Source: Oligoflexia bacterium (GTDB taxonomy: Bacteria > Bdellovibrionota > Bdellovibrionia > JABDDW01). Taken from it: a stretch of DNA of 64,000 nt. The position numbers and the translations under genes are program-made. The notes beneath the pieces are model-generated. The model made no database searches, was not told where the DNA came from, and saw only the letters and a list, made by a program, of their open reading frames with translations. The stretch spans positions 1-64,000 of the forward strand of contig JAWXAT010000025.1 of NCBI GenBank assembly GCA_034439615.1, given 5' to 3'. Positions 1 through 64,000 of the stretch are shown here, piece by piece (the stretch's first letter is position 1; each line of letters begins with the position of its first letter).

Positions 1-99
1 CAATCTGAGAAATATACCAGCACATTACTTTTCGCAATCTGAGAAATATACCAGCACATTACTTTTCGCAATCTGAGAAATATACCAGCACATTACTTT
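1..99. repeat. Three tandem copies of a 34-bp repeat
   Basis: The window opens with three head-to-tail copies of a 34-bp unit beginning CAATCTGAGAAATATACCAG. They lie at 1-34, 35-68 and 69-99, the last copy losing its final three bases. The copies are identical where they overlap and have no spacers, so this is not a CRISPR array. The array may continue beyond the left edge. It lies 160 bp upstream of a REP-associated-type transposase and could be a target or product of it; that link is inference. Confidence 0.9.
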
Positions 100-259
100 G
101 TGATATTAATTCATCACCTGTGTCCCCTGGTGAAATACCATTCGCCAACTCTTACCATTATACTTCCAAATTGAGCTGCGTAATGATCCAGTCTCTTTTA
201 GATTTAAATTTTGTCATTATTAATTGACATCGCTACTATTTTTAAATAAATACATGATA

Positions 260-871
260 ATGAAGAGTCAAAAACAATTAGGCTTTGAGTTTTTAGCTGA
301 CCGCAATATCAAACACTTTGGCGGAGCATATCTAAAAAACTCAAATCCAAAGTCAGCTAGGCCACTCTCCACCAAAAGGTGTATGCATCTTGTAATGCGC
401 TCTTCTTACGCCAAAGGCCCCTACTCTCTTCTCAAAAAAAACCGAGAGATTCAGAACATCATCAACACTCAAGGCAAAGCTTTTGGTGTGAAGGTGTATC
501 GTCAAGCTAACGGAGGCAATCATCTTCACTTGATAATATTGCCTCGTTCACGGCAGGCCTTTATTGGCTTTGTAAGAGCTATTTCAGGGCTTATCGCACG
601 AGCTGCACTGGACACACAACGCGGCCGTCCTTTATTTGGAAAAAAGAGAAGTAGTCACATGTTTGGAATTTCCAAAGTAAGTTCAGGAGGTCGATCAGAA
701 GGAAATTCTACTGGATTCTGGGACAAACGGCCCTTCACTCGCATTATTGAATGGGGACGTGAATTTAAAACGGTGAGTAACTATCTTTTGCAAAACACTC
801 TGGAGGCTTTGGGTTTTATTGCCTATCAACCAAGACAGCATAGATTTAAATCCGCGGAGTCCACAGCTTAG
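260..871 (+). CDS. REP-associated-type HUH (Y1) transposase
   Basis: This is a 203-residue protein of the IS200-like/RAYT single-strand transposase type. An HUH-like pair lies at H88-x-H90 in an NHLHL context. A candidate catalytic tyrosine, Y175, sits in a YLLQN context that matches the YxxxN helix of Y1 transposases. The family normally nicks and rejoins single-stranded DNA at short palindromes. An in-frame TTG lies upstream at 224 and another ATG at 254. I chose 260 because the product then starts MKSQKQL, similar to relatives I remember; no clear Shine-Dalgarno decides it. The gene is bracketed by tandem repeats on both sides. Length and motifs look intact. Confidence 0.75.
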   Translation: MKSQKQLGFEFLADRNIKHFGGAYLKNSNPKSARPLSTKRCMHLVMRSSYAKGPYSLLKKNREIQNIINTQGKAFGVKVYRQANGGNHLHLIILPRSRQAFIGFVRAISGLIARAALDTQRGRPLFGKKRSSHMFGISKVSSGGRSEGNSTGFWDKRPFTRIIEWGREFKTVSNYLLQNTLEALGFIAYQPRQHRFKSAESTA

Positions 872-879
872 CTGTACTA

Positions 880-953
880 ATCGACGGCTTAGATTTTACA
901 ACGCCTCAGACATTTTATCGACGGCTTAGATTTTACAACATCTCAGACCTCTG
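880..953. repeat. Two imperfect 37-bp tandem repeats, with a 23S-3'-end-like string at the start
   Basis: Units at 880-916 and 917-953 share their first 23 bases (starting ATCGACGGCTTAG) and then diverge. Weaker echoes of the TTACAA...CTC core follow near 959 and 989. The bases just before and into the first unit (869-895) read AGCTGTACTAATCGACGGCT, which resembles the conserved GTACTAAT end of bacterial 23S rRNA with small deletions. The repeat is visible directly; the rRNA resemblance is from memory and weak. Confidence 0.7.
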
Positions 954-1018
954 AACTCTATTTACAATGTCTCGGTATTTTACAGCGACTTACAAAGTGT
1001 CAGCCTGGGGATTAATGT

Positions 1019-1618
1019 TTAGCCGCCTTCAGCTTTGGCGAGGGGATCTTCTTTTTTCATTACTGCAAAGTTAATTTCAGAAGCGCCGGCTTCGGTGATG
1101 GTGAACATGAGTTTTTTGATTGTTAAGAAATCCATCTCACGATCGGCTTGAACAGTTACTTTTTTAAAGCTCTCTAAAGCAGTATTTGCAGCTGGTTTTC
1201 CAGCGCCGGGCATAGCTTGTTTGAAATTCGTGCCAAAATTTTTCTTTGCATCAGCCTCATCTTGTTTCAAAAGTGCCGCTAATTTTTCTCTTAAAACGGG
1301 AATCATCCACTCTGATGAATTTTTAACTTCGTCTAAAGTTGCCACAACAGTTTTATCTAGAACCACTTCTTTATCAGTAAGCGTAACAACGTGTGCGGGT
1401 TTTAGTTCTTTGATCTGCTCAGCCTTTGGAAGTTTAACTTCTTTAGGAATATAAATAATTTCACCTGTACTGCTGTAATGCTGCAATAAAAAGATAACTA
1501 AAATGGTGAAGATATCCACCATCGATGTGAGACTAAGCTCAACCATGACATTGCGCTTAGCACCTTGTGAATTATATCTTCCTCTGCGATCTCGAAGTCC
1601 TGGTACTTGAATTGGCAT
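1019..1618 (-). CDS. aglS: ExbD/TolR-type motor protein (AglS-like)
   Basis: This 199-residue protein has a short basic cytoplasmic N-terminus and one TM segment (about 29-47). The TM segment contains an Asp, D35, in MVDIF, the position of the proton-carrying Asp of ExbD/TolR. The periplasmic region is long. It would be a stator subunit working with the TolQ-like protein encoded upstream. It is the last gene of the gliding operon, 12 bp after a second ExbD-like gene. Two different TolR homologues paired with one TolQ homologue is the arrangement of Myxococcus AglRQS. Assignment to AglS rather than AglQ rests on gene order only. Confidence 0.75.
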   Translation of the reverse strand: MPIQVPGLRDRRGRYNSQGAKRNVMVELSLTSMVDIFTILVIFLLQHYSSTGEIIYIPKEVKLPKAEQIKELKPAHVVTLTDKEVVLDKTVVATLDEVKNSSEWMIPVLREKLAALLKQDEADAKKNFGTNFKQAMPGAGKPAANTALESFKKVTVQADREMDFLTIKKLMFTITEAGASEINFAVMKKEDPLAKAEGG

Positions 1619-1630
1619 TGTCGTTTTTCC

Positions 1631-2104
1631 TTATTTCACACCTTGAGTCGAAATTGCGATCTCAGGGAAACCCGCGATCATGAATGCATCCATGCCGCGA
1701 ATAAGTTCATTGTACTTAATGTCATCAAGTAGACTGATAATGCCGTCAGTTTTATCAGGGTATTTTCCCTTAATACTCTTGAGTTGAGTAACAAGGGCGG
1801 CTTGATCCCAATCCACGCCAACTTTTGGTATTCTTAATGACTGTTTACCAACGCTCACGATGTAACCGGATTCTGTGACATCGATTTTGAGTTGCACTTG
1901 CTCTCGAGGGGGTTGCTCGACTTGGCCAGTGTCATTTTTCTTGGCGTAGATTGAACTTCCGATTTGGATCATACTTACTTGAGTCCAAACTGCGGAGATC
2001 AGCAAAAAGCAAATAGCCGTGCTCATAAGATCTATGAACGGAACAAGGTTTAACTCCATGTTCGTTTGACGTTTATTACCTTTTCGTGGTCCATCTGAGT
2101 ACAT
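1631..2104 (-). CDS. aglQ: ExbD/TolR-type motor protein (AglQ-like)
   Basis: This 157-residue protein has one TM segment after residue 18 with the conserved Asp D25 in the PFIDLM motif, then a periplasmic domain of about 105 residues. In ExbD/TolR proteins this Asp carries protons for energy coupling. The gene starts 11 bp after the TolQ-like gene and precedes the second ExbD-like gene. In Myxococcus xanthus AglR-AglQ-AglS power gliding through the Glt complex. The same order here, directly behind a GltG-like gene, supports that role rather than TonB or Tol-Pal energisation. Confidence 0.77.
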   Translation of the reverse strand: MYSDGPRKGNKRQTNMELNLVPFIDLMSTAICFLLISAVWTQVSMIQIGSSIYAKKNDTGQVEQPPREQVQLKIDVTESGYIVSVGKQSLRIPKVGVDWDQAALVTQLKSIKGKYPDKTDGIISLLDDIKYNELIRGMDAFMIAGFPEIAISTQGVK

Positions 2105-2115
2105 GAGTTTTCCTT

Positions 2116-2781
2116 TTAGTCTTTAATCTTGTCACGATTTGCGACGACCAAATTCATCATGTTCATGCTGCTTTCGTTCATGTCATTGATGATTCGCTCT
2201 GTGCGCTTTTGAAAGTATCCGTAAAACAAGAGTGCAGGAATTGCGACGATCAAACCAAAAGCTGTACAGTTCATTGCTTCAGCGATACCTGAAGACAGTA
2301 GCGCTGCTTTTTGTGCTGGATCTGCGTTACTTACAGCTCTAAATGATGTGATCAAACCTGAGATCGTACCAAGGAGACCGAGCAAAGTTGCTACGTTAGA
2401 AAACAGAGCTAAGAAAGACGTCCATCCATCAAGTGCTGGATTTTCTTTGAGTGCTGCTCCATCCATTGCCACTTGAACTTCTTCGTCGGGCCGTTTGTTA
2501 AGTACTTGAACCAAACCCGCTTTGAGCACGTTGGTTAACGGAGCTTTGCGAGAGTCGCAGAAAGTAATGGCTTGTCTGATATCCCCTCTGAGAATCATCC
2601 CAAAAAGTTTTTCATTAAAGTCTTCCTTGTCTACTGCTAATCGGCTCAACGCCATAAAGCGCTCGAGCACAATGAATATTACAAACACCATGACGATAGC
2701 GATCGGGATCATTCCCCAACCTCCGCCCTGGAAGGCCTGTATGAGTACGTTTCCTGCTTCTGCTGTTGGTGTAGGCTGCAT
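2116..2781 (-). CDS. aglR: MotA/TolQ/ExbB-type proton channel (AglR-like)
   Basis: This 221-residue inner-membrane protein has the TolQ/ExbB topology. TM1 is at about 21-41, followed by a cytoplasmic loop. TM2 (about 127-148) carries the glycine-rich LLGLLGTISGL motif, and TM3 lies at about 171-191. Family members assemble as pentamers around two ExbD/TolR subunits and conduct protons. Two ExbD-like genes follow immediately, and the preceding gene encodes a GltG-like transducer. That context points to the gliding motor AglR; TolQ or ExbB is the alternative if this operon were not a gliding cluster. Confidence 0.83.
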   Translation of the reverse strand: MQPTPTAEAGNVLIQAFQGGGWGMIPIAIVMVFVIFIVLERFMALSRLAVDKEDFNEKLFGMILRGDIRQAITFCDSRKAPLTNVLKAGLVQVLNKRPDEEVQVAMDGAALKENPALDGWTSFLALFSNVATLLGLLGTISGLITSFRAVSNADPAQKAALLSSGIAEAMNCTAFGLIVAIPALLFYGYFQKRTERIINDMNESSMNMMNLVVANRDKIKD

Positions 2782-2811
2782 GATGCTTCCCCCTGATGGT
2801 TCTAAATTGTT

Positions 2812-4773
2812 CTACTCTTGAGCCTGAAAAACAAACGGATAACTAACATCAGCTATCTGATTGGCTGGAGGCTCAGGAAATTTCCAAGTTCTTAAACGCG
2901 CCACTGCGCAATTTTCTACTTCTGATGAATTCATTGTGGTGGCCTTAATACCCGCTTCTAAAACATTGCCACCGGGACCAATCGACCAACGGATCGTAAT
3001 TTTTCCGTAGAGACTTGGTTCCTTGTTCAAACCTTTTTCATAACAAGCTTGAATTTGTTTTAAGTTTGCCTTTACAACTCGTCTGATAGCTTCTTTATCA
3101 ATGCCGGGTGAGAATGTTGCTTCATCACCGCCAGGTAATACTGTTGCGTTTTTCTTCGCACCTAAATTTCCAGTACCGTAACCTGAAACGCCTCCACCTC
3201 GGCCTTTTGTATTCACTCCTGAAATACCGACAGTTGCTGTACCTTGCCCACCTGCTCCGGTTTCTCTTAAACCCGCTCCGGGTGTAATACCTGCTCCCGC
3301 CGCTTCAGCTCCTTCACCAGTTGCTGATTTACTAAGACCCGCGACATTTCCTGAACCTTGAAATGCTTTACTTAATTGATCTTGCACACCCTTTGTTCCA
3401 AACACGCTGAGTACACCAGTTTTACTTACATCTTTAGCTGCTGATTTTGCACCCGTGTCAGCACTTTTTCCGGCTTGGATTTTTTGTATGCCTTTGCTTT
3501 TTCCTGCTTTGTCAGTGGTAGGAATTTTTTTGGTACTTTGACTCTTATTGGGTTTTGCATCTTGTGATGCGCCCTCTTCTCCACGCTCTGTGGCTACTTC
3601 TTTATCTTTGATTGCTTCTTGAGCTGTTTTTGCTGATGGCTCTGTTATTTCAGACAAATCAGACACTGGGCGCTTATAGAAAAATTGGGCTTTGCGTGGA
3701 GGAATCGTTTCTTCCTCTTCTTTTTCTGGAAGTGCTGGTGCGTAAATGAATGCGTAAAAAATAAAAAGTGCCATGCCCATGAGCCCAACAACGAGGCCCG
3801 TGAGCTGATTCACACTGATATCTATAAGCGGAGCAATTCTAGAAAGGGGCGCACTACCAACATAACGAATAATAAGTTGCACACCTTCGCCAAAACTGAT
3901 TTTGATCACCTCACCTTGTTGAAGCGTGTATGTGTAACCAGTTCCGGCACTTGCCATAGAGCCACCGCGGCGTAACTCATCAAATGTTTTTGTTGAATTA
4001 TCTTTAGAGACCTCACCGGTCATATCGGCAGTAAGAATTACCGTAGCACTTCCCTCAATTTTTAATATGGGATGAGAAAGTCTTACTGAGCCAAAAATGG
4101 GAAGAACGATATTATTTTTTGGATGTGATCCAATTTGAACAATTTGTTTTTTATCAAAATGATAGGTGTCGATGACACGGTCTTTCCATGCAAGAACAAC
4201 TTCGACAACATTACCACTACTAGATTTGGTTGTTTCATTAATGCGCGCATTTGACGGTGGAGCGAATGTTCCCTTAGGAGGTTGGCGCACAGTTGTTGAA
4301 CCAATAGTTGCCATGCCAGGGCTTGCAGCTGGCCGTGGAGCTGGTCTTGTTGGCTGATGTTTTGGTAGTTCTTTGGGAAGTTCACTTGGCTTTGTAAAGA
4401 TAGGTTGTGATTTATTTGCCTCGTAGGCAGGCGACGAAGCTGAAGAAGTTTTTTTAGGTTTAGGTACACCAACATGAAACTCTAAAGTGAAATCACCAAT
4501 TTGAAATTCAGAACCACTTTCAATATATGTATCGACGATACGTTGGCCGTTAATGAAGGTTCCGGATTGACTTCCGAGATCACAGAGATGGTATTTGCCG
4601 GATTCACGCTCTTCGAGCATGGCGTGAATGGGTGAAATACTGGCATCATTGATTGCGAGATTAATATCACCTTCTCGCCCAATTACAACTTGTTGATTTG
4701 TGAATTGCTTCACTTCAACGAGTTTGCCATTTTTGAAAATGCGAATAAGAAGTGGTTGCTTGATGTCTGTCAT
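2812..4773 (-). CDS. gltG: GltG-like FHA + TM + TonB-like transducer
   Basis: This 653-residue protein has an FHA domain at about 20-104 (VVIGREG, the S-x-x-H position as SPIHA, and SGTFING). A second, degenerate FHA-like region lies at about 190-310. One TM segment follows at about 323-345, then a charged and glycine-rich periplasmic linker. The C-terminal domain (about 560-653) contains IQACYEKGL, GKITIRWSI and a final TWKFPEP. This C-terminus is the AgmX/PglI TonB-like type. GltG in Myxococcus spans the inner membrane and links the AglRQS motor to periplasmic Glt parts. It overlaps the preceding small gene by 4 bp. The FHA domain implies a phosphothreonine partner, not identified here. Confidence 0.8.
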   Translation of the reverse strand: MTDIKQPLLIRIFKNGKLVEVKQFTNQQVVIGREGDINLAINDASISPIHAMLEERESGKYHLCDLGSQSGTFINGQRIVDTYIESGSEFQIGDFTLEFHVGVPKPKKTSSASSPAYEANKSQPIFTKPSELPKELPKHQPTRPAPRPAASPGMATIGSTTVRQPPKGTFAPPSNARINETTKSSSGNVVEVVLAWKDRVIDTYHFDKKQIVQIGSHPKNNIVLPIFGSVRLSHPILKIEGSATVILTADMTGEVSKDNSTKTFDELRRGGSMASAGTGYTYTLQQGEVIKISFGEGVQLIIRYVGSAPLSRIAPLIDISVNQLTGLVVGLMGMALFIFYAFIYAPALPEKEEEETIPPRKAQFFYKRPVSDLSEITEPSAKTAQEAIKDKEVATERGEEGASQDAKPNKSQSTKKIPTTDKAGKSKGIQKIQAGKSADTGAKSAAKDVSKTGVLSVFGTKGVQDQLSKAFQGSGNVAGLSKSATGEGAEAAGAGITPGAGLRETGAGGQGTATVGISGVNTKGRGGGVSGYGTGNLGAKKNATVLPGGDEATFSPGIDKEAIRRVVKANLKQIQACYEKGLNKEPSLYGKITIRWSIGPGGNVLEAGIKATTMNSSEVENCAVARLRTWKFPEPPANQIADVSYPFVFQAQE

Positions 4774-5060
4774 TTCGCTTTCTCAATATCTTCCGCTGTT
4801 TTGCTCATTTCAGGTACGAAATTCTCTCTGAGCTTTATGAGTTTGCCAAAATTAAATTGTTTCTTCTGTAGCAGATAAAAGAGCTCTGGTTTTTTCACTT
4901 CGCCTTGCACGAGCTGATCTTCGAAATCTACGTTTGTGCGTTTTTGTTTTTGAGCTGGAGAGTTTTGAGCCAAAGCAAGTTCTGCCTGCCACACAAGTAA
5001 AGTGAGACCGAACGTAATTGCTAACAACCAGTGAAATGTCTTGATTGCAAGACTCTTCAA
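4770..5060 (-). CDS. Small exported protein in the GltF position
   Basis: This 96-residue protein has an N-terminal hydrophobic segment (about 11-30) ending ALAQ, so it is exported or membrane-anchored. The remainder is charged and includes VDFEDQLVQGE and RENFVPEM. Genes overlap it by 4 bp on both sides, so it is translated with the GltE-like and GltG-like proteins. Myxococcus has the small protein GltF at the equivalent place between GltE and GltG. I cannot confirm homology from sequence memory, so only the position supports GltF. Confidence 0.6.
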   Translation of the reverse strand: MKSLAIKTFHWLLAITFGLTLLVWQAELALAQNSPAQKQKRTNVDFEDQLVQGEVKKPELFYLLQKKQFNFGKLIKLRENFVPEMSKTAEDIEKAK

Positions 5061-5953
5061 TCGGAAGACTCCTTTTCCGTACTGCTCTTCGAAGCAGTTT
5101 CGGCCTTCTTGGCCAGCTGATTTACCTTGTCCAGTATAGCAGAGTCATTAGAAGCTAAACGTATTTTGTTCAAAAATTTCAAAGCTTTCTTTGGGCGATT
5201 CATATGCTCGACCAATAGCACTGAATAATTGAGTAGGACTGTTGAATTGTTTTCATCTTTAGCCACCGCTCTTTCATAGGTGTCGATGGCTTGTTCAAAT
5301 TTTCCAGTATGGGTGAGGGCGATGCCCAAGTTATTAAGTGTATCTAGACTTTTGTCGCCGTTATCAACTGCAGCTTGAAGTTCTATTGCTGCATTTGGAT
5401 AATTTCTATTTTGCAAATAGATGTTACCCAGATTTGCATGAGCAGCGCGGTTGGTTCCGTCGATTTCAACAGCTCGCTTAAATCGACTCAATGCAGAACG
5501 CAAATTGTCTGTGCGAAATTCAACAAGCCCCAAATTGTTTAATACCGAAGTGTTATTAGGATCTTTCGCTAAAACCTTATTAAAAAGTAGCCGCGCTAAA
5601 TCGTAACGCCCTTGTTCAATGGCCATAATGCCAAGAGCATTGATTACTTTTAGATCATTGGGATTAATTGCCAGAATTTCTGCCGCCACTTCTTGAGCTA
5701 CGCGATAATTTTTAGAGAGCCTCGCATCATTAAATTTTTTGTAATATTCAGCCATTGTGCTTTGGGGCACCGGAGCTTTTTCAGAATTTTCGCTCAATTC
5801 TGGAGATGAAGGGGCATCATCTTCGTCATCTTCATCACCACTTTGATTTGCCACAGATTTTGATGTATCAGTTTCTTTTTTTGCGCCACTTGAACAGCCG
5901 AACAGAGAAAGAGTGAGCGCGCATGAGAGAAGAATCACTAAGTATTTTATCAC
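5057..5953 (-). CDS. gltE: TPR lipoprotein, GltE/AglT-like
   Basis: This 298-residue lipoprotein has a signal peptide ending in the lipobox LFGC with C20 as the lipidated residue. A short acidic linker (EDDEDD) follows, then about five TPR repeats from residue 75 to 270 with typical NNLGLV and HANLGNIYLQ helices. TPR lipoproteins of this kind (AglT/GltE) are periplasmic or outer-membrane parts of the Myxococcus gliding complex. It lies between GltD-like and GltF-position genes with 4-bp overlaps on each side, which supports the assignment beyond the generic TPR fold. Confidence 0.72.
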   Translation of the reverse strand: MIKYLVILLSCALTLSLFGCSSGAKKETDTSKSVANQSGDEDDEDDAPSSPELSENSEKAPVPQSTMAEYYKKFNDARLSKNYRVAQEVAAEILAINPNDLKVINALGIMAIEQGRYDLARLLFNKVLAKDPNNTSVLNNLGLVEFRTDNLRSALSRFKRAVEIDGTNRAAHANLGNIYLQNRNYPNAAIELQAAVDNGDKSLDTLNNLGIALTHTGKFEQAIDTYERAVAKDENNSTVLLNYSVLLVEHMNRPKKALKFLNKIRLASNDSAILDKVNQLAKKAETASKSSTEKESSD

Positions 5954-8900
5954 ATAATCCCCATGTCATCTGACTTGTTGCCATGAAACATGATTTCTTT
6001 TGGCGCTGAATACCGATCAGGCTGGTATTCTCCCATCTTGCTCAATGACAGTTTAGTCCATTTATTATAAAAATTTATTTCAAAACTTTTATTGATGGCA
6101 GCTGTATAATTCTCAACAGCCTTTTGTTTTAACGGCTCAGCAACACCATCAATACCTTTTTTGTACGCGCCTTCTTCTTCTTTATTAAGGCCCGCTGGAA
6201 TTGCTGTATTCCAAACAGCTTTACTCATGTGCTCATAGGCTTGACCAAGACGAGTAAGTGAGGCGATTACCATATTGCCCTCATCGTACTTAATAACTTC
6301 AGCTAAATGTGTGCTGAGTTTTGTAAGGAGTCCTAGTTTTTCTTTAATGGCCTGACCCTGTTTTTGCGGATTAGCCGGAATTCGAATTGAAACAAAGTCG
6401 TTATAGACACGCTCTGTAAGCCTAAACTTTGCTTCAGCTGCCCAAACTTGACCTGCACCCTTACTTTTCTCTGAAAGTGCATGCCCCACAGCGACAGTAC
6501 GTTGATAGCCTTTTTCAGCTTCTGGAATTTTATTTAATTTAAAATTGATATCAGCAATTTTAAAATTTGCTTCAACAACTTTTTCAGGGTCATTTCCGCC
6601 TTCTTTAAGATAGCGCTCATAACCCGCTTGAGCTAGCTTTAGGCGATTTAATTTTTCATTAATACTAGCAATAGTAAAAAGTGCTAAAGTGCGATCACGT
6701 CGTCGACTTTTTTCATAATATTTTTCATAGTTAACAATAGCACGACCAAATTCTTTCTGACCTTCCCAGAAAATAGCAGAGTTGTGGTAGAGATCAGGCG
6801 TCACTTTATCATTGGGGTTTTCCTTGGCGTATTTTTCATACTGAACCGCAGCTTTTTCATATTGAGCTGTTTGTTCATAAAGTTTCCCCAAGAGTAAAAT
6901 ACTTTTTTGATAAAGTTTTTCATTCCCCTTTGACGGAGTTCGACCCGCACGGGAATAAAAACCAATAGCTTGAGGAATTTTATGCGCTCGTTCATAGTTT
7001 ACACCGGCGTTAAATATCGCAGAGAACGCCAAGGAGCTCTTAGGATTATTACGAGCAAACTCTGCAAACGAGTTAGCACTTGCCTCGTAGTTCTTTGCAA
7101 CTTCAAGATCTTGTGCTTTTTTGAAACTAACTTTTTCTACAACATCTTTAACATCAGCAGTAAAACCTTGTTGCGCGAGATCTTTATTACGAATGAGCTG
7201 ATTCCCCTCTCGCGCTAAACCGTCATAATCTTTGCGTAAATTATAAATATCTAAAATGAGATTTGCAGAATAAACAGCAAATGGTGTTCGAGGATGTTGA
7301 GCAACAACCAACTTAAAGTTTTTCAATGCATCGTCGAGATGATTATAAGAATAATGCAATCTACCCACTTTAAACTTAACATCGACAACCTTGTCACCCT
7401 TAGGAAAAGTCGTTATGTAATATTCGGCAGCACTAACAAATGCATTTTCTATTTCTCCAAAAGGTACAGACTCAAGTGAGTTCCCAACGATTTGCTTCAC
7501 TTGTTCATCAGACTTCAAACTTTTTTCAAGAGAAAGGAGTGAGTTAAGTACGGCTGGTTGGAAATATTTCCCCCGTGGATCTTTTTCTGCAACAATGCGG
7601 TATTGTTTTCCAGCATTATCAAAATCACCCAATGCAAAAAGTAATTCTGCATAGAAGAAATGCATTTCAGTGCTTTTTACTCCTTCAGTAAACTTATTTA
7701 AATATAATTGATAAGCTTCTTTAACCAAGTGCATGTCTTGTTTACGCTGGCTATTTTGCGCATTTCGGTGCAATTGAAGTGTGTAATTTCTTAAAGCCAT
7801 TTCACGAAGAATATTTGAATCTTCAATCAACTTTGGATTGTTTGCGTTTGCACGCCCCCAAGTACTATCGACACTATATCGATCTACCCAGTTATAAAGT
7901 TCATCACGATAGACTTTTTGGTTCTTGCTCGTCGCAAAGTTTGTGACGATTTGATATTGATAATCAAATGCTTTAGGAGCAATAGGATTATGTTCTAGAA
8001 GTTGTTTGAATACAAATTGAGCTTGTTCTTTACGACCCGTATCACTGTAAAGATAAGCTAATTTTTCAAGCATGATCCAAACAGCTTTTTCTCCACCGAG
8101 TTGATAAAAATACTGCCTTGAACTCTGATAATTTCCTACATCGACATAAAATAGTACCGCGTCTTTTAGCGCTTCACTACCAAGTCGAATTTTACTTACG
8201 GCACGACGCCCTTCAACTTTCTCTAGATCAGTAGGCGCTCGGCTTTGCTTGATAACTTGCTCAAGAGTCTTTAAACCTTGCCCGACACGGCCCATACGGT
8301 ATTGACACCAAGCGATTTTATAATTTGCAAATGTGTATAACCTGGCTCGTGGATTTTTTAAAAGATCAGTGTAAGATTTTAATGCATCAGCCCATTTGTC
8401 ATTATCAAAATAGTATTCACCCAGAGCAAAATAGGCCTCACTTACGTAGGAAGAATTTGGATATTCTTTTGTAAGTCGTTGATAAAAGCCAACGCCTTTT
8501 TTAATTTGATCCATTTCCATGTGATTGTAGCCCAAGAAAAATAAAGCCTGGTCAACCTTTGGATCATTGGGGAAATCTCTTAAAAACCATTCGTAAAGTT
8601 TAATTGCCTTTAAATTGTAATCTCGTGAAGGAGTTAAATTCAGTCGTGGTTTACTAATCTTTTTTGCTAAATAGGCATTGAGTTGTTCATCATAGGTCTT
8701 TTGAATACGATATTCGATGTATTTAGCTTTCTCGACGTATAACTCGGCAAGCCTTAACCAGAGTTCACCGCGGTTTTTACTTTTAGCGTATTTTCGCGTG
8801 AGCTTATACAGCTCGTTTATACCTTGATCAGTAATTTGTTCTAAACGCTCATCGTCACTTCCGGCTTCTTTAAAGAGCTCACTACTTTTTGGAGGCTTGA

Positions 8901-9171
8901 CTTCAAATAGTGGCATATTTGAAGTATTTGTTTTTTGCACATCAGGCAAAGCTAAGGTTTGTTTTTTGATACTGAGATTTTGTGCACCTCGACTTTTTGT
9001 ATCAATATCTTCTAGCATATCCCCAACAGTTTTTTTCTTTGCTGGTAAAGATTTTGTAACCTTTGCGGCTTTACCAACTGACTTCTTTGATTTATTAACT
9101 TTTGCAAACAGCGAGGGAGACGCTGTGAGCACTGCTGTTAAAACTAGTAATTTTAGAAAAGTGGATTTCAT
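5950..9171 (-). CDS. gltD: Large periplasmic TPR protein, GltD/AgmU-like
   Basis: This 1073-residue exported protein has a signal peptide (about 1-23, ending SLFAKV), a low-complexity linker, then TPR/Sel1-like helical repeats nearly to the C-terminus. Length and repeat content fit the Myxococcus gliding protein GltD (AgmU), about 1200 residues. That protein is thought to form the periplasmic scaffold between the inner-membrane motor and outer-membrane parts. It starts 3 bp after the GltC-like gene and overlaps the GltE-like gene by 4 bp. The ortholog call is by size, topology and gene order; the TPR fold alone is not specific. Confidence 0.72.
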   Translation of the reverse strand: MKSTFLKLLVLTAVLTASPSLFAKVNKSKKSVGKAAKVTKSLPAKKKTVGDMLEDIDTKSRGAQNLSIKKQTLALPDVQKTNTSNMPLFEVKPPKSSELFKEAGSDDERLEQITDQGINELYKLTRKYAKSKNRGELWLRLAELYVEKAKYIEYRIQKTYDEQLNAYLAKKISKPRLNLTPSRDYNLKAIKLYEWFLRDFPNDPKVDQALFFLGYNHMEMDQIKKGVGFYQRLTKEYPNSSYVSEAYFALGEYYFDNDKWADALKSYTDLLKNPRARLYTFANYKIAWCQYRMGRVGQGLKTLEQVIKQSRAPTDLEKVEGRRAVSKIRLGSEALKDAVLFYVDVGNYQSSRQYFYQLGGEKAVWIMLEKLAYLYSDTGRKEQAQFVFKQLLEHNPIAPKAFDYQYQIVTNFATSKNQKVYRDELYNWVDRYSVDSTWGRANANNPKLIEDSNILREMALRNYTLQLHRNAQNSQRKQDMHLVKEAYQLYLNKFTEGVKSTEMHFFYAELLFALGDFDNAGKQYRIVAEKDPRGKYFQPAVLNSLLSLEKSLKSDEQVKQIVGNSLESVPFGEIENAFVSAAEYYITTFPKGDKVVDVKFKVGRLHYSYNHLDDALKNFKLVVAQHPRTPFAVYSANLILDIYNLRKDYDGLAREGNQLIRNKDLAQQGFTADVKDVVEKVSFKKAQDLEVAKNYEASANSFAEFARNNPKSSLAFSAIFNAGVNYERAHKIPQAIGFYSRAGRTPSKGNEKLYQKSILLLGKLYEQTAQYEKAAVQYEKYAKENPNDKVTPDLYHNSAIFWEGQKEFGRAIVNYEKYYEKSRRRDRTLALFTIASINEKLNRLKLAQAGYERYLKEGGNDPEKVVEANFKIADINFKLNKIPEAEKGYQRTVAVGHALSEKSKGAGQVWAAEAKFRLTERVYNDFVSIRIPANPQKQGQAIKEKLGLLTKLSTHLAEVIKYDEGNMVIASLTRLGQAYEHMSKAVWNTAIPAGLNKEEEGAYKKGIDGVAEPLKQKAVENYTAAINKSFEINFYNKWTKLSLSKMGEYQPDRYSAPKEIMFHGNKSDDMGIM

Positions 9172-9174
9172 TTC

Positions 9175-10845
9175 TTACTCACAACCTTGCGTTCCTAGAA
9201 AGTGATAATTCCCAATTTCATCGAGCCAGTACTCACCACGAAATGGCCAATACTCATAACCATTTTGAATATAAAAATCGCGATCCTTGTTATCATCTAC
9301 TTGGCTACTCACAAGACCTTTGCCTTGGATTTTCTTTTTTAATTGTTCTTTTTTGCCATTAATCATTTCGTATCGTGCAAAATTATATTGCTCAAAAAGA
9401 TCTGACAATTCCTGTCGCATAGAAACCATATGTGACCTTGCGATCTCGCCAGCTAGTTTCACACTTGTATTTATGCGACCTTTTAGAAGTTCGTTTGCAT
9501 AAATTCCAACAGCAGAACGTCTCCAGCTAACAGGCATCTTATTTGCGATGTCTTGTTCTGCTCTTATTTTTACAATGTAGGCATAGATATGTTTAAAATC
9601 ACCTTCGCGTACGATATCTCGTGAAACCAAGAATGGAACCTTCAATGCCTTACGAGCAGCAGGGTCACCTTTTAGTTGATCAAAATTCTTAATCACACGC
9701 TCTACTTCATTGAAATAACTTATTGGATCAGTATTTCCTTGCGTGAAATCTTCCAAGCCATTTTGTACAGGTTGGTAGATTTTTTCAAACAGGCCTAAGG
9801 TTTTTTCCATTTCATCATATCGACAGATATAGAGATAAACGATTCCACGTAACAAAATTGATTCAGGTAAATAGTAGTCTTCATAAAAAGGTGAGTGCAG
9901 TGAATGAAGATTACTTAATACTGATCTAAATTGTGCCGCACGCATATGTGCCCAACTAGATTCAAAAAGTGCATCATGCCACAAGACAGTGTCACGGGGA
10001 ATTTTTCGGTATATATCAATAGCTTGATCCCATTTATGAGATTGATAATAAATGCGCGCCATACCCATTAGCCCGGCAACACGATCAGTATCAGTGATGC
10101 CTTTGTCCGCGCGATTAGCTACTAAATTAGAAAACGATTTTAATGCACCATTTAAATCATTTTGCTTAACGTATGAAAGCCCTTCTAGATACTTTGCTTT
10201 TGGATAAAAAGCTGAGCTTGCAGGAACGCGCGAAAAATTATCCGCTGCTTTATCCCATTGATTTTTGCGTTGATAATATTCACCAAACCTAAAACGCAGC
10301 ATGTCTTGACTGGCAACTGGAAATTCATCGATATTTACTTTGCTAATTGCATAGTTCAATAATGTGTCATCGTTAAGTGCGTCAGCAGCAAGAGAAAGTT
10401 TTTGCAATGATTGTTTCATATAACGACTATCTGCATTTCGAATCACGTCAACAAATTGAAAAGCGGCAACCTGGTACATTCCCATTTCGTAGAGCATGAG
10501 ACCCAAAACATATTTGATGCGCATTCTTTGTGATACAAAACGAGGGTCACGAGTCATTTTAAAAAGGCGACTACTAGCAGTGGCATAATCTGGAGGATCA
10601 AGCTTTGTTAATGCCAAGGCATTTTTAAGTTCTTGCTCTGCTTGTGCTGATAGTGAGGGCGTTTCAGAAACCTGAGCTGATTTGGGCGCAACATTTGAAG
10701 GCCTAGGTTTATTTGTTTGGCGAACGCGATTATCTGGAATAAATTTTTTCTTTTTCTGAGCATACCCAACACCGCCAGAAGCCATGCAACAGATCAGAGT
10801 TAACAAAAACCATTTTTTCGTAAAAGTTTTTTTAAGGCGCTTCAT
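9175..10845 (-). CDS. gltC: Exported TPR protein, GltC-like
   Basis: This 556-residue protein has a basic N-terminus and a signal peptide (about 11-29, ending GVGYAQ). TPR-like helical repeats span about 75-330, and the helical C-terminal part is not recognised. In Myxococcus the periplasmic TPR protein GltC is encoded beside the outer-membrane beta-barrels GltA and GltB. Here it directly follows two beta-barrel genes, with a 4-bp overlap to the second, and precedes the GltD-like gene. This matches the expected order and supports a role joining outer-membrane and periplasmic parts of the motor. Confidence 0.68.
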   Translation of the reverse strand: MKRLKKTFTKKWFLLTLICCMASGGVGYAQKKKKFIPDNRVRQTNKPRPSNVAPKSAQVSETPSLSAQAEQELKNALALTKLDPPDYATASSRLFKMTRDPRFVSQRMRIKYVLGLMLYEMGMYQVAAFQFVDVIRNADSRYMKQSLQKLSLAADALNDDTLLNYAISKVNIDEFPVASQDMLRFRFGEYYQRKNQWDKAADNFSRVPASSAFYPKAKYLEGLSYVKQNDLNGALKSFSNLVANRADKGITDTDRVAGLMGMARIYYQSHKWDQAIDIYRKIPRDTVLWHDALFESSWAHMRAAQFRSVLSNLHSLHSPFYEDYYLPESILLRGIVYLYICRYDEMEKTLGLFEKIYQPVQNGLEDFTQGNTDPISYFNEVERVIKNFDQLKGDPAARKALKVPFLVSRDIVREGDFKHIYAYIVKIRAEQDIANKMPVSWRRSAVGIYANELLKGRINTSVKLAGEIARSHMVSMRQELSDLFEQYNFARYEMINGKKEQLKKKIQGKGLVSSQVDDNKDRDFYIQNGYEYWPFRGEYWLDEIGNYHFLGTQGCE

Positions 10846-11711
10846 CGATATTTCGCTCCTGGAAAGAAGAAACTCATGCCTATCGTTCCATGAAGGTTTG
10901 TGAATGTGCCACTTGGCCTACTTGTTACTGATGTATCTGATTTGTATGCAAACCAACTGATATCCCATCTAAAAGCAAGCCACTGAGTAATGGCAAAAAG
11001 CTGGCCAGCACCTAAATGCAACGTTGGAGGTTGTGTACCTTGATTTGTTCCAGTTACACCTCCACCTAATAAAAAGTAGAGATCAAAGGGAACAATCTTT
11101 GTATTTGTGAATCCAACTTTTCCGTATATAGGTGACCACTTGAAATCTAAACCATAATAAGAAGTAGGCGTTGCAAGAGCTGCCGTACCAACAAATCGTT
11201 CACTGTTAAGTTCGCTTGTAACTGTTTTTGAAGTAGTACTAAAACCAGTCGCAAGGGCTTCAACACCGTAATGCTCATTGAAGTGATAACCAAATCTTCC
11301 ACCGAAAACAATGTTGTTAAAAAAAGCATCGTTCATTACAAGACCAAAATTTGGAAAAAATTCAAAACGCTTTGTTTTTGGCAAAAACCTTTTATTAATA
11401 ACCGCAATATCACTAAACGGAGCCAATGTACCAAGCCCCGAAAGTTCAGCACGCTTGCGTGGTTGATTTGTCGCAGGTGTTACAGGTATTGGTGTTGCCG
11501 CAGGCATTGCATCTAGCTCTGATTTAATTTCTGATTCATCTGGAGGTGCTGGCTCAAGTGAATTAGGAGCAGGTGACCAAGAAGGATTTGGGTTTACTGG
11601 AACACTTGGATCAAAAGGAATTTCTTGCGCCCACGCACTCATACTGAGTGCGCTCACTAGCACGAGTGAAAAAATAAACTCTCTTGATAATACCTTTATC
11701 ACTTTAACCAT
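10842..11711 (-). CDS. Outer-membrane beta-barrel protein, GltA/GltB type
   Basis: This 289-residue protein has a signal peptide (ending MSAWAQ), a proline-rich linker (about 30-85) and an eight-stranded-type beta-barrel ending in FFFPGAKYR. It shares patterned segments with the barrel encoded just upstream. FGYHFNEHYG matches LNYHFSEMHG, and FKWSPIYGKVGF matches YEFTPYYGKISI. The pair therefore looks like ancient duplicates. Myxococcus GltA and GltB are a similar pair of outer-membrane barrels. I cannot say which of the two this is. The proline-rich linker could reach periplasmic partners. Confidence 0.7.
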   Translation of the reverse strand: MVKVIKVLSREFIFSLVLVSALSMSAWAQEIPFDPSVPVNPNPSWSPAPNSLEPAPPDESEIKSELDAMPAATPIPVTPATNQPRKRAELSGLGTLAPFSDIAVINKRFLPKTKRFEFFPNFGLVMNDAFFNNIVFGGRFGYHFNEHYGVEALATGFSTTSKTVTSELNSERFVGTAALATPTSYYGLDFKWSPIYGKVGFTNTKIVPFDLYFLLGGGVTGTNQGTQPPTLHLGAGQLFAITQWLAFRWDISWFAYKSDTSVTSRPSGTFTNLHGTIGMSFFFPGAKYR

Positions 11712-11748
11712 CCTTGGCTAAAAATGCTCTGTACTTATGCGCACATAC

Positions 11749-12453
11749 TTAAAGAGACGGTAAAAAGTAAACCGCTCCAACTGTTAATAGAACGTTCACA
11801 AAATTTGTTTTTTGCACTGTTCGTAATACTACGTCTTCTTGTTGATAAAACAATGTTCTTATATCTGCTTTAATACCAAAATTACGCGTGAAGAAAAATC
11901 TTTGGCTTAATCCCAACGAGAAACTTACACTGCTATCAGATTGTACATTTGAAGCAACTCCCATGAGCCCCACTCCTGCAAGACCAGCGATGGTGAGATT
12001 CATGACTCGTTGTTTTGTAATGCTGATTTTTCCGTAATAGGGAGTAAATTCATATTCCAAAAGACCCAAGAATTTTGGCGCTGGCGCACGCTCAAATGGA
12101 ATTTCGTTGCCCGCAGAAACGGTAGATTGTAATTGGCCAACATAATTTGTGCGTCCAGAAATAAAGTATGCGCCTAAAAGACCGATGCCATGCATTTCGC
12201 TAAAATGATAATTTAATGTCACACCAAGCGGATAACTGTTAAACCAAGGGTCATTGAGTGTCGCTCCACTAAAACCACCTAATTCAAAACGAGATTTCAT
12301 GGGCGATAGACGCTTTTTCACAGCCTCTGGTTGGTCAAAGATTGGCGTAACACTCTCACGCGCCAACTCTTCTTCTGGAAATTCGATGACCTCAGACCTT
12401 GCAACAATAGAGATGATATTCATAGCGAAAACAACAGCAAGGATCAGCTTCAT
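11749..12453 (-). CDS. Outer-membrane beta-barrel protein, GltA/GltB type
   Basis: This 234-residue exported protein has a signal peptide of about 20 residues, a short acidic linker and a beta-barrel of alternating hydrophobic strands ending VYFLPSL. It is paralogous to the next barrel in the operon, as shown by the shared YHF-E-HG and F-P-YGK patterns. It overlaps kdsC by 4 bp and lies 37 bp before the second barrel. A pair of barrels directly before GltC/D/E/G-like genes indicates the outer-membrane end of the gliding machine. Without that context it would only be called an outer-membrane beta-barrel protein. Confidence 0.7.
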   Translation of the reverse strand: MKLILAVVFAMNIISIVARSEVIEFPEEELARESVTPIFDQPEAVKKRLSPMKSRFELGGFSGATLNDPWFNSYPLGVTLNYHFSEMHGIGLLGAYFISGRTNYVGQLQSTVSAGNEIPFERAPAPKFLGLLEYEFTPYYGKISITKQRVMNLTIAGLAGVGLMGVASNVQSDSSVSFSLGLSQRFFFTRNFGIKADIRTLFYQQEDVVLRTVQKTNFVNVLLTVGAVYFLPSL

Positions 12454-12995
12454 TTGCGGCTCCTTGTTTTAGCTGTTGTTTTTTTAATAGGTGTGACTTT
12501 TGAAAGTGCACCGAAATCTAAAATAAGATCTACAATTTCTCTTACAGCGCCGTAGCCACCTTCAATTTTAGTCACATAGTGAGCTGCTTTTTTTACTTTT
12601 GCCACGGCATTAGGAACCGTTGCCGCAAAGCCAACTTGTTCAAGTATTGGTATGTCAAAAATTTCATCGCCGATATAAGCAATCTCTTCTTTTTTAAATC
12701 CAGTATTTTGAAGTATCTCTTTGAAAGGGCCAGTTTTATCTGCGAACTCTAAATAAAAATGTTTAATATTGAGAAAGCTCATCCGCTGGATGACGTCATC
12801 AGATTTACCACCAGAAATAACGCCCACTTCGTAGCCCGCATCCATGAGTAGTTTCATTCCCACGCCGTCCTTGACATGAAAAAATCGGCGCCATTTACCA
12901 TCATCACTTATCCATAAACGCCCATCGGTGAGAACACCATCTACATCACAAATGAGCATCCGGACTTTTTTAAGTCTCTGTTGAAGGTGGCGCAT
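12450..12995 (-). CDS. kdsC: 3-deoxy-D-manno-octulosonate 8-phosphate phosphatase
   Basis: This 181-residue HAD-family enzyme of KdsC length removes phosphate from Kdo-8-phosphate to give Kdo. HAD motif I is CDVDGVLTDG, with nucleophile D17 and acid/base D19. Motif II is ISGG, followed by a Lys and then the motif III region GDEIFDIPIL. There is no cap domain, as in tetrameric KdsC. The C-terminal tail is rich in Lys/Arg. The gene overlaps the downstream barrel gene by 4 bp, tying Kdo synthesis to the gliding genes. kdsB and kdsD lie upstream in the same block; kdsA is not in the window. Confidence 0.92.
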   Translation of the reverse strand: MRHLQQRLKKVRMLICDVDGVLTDGRLWISDDGKWRRFFHVKDGVGMKLLMDAGYEVGVISGGKSDDVIQRMSFLNIKHFYLEFADKTGPFKEILQNTGFKKEEIAYIGDEIFDIPILEQVGFAATVPNAVAKVKKAAHYVTKIEGGYGAVREIVDLILDFGALSKVTPIKKTTAKTRSRK

Positions 12996-13077
12996 ACAAA
13001 TAATATTGTGTCAAAGATAGACGATAAATACTAGTAATCCCACAAACTTCTCGCGAGTTCTCGACAGACGTCGAGGT
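12996..13077 (-). other. 82-bp gap with a stem-loop
   Basis: This gap separates the GT-C/TPR gene from kdsC. At 13060-13075 the bases form CTCGAC-loop-GTCGAG, a 6-bp stem with a 4-base loop directly after the upstream stop codon. The palindrome CTCGCGAG follows at about 13050-13057. No U-run follows the stem, so it is not a standard intrinsic terminator. It may partly separate the Kdo genes from the gliding genes or act in RNA processing; this is unresolved. I see no convincing promoter. Confidence 0.45.
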
Positions 13078-14739
13078 CTAGTTACGAGGTTGAGATTCGA
13101 TCAATAACCCCTCAGTTTGCCAAAGTAGCTTGAGTTTACTTTTATCAATAATGACATGTTTTTTAATATCAGAATGCAATCTTGTGAGAAGCTCATAAGC
13201 CGTAAATGTGTCACCTAGCTTAAGATACAGGAGCGCTAAATTGTGCCGAAAAATAAATGTATGTTCTAAATTACTAGAAAGCCTCAATCCCTCATAAAGA
13301 TACTTAATACCTAGTTTTGGATTATAATAACCGCCCGATTGAGTAACTGAATGCACATTTGCTAAAATGCCAAAGGTGTTTTGAACGACTATAGGTGAGT
13401 CGTTTAAGGTCATCGCGATTTTTAAATGCTCAACTGCTTCGTCAAATCTCAATTCATCTATATATGCATTTGCCAAATTATTTCGCGCTTGACGACTTAA
13501 AGGATAAACCTCGACTACACGTTCCCATAACGTCATATCTGATTTCCATATGCGACTATAAGAATAACTAAAAAATGGAAGGCTCAATAAAAAAACAATC
13601 CCCACACAACGTGCAGTCGCTAGGCCATATTTCCATCGAGGAGCTATGTCTCTGATGAGCATTAAGAATAAAACAGTAAAGCCCACAATGGGAATATAAA
13701 GATACCTATCGTTGATGTAATTTGAGCGAGGTAATAATTGTAAGACAGGTAGTAAAAAACAACTTACAAAGCCTATAAAAATTAAATAAGTTTTATCTCG
13801 AGTTTTACGCCATACATAATACACACAACCCAAAAGCAAAATAACTAGAAGTACCGTAAAAACAGAGAGAAAATTAAATGTGTATGGCGGATAAATAATG
13901 GAATACCCAATCGGGTAAAGTAGTGCCTTCACATACAGGCCAATGAGATTTAAAACCACCACAGGCAAATGTAAGAGGCGTTCACCATCAAATAGTTTTG
14001 ATAAAGTTATTTGATCAAATGCACGAATACGAACGATAAAAAACAAGACGGAAATTATTATGAACCCGCTGTACTTTTTTATAAGTTCATTGATCGTAGT
14101 TTTTTGCGTCAAGCATTCAATAAGCATGAAATAAAAAGGCAGTAAAATTCCAACAGATTTGCATAACAATGAAACCAAATAAAATAACCCCGAGAGGATT
14201 AAATTTTTATTTTTTACCTCAAAGTTAAGTAAATATTTTGCATGAAAAACAAGGGCTAACCAAATAAACACTCCAGCCAAAAGTGAGTTCCTATTGCTTG
14301 CCCACATCAACACTTCTGTTTGCACAGGGTGAACTGCAAATACAAAACAAATAATATAGCGCCAGCTTCGAAGCAAAGAAAGTTGCTTTAAAAAATAAAA
14401 CACCAAGTAGATGTTCAATAGATGTAAAATAAAATTAATAGAGTGAGTGGCAACTGGGTTTATACCAAAAAACTTCACATCAAACCAAAGAGACATTAAT
14501 GTTAAGGGTAGATAGTCTCTGTAATAATTCTGGGTGAAAACTGTTGTCAGCATCTCATAGAAAGAAAACTTTAAAATTTCATTATTCGTAATAAGTTCAA
14601 GATCATCATAGTTAAACCAACCAACATTAAAAACTTGGATATATGTAATGGTGGTAACTAAAAATAGCACATAAAGAAACACACCATCTTGATACTGTCT
14701 CAAGAATTCAAACCAAGACCTTCTTTGGTTTGGCCCCAT
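13078..14739 (-). CDS. GT-C-like multispanning membrane protein with C-terminal TPRs
   Basis: This is a membrane protein of about 553 residues with around 10-12 TM helices and a C-terminal TPR part. An acidic YDDLELI motif in the first periplasmic loop, followed by the N-YYRDYLPLT pattern, resembles GT-C glycosyltransferases of the PMT/TMTC type, which use polyprenyl-linked sugars. An in-frame ATG lies upstream at 14826, but that start would run 80 bp into kdsD. The ATG at 14739 sits just after the kdsD stop and is preferred. It lies between kdsD and kdsC, so it may glycosylate an envelope component. The substrate is unknown. Confidence 0.65.
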   Translation of the reverse strand: MGPNQRRSWFEFLRQYQDGVFLYVLFLVTTITYIQVFNVGWFNYDDLELITNNEILKFSFYEMLTTVFTQNYYRDYLPLTLMSLWFDVKFFGINPVATHSINFILHLLNIYLVFYFLKQLSLLRSWRYIICFVFAVHPVQTEVLMWASNRNSLLAGVFIWLALVFHAKYLLNFEVKNKNLILSGLFYLVSLLCKSVGILLPFYFMLIECLTQKTTINELIKKYSGFIIISVLFFIVRIRAFDQITLSKLFDGERLLHLPVVVLNLIGLYVKALLYPIGYSIIYPPYTFNFLSVFTVLLVILLLGCVYYVWRKTRDKTYLIFIGFVSCFLLPVLQLLPRSNYINDRYLYIPIVGFTVLFLMLIRDIAPRWKYGLATARCVGIVFLLSLPFFSYSYSRIWKSDMTLWERVVEVYPLSRQARNNLANAYIDELRFDEAVEHLKIAMTLNDSPIVVQNTFGILANVHSVTQSGGYYNPKLGIKYLYEGLRLSSNLEHTFIFRHNLALLYLKLGDTFTAYELLTRLHSDIKKHVIIDKSKLKLLWQTEGLLIESQPRN

Positions 14740-14746
14740 ATTGTAT

Positions 14747-15724
14747 TTAACGAACCCGAGCTTTGAGAATATCTTGAAGATGCAGAAGCCCAACGGGCTT
14801 ATTGCCTTGATTTTTTGATTTATCAATTACAAATAACGTTTGAATTGCAAATTGTTCCATTAAAAATAAAGCGCGCTCTGCCATTTCGTTAGCATCAACA
14901 ATTTTAGGATTTTTACCCATGATATCTTGAGCCATCTCATTTAGCGGATTAATACTTTTATCAAGACGGCGGCGTAAATCTCCGTCAGTGATTGTACCAA
15001 TCAAAGCTCCGTCACTATCAACAACGCCGCAAACTCCGCGCACTTCTTTTGCTGTCATTTTTGAAATTACTTCTTTCATTTTAGTATCAGGAGTCACCAC
15101 AGAAACAGCTTCTCCAGAGTGCATCAAATCACTCACACGGGTGAGTAACCTTCGCCCTAAACTTCCCCCCGGGTGAAACTGTGCAAAGTCTTCTTTTTTA
15201 AATCCACGTTTAGTCAAAACAGCAACCGCAAGGGCATCACCCATAGCAAGGGTTGCCGTTGTGCTGGCCGTGGGAGCTAAACCCAAGGGGCATGCTTCTT
15301 CTTTAACCGATACATCAAGAGAAATATCACTAGCTAAAGCGAGTGTAGATTTTTTGTTTCCCGTTAACGAAATGAGACGCAAACCCTTACGCTTTGCAAA
15401 TTCAATGAGGTCATGCATTTCATCTGTTTCACCACCATATGATAATGCCAACACAACATCATTTTGAGATACGACTCCAAGATCTCCATGAGAAGTTTCA
15501 GCAGGATGAACAAATATGGCGGGTGTACCGGTTGATGATAAAGTCGATGCGATCTTACGTGCGATTTGCCCTGATTTACCCATCCCAGTGACGACGACTT
15601 TCCCGTTGCAATCTATGAGCATGCCAACAGCTTCATCGAATTTATTATCTAATTTATTTTTGAGATCTAAGATGGCTTGAGCTTCAATATCAAATACGCG
15701 CTTAGCTTCACCAATCAACGACAT
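14747..15724 (-). CDS. kdsD: Arabinose-5-phosphate isomerase
   Basis: This 325-residue protein is an N-terminal SIS sugar-isomerase domain (VVTGMGKSGQIARKI, PAETSHGDLG, SYGGETDE) followed by two CBS domains from about residue 205. This is the KdsD/KpsF/GutQ layout. It converts ribulose-5-phosphate to arabinose-5-phosphate, the precursor of Kdo. It starts 1 bp after pyrG. Neighbouring kdsB and kdsC support KdsD rather than GutQ. The CBS pair suggests nucleotide or ligand control. Confidence 0.92.
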   Translation of the reverse strand: MSLIGEAKRVFDIEAQAILDLKNKLDNKFDEAVGMLIDCNGKVVVTGMGKSGQIARKIASTLSSTGTPAIFVHPAETSHGDLGVVSQNDVVLALSYGGETDEMHDLIEFAKRKGLRLISLTGNKKSTLALASDISLDVSVKEEACPLGLAPTASTTATLAMGDALAVAVLTKRGFKKEDFAQFHPGGSLGRRLLTRVSDLMHSGEAVSVVTPDTKMKEVISKMTAKEVRGVCGVVDSDGALIGTITDGDLRRRLDKSINPLNEMAQDIMGKNPKIVDANEMAERALFLMEQFAIQTLFVIDKSKNQGNKPVGLLHLQDILKARVR

Positions 15725-15725
15725 T

Positions 15726-18264
<2,539 letters not shown>

Positions 18265-18268
<4 letters not shown>

Positions 18269-18852
18269 TCTTTGATCCAGTTCTTAAAAATAAAGTCTTC
18301 GAGTTCACGAACACCATCATTTTTTAAAGCAGAAACGGGGTAAAAAAAGCTTTTGTCTTGTTTTGAGGTATTGATCCATTGTTGATAGAGTTTTTTTGAT
18401 TCGCCATGACCCAATTTATCTAACTTAGTAAGTACAGTGAGCATATGAAGATTACGTTTATTTGCTAACTCAAAAACTTTCGATTCGTCTTCTTGCCAAT
18501 CACGGCGCATATCGCAAATAAGTAGCAACCCTATGAGGTTTGTCCGGACATCAAAAAAATCTTGGATCATCTTCGCCCACATCTTACGTTCGGTCAGATC
18601 TCGGGCGGCGTACCCATACCCCGGTAAATCCACCAATCGGTAGCGTTCTCCCACATCAAAAAAATTAATGAGCCTTGTTTTTCCAGGAGTCTTACTGATT
18701 TTAGCTACCTTATGACCACCGCACATTGCATTGAGGAGACTACTTTTGCCCGCATTGGAACGTCCGACCAAAGCGATCTCTGGACGGTCTCCGACCGGAT
18801 AATCCTCCGGCAAAACTGCACTTTTTAAATACTGAGCTAATGGCATAACCAC
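18265..18852 (-). CDS. engB: Ribosome biogenesis GTP-binding protein EngB/YsxC
   Basis: This 195-residue GTPase needed for large ribosomal subunit assembly has G1 at GRSNAGKSSLL, G3 as DLPGYG, G4 as TKLDK and a G5-like PVSAL. Its length is normal for the family. It is the first gene of the long minus-strand block and is divergent from the FHA-sigma54 activator gene. The promoter of the block should lie within 18853-19005, but I could not single one out. Confidence 0.93.
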
Positions 18853-19005
18853 TGAACATTACTACGAGAAATATTTTGTTACAACCGCAAGAAGCCTTGC
18901 CCGGGTAACTAGTTTTAAATGGATTTAAAGCCATCTCAAGCAGGCATGGTTCCTGTAATAGGCAAATGAACAATCAATTTCTAGCTGTATGGAGACAAGA
19001 CCACT
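18853..19005. promoter_or_regulatory. Divergent intergenic region between engB and the FHA-sigma54 activator
   Basis: This 153-bp non-coding gap must hold the leftward promoter for the engB-kds-glt block and the rightward promoter for the activator gene. The activator has a GGAGAC ribosome-binding site about 10 bases before its ATG. I see no clear -24/-12 (sigma54) element and no strong -35/-10 pair. Confidence 0.4.
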
Positions 19006-20364
19006 ATGGAACACCAAACTATCAATATTTCTGATTTATTTCCCCAAACCTCAACTCAAGCGTATCTGACACCCACTCCCCAAGGGGCCCCTATATTAAT
19101 TGATGGAATTATCGTTATTGGCCGCGATTCTGAAGTGGATTATCAAATCAATGACCCACACATTAGCTCAAAGCACTGCCAAATTGAAAAACGCCCTTAC
19201 GGCTTTTATATCCGAGACCTTAAAAGTCGAAATGGGGTACATGTGAACGGAATCCGTATCATCGAAGGCCAACTACTTGATGGCGCGCGTATTACCCTAG
19301 GGGCTAGTGAATTTATATTTCAAACCAAAAAACCTGTATCAAACAATTCTCCCTTTCATTCAAAAAACTCCGAGTGGTCAGCTAAGTTACAGTCACTCCA
19401 ACAAATCTCAAAAACCGGACTCCCCGTTTTTCTTCAAGGCGAAAGCGGTACAGGCAAAGAAGTATTAGCCAATCTGATTCATAATTATAGCGAGCGAAAA
19501 GATGAACCCTTCATTAGTGTAAACTGCAGTGCCCTCACAGAAAGTCTCGTTGAAAGCGAACTTTTTGGGCATGTTAAAGGAAGTTTCACCGGCGCTACAG
19601 GTGATCGTAAGGGGGCCTTTGAGGCCGCACGGGGCGGAACCTTGTTCTTAGATGAAATCGGTGATCTTCCACTTTCTTTACAGCCAAAACTTTTAAGAGC
19701 ATTAGAGAATAGTGAAGTTAAACCTGTGGGCAGTGATCGCGTGCTTAAAACTGATGTGCGGATCATCACGGCAACTCATAAAAACCTAGAACAAATGGTT
19801 TCTGAAAATCTTTTTCGTGCAGATTTATATTTTAGAATTCATGTCATCAGACTCAGTATTCCCGCATTAAAAGATCGCATGGAAGATTTCGAAGATTTAC
19901 TTTACTCTTTTTGCAAAGAGCGTCGAGTACGTTTTTCAGTTAACGCTATTGAAAAATTAAAAAAACATTCTTGGCCCGGAAATATTCGAGAACTTAAAAA
20001 TTCAGTTAATCGAGCTCAAGCATTGTACCCACAAAGTTTTGTAGAAGAAGAACATATACGCAACCTTGTAGATGTTCCGATTACCTCAATTGAACCTAAA
20101 AAATTATTTAAAGGAGTTTCACAAAAAGCTTCGGGGATGCCGATGCTAAAAGAAATTGAATGTGAAGTGATCAAAGCAAGACTCATTGCTAATCACGGAA
20201 ATCAAAGAAAGACCGCTCAAGAATTAGGACTCCCCAAGAGCACTCTCCATGATCGTATCAGGCATTATGAGATTGATGTGAGGTCACTTTTGAATATTGA
20301 GGCTTTTAAAAAAGATACGCCGAACACGGCCTTTATTCAAGATTCGATTAAGCCCAGCACGTAA
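19006..20364 (+). CDS. FHA domain sigma54-dependent transcription activator
   Basis: This 452-residue protein has an N-terminal FHA domain (about 30-107, VIGRDSE, ISSKHC, SRNGVHVNG) in place of a response-regulator receiver. The AAA+ domain has Walker A GESGTGKE (145-152), the sigma54-contacting loop GSFTGA (192-197) and Walker B LFLDEIGD. The C-terminal Fis-type helix-turn-helix lies at about 400-430. It would activate sigma54 promoters in response to a phosphothreonine signal, as in myxobacterial FHA activators. The 3' end overlaps the convergent FliL-like gene by 81 bp. Targets are unknown; the divergent Kdo-gliding block is a possibility. Confidence 0.88.
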   Translation: MEHQTINISDLFPQTSTQAYLTPTPQGAPILIDGIIVIGRDSEVDYQINDPHISSKHCQIEKRPYGFYIRDLKSRNGVHVNGIRIIEGQLLDGARITLGASEFIFQTKKPVSNNSPFHSKNSEWSAKLQSLQQISKTGLPVFLQGESGTGKEVLANLIHNYSERKDEPFISVNCSALTESLVESELFGHVKGSFTGATGDRKGAFEAARGGTLFLDEIGDLPLSLQPKLLRALENSEVKPVGSDRVLKTDVRIITATHKNLEQMVSENLFRADLYFRIHVIRLSIPALKDRMEDFEDLLYSFCKERRVRFSVNAIEKLKKHSWPGNIRELKNSVNRAQALYPQSFVEEEHIRNLVDVPITSIEPKKLFKGVSQKASGMPMLKEIECEVIKARLIANHGNQRKTAQELGLPKSTLHDRIRHYEIDVRSLLNIEAFKKDTPNTAFIQDSIKPST

Positions 20365-21537
20365 TCGTACTTTTAGTCTTAATTTTCCTTGAGCACTTTC
20401 TATTTCTTCAAAAGTAATTTGCTCAACAATACGTTCGATAAGATCTTTTATCTCTACTTCGCGATCATGAATTTCTATGGCGCAATCTTGATTTGAAGCC
20501 TCAAGATAAAGTTCAAAAACAATCATTGGTGAATAGCGAGGTGAGGGCGGTTTTAAATTCGCCATGATTCGAGGGAGAAGCACGGTATACTCAGGGTGCT
20601 TGAGCGGACTCTCAAGATCTTCCCCGGAATCATCTTCCGGAAGAAGTTGAATTTCTTGAGCCACCTCTGAGAAACTTCTTAAGAACGGATCTTTTACTTC
20701 GTCAGATCTTGTGTTTACAATAATGTCACTAACGAGAAAACAAAACGCACTAATCAAAACTAAAAATACTACGAACTTTAAATAGGCCGTTAAAGAATAA
20801 CTGCGAAGTTTCTCAATAAATTCCCTAAGCGCTTCAATCCATTTATAAATAAATGGCGATAATGCACCTGGAATTGCCAGCAGTACATTCTTAGGTGGGA
20901 TCGTCTTCATTAAAAGCAGTTCTTTAATGAGTTGACGCCCCAAAATTAAGGGCAAGGCTAGAGATGCTCTGAGAAAGCCCATAAAAACATTAAAAAAAGA
21001 TTTACCAGTGGGAGTACTTTTTGACTCAACATCAACATCAACTTCCACTTCGGCTTCACTTAAGGCATCTACAATGCTAGCACTGAGCTCGTCATCTTCA
21101 TCGTCTGAAGCATCATCTTTATCACCCTTGAGGTAATCAGCACTGATTGAAATTGATTCCAAGTTCAGAGGAGCATCGATTTTACTAATTTCACTTTTAA
21201 TGTCTGCAAGGCTTGATTGAAAAGTCGAATCCAGTTGATTAAGAAGATCATCTACATCTTGAAGGCTGATATCCTCGACTTTTTTATCTCCAGTTTGCGT
21301 CGCAGCACCAACCTTTTCAGTTACAACAGAAGTCCCAGGAGATGATTCATTTTTTTTCGGCTTAATCTGACCAATGTCAAAGGTCGGATTCAACGCAACA
21401 GTACCATCAAGACGTGCATCTGTAGGCTCAGCAAGTTTTACTTGTTGATCTAGTTCTTTGGCCAGTGTGCGTTCAAGCTCCTTGAGCTTCGCTTTAGCCG
21501 ATTCATTATCTTTCTCATCAGTATTGTCGCTTGCCAC
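20284..21537 (-). CDS. Orphan FliL-like membrane protein with long acidic N-terminus
   Basis: This 417-residue protein has an acidic, probably cytoplasmic N-terminus of about 250 residues, an amphipathic region (181-245) and one TM helix (about 252-273). The periplasmic C-terminal domain (about 315-416) follows the FliL pattern: EYTVLLPRIMANLKP, SPMIVFELYLE, then AGLNRILNKGRVRRIFFKSL at the end. FliL assists flagellar stators. No flagellar gene is nearby. Residues 89-99 (DISLQDVDDLL) resemble the CheY-binding motif at the FliM N-terminus. The FliL call is by pattern from memory and the exact function is unknown. A role with the AglRQS-type motor in this window is speculation. Confidence 0.6.
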   Translation of the reverse strand: MASDNTDEKDNESAKAKLKELERTLAKELDQQVKLAEPTDARLDGTVALNPTFDIGQIKPKKNESSPGTSVVTEKVGAATQTGDKKVEDISLQDVDDLLNQLDSTFQSSLADIKSEISKIDAPLNLESISISADYLKGDKDDASDDEDDELSASIVDALSEAEVEVDVDVESKSTPTGKSFFNVFMGFLRASLALPLILGRQLIKELLLMKTIPPKNVLLAIPGALSPFIYKWIEALREFIEKLRSYSLTAYLKFVVFLVLISAFCFLVSDIIVNTRSDEVKDPFLRSFSEVAQEIQLLPEDDSGEDLESPLKHPEYTVLLPRIMANLKPPSPRYSPMIVFELYLEASNQDCAIEIHDREVEIKDLIERIVEQITFEEIESAQGKLRLKVRLRAGLNRILNKGRVRRIFFKSLNIQK

Positions 21538-21655
21538 GAAGTATTTCCTTCTTCTTTAGTGTAAGAAAGTTATTCAGTTTTTCGCAAACCTTTCCGAAAA
21601 AAATAATGAGTGAATAGCGCATTTCACAGTTTATATGCGCATAAGGAGATTTGAT

Positions 21656-22285
21656 ATGATTCGAATTTGGGCAGTACTTGGAACATTAACGTCTAGTCTT
21701 TTGATTTCAAGCTGCGCATTATTGGAAACAGATCAACCTGCAATGTCTGGTGACGATGATTACTCGACTTATGCCGCGCAAAAAAATGGCACATTAGATG
21801 CCTTAGATGAACTAGGCCTTTCTCCTTCAAAAAGCCTTTCAGGTGATGAACGTGACGCTCTAGAAAAACGCATGAAACTAAAACGCCTTGAGCGAAGCCT
21901 GGTCTCTGCAAAAGAAAGAGAACAATATTATAATTTTCGCCCGTATCTCGACAGCGATGAAGAACGTATGGCTTTTTTGAGTCTACCAAGTACTGATGCA
22001 CGCGATCGATACGCAATGCAGCGCGGTATATATTTCAGAACTAATAAATTTGCTCCCGCCGTAAAAGAAGCTGTTTCAAAAAGCGACATTATATTAGGCA
22101 TGACTAAAGAAGCGGTTATTGAAAGTTGGGGAGAACCCGAGGCTGTTGAAGTTGCAGGAAGCCAACTTTATGGTAACGAACGTTGGAAATTCACGGAATA
22201 TATTTCAACACCAGAAGGTTATCAACGTGAAGAACGTGTGGTGATTTTTGAAAGTGGTAAAGTTGTAGGTTGGCAACGGTACTGA
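21656..22285 (+). CDS. Hypothetical outer-envelope lipoprotein
   Basis: This 209-residue protein is not recognised. A lipoprotein signal peptide ends in LISSC. The rest is acidic and helical, with a conserved-looking C-terminal segment (GMTKEAVIESWGEP, YGNERWKF, VVIFESGKVVGWQRY). That segment resembles the SmpA/BamE-like fold, in which G-T/S-x-x-x-V motifs precede a beta-rich end. The start is set by AAGGAG at 21643-21648, 7 bases before the ATG at 21656; an upstream in-frame ATG at 21635 lacks such a site. BamE-likeness is inference. Confidence 0.7.
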   Translation: MIRIWAVLGTLTSSLLISSCALLETDQPAMSGDDDYSTYAAQKNGTLDALDELGLSPSKSLSGDERDALEKRMKLKRLERSLVSAKEREQYYNFRPYLDSDEERMAFLSLPSTDARDRYAMQRGIYFRTNKFAPAVKEAVSKSDIILGMTKEAVIESWGEPEAVEVAGSQLYGNERWKFTEYISTPEGYQREERVVIFESGKVVGWQRY

Positions 22286-22293
22286 TTTTTTCC

Positions 22294-24909
22294 TTAATGA
22301 GCGCTGCCCCAAGTTAGCCCCTGCCCGATTGATACTTTTAATGGCACATTAATTTTTGTAGCGTGTTCCATAACCTCTTTGATGAGTAATTGAATTTCAT
22401 CAGCTTCAGTTTTTTGCACTTCAAAAACAAGCTCGTCATGTACTTGTAAAAGCATCTTAGCAGAAGTCTTTTTCATACTCAGAAGTTTTTCTTGTACTTG
22501 AATCATCGCGATTTTAATAATGTCAGCTGCCGCACCCTGAATGGGCATATTAATCGCAGCACGTTCGCCCATTTGCCTTAATCGACCATTTGAAGATTGT
22601 AACTCTGGATAATATCTTCGCCTTCCAAACATTGTTTCAACGTAACCTTTTTGTTTTCCCTGCTCTACAATCTCATGCATGTAACGCTGCACTCCTGGAA
22701 AGCGCTTGAAATATCTTTCTATAAAATCAGTGGCAACCTTTCTCTCAACCTTTAATCGTTCAGCTAAACCAAAATCACTCATACCATAAGCAATACCAAA
22801 ATTAATGGCTTTAGCTGTTCTCCGATGATCTAACGTAACTTCATCAAGCTTCACACCAAAAACTTCACTGGCAGTTGCTGTATGAATATCAAGATCTTCT
22901 TCAAATGCTTTAATAAGGGCCTGATCTTTTGTGATATGCGCTAAGATGCGAAGTTCAATCTGACTATAATCTGCAGAAATTAAAACACATCCTTGAGGAG
23001 CAATAAAACTTTCGCGAATTTTTTGCCCCCTTTCACTTCGAATGGGAATATTTTGTAAATTTGGATTATTTGAACTCAAGCGCCCCGTAGTTGTGAGTGC
23101 TTGATTATAGCTTGTATGAACTCGGTCAGTTTTAGGATCAACCAACCGTGGGAGCGCATCAACATAGGTTGAACGCAATTTTGTAATCTCTCGCCATTCA
23201 AGAATTTTTTCAGCTATTGGATGATGTGCGACTAGCGCATCTAGCACATCAGAATCAGTTGAGTAACCTGTTTTTGTTTTACGAATAACTGGAAGTTTTA
23301 GCCGATCAAATAAAACTTGACCCAATTGCTTAGGGCTTCCTACATTAAAATCATATCCTGCTGCTTCACAAATTTCTTTTTCAAGACTTTGCGCTTCTTT
23401 GAGCAGTTCTGCAGAAGATTCAGTAAGTCGTCCTACGTCGAGCATGATCCCCGATTTTTCCATACAATAGAGAATAGGCACTAATGGGTACTCGATATCA
23501 GCTAATACCTTTTGCATGGGCGAATCAGCCAATCGGGTTTCTAATATCAAACTAAGTCTTTGTGCATAATCTAGTCGCTCTTCAGGAAGTGCAAATTCGG
23601 GGAGATCTAGTTTAAGATATTTCTTAAGTAAGTCTTGAAACTCAAAAGGCCCTCCTTCGCCAACACAATATGCCTGAAGTAAAACATCATGATTAATGTG
23701 AGTGAAGTAGGTTTGAGTTAAACGTAATTGATGGGCTGCAGATTTAATATCAAACCCAGAGAGTTTAAAACTCTTAGCCCTTAAATGCTCATCAAGCCAA
23801 TTCTTAATATCTTCAGTAGCTCCCTCAAAGCGAAATACATTACCACCCCATTGAAGGGCTGTACCTCTAGTTGTGACATCAAGCCAAACTTCTTTTGCAT
23901 TTTCTTTTTTTAAATACTCATCAAGTTCTTTTACTTTTGAAGTCACAATTACATTTGAAGCAGGTCGTACCACCTTTCCAAGAGGCAAATCATCTAATGT
24001 ATCTTTCACATCTGGCTTAGGGGCTGAAGTATTTTTTGCCGAAATTAAAGTTTCTGCATTTTCGCCTAACAATTTTGATAGTAGCGCTTTGAACTCTAAT
24101 TCTTCTAAGAGCGGAATAAGTAAATCACGATTAACAGATTTTATTTTTAAATCATTGGGGTCACGATTTAGTTCTGTTTCGCAGTGAATGGTACAAAGTT
24201 TTTGTGAAAGATAGGCTTCTTTTTTCTGTGTTTTGAGCATTTCGCGAATACGATCATTTTTAATTTCATCAACATGCTCAAAAATTCCGTCTAGTGTTTT
24301 ATATTCATTAAGTAGTTTTTGTGCACCCTTTGGGCCAATACCTTTTACACCCGGAACATTATCTGAGGCATCACCTATCAAGGCCAAATAATCAATAACT
24401 TGATTTGGATCCACACCCATTTTTGCTCGCACACCCGCTGAATCTAAAAACGCATCTTTTGATGGATCAAAAAGTCTGACACCAGGCTCAATGAGTTGAG
24501 AGAAATCTTTATCCCCACTGACAATAGTTACTTCAATTCCTTTACCCATACTTTTTTTAGTGAGAGTACCAATTATGTCATCTGCTTCAAAACCAGCTTT
24601 TTCAAAAGCTGGAATTGAAAGGGCATCAGCTAGTTTATGAATATAAGGAAATTGTTTAATTAAATCAGCAGGCGCTTCATCACGATTGGCTTTGTACTCA
24701 GGATAAATCTCTTCTCTAAACCCTGATTCCGGGCGATCAAGACAAAATGCAATTCCATCGGGCTTATGTTCTTTTAGAATTTTAGCGATGGCGGCCAAAA
24801 AACCATAAAGTGCATTAGTAGGCACACCTTTAGAGTTATTGAGCTGCCGAATGGCATAATAGGCCCTAAAAAAAAGCGAGCTAACATCGATTAGATAGAG
24901 TTTCTTCAT
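22294..24909 (-). CDS. polA: DNA polymerase I
   Basis: This 871-residue polymerase has an N-terminal 5' nuclease/FEN domain (1-about 285, with EADDIIGTL and GDKDFSQL). The C-terminal family A polymerase domain has motif A DYSQIELRI, motif B RRTAKAINFGIAYG and motif C VHDELVFE. The central 3'-5' exonuclease-like domain lacks the DTE motif: the aligned region reads WLDVTTRG, and the expected later Asp is not visible in FDIKSAAHQL. Proofreading is therefore probably lost, as in Taq polymerase. It functions in Okazaki maturation and repair. Confidence 0.95.
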   Translation of the reverse strand: MKKLYLIDVSSLFFRAYYAIRQLNNSKGVPTNALYGFLAAIAKILKEHKPDGIAFCLDRPESGFREEIYPEYKANRDEAPADLIKQFPYIHKLADALSIPAFEKAGFEADDIIGTLTKKSMGKGIEVTIVSGDKDFSQLIEPGVRLFDPSKDAFLDSAGVRAKMGVDPNQVIDYLALIGDASDNVPGVKGIGPKGAQKLLNEYKTLDGIFEHVDEIKNDRIREMLKTQKKEAYLSQKLCTIHCETELNRDPNDLKIKSVNRDLLIPLLEELEFKALLSKLLGENAETLISAKNTSAPKPDVKDTLDDLPLGKVVRPASNVIVTSKVKELDEYLKKENAKEVWLDVTTRGTALQWGGNVFRFEGATEDIKNWLDEHLRAKSFKLSGFDIKSAAHQLRLTQTYFTHINHDVLLQAYCVGEGGPFEFQDLLKKYLKLDLPEFALPEERLDYAQRLSLILETRLADSPMQKVLADIEYPLVPILYCMEKSGIMLDVGRLTESSAELLKEAQSLEKEICEAAGYDFNVGSPKQLGQVLFDRLKLPVIRKTKTGYSTDSDVLDALVAHHPIAEKILEWREITKLRSTYVDALPRLVDPKTDRVHTSYNQALTTTGRLSSNNPNLQNIPIRSERGQKIRESFIAPQGCVLISADYSQIELRILAHITKDQALIKAFEEDLDIHTATASEVFGVKLDEVTLDHRRTAKAINFGIAYGMSDFGLAERLKVERKVATDFIERYFKRFPGVQRYMHEIVEQGKQKGYVETMFGRRRYYPELQSSNGRLRQMGERAAINMPIQGAAADIIKIAMIQVQEKLLSMKKTSAKMLLQVHDELVFEVQKTEADEIQLLIKEVMEHATKINVPLKVSIGQGLTWGSAH

Positions 24910-24939
24910 TTCAGGGTTTAGATAGCAGTGTGTGAGAAC

Positions 24940-25227
24940 TTAATCAATAGTTGGATCAAATGCGCGGAGGGTCGGCTCTTCTTCTCCATGAAAAATCTTT
25001 GCCTCAGGCTTAATCTCAACCCGTTTTTGATGCAATAGGGGTCGTGACATCTCGACTTGCTGATTTAATTGATTGAGTAATTTGCTGTAGGCATTAGCAG
25101 GAACATAAATCCCCTGCTCCCATTCACTAATAGTCTGCTGACGACACCCAAGTGCTTGGGCAAACTCTATTTGTGTGAGTTTAAGTTTAAGCCTAAGTTC
25201 TCGTACTGAGTCTTTGTTCCAGGTCAT
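24940..25227 (-). CDS. Small XRE-family helix-turn-helix regulator
   Basis: This 95-residue protein has an N-terminal Cro/C1-type helix-turn-helix (about 6-60, LKLTQIEFAQALGCRQQTISEWEQG) and a charged tail ending EEEPTLRAFDPTID. It is probably a DNA-binding repressor or regulator. The inverted repeat ATATTGT-N11-ACAATAT lies just upstream of its start (25232-25256) and is a good candidate for autoregulation. No toxin partner is visible on either side, so an antitoxin role is not supported. Confidence 0.8.
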   Translation of the reverse strand: MTWNKDSVRELRLKLKLTQIEFAQALGCRQQTISEWEQGIYVPANAYSKLLNQLNQQVEMSRPLLHQKRVEIKPEAKIFHGEEEPTLRAFDPTID

Positions 25228-25231
25228 GAGT

Positions 25232-25256
25232 ATATTGTGATTTTAATCGACAATAT
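25232..25256. promoter_or_regulatory. Inverted repeat upstream of the XRE gene
   Basis: Perfect 7-bp arms ATATTGT and ACAATAT are separated by 11 bases, located 5 bp before the start codon of the XRE gene. Position and symmetry suggest an operator bound by a dimeric helix-turn-helix protein, most simply its own product. This is inference from the sequence; no other copy was noticed. Confidence 0.5.
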
Positions 25257-25272
25257 TTTGCAACACCAAAAA

Positions 25273-27300
25273 CTATTTACGTCGACCCTTGTTCAGACGT
25301 TCTGTGTAACTTGAATGTTGGTCATAACTATTGGCACCAGAAGTAATGGGTTGATTCTCAACGATATTAGGATAATTTTCCTTAAAAACAATACTGCGGC
25401 TACGTACGTTTCCTTCAGAAATGCTTTCATTGTCCGCGAACACCAAGACTTGCACTTTTCCAAACTCATCGATAACACCTAAACCTTGAACCCAATTACT
25501 AGGGGCTGTGTTATAACCTATTCGTTTTTTGGTAGAAGTTCCAACAACTGCCGTGTCATTTATGACGTTAACTGTATGTGTGTGACCGGATGTGGATTTT
25601 CCAAATATTGCACGAAGTGCTTTTGGAGATACACTTTTACTTCCGCCAGCTCCCTCATGACCATGGGCTCCAGCTTGAACAGCACTTCCACGAGGACCAA
25701 TTTTGAAATTTTCAGGTAAGAAAACAACACGTTTTGGATATTCAAGTCCAAATTTTTTCAAACCATATTCAACTGGATCTTCACCACGCAATGCTGCTGC
25801 AGCAAGCTCAACACCCAATGCATAATTAATAGGATCAGTTACATATCGAGCTTCACTGAGCCATCGATGAATCCACTCATTGTTGTGATTAGATTTTTTC
25901 ATACCCACAACAACTCTGCTTGACAGACTATGGATTGCATTTATTTCTGTTGCACCAGCACGAAATTCTTTTGCTAAATCAAGTTCACCTTTTTTAAATC
26001 TCTCAGCTCTTGTTGTAATGCTTTTTTGTTCGTGATGACTGATAGAATGCATATCTAAAAAATCATTGGTTAAAACCATCTCGGGATCAAATTTACTAAT
26101 GAGCTCTCCAAGATACTGCGCATAAATCGCATCATGCATACCAACGTGAGTATCACCTAATTCAATTGCTTTTATGATTAAACGCCGTGAGCCTTCAGCC
26201 GTATAAAACATACGTCCATCAGAAAAACCTTTGCCAGCCTCTGAGTAACTGACATTTCTAATGTGAAACTTAGCAAATTTTTGCCCTTTTAAAATTGCAC
26301 CTGCACCATTTGTTTTTTCTACAATTAATGCTCCAAAAAAATGATCATTTTCCGTGAGCCAGGCAGTACGTTGACCAATGGGATGATCCCCTCGGTAGTA
26401 GGGCATTGTCAAAGAACCAGTCGTGTTAATCGAATGTGGATTAATATCGTTATCCGCAGTGTGGATAAATTTTCTCATCAAGATAGGAGCACCAACAATC
26501 TGTGATTGCCCGCGTTCTGCTAAAATATCAAGCCCCATAAGTGGATTACGCAATTTTGCCATAAGGGGAATGTTATTAATTCTAAGCTCTGGGCTTAAAT
26601 CGATAGAATTAGTAACGATATGTACACCTGGAGTATCAAGTAAAAGCGGATCCAAGCCTTCGGTGATCATGGTAACTGGTAAAATTAAAATCTCAGCATC
26701 ATTTTCTTTTGAATATCTTAAGAGTGCATCAAAAAATGATTTGTTAACCGGTGCCCCAGCAGCAACAGACACTACAATAAATCGGGTACGTGTCTTTAGT
26801 GCTTTTTGTAGCTTGTCACGTCTTTCTTTAGAGCGAAACATATCAGACATAACACGAATAAATGATGACGGTTTAGACTCACGAGAGTCTTTTTTGAGTT
26901 CTTCAAAATTTTCAAAAAGTCGACCTGACTTTACAAGGCTGCTCAGTATGTTTTCAGGTACTTCCATTGAAGAAGCTAAATCTTCAAACTTTGCTTCGAC
27001 GCCAATTCTTTTACAAAGCTTTGCGTATTCAAAAATAATGTGATTGCGAAGCACTTCTTTTGCAGTTGAAGAATAATCTTTTACGTTAATCCAGGCGTAT
27101 CGTTCTTTTATATCTTTTATTTCTTCTGCAAAAGATAAGGCATCAGCATGTTTGGCGTCGTATTTTTGCCCTTCCGTTGAAGAAACCTCTGCCAATGTTG
27201 TTTTACACGATGTGCTTAAACCAGATTTATCTTTTTTAACAACACCCGCTTGAACAGAAAGTGCAAAAGATAAGCTAAGAGCAATTAATAAAGTTTTCAT
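25273..27300 (-). CDS. Exported calcineurin-like phosphoesterase resembling phage T5 A1
   Basis: This 675-residue protein has a cleavable signal peptide (1-18, ending VQAG). The C-terminal half carries the five calcineurin-like metallophosphoesterase motifs in order: D-T-H (383-385), ND-x-x-D (412-416), N-H-N (471-473), GHE (547-549) and GHTH (572-575). The segment before them (about 171-320, with VVSVAAGAPVNKSFFDALL and ILILPV) and the STSGHTHT context recall the phage T5 A1 family, which acts in host DNA degradation. That likeness is from memory. The signal peptide means it acts outside the cytoplasm. It overlaps the upstream HAD gene by 4 bp. The substrate (DNA, nucleotide or other phosphoester) is unproven. 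Confidence 0.65.
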   Translation of the reverse strand: MKTLLIALSLSFALSVQAGVVKKDKSGLSTSCKTTLAEVSSTEGQKYDAKHADALSFAEEIKDIKERYAWINVKDYSSTAKEVLRNHIIFEYAKLCKRIGVEAKFEDLASSMEVPENILSSLVKSGRLFENFEELKKDSRESKPSSFIRVMSDMFRSKERRDKLQKALKTRTRFIVVSVAAGAPVNKSFFDALLRYSKENDAEILILPVTMITEGLDPLLLDTPGVHIVTNSIDLSPELRINNIPLMAKLRNPLMGLDILAERGQSQIVGAPILMRKFIHTADNDINPHSINTTGSLTMPYYRGDHPIGQRTAWLTENDHFFGALIVEKTNGAGAILKGQKFAKFHIRNVSYSEAGKGFSDGRMFYTAEGSRRLIIKAIELGDTHVGMHDAIYAQYLGELISKFDPEMVLTNDFLDMHSISHHEQKSITTRAERFKKGELDLAKEFRAGATEINAIHSLSSRVVVGMKKSNHNNEWIHRWLSEARYVTDPINYALGVELAAAALRGEDPVEYGLKKFGLEYPKRVVFLPENFKIGPRGSAVQAGAHGHEGAGGSKSVSPKALRAIFGKSTSGHTHTVNVINDTAVVGTSTKKRIGYNTAPSNWVQGLGVIDEFGKVQVLVFADNESISEGNVRSRSIVFKENYPNIVENQPITSGANSYDQHSSYTERLNKGRRK

Positions 27301-28316
27301 CGAGATCTCCCACCAAGTTTCCCGAGGTTAATCTCGCAACTCATGATATCAAAATTTCCGTATGTCCCATTGTTGAGGAGTTCATAGAATTGAGGCTTTT
27401 GAGTGGTCTTAACTTCTGTATCATGACCTGAATTAAAAATAGCAACGCGTGGAGCATTGTGACTGAGTACCAGATTCTTTAATAATACTTCAGCTGCCTT
27501 GATCATCTCTTGGTTGTCATCGGCATAAACTAAAACCTGTTTATCAGGGCCAGGAGGTTTATTATTGATATCGATAGCTATGAGCTCAAGAAGTTTTGCT
27601 TTTTTTTCAACAGGTGTTTTTCCTAGATAGTCATACTTTGGATCACCAAGGCAGAAAATATTATCCATATCAGGAAGATTTTTAATGTACTTTTTTGTTT
27701 GTAAATATTGAAAAAATTCAAGCCATTCACGTTTTGTATGCCAACGCATTGTCACAAGTAGAAATCTTTTTGCTGTCTCTTCATTAGCCAGCATATGAAT
27801 CATGTAATCCCAAAAAGGACCTTGCATGACTTTGGATTCTTTTTTAACTCGCTTTTCGCCCTCTTTAAAATCATCAAGTAAAACGTTTTCCCCACGCATC
27901 GAGGGGCGAAAATTCAAGTAAGAATCTGGGTCTCGGAGATAGTACCTACCTGGAAGTATTTTTGATCCGTCTTCAAGAGTAACTTCTAAATTTACAGCAC
28001 CTGGTGTTTCTGCATCGAGAGCAAGATCATTTTTAATGCGCTCTAAATCAACGTTCGTTACAATGACTGAGTCAGGAAGTAATTGATGCTTCACCATCAT
28101 ACTTGGACGATCTTTGAGACGAAACAAAACACGACGACCTGGCATTGCCCCATTTTTTTTCCAACGATCTTCGAATAGATTTCCGTCAAAATCAGAAGCA
28201 ACATAGATAATTAGTTTTTGTTCGGTAACTTGTTTAACCTTCTTAGCCGCAAAGACGTAAGAGGTTGATGCGATGGAACTGACTACAATAATAAGCAAAG
28301 CAATTGAGTTCATCAT
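27297..28316 (-). CDS. Exported HAD-superfamily phosphatase or nucleotidase
   Basis: This protein of about 339 residues has a signal peptide ending YVFAA. HAD motif I is ASDFDGNLF (both Asp present), a motif II-like LLVTMRW follows, and motif III is VLVYADDNQEM with paired Asp. A large insert between motifs I and II could be a cap. HAD enzymes of this kind hydrolyse phosphomonoesters such as nucleotides. It overlaps the start of the phosphoesterase gene by 4 bp, so the two exported enzymes are coupled. A TTG lies further upstream at 28334, but ATG 28316 or 28313 fits the signal peptide better. The substrate is not known. Confidence 0.65.
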   Translation of the reverse strand: MMNSIALLIIVVSSIASTSYVFAAKKVKQVTEQKLIIYVASDFDGNLFEDRWKKNGAMPGRRVLFRLKDRPSMMVKHQLLPDSVIVTNVDLERIKNDLALDAETPGAVNLEVTLEDGSKILPGRYYLRDPDSYLNFRPSMRGENVLLDDFKEGEKRVKKESKVMQGPFWDYMIHMLANEETAKRFLLVTMRWHTKREWLEFFQYLQTKKYIKNLPDMDNIFCLGDPKYDYLGKTPVEKKAKLLELIAIDINNKPPGPDKQVLVYADDNQEMIKAAEVLLKNLVLSHNAPRVAIFNSGHDTEVKTTQKPQFYELLNNGTYGNFDIMSCEINLGKLGGRSR

Positions 28317-28540
28317 ATAGTTTCTGCAAAGCAACTACGATGCCACAAAAACCATTTTCACGAGCATTCTTACGGGTTTATTGGCTATTTTATAAATGCT
28401 AATATTATAAGTAACTTACTATCATTTGAACGCACGTTTGAGGAGCTACAAAACCTAACACTATAAGTTTTAGCCTGACCAAATTCTTGTCAAAAAACCT
28501 ATTTTAGGTATTTACGACATAATCTCATTGGGGACAGGAA

Positions 28541-28578
28541 TTATGGTCGTAGTGGGGCAATTCCCACAACGGTCATAA
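28541..28578. repeat. Long imperfect hairpin downstream of hicB
   Basis: Arms at 28541-28556 and 28563-28578 can form a 16-bp stem with two G-U pairs and one mismatch around a 6-base loop. It begins 7 bp beyond the hicB stop. No U-run follows on the hicB strand, so it is at best an atypical terminator. It could be a REP-like palindrome or an mRNA end-protecting structure. The remaining 28335-28540 shows no gene. Confidence 0.6.
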
Positions 28579-28584
28579 GTAAAA

Positions 28585-29016
28585 TTATGCAGACAAAATT
28601 TCTTCAATATCGAATTCCGGAAAAACTTTTTTTATAAGCACTAAGGTAGATAGTTGTGGATTTGCTGTGTCCGAAATTTCTAGTCGTTGATAACTATAAA
28701 GGTTTTTAAACCCCATTTTGTTGGCAACTTCTTTTTGTGTCATCTTGTGGCTTAATCGAAGATGCCTTAGATAAAAAGCAAAGGCAATTTGTGGGTTGAC
28801 TGCAATAGATGTAATATTTTGACCACGCAAATTTCTTTTTGGAAGTGGCAGTAGAAGCTTTGAATCAGCAGGTTCGTCTAAATATAAATTAAGTGCTTCT
28901 TCCATATTTTTTTTAAGCTCTTCAATTGAATGAGCCTGTGTCATGCAGCCACTTAATTCAAGACATTCTGCCCAATAGCCTTTGCCCTCTTTATGGGTTT
29001 TAAAGTGGTATTTCAT
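28585..29016 (-). CDS. hicB: HicB-family antitoxin with C-terminal helix-turn-helix
   Basis: This 143-residue protein has a HicB partial RNase-H-like fold at about 1-65 (GYWAECLELSGCMTQAHSIEELKKNMEEAL) and an XRE-type helix-turn-helix at about 80-135 (KMTQKEVANKMGF). It would bind and inhibit HicA and repress its own promoter. It starts 9 bp after the hicA stop with AGGAG as ribosome-binding site. The perfect palindrome between the -35 and -10 of the promoter upstream of hicA is the likely operator. Confidence 0.88.
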   Translation of the reverse strand: MKYHFKTHKEGKGYWAECLELSGCMTQAHSIEELKKNMEEALNLYLDEPADSKLLLPLPKRNLRGQNITSIAVNPQIAFAFYLRHLRLSHKMTQKEVANKMGFKNLYSYQRLEISDTANPQLSTLVLIKKVFPEFDIEEILSA

Positions 29017-29025
29017 GCACTACTC

Positions 29026-29202
29026 CTAAGATCGAAGTCTCTTTAATAGTTTTTTCTCTAAACCTTTTTTGAGTTCTCTATGCATAGGTATAGTCTCGCG
29101 TTCATTTTCTTTACCTAAAAATATATGACTGCCTTTTTGACGGATAATTATCCACCCATGATTTACAAAAAGCTTTAACATCTCTTTCCCACTCATCGGC
29201 AT
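29026..29202 (-). CDS. hicA: HicA-family mRNA interferase toxin
   Basis: A 58-residue ORF translated by hand from the minus strand begins MPMSGKEMLKLFVNHGW and contains RQKGSHIFL with the conserved catalytic His in GSH, then ends LLKRLRS. This is the double-stranded-RNA-binding-like HicA fold, which cleaves mRNA. Upstream in-frame sequence hits a stop 12 bases before the ATG, which fixes the start region. The toxin-first order and the 9-bp gap to hicB are standard. It is short enough to be missed by length-filtered gene calling. Confidence 0.88.
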   Translation of the reverse strand: MPMSGKEMLKLFVNHGWIIIRQKGSHIFLGKENERETIPMHRELKKGLEKKLLKRLRS

Positions 29203-29223
29203 GCGAGATGTTCTCTAAAAACT

Positions 29224-29252
29224 ATAATACCAACTATAGTTGGTATTTGCAA
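29224..29252 (-). promoter_or_regulatory. hicAB promoter with embedded palindromic operator
   Basis: On the minus strand TTGCAA (29247-29252) and TATTAT (29224-29229) are separated by exactly 17 bases, a good sigma70 pair. The perfect 20-bp palindrome at 29227-29246 (ATACCAACTA and its complement) fills the spacer and enters the -10. A HicB dimer bound there would block RNA polymerase. The -10 is about 22 bases before the hicA ATG. Confidence 0.8.
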
Positions 29253-29398
29253 TATCTTGTTTCTCATAAAAGTTATTTATGCAGGCAGGCCAAACTGTTC
29301 GTTGCTAATTAACAGAGGCTTAAATGAAAATGTCCGAGATGACGGACACTCGCCGACATCCACGTAATCCAAAACAAGCAGCATTTTGTGACAACAAT

Positions 29399-29428
29399 AA
29401 AAAAGGCTCCCATCATGGGAGCCTTTTT
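29399..29428 (-). terminator. Intrinsic terminator of the cold-shock gene
   Basis: GGCTCCC (29405-29411) and GGGAGCC (29417-29423) form a stem flanked by A-runs and T-runs, giving a U-tract on the minus strand. It lies about 25 bp beyond the cold-shock gene stop. The symmetric A/T flanks also allow use on the plus strand. Confidence 0.88.
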
Positions 29429-29450
29429 CAATTTTCTTATTAAGAAAAAC

Positions 29451-29666
29451 TTAAACTGGCTGGCCTTTAACCACTACAACATTAGCGGCTTGTGGGCCAC
29501 GCTCTGTCTCGAGCAATTCGAATTCTACTTGAGCTCCCTCAGGAAGGGTTTTGAATCCTTCACCATTGATGGCTGTATAATGTACGAATACATCTTTACC
29601 GCCTTCACGCTCAATAAAACCGAAGCCTTTGCTGTCGTTGAACCATTTAACTTTACCTGCTGCCAT
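29451..29666 (-). CDS. CspA-family cold-shock protein
   Basis: This 71-residue single OB-fold protein binds single-stranded RNA and DNA. RNP1 (KGFGFIE) and RNP2 (VFVHYTAI) are intact. It is preceded by a strong AGGAGGGG ribosome-binding site and a leader of up to about 90 bases, and followed by a clear intrinsic terminator. It is a monocistronic unit. Several paralogues usually exist, so the exact csp letter cannot be given. Confidence 0.95.
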
Positions 29667-29758
29667 ACTAATTACCCCTCCTAAAAAATTAACCTGAAGT
29701 CCAAGGTAGACGAACTGACTGGGAGGGTCAAGGAAGATTTTTCTTAATTCTTGTTAAC

Positions 29759-30091
29759 CTAACGCGACGCAGTAGGTGTCTCTAAAATAGTATCATTCTC
29801 GAAGATGAAAACCAGTTCATCTTCTTTCACGAGATCTAATTTATCCCGTGCTTGTCGACCTATAAAGCCGTCAGAGTTCTTTGCTTGCTCAAGTCTTACT
29901 CGTAAATCAAGGCTTCGCTCTTTTAGCTCAGTGTATCGTTTCTGGAGTTTTAATTTTTCTCTTTTCAAACTCCACAGATCAATCAAAGTTCCCTCAGCCA
30001 AAAGGCTAGCAAACGCTATGATTAAAGCAAAAGTACCTATTTTAATAGGATGCTCAAATAGATTTTGAAACCAACGCATAGTACTCTTCAT
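29759..30091 (-). CDS. ftsB: FtsB/DivIC-type septum formation protein
   Basis: This 110-residue bitopic protein has one TM helix (about 18-36) followed by a coiled coil (about 42-72, LKREKLKLQKRYTELKERSLDL), then DGFIGRQARDKLDLVKEDELVFIF. The ARDKLDLVKEDE segment is typical of FtsB/DivIC, which bridges FtsL and FtsQ at the division site. In many proteobacteria ftsB follows eno. Here eno is about 2.6 kb upstream on the same strand with two exported-protein genes in between. Start could be codon 1 or 5. Confidence 0.82.
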   Translation of the reverse strand: MKSTMRWFQNLFEHPIKIGTFALIIAFASLLAEGTLIDLWSLKREKLKLQKRYTELKERSLDLRVRLEQAKNSDGFIGRQARDKLDLVKEDELVFIFENDTILETPTASR

Positions 30092-30167
30092 AAGAACTAT
30101 AATGACATGGAATAAGTGCGTCAGAAAAGACCAGGATCATTCACTCTGCGATTCAATTAACTAAAAA

Positions 30168-30210
30168 AAACCCCAAACCAAGTTAGTAATAAACTACTGG
30201 TTTGGGGTTT
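30168..30210 (-). terminator. Intrinsic terminator of the trypsin-like gene
   Basis: A 13-bp perfect stem (30168-30180 with 30198-30210; AAACCCCAAACCA) surrounds a 17-base loop. A-rich sequence on the left gives a U-run for minus-strand transcription. It lies 23 bp past the protease stop codon. Confidence 0.85.
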
Positions 30211-30232
30211 CACTTTTCAAAAATATTCTTAA

Positions 30233-31012
30233 TTAGCGTACTTGTTGATTGATCCAAGCAATTGCTGAATTTACTTTGCTGTAAATTCCAAATTTCATGG
30301 GCCGCGCGCAACCTGTTCCCCAACTCACAACACCCACCAATACATCTCTGCCACTGTTATGACGTACGAAAAGTGGTCCGCCACTATCACCTTGGCAAGA
30401 ATCTTTTCCACCAGCATCAAGACCGGCACAAACCATACGATCTGTGATTTTTCCCGTATAACTTTTATTGCATTTAGCTGCAGAAACTAAAGGTATGGTG
30501 ACTTTTTGCAGTTTATCCGCAAGCTGCCATGCACCTTCTTTTGTATAACCCCAACCTGAAGTAACCACTGCAAGCTGAGAACCTGGATTATCAGGAATAA
30601 GGAGTTCTTCGATGTTTAAATCAATAGGCCTAGCACTTGAAGGAGCGTTTAATTGCACTAACGCAAAATCATAATCTAATGTGCTGCTGTTGAATTTTGG
30701 ATGAACAATAACCCTAACTGGAGTGAAAGCCTGACCTTCAGTCAATCTTGTTTGACTATGTAGACCAATATAGATTTTTTTTATTGTTGCACCCTTCGCA
30801 CAGTGTGCAGCTGTTAATACCCAATCCTTTTTAATGAGAGATCCACCACAAAAATGACTTCCAGCATGGAGCGAGACCATAAACGGAAATTCACCCGGTC
30901 GCGCTTCCTCACCACCTACTATTTTTGGATTCTTCGTTGTTTTTACTGACTGGTTCGCATGAGCTTGAAAAACTACAACCATAGAAAGTATAAGTGTAAT
31001 TAAATGCTTCAT
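30233..31012 (-). CDS. Exported trypsin-like serine protease
   Basis: This 259-residue S1-family protease has a signal peptide (about 1-19) and a short propeptide. The mature N-terminus is IVGG at 31-34. The catalytic triad is H70 (TAAHC), D115 (DYDFALVQL) and S210 (GDSGG). D204, six residues before the serine, predicts trypsin specificity for Lys/Arg. Cysteines pair as in animal trypsins. It has its own terminator and is probably secreted to digest protein outside the cell or, in a predator, inside prey; the latter is inference from the likely lineage. Confidence 0.93.
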   Translation of the reverse strand: MKHLITLILSMVVVFQAHANQSVKTTKNPKIVGGEEARPGEFPFMVSLHAGSHFCGGSLIKKDWVLTAAHCAKGATIKKIYIGLHSQTRLTEGQAFTPVRVIVHPKFNSSTLDYDFALVQLNAPSSARPIDLNIEELLIPDNPGSQLAVVTSGWGYTKEGAWQLADKLQKVTIPLVSAAKCNKSYTGKITDRMVCAGLDAGGKDSCQGDSGGPLFVRHNSGRDVLVGVVSWGTGCARPMKFGIYSKVNSAIAWINQQVR

Positions 31013-31120
31013 TGAGCCCCCCTTAAATTTACTTTTAAATCCCCGTCGTAAGTATTGCGCTTACTCAAAAAATTAAAAAGTAGATTTGGAATTTCTAGCC
31101 TTAAGACTAGAGACCGCAAT

Positions 31121-31149
31121 AAAAAACGGGATCCATTTCTGGATCCCGT
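31121..31149 (-). terminator. Intrinsic terminator of the outer-membrane protein gene
   Basis: A 9-bp stem (31126-31134 with 31141-31149; ACGGGATCC) has a 6-base loop. The A-run at 31121-31126 gives the U-tract on the minus strand. It lies about 25 bp after the stop codon at 31175. Confidence 0.88.
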
Positions 31150-31174
31150 CATTAACTACATCACTAAATAACGA

Positions 31175-32374
31175 TTAGAACTTAACTGTGGTTTGCAAAT
31201 AAGCTTCGCCACCGTTAGCAACTGACAAAGGAACATACCCATCGTCAGGTAATTTTGTCATGTTGGGTTCTTCATATAAACCAACTGCAAGAGCAAAGTT
31301 GTCGCTAATTGCGTAGCTGAGCTCAGGGTTCATAATGATTTGATCTACGCGGCTAGGGGCTCGGTTTGTAGCTTCATCACCATGGACAGTTGTATTTTGA
31401 AAACCAGTTTCTAATGTGAAACCAAGTCGTTTTGTAAAGTTGTAGGTTAAATCAACCAATTGATACAAACGGAATTCTTTATTGAGTTTTCCGCATGATT
31501 TCAATTTGCTGTCACCACAACTCTTTGTTTGTAGTTCTGAAGTATTATATTGATTGAGGTAACTACGGCCAATCAACATAGCTTTTACTTCGAATTTACC
31601 GAACTCACGACCAAGACCTACAGTTACGCGTGTCTCACCAAGTTGACCGTTACGCTGAGAAATTTCACTTGTGGGAATATCGTAACGGAGTGATCCGTCA
31701 AGAATGATATCACCTTTTAAACGAGCGATTTGAGAGTGTCCTAAAATCAAATTAGTATTACCCATGTAACCTGAATACGGTTGCTCAGTACCTGCATCGT
31801 CTTGTCCACGATCGCGATCACCAAACCATGTGTGATTCACTTCAGGTTGAAGTGTGAGTGATACGTTATCTGTAAACGAGTATGTCAAACCGAAACGATC
31901 CCAAGCGCGAACTTCGCCGTCACCGTTTGGATTTTGACCTTCGATGTAATCTAAGTTCATAGCGTTGTAACTGCGGTATCTAAAACCGAAGGGGCTTTTC
32001 TTAACAGTCTTTTTAACTTCACCTGCTGAAGTTTTAACTGTCTGAGTAGGAGCTAAAACACCAGTTTTGCTTGTTGGAGCTGTTGGTGATTGTTGCTCAC
32101 TGGCTTCTGTAGTGCTGGGAACTGGAATGTTCTCAGTAGCTTTTGGCTTTAAAATTTTGCCAGAAGCTTTTTGATTTTGAGCAACCCGAACAGGTGCTTT
32201 TGCTTTACGTGTGGAACGAGCCGGAGCTGTACCACTTTCGTTTGTTACGGTAACATTGGTTGTACTGTCATTGAGTGCAACAATGACTTTTCGAGTTGTC
32301 TTTGGAGCTGTATCTCCAACCTGTCCTACAACCACTACGGCCAGGGCAACTGCTATAACAACAGCGTTTTTCAT
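31175..32374 (-). CDS. Outer-membrane beta-barrel protein with disordered N-terminal linker
   Basis: This 399-residue exported protein has a signal peptide of about 20 residues, a Thr/Pro/Lys-rich linker (about 25-130) and a C-terminal beta-barrel of about 260 residues. The barrel has strands such as LTYSFTDNVSLTLQPEV and ends LQTTVKF with a terminal Phe, the usual signal for BAM insertion. It could be a porin or a structural envelope protein. The linker may contact peptidoglycan. GGAGGAA precedes the start. It is monocistronic with its own terminator. The specific family is not recognised. Confidence 0.75.
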   Translation of the reverse strand: MKNAVVIAVALAVVVVGQVGDTAPKTTRKVIVALNDSTTNVTVTNESGTAPARSTRKAKAPVRVAQNQKASGKILKPKATENIPVPSTTEASEQQSPTAPTSKTGVLAPTQTVKTSAGEVKKTVKKSPFGFRYRSYNAMNLDYIEGQNPNGDGEVRAWDRFGLTYSFTDNVSLTLQPEVNHTWFGDRDRGQDDAGTEQPYSGYMGNTNLILGHSQIARLKGDIILDGSLRYDIPTSEISQRNGQLGETRVTVGLGREFGKFEVKAMLIGRSYLNQYNTSELQTKSCGDSKLKSCGKLNKEFRLYQLVDLTYNFTKRLGFTLETGFQNTTVHGDEATNRAPSRVDQIIMNPELSYAISDNFALAVGLYEEPNMTKLPDDGYVPLSVANGGEAYLQTTVKF

Positions 32375-32734
32375 TTACTATTCCTCCGCGGATCAATCCG
32401 CTAATTACGTGCAAATCCTCACACATCCATTTCGACTTAGTATAGGAGAGCAATGGATATGCCAGACTCGGGTAAAAATGTCTAAAAGAAAAATCTCGTA
32501 TCGTTACATACAGTTATGAATTCAAACACACATAAAAAAGTCAAAACTAGAGCCATACCTGCACCGATTACCATGTAAAAAGAGCCGGAGTGGCACTAAT
32601 CAAGACAGTTACCTACAAGTCATTAAGATTACTAGAAAACATCAATTGGTTCGATGAACTCAAAGAAAGTGAATGTTGAACTGCACACATACTATATAGA
32701 TGCATACCGCAAATTGTCAGCTAGCGCCTAGAAG
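32375..32734. other. 360-bp intergenic region, no gene seen
   Basis: This region lies between the outer-membrane protein gene and eno. A stem-loop GCGGA-TTGA-TCCGC at 32388-32401 abuts the ribosome-binding site of the outer-membrane protein gene and could affect its translation. A weak TATACT -10 lies further upstream on that strand. I see no terminator for eno and no convincing small gene. Short reading frames of about 25 codons around 32588-32730 lack ribosome-binding sites. Confidence 0.5.
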
Positions 32735-35525
<2,791 letters not shown>

Positions 35526-35589
35526 TAATTACCCCGAAGGCTTAAACTTTGAGGTATTTATACGTCATTCGCTCAAGAGAGCAACGTTT

Positions 35590-36708
35590 TTAGGCAGCTC
35601 GTGGACGGTTAAATTTGTCTTTGTTAAAAGGAATACGGTTGTTTTCGATCTCATCTACAAAGGTGGGCACTTCGCCAGTTGGCAAAAGCCCTCCCGTTAA
35701 GCGCCCATCGGCTTCTCGCTTCATGGGGCTCATATGGTAAATATCAACAACGTTATAGGTTTTATCTGAATTTAAGCCGCGTACTTCAGAAATATGAGAT
35801 ATGCGACGACCCCCGTCTGAAAATCTAGAAATCTGAACGACAATTTGAACAGCTGAAGCAAGCTGACTACGGATTGCAAGCTCACTCACACGGGCGTCAC
35901 CGCTCATAGCAAGGGTTTCAAGTCTCACCATTGAATCTGATGGATTATTCGCATGAACTGTTCCCAAGCAACCCTTGTGGCCTGTGTTCATGGCATTTAT
36001 CAGTTCAATTGCTTCTGCTCCACGAACCTCACCCACGATAATGCGATCTGGTCTGAGCCTTAAACTACTTTTAAGCAGATCACTCATTGAAACAATGCCT
36101 TTACCCTGTTCATCCGCCATACGCGTCTCAAAATGTACGACATGCTCGTATTCAAGCATGAGCTCACTTGCGTCTTCGATGACGATTACACGCTGCCCCG
36201 GGGGTACACGGCTTGAAAGAAGTCCAAGTAATGTTGTTTTACCCGAACCCGTACCGCCGCTGACGATTATGTTTTTACCTAAAAACATGCAGATATCTAA
36301 AAATTGAGCGCTATCAATGGTGATTGCCCCAAATTTTATGTAATCAGGAAATGTCATTTTTGTTTTTGAAAATTTACGAATGCTCACAGTTGTGCCGTTA
36401 CGAGCGCATGGAGGAAATACGGCATGGATACGTGACCCGTCAGGTAATCGCGCATCGAGTGTTGGCTTTTCATCATTAATTCGGCGCCCGACACTTTGTG
36501 CGATATTATGCACAGCAGCCTGAAGAGAATCTTCATCGTTAAATGCAGCTTCAACTTTTATGATCTTACCTTTTCGTTCAATGAAAATTTCTTTTGGACC
36601 ATTGATCATGACTTCGGTAACGGTTTCGTCTTTGAGATAGGGCAAGATGGGGCCTAAAAAACTTTGAATGGCAGCTTCAAATACGCTCAGAGCAGTATCG
36701 CCTGACAT
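35590..36708 (-). CDS. cpaF: CpaF/TadA-type secretion ATPase
   Basis: This 372-residue ATPase is of the VirB11/GspE superfamily CpaF branch. Its N-terminal domain has VTEVMINGP and DARLPDGSR. The ATPase has Walker A GGTGSGKTTLL, Asp box VIEDASEL, a Walker B-like RIIVGEVRG, and a His box TGHKGCLGTVHAN. CpaF powers Tad (Flp) pili or related machines. No tadB/tadC, secretin or pilin gene is within the window. It is therefore an orphan ATPase, with two small genes just upstream, and may serve a machine encoded elsewhere. Confidence 0.9.
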   Translation of the reverse strand: MSGDTALSVFEAAIQSFLGPILPYLKDETVTEVMINGPKEIFIERKGKIIKVEAAFNDEDSLQAAVHNIAQSVGRRINDEKPTLDARLPDGSRIHAVFPPCARNGTTVSIRKFSKTKMTFPDYIKFGAITIDSAQFLDICMFLGKNIIVSGGTGSGKTTLLGLLSSRVPPGQRVIVIEDASELMLEYEHVVHFETRMADEQGKGIVSMSDLLKSSLRLRPDRIIVGEVRGAEAIELINAMNTGHKGCLGTVHANNPSDSMVRLETLAMSGDARVSELAIRSQLASAVQIVVQISRFSDGGRRISHISEVRGLNSDKTYNVVDIYHMSPMKREADGRLTGGLLPTGEVPTFVDEIENNRIPFNKDKFNRPRAA

Positions 36709-36714
36709 ATTACC

Positions 36715-37305
36715 TCACTCTGCTGCGGGAGTACGAACAACGGGTGCTGATGGAGTTCCACCAAAAATGACAAACTCGCCCTTTGAAGAAGTCTCAGGAC
36801 AAATAAATTCAAACACACCCTCTTGCTGAGGATCGATATTAAAAGTTTTAATTTGTCCAAAATAAGTAGCATGGTGCTGGGCAAATCCATCAAGAATAAA
36901 ACTTACGTTTTTCTTATCTTCATTCACATTAACAACGTGTGCTGTGTAGTGAAGACCTTTGCGAAGTCTAATATTTTTAGGAACAAAACCTCTGGTGGTA
37001 TTTAAAATTACAAGTTCTTGACGATCAAAAAAACTGGGGTTCACAACTCTTTGTACAAGTGTGTCTAAACGTTTTTCTTTTTTAACTTCACCTGTGTGTG
37101 TTGTTTCTAAAGTGTAAGATGAATTATTTGATTGAGGCATTTCAACAGGGCGAGAACTGGGATATCGACTTACCGATTCTTCCGTAGGCGCTGATTTATT
37201 TCCACGTCTAGAAAAATCAACATCCCAAGCAGATGCTTGAGTTGGTAAGAGAACCAGCACTATGAGTAGACAAAAATTTTGCCAAACCATATTAATCCCT
37301 CTCAA
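36715..37305 (-). CDS. Exported cupredoxin-like protein
   Basis: This 196-residue protein has a signal peptide (about 1-26, ending QASAW), a disordered linker, and a beta-rich domain at about 95-185. That domain has IRLRKGLHYTAHVVN and GVFEFICPET, reminiscent of cupredoxin folds. The usual His-Cys-His-Met copper set is not complete, so it may not bind copper. It overlaps the 93-residue gene upstream by 4 bp and lies 6 bp before cpaF, so the three are co-transcribed. The fold call is inference. Confidence 0.6.
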   Translation of the reverse strand: MRGINMVWQNFCLLIVLVLLPTQASAWDVDFSRRGNKSAPTEESVSRYPSSRPVEMPQSNNSSYTLETTHTGEVKKEKRLDTLVQRVVNPSFFDRQELVILNTTRGFVPKNIRLRKGLHYTAHVVNVNEDKKNVSFILDGFAQHHATYFGQIKTFNIDPQQEGVFEFICPETSSKGEFVIFGGTPSAPVVRTPAAE

Positions 37306-37583
37306 TGTATTGCTTCTGAACGCTGTTGGTAATTTGCAAGCTCTCTTGCTACTTCAACAACCAATGCATCCACAACTTCAGCAGGTAATCCTGCAATGTA
37401 ATTTCTAATTTCAATAAGACTTTGGAGTTCATTGAGTTTTTTGATTGCAACACTCACGTCAGACCATTGTTCTTGAGTTTGTTTGTAAAGAACTTTCCAA
37501 TCACGTTTGAGAATTGGCTCAACTCGTCCCATTTCATACAAGACTGTGAAAACGCGATCTAAATCTCCAGAAATGAAATCCAT
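37302..37583 (-). CDS. Small hypothetical helical protein
   Basis: This 93-residue soluble protein is largely alpha-helical (VAIKKLNELQSLIEIRNYI, VVEVARELANYQQR), with no signal peptide or recognised motif. It is the first gene of a three-gene unit with the cupredoxin-like protein and CpaF, using an ATGA-type 4-bp overlap. It may be an accessory to the CpaF machine. I do not recognise the family. Confidence 0.6.
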   Translation of the reverse strand: MDFISGDLDRVFTVLYEMGRVEPILKRDWKVLYKQTQEQWSDVSVAIKKLNELQSLIEIRNYIAGLPAEVVDALVVEVARELANYQQRSEAIH

Positions 37584-37680
37584 GACAAATCTCCCTAGTC
37601 AGTTCTTCTTCACCTTCCTTTCGGAAGATTATCTAAGGAGTTAAAGGAGTTGGGCCTAAACTAGTCCTTTGGAAAAAGAA

Positions 37681-38532
37681 TCAATTAGCCTTTTGTGGAG
37701 TCGAGGTTTCTGGATTAACGCGGCCGGTTTTGGAGTCACGTGGGGGAAGAAGATAATAGCGAAAGCATGCGCCGATGATGTCTACCTTTCTTATCTCTTG
37801 ATCTGGATCTAAGTCGGTAAATGATTTAGCACTCCACTCTTTTTCACATTCTTTGTAATTAAGCTCAGTGATTTTTTTGCCTTTGTTATTTTCATCAGTC
37901 ACTCGTACTGCCTGAAGGCATTCATTAGGATCAAATAAATATTCGCGCTGACGAATAACAGGCATGTTATCGATTTCACCTTTTGTTAAAATATTAATTG
38001 CCAGTGGCCATTCGCATAAAACAATTGTCGCATCTTTTTTTCTACGAGAATTTGACCAACAAGTTCCACCCGTGCCGCCGACAACGTTCTTGGGAAACAA
38101 AATACTTCCGTTTTCAGCAATACCTTCATCAAGAAGTAATTCCCGTTTAAGTGTGCGCTTATTGCAAACCGTTCTTGAAGCCAACATGTTTGTTTGTTGG
38201 CTGATACGCAGCTGATTTTTAAGCCCTCGATTTTCTTCTCCAAGGCCTATAGCTTTATCTTTCATTTGATCAAAGGCCTTAAGAACATCTTCAACATCTT
38301 TTAAGACCTTGGGGTTTTCACAATTTTTCTTTTTAAGACAATTTTCTTTCCATGTGATTACTTTTCTCAAAGTGCGTTTAAGCCACGCTGTTGTAAAATC
38401 TTGTGGGTCACGAGGTTTGCCTGATGTTTTTGCATCAGCATGGTTGGCATAAAAGAACACCGAAGCATTTAGTGCTATTAAAATAACCAATAAAATACTT
38501 TGGCCCATTGCCAAATGTACACGGGTTCTCAT
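37681..38532 (-). CDS. Hypothetical exported or membrane-anchored coiled-coil protein
   Basis: This 283-residue protein has an N-terminal hydrophobic helix (about 12-30), then a Lys-rich helical stretch (about 50-110). A cysteine-containing globular part (about 115-270) includes VVGGTGGTCWS and IGACFRYYLLP. Six or more cysteines suggest disulphides in the periplasm. It ends with a Pro/Thr-rich tail. No family is recognised. The gene stands alone; its upstream region contains a tandem 17-bp duplication within inverted arms. Confidence 0.65.
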   Translation of the reverse strand: MRTRVHLAMGQSILLVILIALNASVFFYANHADAKTSGKPRDPQDFTTAWLKRTLRKVITWKENCLKKKNCENPKVLKDVEDVLKAFDQMKDKAIGLGEENRGLKNQLRISQQTNMLASRTVCNKRTLKRELLLDEGIAENGSILFPKNVVGGTGGTCWSNSRRKKDATIVLCEWPLAINILTKGEIDNMPVIRQREYLFDPNECLQAVRVTDENNKGKKITELNYKECEKEWSAKSFTDLDPDQEIRKVDIIGACFRYYLLPPRDSKTGRVNPETSTPQKAN

Positions 38533-38556
38533 GCACGTCTTTTCGGATTTTTAGGA

Positions 38557-38590
38557 GTAGAACTTTCGCTTATGTAGAACTTTCGCTTAT
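38557..38590. repeat. Tandem 17-bp duplication in a promoter region
   Basis: Two identical 17-bp copies (GTAGAACTTTCGCTTAT) lie at 38557-38573 and 38574-38590, upstream of the 283-residue exported protein gene. They are bracketed by inverted arms TTTCGGATT (about 38541) and AATCCGAAA (about 38611). Direct duplication inside a palindrome suggests a regulatory site or slippage event. Confidence 0.75.
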
Positions 38591-38654
38591 CCACTTACAT
38601 AAACTTCAATCCGAAAGTCTGGAATTAGAGCTGGATTTTCGTCTATCAAAGCTC

Positions 38655-40076
38655 TTACAAATTTCTCTCGTGCACAAAAAGCATAGAACCATCATCTTCA
38701 ACAATAAATCGCCATTCTGGCATTTTTTCTAAAACACGGCTTAACGGAGGAGTACCATAATTTTTGGTCAACAAAATCGCTTCGATTTTAAAGCCATTCA
38801 TAATTCGGTTAAAATCTTCAAGCGAGCGGCTGACGTAATAGAAATTGTCTCTAAAAAACTCATAGTCCGTCACTGCTTCATGAATAAAAACATTTCTTTT
38901 ATGATTCCATTTCCAGGCTAAATACGACCCAATACCGTGAGAATTAAATATGTTTCCCTTAATATTTAGTTTTTCAATGGCATCTAATGTGACACTTGGA
39001 TAATAACTTTCATTGATGCCTAAATAGATTTGATCAAGCGGTGGCACACGCCTGTAACCTTGAGTTGCGAGTAAACCTAAAACTGCCAAACATCCATAAA
39101 GTAAAACTGTTTGAGCACTTTTACTCCATTGCATTTGCAATTCTTTTTCCGATGCTAAATTCACACACAACAGACAAAGTAAAAATGATGACGACTCAAG
39201 AAAACGAACAGCCCACACGCCTAAGAACGTAAATAAAATAAAAAGCCCAGTCTCATATGAATATAATTTTCGAGGTGTTCTCATTAAAAGATAAAAACAA
39301 AAACTAACGAGGGTTAAAAAGAAAAATGTTTCTCGATTTGTGATCCAAACCGGATGCCAGAGAGAGAAATATTCAAAAATATGTTTTTTAAAAAGGCCTC
39401 CATCATTTTGCATAAACTCTATTGGCCACGTGATTCCATAAATACCTTTTGGGTTTATCAAACAGGCAAAAAATGAACCAACCACACTATACAAATAATA
39501 CCTGTGTCGAATGAACAGCAGTGAAAAACCACATATGGCTAAACCCACCAAAAAACCTGGATGTAAATTCACCCAGATTAAAAAAACCAGAGGCAAAGCA
39601 AATGTTGTTTTTGAAAAACGAGACTGATTCAAAAATGTGATAATCAAAACAAGTGAAGTCAGTATATTTGAAAACAGTGAGGCTTTTTCATGAAGTCTTG
39701 AGGCTGAACTAAAAATCGCTAACAACAATAATACAAACACCAAGGGTGAGTGATATTTTTTAAGACGTGCAAACTTTAACGTGATCACCATCAATGCGAG
39801 AATACATAGAGTTTTAAAAATAATTATAAGTGGGTAACCGCCCGCCATGTAGATCGCATAAAAAATTAAAAATGTAAGCCATTCATGCAAAATGTCCCAA
39901 TGGTATTGTGGAATTGAAAATAAAAAAGGATCAATCGTTGGCCACATGCCCGTAGCAAAATACTCACGCGCAATTGACAAGTAGATAAACAAATCATTTG
40001 TCATAATGGGAGCAAGACACAAAATGGTGAAGATGGCCCCCACCAATAGTGCAATTACCCAATATGTCTTTTGCAT
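38655..40076 (-). CDS. GT-C-like polytopic membrane protein
   Basis: This 473-residue protein has about 10 TM helices. The first periplasmic loop carries paired acidic residues (NDLFIYLSIAREYF) and the C-terminal domain has IFNSHGIGSYLAW and VFIHEAVTDYEFF. This pattern recalls GT-C dolichyl- or undecaprenyl-phosphate sugar transferases. An in-frame codon at 40121 would overlap phoH by 44 bp. The ATG at 40076 lies 1 bp after the phoH stop and is preferred. Substrate and family membership are uncertain. Confidence 0.65.
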   Translation of the reverse strand: MQKTYWVIALLVGAIFTILCLAPIMTNDLFIYLSIAREYFATGMWPTIDPFLFSIPQYHWDILHEWLTFLIFYAIYMAGGYPLIIIFKTLCILALMVITLKFARLKKYHSPLVFVLLLLAIFSSASRLHEKASLFSNILTSLVLIITFLNQSRFSKTTFALPLVFLIWVNLHPGFLVGLAICGFSLLFIRHRYYLYSVVGSFFACLINPKGIYGITWPIEFMQNDGGLFKKHIFEYFSLWHPVWITNRETFFFLTLVSFCFYLLMRTPRKLYSYETGLFILFTFLGVWAVRFLESSSFLLCLLCVNLASEKELQMQWSKSAQTVLLYGCLAVLGLLATQGYRRVPPLDQIYLGINESYYPSVTLDAIEKLNIKGNIFNSHGIGSYLAWKWNHKRNVFIHEAVTDYEFFRDNFYYVSRSLEDFNRIMNGFKIEAILLTKNYGTPPLSRVLEKMPEWRFIVEDDGSMLFVHERNL

Positions 40077-40077
40077 A

Positions 40078-41412
40078 CTACAAAAGATTGGCTGCGAGCT
40101 CAGCAAGTTCTGAGCGCTCACCCTTAGATAGGGTCACATGAGCTGCGATGGCTTCGTTTTTAAAACGCTCAACCACATAGGCAAGTCCGTTGTTTGCAGA
40201 GTCAACATAGGGGTTATCGATTTGATAACAATCACCTGTGAGAACTACTTTGGTTCCGGATCCCGCTCGCGTAATAATAGTTTTGATTTCATGTGGTGTG
40301 AGATTTTGAGCTTCATCAACAATCAAATATTGATTAGGAATACTGCGACCGCGAATGTACGTAAGCGGTTCAATGTTGAGCATTCCTTGACTGATCAACT
40401 CTTGACAACGACCAGCAGCTCGCTTTTGACTCGTACCCGAACCTAAAAGATATTCGATGTTGTCAAAAACAGGTTGCATCCAGGGATTAAGTTTTTCTTC
40501 AACGTCACCTGGCAAATAACCAATATCTCGGCCCATCGGGAAAATTGGACGACTCACTAGAAGTCTGTGATATTTTCCTTCATCTAAAGTTTTTGAGAGA
40601 CCTGCAGCTAGAGCTAATAATGTTTTTCCCGTACCAGCTTTTCCCACAAGTGAGACAAGCTTGATGTCATCATTGAGCAGACAATCGAGCGCAAAACTTT
40701 GCTCAACGTTACGGGGGAAAATTCCCCAAACATTATCGCTTGGCTTAATGAGCGGCACCGCAGCTTTTGTTAAACCATTGTATCTTGCGATGGCACTGTG
40801 ATTCGGATTCGTGATGTCTTTAAAAATAATATATTGATTAGGAGTAATTGCTGGGTCGCTGATAGGCATTTGCTTTTCAGCATAAAAACTATCGATAGCG
40901 TCAGCGGCTACTTCATACTCTGTTACACCACTAAATAGATCATCGATATCGACTTTTTGTGGTTCGTAATCTTCAGCCTGAATGCCAAACACATCGGCCT
41001 TAATACGAAGATTTGTATCTTTTGTTATGAGCACAACTGGGCGTGGAGGTTTTTCACGCTGGAGTCTCATTGCCAAAGCTAAAATTCGATTATCAACTTT
41101 GTTTCGCTCTAATTGTTCAGGTAAAATATCTGAATCGTTATCTAAATTTACAAAAAAGTAGCTGTGACTTTTTTCAAGTAGCACACCTTTACTTAATGCA
41201 CCCTTTGATCGAAGTACGTCTACAAATCTAGAAAACTGGCGCGCATTACGACCGTTTTCTCCTAGATCTTTTTTGAAACGATCCATTTCTTCAATTACTG
41301 AAATGGGAATGATGATATCAGCGTTTACAAATTTGAAAATTGCTTGGGGATCAAACAGTATAACGTTGGTATCAATGACGAAACGTTTTCGGGCAGCGGC
41401 TGTTTTGCTCAA
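40078..41412 (-). CDS. PhoH family protein with PIN domain
   Basis: This 444-residue protein has an N-terminal PIN nuclease domain (about 10-150, FVIDTNVILFDP and VVLITKDTNLR). The C-terminal PhoH ATPase has Walker A GKAGTGKTLLAL and Walker B LIVDEAQNL, then LTGDCYQID. PIN-PhoH (PhoH2-type) proteins act as RNA helicase/nucleases. The start is TTG, supported by GGAGG 7 bases upstream at about 41418. All catalytic motifs look intact. It is followed directly by the GT-C-like gene. Confidence 0.92.
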   Translation of the reverse strand: MSKTAAARKRFVIDTNVILFDPQAIFKFVNADIIIPISVIEEMDRFKKDLGENGRNARQFSRFVDVLRSKGALSKGVLLEKSHSYFFVNLDNDSDILPEQLERNKVDNRILALAMRLQREKPPRPVVLITKDTNLRIKADVFGIQAEDYEPQKVDIDDLFSGVTEYEVAADAIDSFYAEKQMPISDPAITPNQYIIFKDITNPNHSAIARYNGLTKAAVPLIKPSDNVWGIFPRNVEQSFALDCLLNDDIKLVSLVGKAGTGKTLLALAAGLSKTLDEGKYHRLLVSRPIFPMGRDIGYLPGDVEEKLNPWMQPVFDNIEYLLGSGTSQKRAAGRCQELISQGMLNIEPLTYIRGRSIPNQYLIVDEAQNLTPHEIKTIITRAGSGTKVVLTGDCYQIDNPYVDSANNGLAYVVERFKNEAIAAHVTLSKGERSELAELAANLL

Positions 41413-41515
41413 TAATCCTCCCTCTCGACTGACTTCTTAATTAGTCCCGGACTTGGAACATAATTCAAGTTTTAAATGAGAGTAGAGAAATATAGACGCG
41501 AGAGGTCAAATACTA

Positions 41516-42049
41516 TCAGTCAACTCGGCCCATTTGACGATCGCCATTATCTTTTTTAGCAACTCGAGCAACGGCTTGGAGAAAATGCATGAAATGCGTG
41601 AGTGTCTCGTAAGACTCATCATCTTTTTGCAAAATTGTTCCATGACGTAAAACTGCGCCATGATCAACTGCACGGACATTGGCGATTTTTGCTGAATAAC
41701 TAAAGTAAGTGTCATGACTTAAATAAATACGCATGGTGACAGCTTCACCAATGTTGAATTGGCCAAGTTCTGAGGGTAAGTCAAAGGCCAAACCACCAGC
41801 TGAAATATCATAGATTGAAACAGGCTGTAGACCGAGTTTAGGCAATACAATGAACACACCAATAAATTGAGAAAATACAGTACGGGTTACTTCACGGCGA
41901 TCTTGATCTGCAAGCTGATCACGACGCTTTGTCATATCAATAATAGGAGATGGCTCATGCTCGATCTTTTCGATGTCATTATGAGTCGCTTTAACTTTAT
42001 GTGAATTTTTATGCTTATTGAAGTCTATTACATTGGATTTAACTGTCAT
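41516..42049 (-). CDS. PilZ-domain protein
   Basis: This protein of about 177 residues has a disordered, Lys-rich N-terminus. The PilZ domain has the c-di-GMP-binding RxxxR as RREVTR and the later D-S-A-G-G motif (YDISAGGLAFDLP). It would be a c-di-GMP effector, in keeping with two diguanylate cyclases in this window. An upstream in-frame start at 42082 exists, but GGGAGGG before ATG 42049 favours the shorter form. Its target is unknown. Confidence 0.8.
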   Translation of the reverse strand: MTVKSNVIDFNKHKNSHKVKATHNDIEKIEHEPSPIIDMTKRRDQLADQDRREVTRTVFSQFIGVFIVLPKLGLQPVSIYDISAGGLAFDLPSELGQFNIGEAVTMRIYLSHDTYFSYSAKIANVRAVDHGAVLRHGTILQKDDESYETLTHFMHFLQAVARVAKKDNGDRQMGRVD

Positions 42050-42328
42050 AAAAAACCCTCCCCTGGATTTGTACTGTAACAACTGCCTTGTGATTAATTA
42101 TTCGGAAGATTTTGTAGAAACTTTAGACACTATTAATCTTTTGACTAGAAAAACTAGACCTCGAGGGAAACCTAGGTGGAATCAAATGTTACACAATAAA
42201 TTCATATACTTATTATAGGACAAATAATGCGACGCGCGGTAAGTGAAGGGGGAGCTTTCTATGCTTGCTTACGTCATAGCACTAGAATATTTTTTGAGTG
42301 GCATATATCAACATTGCTGGAGGCGGTA

Positions 42329-42916
42329 ATGATTAAAGTTCTAAGCGTGGTGGTTTTGATTTGTTTTTGGACTCTGACTTTATTTGCGAATCCAAAAACA
42401 ATTGTTGAGCTTGGTAAGGGTGATGGCCATGTTGATTTTCATGCAATAGGTAACCCAAGTTCTCTTAAAATTCACGGAGTTGGTGGCAAACCAACGGGTC
42501 AAATTATTGTTGAAGAAAACAAGGTTTATGGAACAATCATTTTTTTACTCGATACCCTTGATACAAAAATTAAACTTCGCAATGAGCACACTAAGAAAAA
42601 ATATCTTGAAATCGACAAATACCCAGAAGCAAGACTAGAGATTACAGAGGTAAAGTTTCCGGGTCCGATACCTAAAGGAGATTTTTCTTTAGATAATTTA
42701 TCTTTTCAAGGCAAACTCACAGTTCATGGAGTTACTAAACCGGTAGTTGGAAAAACAAAAATCGAGAGAGAAGGTAATACTATTTCAGTAGAAGCTGGAT
42801 TCACTATAAAAGTAATAGATTTCAATATTAAAACACCTTCATTTGCTGGGATCACCATGGCTGATAATGTCAATATTGAAGCAGTCTTTACCGCACCCAG
42901 CACAACTGTGAAATAA
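42329..42916 (+). CDS. YceI-like periplasmic lipid-binding protein
   Basis: This 195-residue exported protein has a signal peptide (ending TLFANP) and a lipocalin-like YceI beta-barrel (GHVDFHAIG, YLEIDKYPEARLEI, FQGKLTVHGVTKPV). YceI proteins bind isoprenoids such as quinone precursors. The start at 42329 has GGAGG 6-9 bases upstream; a longer in-frame reading from 42227 has no such site. It precedes a CxxCH outer-membrane gene by 6 bp, suggesting a redox-linked role. Confidence 0.85.
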   Translation: MIKVLSVVVLICFWTLTLFANPKTIVELGKGDGHVDFHAIGNPSSLKIHGVGGKPTGQIIVEENKVYGTIIFLLDTLDTKIKLRNEHTKKKYLEIDKYPEARLEITEVKFPGPIPKGDFSLDNLSFQGKLTVHGVTKPVVGKTKIEREGNTISVEAGFTIKVIDFNIKTPSFAGITMADNVNIEAVFTAPSTTVK

Positions 42917-42922
42917 TATTTC

Positions 42923-44036
42923 GTGAAAAAAACCCTGATTTATTTATTTACATTATTAATGCTTCAACTACTGAGTCCGTCGGATTCTTGGGCGTTTGCT
43001 GAACTAGTACGTCATGGTTATTCGAATTGTATAAGCTGTCACTCAAGCCCAACAGGAGGCGGCGTACTCACACAATACGGTAGGGCATTATCAAAAGAGC
43101 TCTTAAGTACGTGGGGGGGGGTTTAGTGGTGAAGAAAGATTTCTTTATTTTATTAAAAGTCCTAAGTATTTAAATATTGGAGGTGACTATCGTACACTCC
43201 AAATTACCAAAACTACCCCTCGAACTAAAACTGATATTACAATTCCAATGCAACGTGATCTTGAAATCGGTATCAAGCTGAAGAAGAAATTTGAACTCAA
43301 CGGAACATTCGGATATCGCGACCCTGTATCTCCAGAAACTAATAACTGGTTTAGTAGACGACATTACCTGACCTACCATATTAATGATGAAGTCTCTGTA
43401 AGAGCTGGCAGGTTTTATCCGGCTTTTGGTATTAATATTCCCGAACATACTTCAGTCATACGCAGGGGACTTGGCTGGGATCAGGGTATGGAATCATATA
43501 ATCTTGAAGTCGCAGTACTGGGTGAGAAGCATAATATTTATCTTACAGCTATTGCGGGGCGGCCTGACCTTAATCAGCTTTATCGAGAAAAAGGTACAGC
43601 TCTCTCATACGCATATCAAATAAACGATACAAGCAAAGTAGGGGCAAGTTATTATTATGGTGAGAGCGATCCCATAACGCATCATTATGTGGGTCCATTT
43701 GCAATACTAGGTTTTACAGAGAGTTTTTATCTACTTTCACAGTTTGATATGATGAGAAGTTTTCCGTACACTTCAACAGAAGCGCAATATGGTTATTTAG
43801 ATTATCAAAAACTTGGTTATGAAATATTCCAAGGGTTTCACATTTTTCTAACACAAGAATTTTTGCAATCAGATATTAAAAATAATATTACAAGATCTGA
43901 TATTTATGGCGCAGGTATACAATTTTTTCCGAGGCCACATTTTGAATTTCAGGTTTATTTGCAGAAAAAAATAACTGCACTTGATACATCAAACCCTACT
44001 GATATTTTAGGTCTCTACATACATTTCTACTTATAA
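42923..44036 (+). pseudogene. Heme-motif outer-membrane beta-barrel gene, frameshifted at a G9 tract
   Basis: The first part (GTG start at 42923) encodes a signal peptide and one heme-c motif CISCH (C36-H40). It then hits a stop at 43124 just after nine consecutive G (43113-43121). Removing one G joins it to the frame that runs without a stop to 44036: WGGFSGEERFLYFIKSP and onward into a beta-barrel ending IHFYL. The intact protein would be 370 residues. The break may be phase variation by slippage, a fixed mutation or a sequencing error. It is probably a redox-linked outer-membrane protein. It follows yceI by 6 bp. Confidence 0.75.
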
Positions 44037-44040
44037 AATA

Positions 44041-45554
44041 TTAATTATTTGGCGCACCACTTTGGATCCACGTTCTTATGAGTTCGAGCTGCGCCTGTGT
44101 CAGAGCACCACTGCCTACGGGCATTGAACCCGACAAAGTTCTTTGGTATAATTTACTGTTATTTGGATCAAAGTTAACGACACGGGTGATAGTGCCTGCA
44201 AAAGTATTTGTAGTGTACCCACCTGAAGGATTTGAACCTCCATGACAACTATTGCATTTGGGTTGTAAAATCGTACTCGAGATTAAACTGAATGTTCCAA
44301 AAGTCGTAGCATTTGAAGTCGCAGTATAACTCGAACTACCCGCTGAATTTACCGCTTTAACTTTATAAAACCGGGTAGTACCTGCTGCGATGCCGGTGTT
44401 TGAAAATGACGTCGCCCCAGCCGCGGTTGTTGTCACTACAGTGAAAGTGCCACCTGAACTGCTGGCACTCTCAATTGTGAATCCAGTTTCATTATTAGAC
44501 CCATCAACCCAGGTCAGATTAATCTGTGTAGCTGAAAAAGCCACACTTGAAAGCCCAGAAGGTGCTGCAGGAGCCGTGATTGCCGCAGCGTTTGTAAAGG
44601 TATTAGAGATATTTGAAAAACCAGATCCACCAATACTATTTACAGCTTGCACACGGTAAAAATAATTTGTAGATGCGGTTAATCCTGTATCAGAAAAATT
44701 ACTGATATTAGAACTCACTGAATTAATAAATGTAAATGGACCATTACTTACGAGTGCTCTTTCAATATTAAAAGTGGTTTCATTATTTGAATTATCAGAC
44801 CAAGTTAAATTTATTCCAGAAGATGACACAGCTGAGGTTAATAGATTAGTAGGAGCTATCGGCGCTGTCGTTGGAGCGGCTAATGTGACAGCAGTAACTG
44901 TGTTTGAAGTTAGAGAATCACCCAAAGCATTAAAGGCACGAACCCTATAGAAGTAAGTAGTTGATGCCGTGAGGTTGAAATCAATTGTACCTGTAGTATT
45001 TGCTGCAATATTTGCAATTTGTGTGAAGGGCCCGTTTATATTTGTGGCACGTTCAACTTTAAAGCCGCTTTCATTATTTGCGTTATCAATCCAGTTAAGT
45101 GTAATTTGTGTATTGGTGATTCCTGAAGCTGCGAGAGATGACGGTGCAATAGCTTGCGCGTTGGTGTCGATCGTGTCATTGAGTGCTCCGGCTTGAATCC
45201 AATCAAATATGGCCTTCACATCAGAAGAATTAAGTATTGGCCCTCCTTTGGGCATAAGACCTCTAGAAATTTGAGAATAGAGCGCACTTGCATTTGCATC
45301 AAAAGGCTTAACACTACCACTTTGAATCAGAGTTGCATATGAACTGAGATTGGGAGAAATACCCGCACTATGACAGCTACTGCATTTAGGTTGTAAAATG
45401 AATTTGTTAATTTGACTATATGTTGGTGTAGCACTGCCAAATGACGAGGGTGAGTTAATACCTTTGGGTCGCCCGCAGTTTTGAAACGAAACGAAACAAA
45501 AATAACCGTAAATACGAATAAATAAATAATTTTTGATAATGACTGCCTAATCAT
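44041..45554 (-). pseudogene. CxxCH and FN3 lipoprotein gene, frameshifted at a 5-bp tandem repeat
   Basis: The ATG at 45554, with AAGGA upstream, opens a signal peptide (MIRQSLSKIIYLFVFTVIFV). Three tandem GTTTC copies (45483-45497 on the opposite strand as GAAAC) throw it out of frame. With two copies it reads on as SFQNCGRPKG, a lipobox-like sequence. It then continues through CSSCH, three fibronectin type III domains (for example NNESGFKVERA) and a second motif CNSCH to 44041. The intact product would be about 502 residues, an exported lipoprotein with two heme-binding motifs. A shorter reading from ATG 45255 would lose the signal and the first CxxCH. Confidence 0.75.
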
Positions 45555-45666
45555 CAAAATTCCTTAATCGTACTAAGCCTAGATACTCATAGTATAGACC
45601 CCAGCCTGTACTCGTATTCGGCAGCTTTCACTAAAAACTTTAGTTTTATTTTTAATCTGTCTTAAC

Positions 45667-45695
45667 TTGCAGACTTTAGTCTTGACGCATATAAT
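45667..45695 (+). promoter_or_regulatory. Sigma70 promoter giving a near-leaderless transcript
   Basis: TTGCAG (45667-45672) and TATAAT (45690-45695) are 17 bases apart. The predicted start, about 7 bases after the -10, falls at or next to the ATG at 45703, and no Shine-Dalgarno is present. The mRNA of the TonB-like gene is therefore likely leaderless or nearly so. Confidence 0.65.
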
Positions 45696-45702
45696 AACCG
45701 CG

Positions 45703-46527
45703 ATGAGAATTTGGCTTATTTTCTTTGGTACCAGCTTATTAATCCATCTTACAGTGTGGACTACATTTGTACGCCCCTATGATCCACTCGCTTTGCTTGA
45801 ACGCCAACCCATCGAAGTGAGCATAGTAGAAGAACAAACCCTAGCGCCAAAAACCAAATTTAATAGAACCGTTAAAGATCTTTTGCCTCCATTAGAAATG
45901 CTCAAGCCCCTTGATTCAAGTGTTGCTACTTATCAAGGTCATCGTGATCAGCGCGTGAAAAAAGAGACAGTAGCCCCCAACTATGGGCAAGACCGAAATA
46001 AAATTTCAAAGGCACAAATTGGTGGAACAAATATCGTTGAAGAATCAAAAGAAGGGTTATCAGCCCAAAAAAACCGTCAATCATCGAAGCTTGGAAAATT
46101 AGGCCAAACACTTTTTTCAGATGGACCCTCTTACACACAATATTTGCCCGACACAGAAACTGGTCCAGTAACAGCTCTCAATACAGAGCGTTTTGTATAC
46201 TCTAGTTTTTTTAATCGCATCGAAGAAAGATTTATGCCCACGTGGCAGCGCAATTTTCAAAACACAATTGCACGCAAATCGGATGCAGAACAGCGCCAGC
46301 TCATAAATCAACAGCGTTGGGTAACACAGGTTGAGGTGATTTTAGATTCAAAGGGTTACGTAGAAGATGTTATTATTTTAAACAGCTCTGGCTCCGCAGA
46401 ACTTGATAATGATGCAGCTCAAGCTTTTTTAGAAAATAAGTATTATCCAAACCCCCCTCAAAAAATGCTTAAAGAAGATGGTAAAATTCATCTCATGTAT
46501 AAAGTTGCTCTACATACAGACAGATAA
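45703..46527 (+). CDS. TonB-family energy transducer-like protein
   Basis: This protein of about 274 residues has one N-terminal TM helix (about 3-20), a charged disordered periplasmic linker and a C-terminal TonB-like domain (about 205-274, VTQVEVILDSKGYVEDVIIL, SSGSAELDNDAAQAF). It resembles TonB C-terminal domains, but no Pro-rich EPK region and no ExbBD genes lie beside it. It could couple to the AglRQS-type or another TolQR motor. An upstream in-frame start at 45667 lies within the promoter -35, so 45703 is preferred. Confidence 0.78.
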   Translation: MRIWLIFFGTSLLIHLTVWTTFVRPYDPLALLERQPIEVSIVEEQTLAPKTKFNRTVKDLLPPLEMLKPLDSSVATYQGHRDQRVKKETVAPNYGQDRNKISKAQIGGTNIVEESKEGLSAQKNRQSSKLGKLGQTLFSDGPSYTQYLPDTETGPVTALNTERFVYSSFFNRIEERFMPTWQRNFQNTIARKSDAEQRQLINQQRWVTQVEVILDSKGYVEDVIILNSSGSAELDNDAAQAFLENKYYPNPPQKMLKEDGKIHLMYKVALHTDR

Positions 46528-46599
46528 TAAACCCGACAATAGTCTACACCCTCAACAACTGGTCTGAACGTAAAGTATAAACCCTGCTAATCTTAATAA

Positions 46600-47184
46600 A
46601 TGATGCGGACATGGACGTTGGCATTCACACTTTGTAGTCTTCTAATTTGGTCTCCAATTAGCCAAGCCGGTGTGTTTGAAATCAGTACTACAGGCTCTTA
46701 TCGAAAAACAAATTTTGATGCCACAAATAGTACCGCAATGGAGAGTCTTACCGGAGCCATTGCTTATTATTTTTGGGAGCTCAGTGCACTTCAAATGAGT
46801 TACACACGTGGTGCTGCTAGCCAAGTGCAACCACAGTACACAGCCTATCAGACGTTTGAAGCTTATGGAGTTGATATATTAATCACGGTGGCAAATCGAG
46901 AAAGTATTTTAAAGCCTTACATTAAAGCAGGTGTTGCCTACACAGCCAAAGATCTTCGCACATTTATTCCGGTACCCGGTTCGAGTCCGATAATATACAA
47001 CACATTGACTGTACAAAGTTTTGGACTCTCCCCCACTGCGGGTTTAGGATTTAAACTAATGATTGGTCAACAATTTGCGCTCAAAGCAGGAGTCGATGTC
47101 TCAACTAGCCCATTACGAAAAGACAGTAACGAACCCACCACCTATGACTTCGCCCTCAATGGCGGTGTTAGCTTCATGTTTTAG
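46600..47184 (+). CDS. Outer-membrane beta-barrel protein
   Basis: This 194-residue exported protein has a signal peptide (ending SQAGVF) and an eight-stranded-type barrel with a typical last strand ending GGVSFMF. The product resembles small OmpA/OmpW-like barrels of the lineage, with no peptidoglycan-binding domain. The stop is immediately followed by the next ATG, so the pair is coupled. Two adjacent Met codons make the start uncertain by one residue. Confidence 0.75.
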   Translation: MMRTWTLAFTLCSLLIWSPISQAGVFEISTTGSYRKTNFDATNSTAMESLTGAIAYYFWELSALQMSYTRGAASQVQPQYTAYQTFEAYGVDILITVANRESILKPYIKAGVAYTAKDLRTFIPVPGSSPIIYNTLTVQSFGLSPTAGLGFKLMIGQQFALKAGVDVSTSPLRKDSNEPTTYDFALNGGVSFMF

Positions 47185-48249
47185 ATGAAAAGTGCAGGAA
47201 TTATTTTTAGATATGTTCTTACAGTTTTGAGCGCGTTTGTACTTTGCGGCTGTCAGATGGGCTATATTGTGCAATCAGGTTATCACCAAATGGGACTACT
47301 CATTAAAAAGAAAAATTTTGAGCGAGCCCTTGTTGACCCGCGCATCGATGAAAATACAAAACGTAAAATAAGACTTGTTCAAGAGGTGAAGAAATTCACT
47401 GAAGAAAAAATGGCCATGCCTAAAACACGCAACTATGACAGCTTCGTTTTACTCGATGATCGCTATGTGGTTTATGCAGTTACTGCGAGCTATAAAGATC
47501 GTCTTGAGCCGTATCTCTGGAGTTTTCCAATCGTGGGGAAAGTTCCATATAAAGGCTATTTTAAAAAATCAGGAGCAGAAGAAGAAAAACTAGAACTTGA
47601 AAAGCAAAACCTTGATGTCATGCAAAGAGGGGTAAGTGCTTACTCAACGCTAGGATGGTTTTCTGATCCGCTTTTATCAAGCATGACATCTAATGAAGAC
47701 GATTGGTTGGTAGAAACCATCATTCACGAGCTCACCCACGTAGCAGTCTATATCAAAAGCAACGCAGATTTTAACGAACAGCTCGCAACGTTTGTAGGAA
47801 ACAAAGGAATGGAGCAGTTTTATTTTCAAAAACAAGGAGCTTCATCACCAGCTATTTTAAAAGCAAAACAAGTGGCTGAAGATTCAAATACTTTTAGCCA
47901 GTTTATTGGCCAAGAAGTGAAAGCGCTTGAAGACTTTTACGCCAAAAATAAAAACTCACCAACACTGCTACAAGACCGCGAGCAACAATTTAGTAAAATC
48001 AAAAATAACTTTGAACAAGGCTGTAAACCCAAACTTAAAACCGATAGTTATAAATATTTTTCTCAACAAAAACTAAACAATGCGGTGCTCATTGGGTATA
48101 AAACTTACTATCAAGATCTTGATGCATTTGAGAAAGCTTACCAAAAAGTGGGTGGAGACTGGAATGCCTTTATGAAATTTTTTGATTCGATTAAAAAATT
48201 AGAAGACCCCTGGAAAAATCTTAAAGAATTCAACATGACACCAAAATAA
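47185..48249 (+). CDS. Lipoprotein aminopeptidase-like protein (COG4324 type)
   Basis: This 354-residue protein has a lipobox LCGC (C23) and a zinc-peptidase motif HELTH at 181-185 within ETIIHELTHVAVY. NEQLATFVG follows, where a later Glu (about 198) can be the third ligand. Segments such as GYYFK-like GYFKKSGAEEEK and AYSTLGWFSDPLLSSM fit the family annotated as predicted aminopeptidase (PF10023). It is anchored in the envelope. It starts directly after the barrel gene and ends in a clear terminator. The substrate is unknown. Confidence 0.82.
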   Translation: MKSAGIIFRYVLTVLSAFVLCGCQMGYIVQSGYHQMGLLIKKKNFERALVDPRIDENTKRKIRLVQEVKKFTEEKMAMPKTRNYDSFVLLDDRYVVYAVTASYKDRLEPYLWSFPIVGKVPYKGYFKKSGAEEEKLELEKQNLDVMQRGVSAYSTLGWFSDPLLSSMTSNEDDWLVETIIHELTHVAVYIKSNADFNEQLATFVGNKGMEQFYFQKQGASSPAILKAKQVAEDSNTFSQFIGQEVKALEDFYAKNKNSPTLLQDREQQFSKIKNNFEQGCKPKLKTDSYKYFSQQKLNNAVLIGYKTYYQDLDAFEKAYQKVGGDWNAFMKFFDSIKKLEDPWKNLKEFNMTPK

Positions 48250-48275
48250 AACCCGCAATGAACTTGCGGGTTTTT
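48248..48275. terminator. Intrinsic terminator between convergent genes
   Basis: AAAACCCGCAA and TTGCGGGTTTT form an 11-bp stem around a 5-base loop. T-run and A-run flanks make it usable in both directions. It overlaps the end of the peptidase gene and serves the convergent small gene at 48313. Confidence 0.88.
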
Positions 48276-48312
48276 CTAAATTATATTTTTAAAATTCTTG
48301 CTGAGTAAAAAC

Positions 48313-48546
48313 TTATCGAACCTTATTTATCTGATTCAAGAATTTTTGATGACGTTTTTGATCAGCTTCTCTTTGTGAATTCATAAACTGCTGTTCTGTA
48401 TCTACCTGTTCTAAATAATTAGCTGAGAAAACTTGATCTTCGATTTTTGCTTCTGCTGGTGTGCGTGTATCGGCATGAGCTGTTTCAGCCAGTGCTGTAA
48501 CTCCAAAACCAAGTACCACTGCCGCCATCAATATTAATTTACTCAT
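48313..48546 (-). CDS. Small exported protein of unknown function
   Basis: This 77-residue protein has a signal peptide (about 1-22, ending AETAHA) and a short, charged helical remainder (QQFMNSQREADQKRHQKFLNQINKVR). An in-frame start at 48618 would add 24 residues. The AAAGGGG 8 bases before ATG 48546 supports the short form. It lies downstream of the ECF sigma operon and may belong to its stress regulon; this is inference. Confidence 0.65.
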   Translation of the reverse strand: MSKLILMAAVVLGFGVTALAETAHADTRTPAEAKIEDQVFSANYLEQVDTEQQFMNSQREADQKRHQKFLNQINKVR

Positions 48547-48633
48547 TAATAACCCCTTTAGTTCACGTTTTGGCTGCCCCACTACACAACCTACATATGT
48601 ATGACAGGAGTGGGACAATAAAGGGTTAATGTA

Positions 48634-49152
48634 TTATTTTTCTTGAATCACTTCTGGATCTTTGAATGTTTTATTCTCTACGGCTTTAGTTTGGCCGTGA
48701 GTTAAAACGTCTTTAAATTTTTGAGTCATTTCTTTTTTGAGCAGGACGTATTCTACAAGTTTTTTATGGCCAAACATCTTGCCCATAACTTCCATTTCAT
48801 TTGATTGAAGGGCATTGTGCTGTTTCAATACCTCTTGATACTCTTTCAACAGTTTAGTCGAGGTCGCGGTATCAGACTTTTTCTTTTCTAATTGATCAAG
48901 CAAAGACTCCAAGCGATTACTCACCTGAGTCTTTTTATCACTGATTTTTTTAAATTCACTATTAAATTTTATTTCTTCTGTAGGAGTAAGTTGCAATCGA
49001 TCAGACACGCGCCATACAAAAAGCTGCTCAAGACGTTGACGCATTTTATCAGCTTTATCGTCTTTTGAATTTTGAGCAAAAATCGGAAACCCCGCACAAA
49101 CAACCACAGTGGCTGAGACAATCAGCAGATGCACAGATCTCAGTTGTAACAT
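48634..49152 (-). CDS. Spy/CpxP-like periplasmic helical protein
   Basis: This 172-residue exported protein has a signal peptide (ending FPIFAQ) followed by an all-helical, Lys/Glu-rich domain. LQLTPTEEIKFNSEF recalls the LTxxQ-type motif of Spy/CpxP/ZraP periplasmic chaperones or metal sensors. It is the third gene of a unit with an ECF sigma factor and a zinc-finger anti-sigma factor, 8 bp after the latter. It may help sense envelope stress. Confidence 0.72.
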   Translation of the reverse strand: MLQLRSVHLLIVSATVVVCAGFPIFAQNSKDDKADKMRQRLEQLFVWRVSDRLQLTPTEEIKFNSEFKKISDKKTQVSNRLESLLDQLEKKKSDTATSTKLLKEYQEVLKQHNALQSNEMEVMGKMFGHKKLVEYVLLKKEMTQKFKDVLTHGQTKAVENKTFKDPEVIQEK

Positions 49153-49160
49153 TGGTTCTC

Positions 49161-49736
49161 CTAGTTCAATTCTTCAAGCAATGCACGTGCTTCTACGTCG
49201 GACATTGCGCTCAGTCTTTGAGCTGCTGCTTCCATAACCATGTCATCCGAATCCTGGTGACTCATAATTACGCTGTTAAAAAACTTTGGATCGTTTGCCG
49301 CTGTTTGAGCAAAAAACTGCTCTTCAGCACCCAACTCAATCTGGAACTGTGATGTTTGTAATTTATTTCCACGAAAAGGATTAACGAAGAGCGTGCCAAA
49401 TACAACTATGAAAACCGCGGCTGCAGTAAATGCCATTTTCTGAGTTTGGCTTTTCCATGAATAAGCAGGCGATTCAATGTATGTCTTATTAATTTCAGCC
49501 ATGATTTTGTTTTCTAATCTTTTGAAAGCAAGATCATCGGGAAGTTGTATCTTGTGAGGCTTAATATTTTTTCGTACTAGCTGAAGTGCCTGTAAAGTTT
49601 TACGACAATGGCCGCAATCTTCAACGTGCAGTGTTAAATCAGCACGAAGAGTCTGGTCAAGTTCACCCTCGACATAATCAAGCCATAATTCTTCATCTAC
49701 TTTGCAAATTAAATTTTCCATACGATCTGTAGACAC
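49161..49736 (-). CDS. Membrane-bound anti-sigma factor with zinc finger
   Basis: This 191-residue protein has an N-terminal cytoplasmic ZAS motif H37-x3-C41-x2-C44 (LHVEDCGHC), one TM helix (about 107-127) and a periplasmic part. Such proteins hold ECF sigma factors until a signal releases them. The gene starts 3 bp after the sigma factor gene, the usual pairing. The periplasmic tail may be bound by the Spy-like protein encoded next. Confidence 0.88.
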   Translation of the reverse strand: MSTDRMENLICKVDEELWLDYVEGELDQTLRADLTLHVEDCGHCRKTLQALQLVRKNIKPHKIQLPDDLAFKRLENKIMAEINKTYIESPAYSWKSQTQKMAFTAAAVFIVVFGTLFVNPFRGNKLQTSQFQIELGAEEQFFAQTAANDPKFFNSVIMSHQDSDDMVMEAAAQRLSAMSDVEARALLEELN

Positions 49737-49739
49737 AGC

Positions 49740-50345
49740 TCACTCCCGATTCGGTTCAGTATTTATGGTCGAGTTTATATTTTCTTCTGGCATCAACCAA
49801 CGACTCGCATCGTCACCGCCCTTGGCAGTGAGAACCTTCTTTAACTTCAACACGGCGTGGCGATAATTTGCTTTCGCTGTGTCGTAAGGACAATCCATAA
49901 TTTGTGCAATCTCTTGAAAACTCATATCTTCAAAAACTCTTAAAGTTAACGCCATCCTTTGTCGGTCTGGCAATTTTTGTACTTCCTCGTTGATAAACCC
50001 TTGTACTTCTTTGTATTCAAAATCTGCTTCAACTTTCGAATCTACACTCACAATTACATTCTCAATATCTAAATCCGTGTTCGACTGAGCGCGAAGTTTA
50101 TTTTTACTCGTGTTAATGGCTATTCGAAAAAGCCAACTCTTAAAACTACTTCGCTCTTCAAACGTGTGCAGCTTCTGATAAGCCTTCACAAGACTGTCTT
50201 GCACAACATCTTCAGCGGAGCCGTGGTCTCTAGTGAACCGTAAAGCCAAACGGTAGAGAGCCTTTTGATGGCGCTTCACCAACTCGGCATACGCGGCCTT
50301 GTCCCCCGCTTTAACTTCTTTGACCAGGTCTATATCAGCCTTCAT
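49740..50345 (-). CDS. ECF-type RNA polymerase sigma factor
   Basis: This 201-residue sigma factor has region 2 (about 10-80, HQKALYRLALRFTRDHGSAEDVVQDSLVKAY, then SSFKSWLFRIAIN) and region 4 (about 125-180, LPDRQRMALTLRVFEDMSFQEIAQIMDCPYDTAK). Domains 1 and 3 are absent, as in ECF factors. It is likely autoregulated from the 50346-50560 gap. It is co-transcribed with an anti-sigma factor and a Spy-like protein, suggesting an envelope stress response. Confidence 0.93.
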   Translation of the reverse strand: MKADIDLVKEVKAGDKAAYAELVKRHQKALYRLALRFTRDHGSAEDVVQDSLVKAYQKLHTFEERSSFKSWLFRIAINTSKNKLRAQSNTDLDIENVIVSVDSKVEADFEYKEVQGFINEEVQKLPDRQRMALTLRVFEDMSFQEIAQIMDCPYDTAKANYRHAVLKLKKVLTAKGGDDASRWLMPEENINSTINTEPNRE

Positions 50346-50560
50346 ACTCCCCTAGCCTTAGGTCTGACACATGGGCTCATTAAATCGGTTAATCAAAATT
50401 CGCCATGGGCCTAAGAGCAACCACTATTTTACATGAAAAATGATAAAAAAATCCAGTGTTATTAACATGTTGCATTAATATCTATACCCTAGACTTTTGA
50501 CCTGGATTTTTTCTTAATAAGCCATAGAGTAAGGTCAATATATTCACTTGAAAGGACCAT
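50346..50560. promoter_or_regulatory. Divergent promoter region upstream of the ECF sigma operon
   Basis: This 215-bp AT-rich gap lies between the sigma factor gene (leftward) and a small membrane protein gene (rightward). It must contain both promoters. AAAGGA precedes the rightward ATG. No -35/-10 pair stood out strongly enough to name. Confidence 0.4.
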
Positions 50561-50989
50561 ATGGAAACCTCAACTCCCAGTAAAACTGGAGTAAAATTGA
50601 AAACCAAAATTTTACTAATTTTAGCGCTGTTCGTAATTAGCACATTAACATTATTTTTAGGTTACCCCCGTGGCGCATCATTAATTTTAAGTTACCGCAA
50701 AGAATGTAAAGTGATGAGAGTCGAGCCCTTTCTCAAAGGAATGATTAGTGTAGCGCCTGGGCAAGCTCAAAAATTTTCAATCGTATGTGACGACGGTTCT
50801 GTTTGCCGCGCTGAAGACACAGGGTTTGCTGGAGTAAAAGCTGGAGACGTCATTGAGTTTCGCGGATTTCCTGAATTTGGTACATTTGAAGAATTTGGAA
50901 AATGCGATCACGCCCAATTAATTCGATTACAACCTTTAAGCAATGCAGCACCACCGGCCAATGTAATTCCTGAAAGCGGAACTCCTTAA
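50561..50989 (+). CDS. Small bitopic membrane protein
   Basis: This 142-residue protein has one TM helix (about 16-36) and a C-terminal domain of about 90 residues containing three or four Cys (KECKVM, SIVCDDGSVCRAED, GKCDHAQ), probably outside the cytoplasm. No family is recognised. The stop overlaps the start of the methyltransferase gene by 1 bp (TAATG), so translation is coupled. Confidence 0.7.
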   Translation: METSTPSKTGVKLKTKILLILALFVISTLTLFLGYPRGASLILSYRKECKVMRVEPFLKGMISVAPGQAQKFSIVCDDGSVCRAEDTGFAGVKAGDVIEFRGFPEFGTFEEFGKCDHAQLIRLQPLSNAAPPANVIPESGTP

Positions 50990-51711
50990 TGAATGAAAGT
51001 TCAATTCCTAAACCCGTAGGACGCGCCCCTTTTGCAGTGAAACTTTTAAAGCCTAAGGCTAGCGATCGAGTTCTTAATATCGGCTGCTTTGATGGCGGAT
51101 TAGAGCTTCACTATCTTTTAGGAAAAGTAGAATCATTTAACGGCATTGATATGAATGCCACAGCAGTAGAAAAAGCATCTCACTGGAGTTCTGAAATTTT
51201 TGGCAAGAGTGTATTTCAAGTTGCAGCAGCTGAGAATCTTCCTTTTGCTGACAGCACTTTTGATAAAGTTTTGTGTCTTGATACATTTGAACATGTAAAT
51301 GACGAACAAAAAACAGCCGATGAGATTTTTCGAGTTTTAAAACCTAGTGGAATTCTCATTTTATCTGTTCCCCATGATTTTTTAAATTTTTTAGATCACG
51401 ATGAACTCACCCGTGGACCAAGAAATTTCGTACGTAAATATATTAAAAACAAGCCTCTCCTTGATCACCCCAAACATCGCCATTACTCAGAGGCAGATTT
51501 AAAAAAATATTTTAGTAAATTCGAATTTGAATATGTGCATAAGTGTGGAACACCCGTTTTTTGGAGCTTAGCTTTTGTACAATGTGCCATGGGATTACCA
51601 GAAAAAATCACTCAGCGCATTTCAACCCTAACTGCACCTTTAGAAAATTGGGATTACCGCACAAAGCTACCTACGGGATTTAATATATTCGTACGAATGC
51701 GAAAGACTTAA
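50989..51711 (+). CDS. Class I SAM-dependent methyltransferase
   Basis: This 240-residue protein has motif I VLNIGCFDGG, a following acidic GIDMNA, motif post-I region AENLPFADSTFDKVLCLDTFEHV and ILILSVPHDF. This is the methyltransf_11-like fold, and the substrate could be a small molecule, lipid or sugar. The C-terminal YRTKLPTGFNIFVRMRK lacks a TM segment. It is coupled to a small membrane protein gene and converges with the Rsm22-like gene with a 1-bp gap. Confidence 0.85.
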   Translation: MNESSIPKPVGRAPFAVKLLKPKASDRVLNIGCFDGGLELHYLLGKVESFNGIDMNATAVEKASHWSSEIFGKSVFQVAAAENLPFADSTFDKVLCLDTFEHVNDEQKTADEIFRVLKPSGILILSVPHDFLNFLDHDELTRGPRNFVRKYIKNKPLLDHPKHRHYSEADLKKYFSKFEFEYVHKCGTPVFWSLAFVQCAMGLPEKITQRISTLTAPLENWDYRTKLPTGFNIFVRMRKT

Positions 51712-51712
51712 T

Positions 51713-52759
51713 CTATTCTTTAATTTTCTCAATTACCTCAGGAATAATAACCCGCAATTCATTACTCCCTCGAGGCTCAACATCACCAACTCGCAAAAGA
51801 TCTCCGCGCTTAAGTTTAAGAGAAATTTGATCCCGATGAAGCCAACTTAAAAATTCTCTCGAAGCACCTCGGCATATCAACTGCCTAGTTTTACCCTTTT
51901 CCTCTTGCTCATCACCGACAACACGAGTCATGCCCATTAAATTTTTTGGTGCTGGCTCGCGAGCAAGGAGTAAATAACTTAATGTTAATGTGTCATTTTT
52001 CATTGGGAGATGTTTCTCAAGCTCCAAAAACCAATGGGGCTTGATCCAGTGAATACGATGATGGCACCAATCTTTTCCAGAATGGGCAATCAAAGGACAA
52101 GGTTTTTCATGAGTACAGGGTGCCCAAGCATGCCAACCTTGTTCAATTTGTTGATCTCTCCACCAAAGCAATTCACGACCTGCTTGATGAGTACTGGGTT
52201 CAATCACGATTATGCGTTTTACATACTCAGGAATTTGAGGCCAAACTCTCACTTCATTGAGCACATAACTAAATATAATGGTGTCACCTTTAACGGCTTC
52301 AAATTTTGATAGTGGTTGATGAAATGTCTTGGCATTTAGTTCAAAAAAATCTAGCCAATTTTTATATTCATCTAATGCAGCTGCTGACTGATCAATGCCT
52401 GAAAAATGTAATTCTTTAGCTTCAGGAAATTCAGCATAGAGCCCCCATGTGGCAGACCCAGCCCCACATCCCCAATCAACGACATTTTTAGCATCTTTTA
52501 AAAAACGCCTGTGTTGAGCTTCACGAAAAACTGAACGTGCTCTTAAAAAATTCAAAACAGCAAAATAACCAATGTATGCGGCTCGAAAATCTTTGTTATC
52601 CCAATACTTTTCAGAGGCTATTCCTTTGATAAAGAGATTTGAAAGTTTACGAACACTGTCGGCTAATTTTTTAGGATCATAGAGTGAATGATTAAGAGCT
52701 TGCAGTCTTTTTTCTAAAATTGTTTCAAAATTTGGTGGGAGCTCAAAGAGTGGAGACAC
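51713..52759 (-). CDS. Rsm22-like methyltransferase family protein
   Basis: This protein of about 348 residues has a SAM-binding region NVVDWGCGAGSATWGL. The cysteine/histidine pattern CTHEKPCPL followed by DWCHHRIHW is typical of Rsm22/METTL17 proteins, where it is linked to ribosomal small-subunit assembly and an iron-sulfur cluster. An in-frame start at 52840 would overlap the FHA-GGDEF gene by 98 bp. The GTG at 52759 (overlap 17 bp) is preferred, though its ribosome-binding site is weak. The function in bacteria is little known. Confidence 0.8.
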   Translation of the reverse strand: MSPLFELPPNFETILEKRLQALNHSLYDPKKLADSVRKLSNLFIKGIASEKYWDNKDFRAAYIGYFAVLNFLRARSVFREAQHRRFLKDAKNVVDWGCGAGSATWGLYAEFPEAKELHFSGIDQSAAALDEYKNWLDFFELNAKTFHQPLSKFEAVKGDTIIFSYVLNEVRVWPQIPEYVKRIIVIEPSTHQAGRELLWWRDQQIEQGWHAWAPCTHEKPCPLIAHSGKDWCHHRIHWIKPHWFLELEKHLPMKNDTLTLSYLLLAREPAPKNLMGMTRVVGDEQEEKGKTRQLICRGASREFLSWLHRDQISLKLKRGDLLRVGDVEPRGSNELRVIIPEVIEKIKE

Positions 52760-53660
52760 GGTTACGTCCCGAACCCTTGCTCTTATACAAAGCTTGATCT
52801 GCTTTTGCAAAGAGTACTTCAGGAGTTGGAATTGTGGCATCCATACAACACACGCCCAGTGAAACGGTCACGGGAATTTGTTTGTCGCCAAATAAAAACT
52901 GCTGTTTTTCGATAGTGGAACGAATTCTCTCAGCAACATCACATGCACGTCGTAATGGACTTCCATAGAGTACAACTACAAACTCTTCACCACCATACCT
53001 ACCAAAAATATCACCTGAACGAATCAATTGATTTTTGACAACACTTGCAACTTCGCGCAATACATAGTCACCGCCTTGATGCCCATATGTATCGTTTACT
53101 TTTTTGAAATGATCTAAATCAAATACAATCAGCGATAAATTTGTATCAGTTAGTTTTGCTTTTTTAAAACTTTCTTCCAGATGCGCAAGTGTTGCGGCCT
53201 TATTGAAAATTCTTGTGAGCCCGTCAGTTGTGCCACGATCATAACTCGTTGCGTGGGTCATGGCTTCAATTTGACCTTGGCTTAAAAATTTAAAAATAAC
53301 GTTACCAAGTTTAATTGTATCGTTATTTTTTAAAAGTGTTGGGATATGTGGAACAAGTTTGTTGCTATCCACTTCTGTTCCGTTGGTTGATTGCAAATCG
53401 ATAATATTAACTTGCTCACCGTCGATTGTGATCTTTGCATGTTTTTTACTCATGCTTTTTTCATCAAGATGAATGTCACATGTGGGTTCACGCCCGATGA
53501 TGATTTCACTTTTTCCAAGGGGCCATTGTTTTCCCATCACACCAGTTGGGCCCATGAGTAAAATCAATGCAGGAGGTGCATTTCTTGCTTCGTCAAGACG
53601 TACTTTGAGAGTATCGCCATCAACGACATTTGTTTTATCAAGTCTGTTCTCGTCTGACAT
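52743..53660 (-). CDS. FHA-GGDEF diguanylate cyclase, DgcB-like
   Basis: This 305-residue protein has an N-terminal tail with Thr residues (DKTNVVDGDT). The FHA domain follows at about 45-125 (IIIGREP, MSKKHA, STNGTEV), then a GGDEF domain with active site YGGEEF and the inhibitory site RSGD five residues before it. It makes c-di-GMP. Bdellovibrio DgcB (Bd0742), needed for prey invasion, has this FHA-GGDEF layout with a phosphothreonine tail. The ortholog call is inference from architecture. It lies in an operon with a second diguanylate cyclase, pgi and an acyl-CoA dehydrogenase. Confidence 0.85.
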   Translation of the reverse strand: MSDENRLDKTNVVDGDTLKVRLDEARNAPPALILLMGPTGVMGKQWPLGKSEIIIGREPTCDIHLDEKSMSKKHAKITIDGEQVNIIDLQSTNGTEVDSNKLVPHIPTLLKNNDTIKLGNVIFKFLSQGQIEAMTHATSYDRGTTDGLTRIFNKAATLAHLEESFKKAKLTDTNLSLIVFDLDHFKKVNDTYGHQGGDYVLREVASVVKNQLIRSGDIFGRYGGEEFVVVLYGSPLRRACDVAERIRSTIEKQQFLFGDKQIPVTVSLGVCCMDATIPTPEVLFAKADQALYKSKGSGRNRVSTL

Positions 53661-53680
53661 AATTTAAGTATAGATGTGCA

Positions 53681-54946
53681 TTAACTCTTATTCAAGCTTT
53701 GGTCTTTGTAACGCGTATCACCAAGTGTTCCCAATGTAACACGTTTCACAGCCTCAACGCCGGGTTGATCATGTGCATTTACATTGAGACATTCGCCCAG
53801 TGTCGCAACCAGCAGTTCAAATATAAAAATAAGTGCGCCCATAGTCTTGGCATCATGCTTTTTAAAAACTAGACGTATCGTTGAGAGATTAAGGTCATTG
53901 AGAATTTTTTGCGTCGCCGTAGCTTCGATACCCAAAAGTTCACCAACACTTTTGTTTTTTGCCAAAAATAGTTTTGAACTGATGATTTTTTTAATTTTAC
54001 GAGAAGTTTCACTTTCTTTGCAGCGCAAAAACATAAAGCTCTTATCGCGAGCCCCTTCTGTAAATTGTTGTAAAAGTGAATGTTGGTCAGTTGCACCAAT
54101 ACAAGTGAGCGGAGTACTTGCTCTAGGGGCAACTCCACCGTCGCGTGTTTTTGCTTTAGCAAGACTTTCGGCCCATAATTGCTCGAGCCAAAGACCAAAT
54201 GTTTTGAGTCCGTCGACATATGACCAAAAAATACTAATCCATTCTTCACGCCGAAACGAACTGAGATAAAAATCACACAATCGAGCAATTAATAATTTCT
54301 CACCCTTTACCCAACTCGCCCCTTTAAGCATTTTTTTAACATCGACTCCAGCCCATAGAAGTGGAGCTAAACCCACAGCAGATAAAACTGAAAAGCGGCC
54401 GCCCACATCAAGTGGGACTGATAGACTTGGCAAATTAAGATCAGCGGCAATCATTTTAAGAGTGCTGGGTTTATCTTCGGTAATAACAGTAATGTGATCT
54501 TTAATTTTTATTTTTTTCGCAGCTATCATTTCAAGAATATGTGCAAGTTGAAATAGAGTTTCTGAAGTTTCTCCACTTTTAGAAATAGCTAAAAAATGTG
54601 TTTTCTTTAAATCTAATTGCCCCAGTCGATGTTCAAACGAATAACCATCAATATTATCGAAAAAAAGTACTGTTTTCTTAGGTTGTAAAAAATCATAAAC
54701 AGCTTTTGCACCTAAACAACTGCCTCCGATTCCTAGAACACAAAGAGTAGTTTGATTTTTTTTAACTTTTTTATACCAAGTTTGAACTTCTCTTAAGATT
54801 TTCTTTTCTTCTGGTAAGCGTACCCAACCCATAGAAGTCTCTTTAAGGTCAGATTTTTTTAAAACCTGTTCAACTTTTTCTAACAAAAAATCAGTTGTTC
54901 TTGGGGTTTCTAATGAACTTTCAAGCCAGATATAGGGTGCACTCAT
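53681..54946 (-). CDS. pgi: Glucose-6-phosphate isomerase
   Basis: This 421-residue sugar isomerase has two SIS domains. Substrate-phosphate motifs are VLGIGGSCLGAKAVYDFL and AISKSGETSETL; GGRFSVLSAVGL and ATDQHSLLQQFTEG follow. This matches Pgi of the shorter (about 420-450 residue) class, compared with 549 in E. coli. The catalytic His lies in ATDQH. It interconverts glucose-6-P and fructose-6-P. The gene is 20 bp before the FHA-GGDEF gene and 6 bp after the acyl-CoA dehydrogenase gene. The sequence is rather divergent. Confidence 0.88.
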   Translation of the reverse strand: MSAPYIWLESSLETPRTTDFLLEKVEQVLKKSDLKETSMGWVRLPEEKKILREVQTWYKKVKKNQTTLCVLGIGGSCLGAKAVYDFLQPKKTVLFFDNIDGYSFEHRLGQLDLKKTHFLAISKSGETSETLFQLAHILEMIAAKKIKIKDHITVITEDKPSTLKMIAADLNLPSLSVPLDVGGRFSVLSAVGLAPLLWAGVDVKKMLKGASWVKGEKLLIARLCDFYLSSFRREEWISIFWSYVDGLKTFGLWLEQLWAESLAKAKTRDGGVAPRASTPLTCIGATDQHSLLQQFTEGARDKSFMFLRCKESETSRKIKKIISSKLFLAKNKSVGELLGIEATATQKILNDLNLSTIRLVFKKHDAKTMGALIFIFELLVATLGECLNVNAHDQPGVEAVKRVTLGTLGDTRYKDQSLNKS

Positions 54947-54952
54947 TTTTCA

Positions 54953-56104
54953 CTACCACTCGTGGTTAGGGTCAATGTCTTTAAGTAATTCTCGAGCAAT
55001 GATAAGCCTCATGATCTCACTGCTTCCAGCGCCAATTTCCATTAACTTTGCATCGCGCATATAACGCTCAACAGGATACTCTTTGGTATAACCATACCCA
55101 CCTAATATTTGAATCGCATTCATTCCAACAGTCGTTGCCATTTCAGCAGCAAATACTTTGCAAGCTGCAGCCATGCGACCGGTATCCTTGCCATCATCGA
55201 TAAGTTTTGCACATTCAAATGTCAAGGCGCGACTGGCGCGGTAATTCGAAAAATTATCAGCAATCATTTTTTGGATCATTTGAAAACTACCGATCGGCGC
55301 GTCAAATTGTTTTCTCTCAGTGGCGTATTTATTTGAATACTCCATTGCTGCGCGCGCACAACCATTACTAATACCTGCAATAGTGACACGCTCTATATTT
55401 AAGTTACGCATCATATGCTTAACACTGCCGCCAACTTCTCCAACAAGATTCTCAACAGGCACTTCACAATTTTGAAATACTAATTCTGTAGTTGGGCTAC
55501 CGCGCATGCCTAACTTATGAAGCTTTTTTCCAACGCTGAAACCCTTAAATGTTTTTTCAATAAGAAAAGTACTAATGTCGCGTTTTTGTGGACCCGTTTT
55601 AGCGTAAATCAAAAAGAAATCACCTATAGAACCATTAGTGATCCACATTTTGGTACCATTCAAAATATATTTATCACCTTTGCGTTCGGCTTTAGTTTGC
55701 ATACCAAGTGCATCACTCCCCGCGCCCGGTTCACTCATACCCATTCCACCGATCCACTCGCCACTGCAAAGTTTAGGTAGGTATTTCTTTTTTTGTAGAT
55801 CGTTTCCATTTGCATGAAGATTGTGAACTGCAAGTATTGAGTGAGCTAAATACGAAAGTGCTGTTGAAGCACATACAGCTCCAATCTCTTCTATCACAAT
55901 TGTTGCAGCAACAGTGTCCATTGCTGCACCACCATATTGATCGCCGACTGTGATACCCAAAACACCAAGTTCGCCAAGTTTATTAAAAAGACTTCGATCA
56001 AAAGTTTCATTTTCATCACGATCAGCTGCTCCTGGCGCAATTTCTTTTAAAGCAAATGCGCGTACAGTCTCTGCCAGCATTTCATGCTCATTATTAAACC
56101 ACAT
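54953..56104 (-). CDS. Acyl-CoA dehydrogenase (isovaleryl-CoA dehydrogenase type)
   Basis: This 383-residue FAD enzyme oxidises acyl-CoA to enoyl-CoA. FAD-binding signatures [15 protein letters not shown] and WITNG are present, and [22 protein letters not shown] sits in the C-terminal domain. The position of the MCAD catalytic Glu reads [11 protein letters not shown], as in isovaleryl-CoA dehydrogenase, where the catalytic Glu lies elsewhere. A branched-chain (leucine) or short-chain substrate is therefore likely. No other leucine-catabolism gene is adjacent. Confidence 0.9.
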
Positions 56105-56118
56105 CTCTCATGACTCCA

Positions 56119-57195
56119 TTAAATAGCGACGTCTACTTCAACACGGTAGTGGCCCCGCCACTCTTTTAACCGCGCTCGGGGCCGTCCACCCTCAATAGGA
56201 TATTCAATAAGGACATATGTCAATTTTGTTATTTTTCCAAGGCTTGCGATGTCTAAACTTGTTAATTCCGTCCATGTGCCTGTATTTAGATACTCCTTAT
56301 TGCTCCCCCACTGGCGGTACATATATACATGGGTGTGTCCAAAAATAACCGTGTGAACACGATCATCAATGAGTATTTTTCGAGCAGACATTTCTAGATC
56401 CGGATAAACTGCACTTTCCTTAGCAATTTGCAGATGAGTTTTAAGGGAAAATTCACGCTTACGATTTCTGCCAAGCCCAGTTGTAATAAGATGCCAGATT
56501 AATCTAACTACAGTACGTACCGTAAAAGTAAATTCGTTAATAATCCCCCAGCGGATGAACGTATGAAAGGGACGTACTTTATCTACATGGGGCATTTCTT
56601 GCTTCACTTTTAAAACAAAGTTAATGAAAAAATAAGAAGCCCATGGAAGATTTAAAATTGGTTCAGGTAAATCGCGCTTTAAGAAAAACTTTTTAGGATT
56701 TATACGATTAGCGGCCTCATGTTGATGTCCGTGCTCAATATGAACTCCATCAAAAAAATATACGATGTTTTTAAAATTAATACGCGTGCCACAAGCCTCA
56801 TCAAGATAATCACGAGTTTTTTGCCACAACATACCTTGATCATGGTTCCCCACTACATAGGTAATACGTTTATGTGTTCTGGATGCAAACCGCTTGAGTG
56901 ATTCAAAAACGCTTCTATGACCTTCAACGATGGATTTCACTTTATACAGATCAATTGACTCAGTGATGACTGTAGTATGATGACCTTTATAATCAGTTTG
57001 TATAAGATTTAAAAAGTCGCCGTTGATGATAATCTCAACATCATCTTCAGAAAATTCACCAGTAGAATGGTAATCGAGAAATTCTGCGAATTTATCATCG
57101 TAATAAAATTCTTCAAGAATATTGAGCGAGCCATCTGGCATGATGTGCCCTTTGCCAAGATGAAAATCGCTGACAACTAGTTTTATTTTTCTCAT
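56119..57195 (-). CDS. Metallophosphoesterase family protein
   Basis: This 358-residue cytoplasmic calcineurin-like phosphoesterase has the full motif set: VVSDFHLGKG, NGDFLNL, VGNHDQG, EHGHQHE and FGHTHVYM. It resembles LpxH-like or UDP-diacylglucosamine hydrolase-like proteins, but the middle part (with hydrophobic helices about 170-240) is longer. The substrate is unknown. It starts 2 bp after the REC-like GGDEF gene. Confidence 0.82.
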   Translation of the reverse strand: MRKIKLVVSDFHLGKGHIMPDGSLNILEEFYYDDKFAEFLDYHSTGEFSEDDVEIIINGDFLNLIQTDYKGHHTTVITESIDLYKVKSIVEGHRSVFESLKRFASRTHKRITYVVGNHDQGMLWQKTRDYLDEACGTRINFKNIVYFFDGVHIEHGHQHEAANRINPKKFFLKRDLPEPILNLPWASYFFINFVLKVKQEMPHVDKVRPFHTFIRWGIINEFTFTVRTVVRLIWHLITTGLGRNRKREFSLKTHLQIAKESAVYPDLEMSARKILIDDRVHTVIFGHTHVYMYRQWGSNKEYLNTGTWTELTSLDIASLGKITKLTYVLIEYPIEGGRPRARLKEWRGHYRVEVDVAI

Positions 57196-57197
57196 AG

Positions 57198-58604
57198 CTA
57201 ACTTGCGACGAAGACTACGTTTCGTGATTTATTTTTACCGCGATACATTGCTCTATCTGCGATTTCAATGATTTGTTCTTTAGTTTGAGCGTGATCAGGG
57301 TATGTCGCTATACCGATACTCAGTGTCACTTGTACCTGCACACCATTTACATCAAAGGTATGAGTTTCCACGTCTTTTCTGATTCTTTCAGCAACAATGA
57401 GTGCTTGTTCACTATTGGTACCAATGAGTATTGTCATGAACTCATCTCCACCATAGCGAAATCCATAATCAACTGTTCGTATGTTGTTATGAATTATTTT
57501 CGATAACTCTACTAAGACACTGCTACCAATAAGATGCCCTCGTGTATCATTTACGCGTTTGAAATGATCGATATCCATAAATAAAACAGAGAAACAATTA
57601 TTTGTACGCTTGCAACGTTGAATTTCTTTATCAAGCACCATCTTAAGATAACGTTGATTATAAAGATCTGTGAGATCGTCAATATAGCTCATACTTTTTG
57701 CATCAGCAAAATTCATGACGTGCTCGAAATGCCTTCCAAGAACATGCATCACGTGAGGCATTGTTGTTTCTAATGCCGTTTCACCATAATTTGCAGGCTC
57801 AAGCATTAATATATAACCCAGTATTCTATTTGAGCGATGCCCCGTTAATGGAATGAGACAAAATGGTTTTACATCACCCTGACCCTCCAAGTATGTGCGG
57901 GTTTTTCGCAACTCCCAACCTGAAGGCAAGAAAGGGGTCATTTGATTTAAAAGTGTACTAAATTCTTGATCAGTACAAGGTTCAGAAGAAATAACTTTAT
58001 GTTTGGTTACTTGACGATCATCTTCAGAGCTAGATAAAGATGATACCTTCCACATTTCTTGAAGATAAAAACCATAACTCCCGGGCTGTAAAAAGAATGC
58101 ATTTTTTGATTTAAATTCAGTAGCAAAAAACTTTACAACTTGATGCTGCAAATGTGCAGGGTCTAATGAATCAAAAAGTACATCCAGATTTTTATGAATC
58201 AGAAGTGATTTTTTGAGCGCAATGTTCTCACGATGGAGGCGGCTCATAAATAACAATTTACCTACACGTCTTAGAAATTGTTTTTCAGGCACAAGATGCA
58301 TCATCTTTGCATGAAAAGGGCCTTTATGATTGTCATGAAAATCTTCTGACTCTGCACCCGTTGCAAAATGCACACTTGGAAAATCTGGATCTTTTGCATA
58401 GATGGCATTACAAACATCCCAAAATGTTTTTGTGCGATGTGCAGTGTGGATAAGTAATTCGGCATTGTTGATATTAATCTCGTGAAAGGCTTCTTCGGGC
58501 GTTTTGGGTGAACAAATAACATACCCAGCTTTTTCTAATACAGCTTTGAGTCTGCGACTTGTCTGCGGTTCATCATCGAAAAAGAGAATTCGCCCTTTTG
58601 TCAT
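57198..58604 (-). CDS. Diguanylate cyclase with degenerate receiver domain
   Basis: This 468-residue protein has an N-terminal receiver-like domain (1-about 120, FFDDEPQTSRRL acidic pocket). The expected phosphoacceptor position reads ELLIHTAH without an Asp, so phosphorylation is unlikely. A GAF-like middle follows (about 135-290). The C-terminal GGDEF domain has active site RYGGDEF and an inhibitory site RTVD five residues earlier. It makes c-di-GMP and is controlled by something other than phosphotransfer. It overlaps the coiled-coil gene by 4 bp. Confidence 0.87.
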   Translation of the reverse strand: MTKGRILFFDDEPQTSRRLKAVLEKAGYVICSPKTPEEAFHEININNAELLIHTAHRTKTFWDVCNAIYAKDPDFPSVHFATGAESEDFHDNHKGPFHAKMMHLVPEKQFLRRVGKLLFMSRLHRENIALKKSLLIHKNLDVLFDSLDPAHLQHQVVKFFATEFKSKNAFFLQPGSYGFYLQEMWKVSSLSSSEDDRQVTKHKVISSEPCTDQEFSTLLNQMTPFLPSGWELRKTRTYLEGQGDVKPFCLIPLTGHRSNRILGYILMLEPANYGETALETTMPHVMHVLGRHFEHVMNFADAKSMSYIDDLTDLYNQRYLKMVLDKEIQRCKRTNNCFSVLFMDIDHFKRVNDTRGHLIGSSVLVELSKIIHNNIRTVDYGFRYGGDEFMTILIGTNSEQALIVAERIRKDVETHTFDVNGVQVQVTLSIGIATYPDHAQTKEQIIEIADRAMYRGKNKSRNVVFVAS

Positions 58605-59509
58605 GAGCCCACCGCTTTTTTCTTATCCTCTACCGCATCCCCAGTCTCTAAAACACTTAACGCTATACGAATCGCTTTTACAGTACGATGATTGCGATCA
58701 TAGAATTCATTAAGCTTCGCATTCATATCAGCTGATTTAGCTCTAAAATTATCCAGCTCAAAATGCAATTGCTCAAGCTGACGCTTCATATGAAGAATCA
58801 TTTCATCTTTTGACTGTAGCAATGTAACACTTTCTGCTTTGAGAAGTTCTTGACGATTCTCTAATTCTCTTTCTCTCACACGAACTTTGCGTAAATCATT
58901 TTGGAATCGCACCTGAAGCTCATCAACTTGTCTTTTATAATCGCCAAGTTCTGACTCACGCGCAGAAAGACGGCCCTTAAATACTATTTTTTCTTCTTCT
59001 AAAATTTCAATTCGCTCTTTGTGTTTGCGCTCATTTATCTCTTGTTGCGCTTTCATTTCAGCAACGCGGCGCTGAAGTGATTCGCTTGATGAAAGTAATT
59101 TTTCAGTTTCATCACGAAGATTATCGCGTTCTCTTTCAAGAATTAATATTCGAGCTTGTGCTACGCGGATGGCCTCAGCACCACCAACAAGGGCACTCAC
59201 TTCATTTAAAATTGCTTGAGCACGATCCGGGCCTGATGATCCGGGAGGTTGAAGATTTGTATCACTAAATTTATAATCTGTTTTACCACTAGAACTGGGC
59301 CGAATAGTTTGGGGCGTGTCTTTTGGAGTTGGACTTGTCTGATGAGCCCCGGCAGGTGTATCGCCATCAACTAAATTTAAAGAAAACTCCGCCGGTGACC
59401 GTACAGTTTTATCCTCTACGATCGGCGTTTCCTTCGGATTTTCTCCACCCTCTTTGAGCAAGAATTCTACAAGCTCTTGAGCGAGGTCAGTCTTTTTAGT
59501 TGAACTCAT
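58601..59509 (-). CDS. Coiled-coil protein
   Basis: This 302-residue protein has a disordered, Pro/Ser-rich N-terminus (about 25-90) and a long predicted coiled coil (about 105-275) rich in E/K/R/Q heptads such as RILILERERDNLRDETEKLL. No TM segment or signal peptide is present, so it is cytoplasmic. It overlaps the receiver-GGDEF gene by 4 bp and could act as its localiser or partner. Function is unknown. In gliding bacteria such proteins (for example AglZ) guide the motor, but no homology is claimed. Confidence 0.75.
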   Translation of the reverse strand: MSSTKKTDLAQELVEFLLKEGGENPKETPIVEDKTVRSPAEFSLNLVDGDTPAGAHQTSPTPKDTPQTIRPSSSGKTDYKFSDTNLQPPGSSGPDRAQAILNEVSALVGGAEAIRVAQARILILERERDNLRDETEKLLSSSESLQRRVAEMKAQQEINERKHKERIEILEEEKIVFKGRLSARESELGDYKRQVDELQVRFQNDLRKVRVRERELENRQELLKAESVTLLQSKDEMILHMKRQLEQLHFELDNFRAKSADMNAKLNEFYDRNHRTVKAIRIALSVLETGDAVEDKKKAVGS

Positions 59510-59595
59510 TCAGTATGCTTATCGGGAAATTACGGTAAGGGTTGTAGAGGATTGAGGTTTTTCAAAGTTTTTGCATGCAAATTGCGACAAAAGTC

Positions 59596-60507
59596 TTATG
59601 CGTTTATTGAAACAATCTCACGATATTGAAGGTGGCGCTTCTCTACCTGGTCCATGGTCAAGTCTTTAAGGGCTCCAACACTGAAATCTTGTACGGTAAA
59701 ACTCGCTAAAAGAGTTCCATACATTGCAGCTTTTTTAACTGCAAACGCATCAGCTGCGAAATCATTTTTTGCTAAGTATCCCATAAAACCACCAGCAAAA
59801 GTATCTCCAGCACCTGTCGGGTCAACAACTTGTTTAATGGGAAATGCGGGAAGTGCGTAGTACTGACCTTGAACGTAAAGTAAAAATCCGTATTCACCAC
59901 GTTTAATCACAACTGTCTTAGGGCCTAAATCGACGATCTTTTCAGCTGCAGACACTGCGTTTGAGGCACCTGTTAATTGTTTAGCTTCGCCTTCATTGAT
60001 CAGTAGTACATCTAATCGTTGTAATATTTTTTTAAGATCTGAAAGTTTACTTTGGATCCAAAAATTCATTGTGTCTGCAGCAACTACTTTTGGAGATTTT
60101 ACTTGCTCAAGCACTTCAGCTTGAAGCACAGGATCAATGTTTGCCAAAAAAACATATTCGCAATCTTGGTATTGTTTTGGAAGTTTTGGATGAAAATGTT
60201 CAAAAACATTTAATTCGGTTTTTAAAGTTTTAGCTTCATTAAGATCACCGCTATATTCACCAGCCCAATGAAATGTTTTTCCAGGAACACGCTCAATGCC
60301 CTGAATGTCAACACCTCGACTTGTGAGAAGTTTTGCATCTGATTCTTTGTAATCTTCGCCAACAACCCCAACAACATTCACAGGAGCAAATAAAGATGCA
60401 CTCAGCCCAAAATAATTGGCACTTCCACCAAGGGCTCCGTCAACTTTACCTGTAGGAGTTTTAACACTGTCATACGCAAGACTACCAACGACCAGAATGC
60501 GACCCAA
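59596..60507 (-). CDS. PfkB-family sugar kinase
   Basis: This 303-residue ribokinase-fold enzyme has N-terminal VVGSLAYDSVKTPTG, a GGSANYFG sugar-binding region, VINEGEAK (as LLINEGEAKQL) and the C-terminal signature DPTGAGDTFAGGFMG with catalytic Asp in GAGD. The substrate is not deducible; a sugar or nucleoside is likely. It starts 17 bp after the rlmN stop, with the same direction. Confidence 0.88.
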   Translation of the reverse strand: MGRILVVGSLAYDSVKTPTGKVDGALGGSANYFGLSASLFAPVNVVGVVGEDYKESDAKLLTSRGVDIQGIERVPGKTFHWAGEYSGDLNEAKTLKTELNVFEHFHPKLPKQYQDCEYVFLANIDPVLQAEVLEQVKSPKVVAADTMNFWIQSKLSDLKKILQRLDVLLINEGEAKQLTGASNAVSAAEKIVDLGPKTVVIKRGEYGFLLYVQGQYYALPAFPIKQVVDPTGAGDTFAGGFMGYLAKNDFAADAFAVKKAAMYGTLLASFTVQDFSVGALKDLTMDQVEKRHLQYREIVSINA

Positions 60508-60524
60508 GATGCCTCCAAAAAATG

Positions 60525-61574
60525 TTAGTTTATTGCCATTTGTTCTGGATGTTTTTCCATCTCAGAACGTAATTGCCCACAGGCCGCGTAAATATCGCGC
60601 CCCATGGTTCGACGTACAAGAACATGTTTACCCAACTTCATCAATATTTTTTGAAACTCAGCTACATCATTACTGACAGGGCGCAAGAAACCGGAGTCAG
60701 GATGTTCATTAAACGGGATGAGATTGATTTTACTTGGAATATTTTTTGTGAGTTTTGCAATTCGATGAGCATCATCACGTGTGTCATTCACACCTTTGAG
60801 CAAAACATATTCAAAGGTAATCATTTCATTTGTATCATCAGTGTATTCTTTGCAAGCAGCTAAGAGTTCTTCTAATGGATACTTTTTATTAATTGGCATA
60901 ATGCGATCACGAATTTCATTTGTTGTTGCATTAAGACTAATCGCCAAACGCACACCAGATTGAGCCACCCGCTTGATCAGTGGCGCAAGCCCACTTGTTG
61001 AGATAGTAATTTTTCTTAAAGCAAAACCGATACCGTGTTGATTATGAAGAACTTCAATGGCTTTTGAAACGTTATCAACGTTATCAAGGGGCTCACCCAT
61101 TCCCATAAAAACAATATTGGTGATACGACGACCATCTGTAAGACTATTCGCTGCGATGACAAATTGGCCGACGATTTCAGAAACTGTTAGTCTGCGCATG
61201 AGTCCCATTTTAGAGGTGAAACAAAATTTACATCCCATTGCACAACCCACTTCACTCGAAACACAAAGTGTGAGGCGATCAGCATTGCCTGGAATCAATA
61301 CGGCTTCAATATTTTTGCCGCCTTCAACTTCCATCAAAAATTTTCGTGTGCCGTCAACGCTATCAGCTTGATGGCGAACGATTGGAAGTTTGAATTCAAA
61401 TAGATTTTTGAGATCACTGCGAAAATCTTTGGCAAGATTTGTCATCTGTTCGGGGTCAGTAGTTTTACGTTGATAAATCCAACGAAAAAGTTGTTGAGCA
61501 CGAAACTTCTCTTTGCCGTTCCCGGTCAAATAAGATTCTAATTCTGATTGTGTATGATCATAAAAATTCTTCAT
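60525..61574 (-). CDS. rlmN: Dual-specificity 23S rRNA/tRNA (adenine-C2) methyltransferase RlmN
   Basis: This radical-SAM protein of about 349 residues methylates A2503 of 23S rRNA and A37 of some tRNAs. The CxxxCxxC cluster is CAMGCKFC, the GMGEPL motif is present, and the second catalytic cysteine lies near the C-terminus (AACGQL). An in-frame TTG at 61589 would add five residues. ATG 61574 is preferred, although no Shine-Dalgarno is clear. It is followed by a PfkB kinase gene. Confidence 0.95.
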   Translation of the reverse strand: MKNFYDHTQSELESYLTGNGKEKFRAQQLFRWIYQRKTTDPEQMTNLAKDFRSDLKNLFEFKLPIVRHQADSVDGTRKFLMEVEGGKNIEAVLIPGNADRLTLCVSSEVGCAMGCKFCFTSKMGLMRRLTVSEIVGQFVIAANSLTDGRRITNIVFMGMGEPLDNVDNVSKAIEVLHNQHGIGFALRKITISTSGLAPLIKRVAQSGVRLAISLNATTNEIRDRIMPINKKYPLEELLAACKEYTDDTNEMITFEYVLLKGVNDTRDDAHRIAKLTKNIPSKINLIPFNEHPDSGFLRPVSNDVAEFQKILMKLGKHVLVRRTMGRDIYAACGQLRSEMEKHPEQMAIN

Positions 61575-61925
61575 AAAATGAACGCACAAACTACCACAAA
61601 ACCTAGCAAACAGCGAGTGGTTTCAAGGCGTTATGCCGCCCTTAAAACAATTTAAATGGCACCTGAGAGCCTCTAGCGTTAATTTGTATGGCTTAGGCCG
61701 CTATTTTCTTTTCATGAAGATTTGGCGTCTGTGCATTTTCTATGATGTCGCCAGGTTTTTGGTCATTTCGGCCATGGATCAAAGACACGCCCATGCCTTC
61801 TTGGAGACAACTTCCAGAAGAAGACAGGCGGGCCGTGGTTGTTTATATTTTAAGTCTCAAAAAACAAAGCCATTAGCAAAAAACGACATTTCACTTTCAC
61901 TTCGCCAAGTTAATATAAAATTTGT
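61575..61925. other. 351-bp intergenic region with a possible small ORF
   Basis: This lies between the rlmN start and the heptose-7-phosphate kinase stop. The minus strand has a 33-codon ORF (61693-61794; begins MGVSLIHGRNDQ, ends HEKKIAA) without a clear ribosome-binding site. A short hairpin GGCG-TTATG-CGCC-like sequence lies near 61627-61640. The 61780-61850 part is richer in G and C than its surroundings. No known RNA family was recognised. Confidence 0.4.
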
Positions 61926-62939
61926 CTAGATTTTATGCTCACGAATATAAGTTTTGAGTTCAGTAGGCTCAGCCGATACACAGCCGATCTTTCCGACAAC
62001 AACACCCGCGGCATAGTTTGAAAGTAAACACGCATCTTCAAGACCAATACCTGCTGTTAATGCCAATGTGAGTGTGGCAATAACTGTATCCCCTGCACCT
62101 GTAACATCAAAAACTGATTGCGCAAATGTGGGAATATGTTGCCCTTGAGCTGGACCAAGTTTTGAAAAAATACTCATCCCATCTTTTCCACGAGTCACAA
62201 CTACTGCACGCGCCTGAGTGCGCTTGAGTAAAGCCTCACCGACCTCATGTAAAGTATCTGACGGGCTTCGTAAATCATCTATTTTGAGTTCTGAAAGGGC
62301 TAAAGCTTCGCTTGTATTAGGTGTCATGTAATCAACACCCTTGTAGAGATCAATAGGAGTTGTGTGATGGGGGTCAAGTGTGACAATTTTTTTATGTTCA
62401 TGAGCGATCTTAATCACTTCTTGAATCACACGCGCTGTCAGCATGCCCTTGGCATAATCTTCTAATATTACGCCATCACATTGAGGAATGAGTTTTTTTA
62501 CTTGGGATAAAAGTTTTTCTTCCATTTCAGGTGATAAAAACTTTTTACGTTCGAAATCAACGCGTACCACATGATGCTGACCAGCCATCACTCTTAATTT
62601 GCGTGTAGTCGGACGACTCTCGTCGACCACTAAATAATCACTAGAACATTTATCACGTTTTAATTGCTGCCTAAATATTTCAGCCGCTCCGTCATCTCCA
62701 ACAATTCCTAAAAGTAATGGGTTACCACCTAAGCTTGCAACATTTGCGGCGACGTTGCCTGATAAACCCAATCTCTTATCTTCTTCTTGAACTTCAACGA
62801 TAGGTACAGGAGCTTCCGGGCTAATACGCCTCACCGTGCCGATGACGTATTCATCAAGGCCAACATCACCGATGATGAGAATTTTACGATTTTTAAGTTG
62901 ATCAACAAGACCTGTGAGTTTTTCAATATTGGCTGTCAT
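61926..62939 (-). CDS. D-glycero-beta-D-manno-heptose-7-phosphate kinase (RfaE1/HldE N-domain type)
   Basis: This 337-residue PfkB-fold kinase has IIGDVGLDEYVIGTVRRISPEAPVPIVEV at the N-terminus, NVAANVASLGG, and the ending signature VFDVTGAGDTVIATL. It matches the kinase half of HldE, without the fused adenylyltransferase of E. coli, and makes heptose-1,7-bisphosphate for the LPS core. It overlaps the GT9 gene by 4 bp (ATGA). The nucleotidyltransferase partner must be elsewhere. Confidence 0.9.
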   Translation of the reverse strand: MTANIEKLTGLVDQLKNRKILIIGDVGLDEYVIGTVRRISPEAPVPIVEVQEEDKRLGLSGNVAANVASLGGNPLLLGIVGDDGAAEIFRQQLKRDKCSSDYLVVDESRPTTRKLRVMAGQHHVVRVDFERKKFLSPEMEEKLLSQVKKLIPQCDGVILEDYAKGMLTARVIQEVIKIAHEHKKIVTLDPHHTTPIDLYKGVDYMTPNTSEALALSELKIDDLRSPSDTLHEVGEALLKRTQARAVVVTRGKDGMSIFSKLGPAQGQHIPTFAQSVFDVTGAGDTVIATLTLALTAGIGLEDACLLSNYAAGVVVGKIGCVSAEPTELKTYIREHKI

Positions 62940-63970
62940 AATTTATCCATAACATAGGTTGCAACAGAGTCTACCGGAATTTCAGACATACAATCATAGT
63001 ATTTACAAACCGGGCCCAAGCAAGCTCTTACGCCTGGGCAGTTTACTTGGGGTACAAATATTTCTACTTGTCGCCCTCTAGGGGCCCAACGAATTGGAGC
63101 TTGAACCTTCACCGGGCTATAAATACCCGCAACTGGCACTCCAACAGACGCTGCTAAATGAGCAACACCCGTACTCGGAGCAACTACACAACGAGCTAAA
63201 CTCAAAATGGCTAAAAGATCATGGCCATCAGTTTTACCCACAACACTATAAACACCTCGAAGATTTTCAATGTCTGTTTGCTTCAAAAAAACTTTATCGA
63301 CCAAGCCTCCAGTTACAACAACACTCACTTTTTGCGCTAAAAACATTGCCGTTAATTCTCTGTATCGGATTGCAGGCCAATTGCGCGCACTACCAGCCAT
63401 ACCGGGATGAATGACCACCATACGCTTTAGATCAAGACCACTTGAGATAAATTTTTCTGTCCATTTTTGGACATATTTTTCTAATGGATGCAATATTGTT
63501 GCAGGCAAAACTTGAGTGTCTGAATTACCCAGGGCAAATTTAATTAAATCTAAATTATATTGGGATTCATGTTTTACAGCTTGGCTTCTTTTTTGGCGCA
63601 ATCTCCGATTAAAAAATATCCACGAATACCACTGCGATGCGACTCCCGTTCGTCGCTTGATACCTGCAAAATAAAAGGCAAACGCAATCCACCACGGAAC
63701 ATGCACCGCGATAACTTCATCAATATTTTCTTCTCGTAATTGCCTTAAGAGCTTTAACCCATTTATTACTCGAGCAATGAATCCACGGGGTGTTGTTACA
63801 TAAAGTGCATTAACAGAGGGTGAAACTTGCGTCATAACAAATTTTAGATTTTCATTTACGAGCCAAATGATCTTGTCTTCTGGCCGACTCGTTTGCCAAA
63901 CAGTTTGGCAAGGCAGCGTTAAGATGAGATCACCAATGCGATCAACTCGTGCTATACAGATTTTTGACAA
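62936..63970 (-). CDS. GT9-family heptosyltransferase-like glycosyltransferase
   Basis: This 344-residue enzyme has two Rossmann halves. ARVDRIGDLILTLP at the N-terminus, VVIHPGMAGSARNW and APSTGVAHLAASVGVPVAGIYSP in the C-terminal donor site are typical of ADP-heptose:LPS heptosyltransferases. Cysteines near the end (CPGVRACLGPVCKYYDC) are a metal-like cluster found in some relatives. It is coupled by a 4-bp overlap to the heptose kinase gene, giving a core-LPS module. The start, ATG 63970, is 30 bp from the window edge. Confidence 0.9.
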   Translation of the reverse strand: MSKICIARVDRIGDLILTLPCQTVWQTSRPEDKIIWLVNENLKFVMTQVSPSVNALYVTTPRGFIARVINGLKLLRQLREENIDEVIAVHVPWWIAFAFYFAGIKRRTGVASQWYSWIFFNRRLRQKRSQAVKHESQYNLDLIKFALGNSDTQVLPATILHPLEKYVQKWTEKFISSGLDLKRMVVIHPGMAGSARNWPAIRYRELTAMFLAQKVSVVVTGGLVDKVFLKQTDIENLRGVYSVVGKTDGHDLLAILSLARCVVAPSTGVAHLAASVGVPVAGIYSPVKVQAPIRWAPRGRQVEIFVPQVNCPGVRACLGPVCKYYDCMSEIPVDSVATYVMDKL

Positions 63971-64000
63971 TTTAAGTACCCGGTGGGTTTAATTGTTTTT

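Follow-up and report, generated by a model that had tools for sequence, protein, structure and literature searches.

The A1 protein of bacteriophage T5 acts within the infected cell. Its gene lies close to dmp on the same strand, with two genes between them, and Dmp carries the HAD-type motif DLDGT; an earlier note on the DNA analysed here had correctly placed a deoxynucleotide monophosphatase near A1 in this phage. A1 is reported to be essential for host DNA degradation and is not stated to be the nuclease itself (PMC13250531). No paper on the structure of T5 A1 was found in the literature searched, and sequence and structure searches found no solved structure of any A1 relative. In Bdellovibrio itself, other secreted nucleases are believed to break prey DNA down to nucleotides (PMC7925074).

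The window, a stretch of 64 000 nucleotides from a Bdellovibrionota genome of 3.0 Mb, carries two open reading frames on the minus strand that are predicted to encode a pair of exported proteins. The first gene of the operon (27297..28316, minus strand) encodes a HAD-family protein of 339 amino acids; its ATG start is at 28316, and a TTG at 28334 is also possible. The second (25273..27300, minus strand) encodes a metallophosphoesterase of the T5 A1 family, 675 amino acids long and a predicted nuclease, assigned by PHROG_1745, tblastn and hhalign (see below). The stop codon of the first and the start codon of the second overlap by 4 bp (ATGA), as the earlier note had described. The signal peptides that it had given to both proteins are plausible and of the Sec type, judged on inspection and with a simple rule based on hydrophobicity. 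The predicted signal peptide of the HAD-like protein covers residues 1–23 (28248..28316, minus strand; MMNSIALLIIVVSSIASTSYVFA|AKK, read directly) and that of the A1-like protein residues 1–18 (27247..27300, minus strand; MKTLLIALSLSFALSVQA|G); hydrophobic N-termini are also found in the homologues of the former and in the exported homologues of the latter.

The neighbours of the pair are ordinary chromosomal genes. Upstream lies a HicB/HTH-like gene and, further up, a divIC/ftsB-like gene, a trypsin-like protease and enolase, the last two named from sequence; downstream are an HTH gene, polA and a fliL-like gene. A prophage origin of the locus is not favoured, because polA, the fliL-like and divIC/ftsB-like genes and enolase flank it. 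For the small HicB/HTH-like (28585–29016) and MqsA/HTH-like (24940–25227) genes that flank the pair on the same strand, no toxin partner is evident.

Sequence comparison confirms true homology between the A1-like protein and A1 of phage T5, a resemblance already suspected from its motifs. It matches PHROG_1745 ('DNA transfer protein') with E = 1.6e-55, the family that T5 A1 itself matches with E = 8.5e-244, and tblastn finds matches to it in 740 phage records. In the profile comparison that had been suggested, hhalign aligned a profile of 51 homologues with T5 A1 over 438 columns, the full catalytic core (probability 100%, E = 1.2e-60). No Pfam model matches either the A1-like protein or T5 A1, and no NCBIfam model matches the A1-like protein.

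The calcineurin-like motifs read earlier in this protein are present and their metal ligands are intact. Residues D383, H385, D413, N471, H472, H546 and H575 are invariant in all 28 exported and all 32 viral sequences compared, and in 11 others. In the window they are found, all on the minus strand, in the motif GDTHVG (D383 and H385; 26140..26157), at D413 (26062..26064), at N471–H472 (25885..25890), at H546 within HGH (25663..25665) and in the motif GHTH, residues 572–575 (25576..25587). The exception to this constancy is H573, the first histidine of the last motif, which is conserved in 24 of the 28 exported proteins and replaced by aspartate in four (ADSH, GDRH or ADAH; loci L016, L019 and L020 and one more), possibly a ligand change. 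The AlphaFold model of the protein is confident (pLDDT 84.7, pTM 0.83). Its best viral structure matches include phage metallophosphoesterases, with E values down to 4.5e-43, and recombination endonucleases rank lower among them. Foldseek comparison with solved structures gave no significant match, the most probable being LpxH, another metallophosphoesterase (probability 0.6–0.9, E 0.04–0.2).

All four motifs of the HAD superfamily are present in the first protein, again on the minus strand: motif I is DFDGN (residues 42–46; 28179..28193), motif II is T-M-R (189–191; 27744..27752), motif III is Lys239 (27600..27602) and motif IV is the acidic pair DD (266–267; 27516..27521). Among the homologues, DxD is kept in 23 of the 24 with a readable motif I, T or S of motif II in 25/25, the lysine in 24/25, and E or D at the first position of motif IV in 25/25. 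The HAD motifs of the earlier note therefore stand; its view that they are typical of nucleotidases found no support, since the protein matches nothing in Pfam, NCBIfam, PHROG, PADLOC or the PDB sequence families, and a nucleotidase identity is a guess. Structure prediction, which had been recommended for both proteins, was informative for A1 and modest for this one: the model, built from only four sequences, has a pLDDT of 65 and no structural match below E 0.2, and the HAD proteins 6aok and 6cgk are among its higher TM values (0.42–0.44 of target length). In one homologue (L014:9707-10936, genome G067) the catalytic DxD (NFN-T) and the lysine are lost, and the A1 partner looks intact; HAD phosphatase activity may therefore be dispensable. 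A distant relative of about 300 amino acids carrying DFDDN (L112:4228-5127 and L113:4454-5386) is nearly universal in the class.

An exported A1 is encoded by 29 of the 369 Bdellovibrionota genomes, and in 27 of these a member of the same HAD family is adjacent to it; none of the other 340 genomes contains this family. Its members matched with E values below 1e-69, the next-best matches (2e-29 and weaker) belonging to a different and widespread family of about 300 amino acids. Co-occurrence in other genomes, whose failure would have counted against the original proposal, is thus clearly found. In the loci read, the HAD gene immediately precedes A1 and often overlaps it; a few pairs are split by contig ends or frameshifts. 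In locus L017 the A1 gene spans 9070–11175. The two genomes with an exported A1 and without the HAD, G362 and G363, belong to one family and are only 76% and 90% complete. The window pair has both traits of the conserved exported HAD–A1 module proposed here, an adjacent upstream HAD gene and terminal cysteine motifs (see below). Genus g10 (probably Bdellovibrio), which has more complete genomes than any other in the class, lacks the exported pair, and its sole A1 is one cytoplasmic copy.

A1 proteins without signal peptide and without HAD partner are encoded in genomes G028, G049 and G197, and the phage A1s sampled lack a signal peptide apart from an occasional hydrophobic start. Further A1-like proteins without signal peptide (L118–L124 and the viral loci) were seen on viral contigs and on contigs that bear the labels archaea, Omnitrophota and Flavobacterium; in several of these proteins a segment at the N-terminus resembles, by eye, a helix-turn-helix. 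In a maximum-likelihood tree made by a quick method, with no root inferred, 28 exported A1s all fall on one side of a single branch (SH-aLRT 96), the phage, archaeal-contig and T5 sequences being on the other, which suggests a single clade of exported A1s, separate from those of phages. The divergence of HAD and A1 is correlated (r = 0.87; 0 of 5000 Mantel permutations), a correlation that shared ancestry alone could give.

Both proteins of the pair carry a cysteine motif at one end, a feature that the earlier note had not picked up. In the window it is CKTTL at the N-terminus of mature A1 (residues 32–36; 27193..27207, minus strand) and CEINL at the C-terminus of the HAD-like protein (residues 327–331; 27324..27338, minus strand), with the cysteine 12 residues from the end. 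All 29 exported A1s with a readable N-terminus have a cysteine after the signal peptide, within residues 21–44, and all 25 HAD proteins have one 5–24 residues from the C-terminus; in both it is mostly the sole cysteine of the mature protein. Among the columns of the alignment of 25 HAD sequences C327 alone is invariant; the catalytic residues vary more. Both motifs fall in low-confidence ends of the models, which presumably are flexible in the proteins.

The two motifs resemble each other genome by genome, for example CHGLF and CDGLF in G072, CVKYLSS and CTKFLSS in G054, CYQYF and CSRYF in G074, and SCRKPTKK and SCRKSARS in G067; those of the window are only loosely alike. The mean similarity between A1 head and HAD tail is 4.76 for partners of the same locus versus −2.4 for shuffled partners, and none of 5000 shuffles was as similar. 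The in-locus excess is 7.46, compared with 0.06 (s.d. 1.07) for random HAD windows. Composition is rejected as the cause by these random windows, and a scar of DNA duplication is not favoured because the codons of the two motifs differ. Such a correspondence between the tail of one protein and the head of the other points strongly to a docking or sorting partner common to both, and can be tested directly.

Other exported proteins were searched for the same motifs. In G074, the pattern C..YF, fixed from the pair alone, occurs within 30 residues of an end in six other exported proteins, versus 0.22 expected. Unrelated exported proteins of this genome with C-x-x-[YF]-[FY] at the mature N-terminus or the C-terminus are found in L021, L022, L280, L284, L289 and L294. 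One of them ends in SACLNYFR (L284:12067-13506), two are encoded by adjacent genes (L280:2980-3780 and 3789-5168), and one combines acyltransferase and GNAT domains, which is unusual with a signal peptide (L022:972-3005). Three other exported proteins of G054, one a trehalase, have C..[YF]LS, a weaker case than G074, and support is weak in G082 and G164; the patterns for these three genomes were chosen after looking. G164 also encodes an exported 2154-residue open reading frame (L245:8735-15199) in which three stretches match Peptidase_M3 and the one cysteine of the mature part is close to the N-terminus (CNIHF). In the sampled parts of G072, G320 and the window's own genome (G000), no other exported protein was found to carry the motif of the pair. 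A lone cysteine near the mature N-terminus occurs in only three of 209 other exported proteins from six such genomes, so that a motif common to all exported proteins is rejected.

We propose that the two genes form an exported module in which an A1 DNase and a HAD phosphatase are co-targeted by a genome-specific cysteine motif, a reading to which we give an even chance. Its observed basis consists of the A1 homology with its metal ligands, the HAD motifs, the signal-peptide-like N-termini, the strict pairing and the matched motifs. Both proteins would be exported by Sec, and the A1-type metallophosphoesterase, otherwise known from phages, would to judge from its family and ligands most likely be a metal-dependent DNase at work outside the cytoplasm. 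The HAD phosphatase, co-translated with A1, would most plausibly dephosphorylate the A1 products. The motif C-x-x-x-hydrophobic, which A1 bears at its N-terminus and HAD at its C-terminus, would send or tether both proteins to the same place, to a common partner or to each other, and in at least one genome other exported proteins may share this destination. Together the two enzymes probably degrade DNA outside the cytoplasm. What we infer beyond this is the DNase activity, the HAD substrate, the binding target of the motif, the final location of the proteins and any role in feeding or predation; predation is not established, because the pair is patchy and genus g10, probably Bdellovibrio, has no exported A1.

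The meaning of the cysteine motifs can be read in two ways. They may serve Bdellovibrionota as a hitherto undescribed tag for sorting or docking that works irrespective of position, with a version specific to each genome that co-evolves with a putative receptor, an idea that we hold tentatively and slightly short of even confidence. The same guarded confidence applies to the proposed versions (C-x-x-Y-F in G074 and C-x-x-[YF]-L-S in G054, at the mature N-terminus or the C-terminus) and to the proposed carriers, namely the A1-like nuclease, the HAD phosphatase, a trehalase, an acyltransferase and peptidases. A less probable explanation is that the two motifs bind each other in a disulfide-linked HAD–A1 heterodimer, equivalent to a split fusion, with no general tag. 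There is usually one mature cysteine per partner, the two lie at facing termini in presumably flexible ends of the models, and the motifs co-vary genome by genome, all as expected of such a dimer. Against it, unrelated exported proteins of G074, of G054 and weakly of other genomes also bear the motif at an end, and the A1s of G362 and G363, where no HAD was found, keep the cysteine, which points to something beyond HAD–A1 pairing alone.

Other doubts concern what the enzymes do. The exported A1 might hydrolyse another phosphoester, for example a lipid or cell-wall precursor, the HAD removing the released phosphate: metallophosphoesterases are versatile, the exported A1s are far diverged from those of phages, and the solved structures most probably matched are those of LpxH, a lipid-precursor pyrophosphatase. 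The whole A1 core is, however, conserved with the phage proteins and the HD..HH motif residues are mostly kept, and we consider this substrate change unlikely. We judge similarly improbable a mainly non-enzymatic HAD, a chaperone, inhibitor or docking subunit made first and travelling with A1; its gene always precedes A1, its C-terminal cysteine is more constant than its catalytic residues, and motif I and the lysine are lost in L014, but nearly every other homologue retains the four HAD motifs. Finally, the pair could be a periplasmic or surface barrier against phage or foreign DNA and not a feeding system. The patchy distribution and a nuclease family common to phages are compatible with this role, which nevertheless seems quite improbable: no PADLOC family is matched, no defence genes were recognized beside the loci read, the partner is phosphatase-like, and a trehalase and peptidases are among the proteins with a similar tag.

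The A1 family is known; an exported version that has its own HAD partner and shares a matched cysteine motif with it appears not to have been described. In the limited literature searched, neither such a pair nor such a cysteine tag was found, and the earlier note likewise knew of no such exported pair. A family known from phage host takeover would here serve as an exported bacterial enzyme, in a strict two-gene unit kept across a phylum that includes predators. If a general sorting tag exists, it would be of a new kind and would account for the placement of exported enzymes in these bacteria.

Among known systems, the dmp–A1 pre-early region of T5 resembles the exported pair in having a HAD-motif nucleotide phosphatase near A1 on the same strand. 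It differs in gene order, in the absence of export from both proteins, and in a Dmp that shares only motif I: hhalign aligned Dmp with the exported HAD over 18 columns around that motif (probability 7.8). The exported HAD family is absent from the phage records and from the sampled viral contigs beside A1 genes. Descent of the pair from dmp–A1 of T5 is rejected, because the two HAD proteins align over motif I alone and the exported HAD is missing from those phage records and viral contigs. The nucleases Bd0934, Bd3507 and others of Bdellovibrio bacteriovorus are likewise exported, belong to the same phylum and serve in prey DNA digestion; they are set apart by their description, the accessible part of which mentions no A1-family member or HAD partner (PMC7925074). 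Among known anti-phage defence systems, no PADLOC model matches the pair. LPXTG/sortase, PEP-CTERM and MYXO-CTERM sorting each depend on a short motif common to unrelated exported proteins; the cysteine motif differs from these in having a lone cysteine without membrane helix or basic tail, in occurring at either end of the protein and in varying in sequence between genomes. Phage T5 A1 itself shares its metal motifs with the exported A1 and is homologous to it throughout the catalytic core, whereas the exported form is distinguished by its signal peptide, its cysteine at the mature N-terminus, its HAD partner and its probable position in a separate clade.
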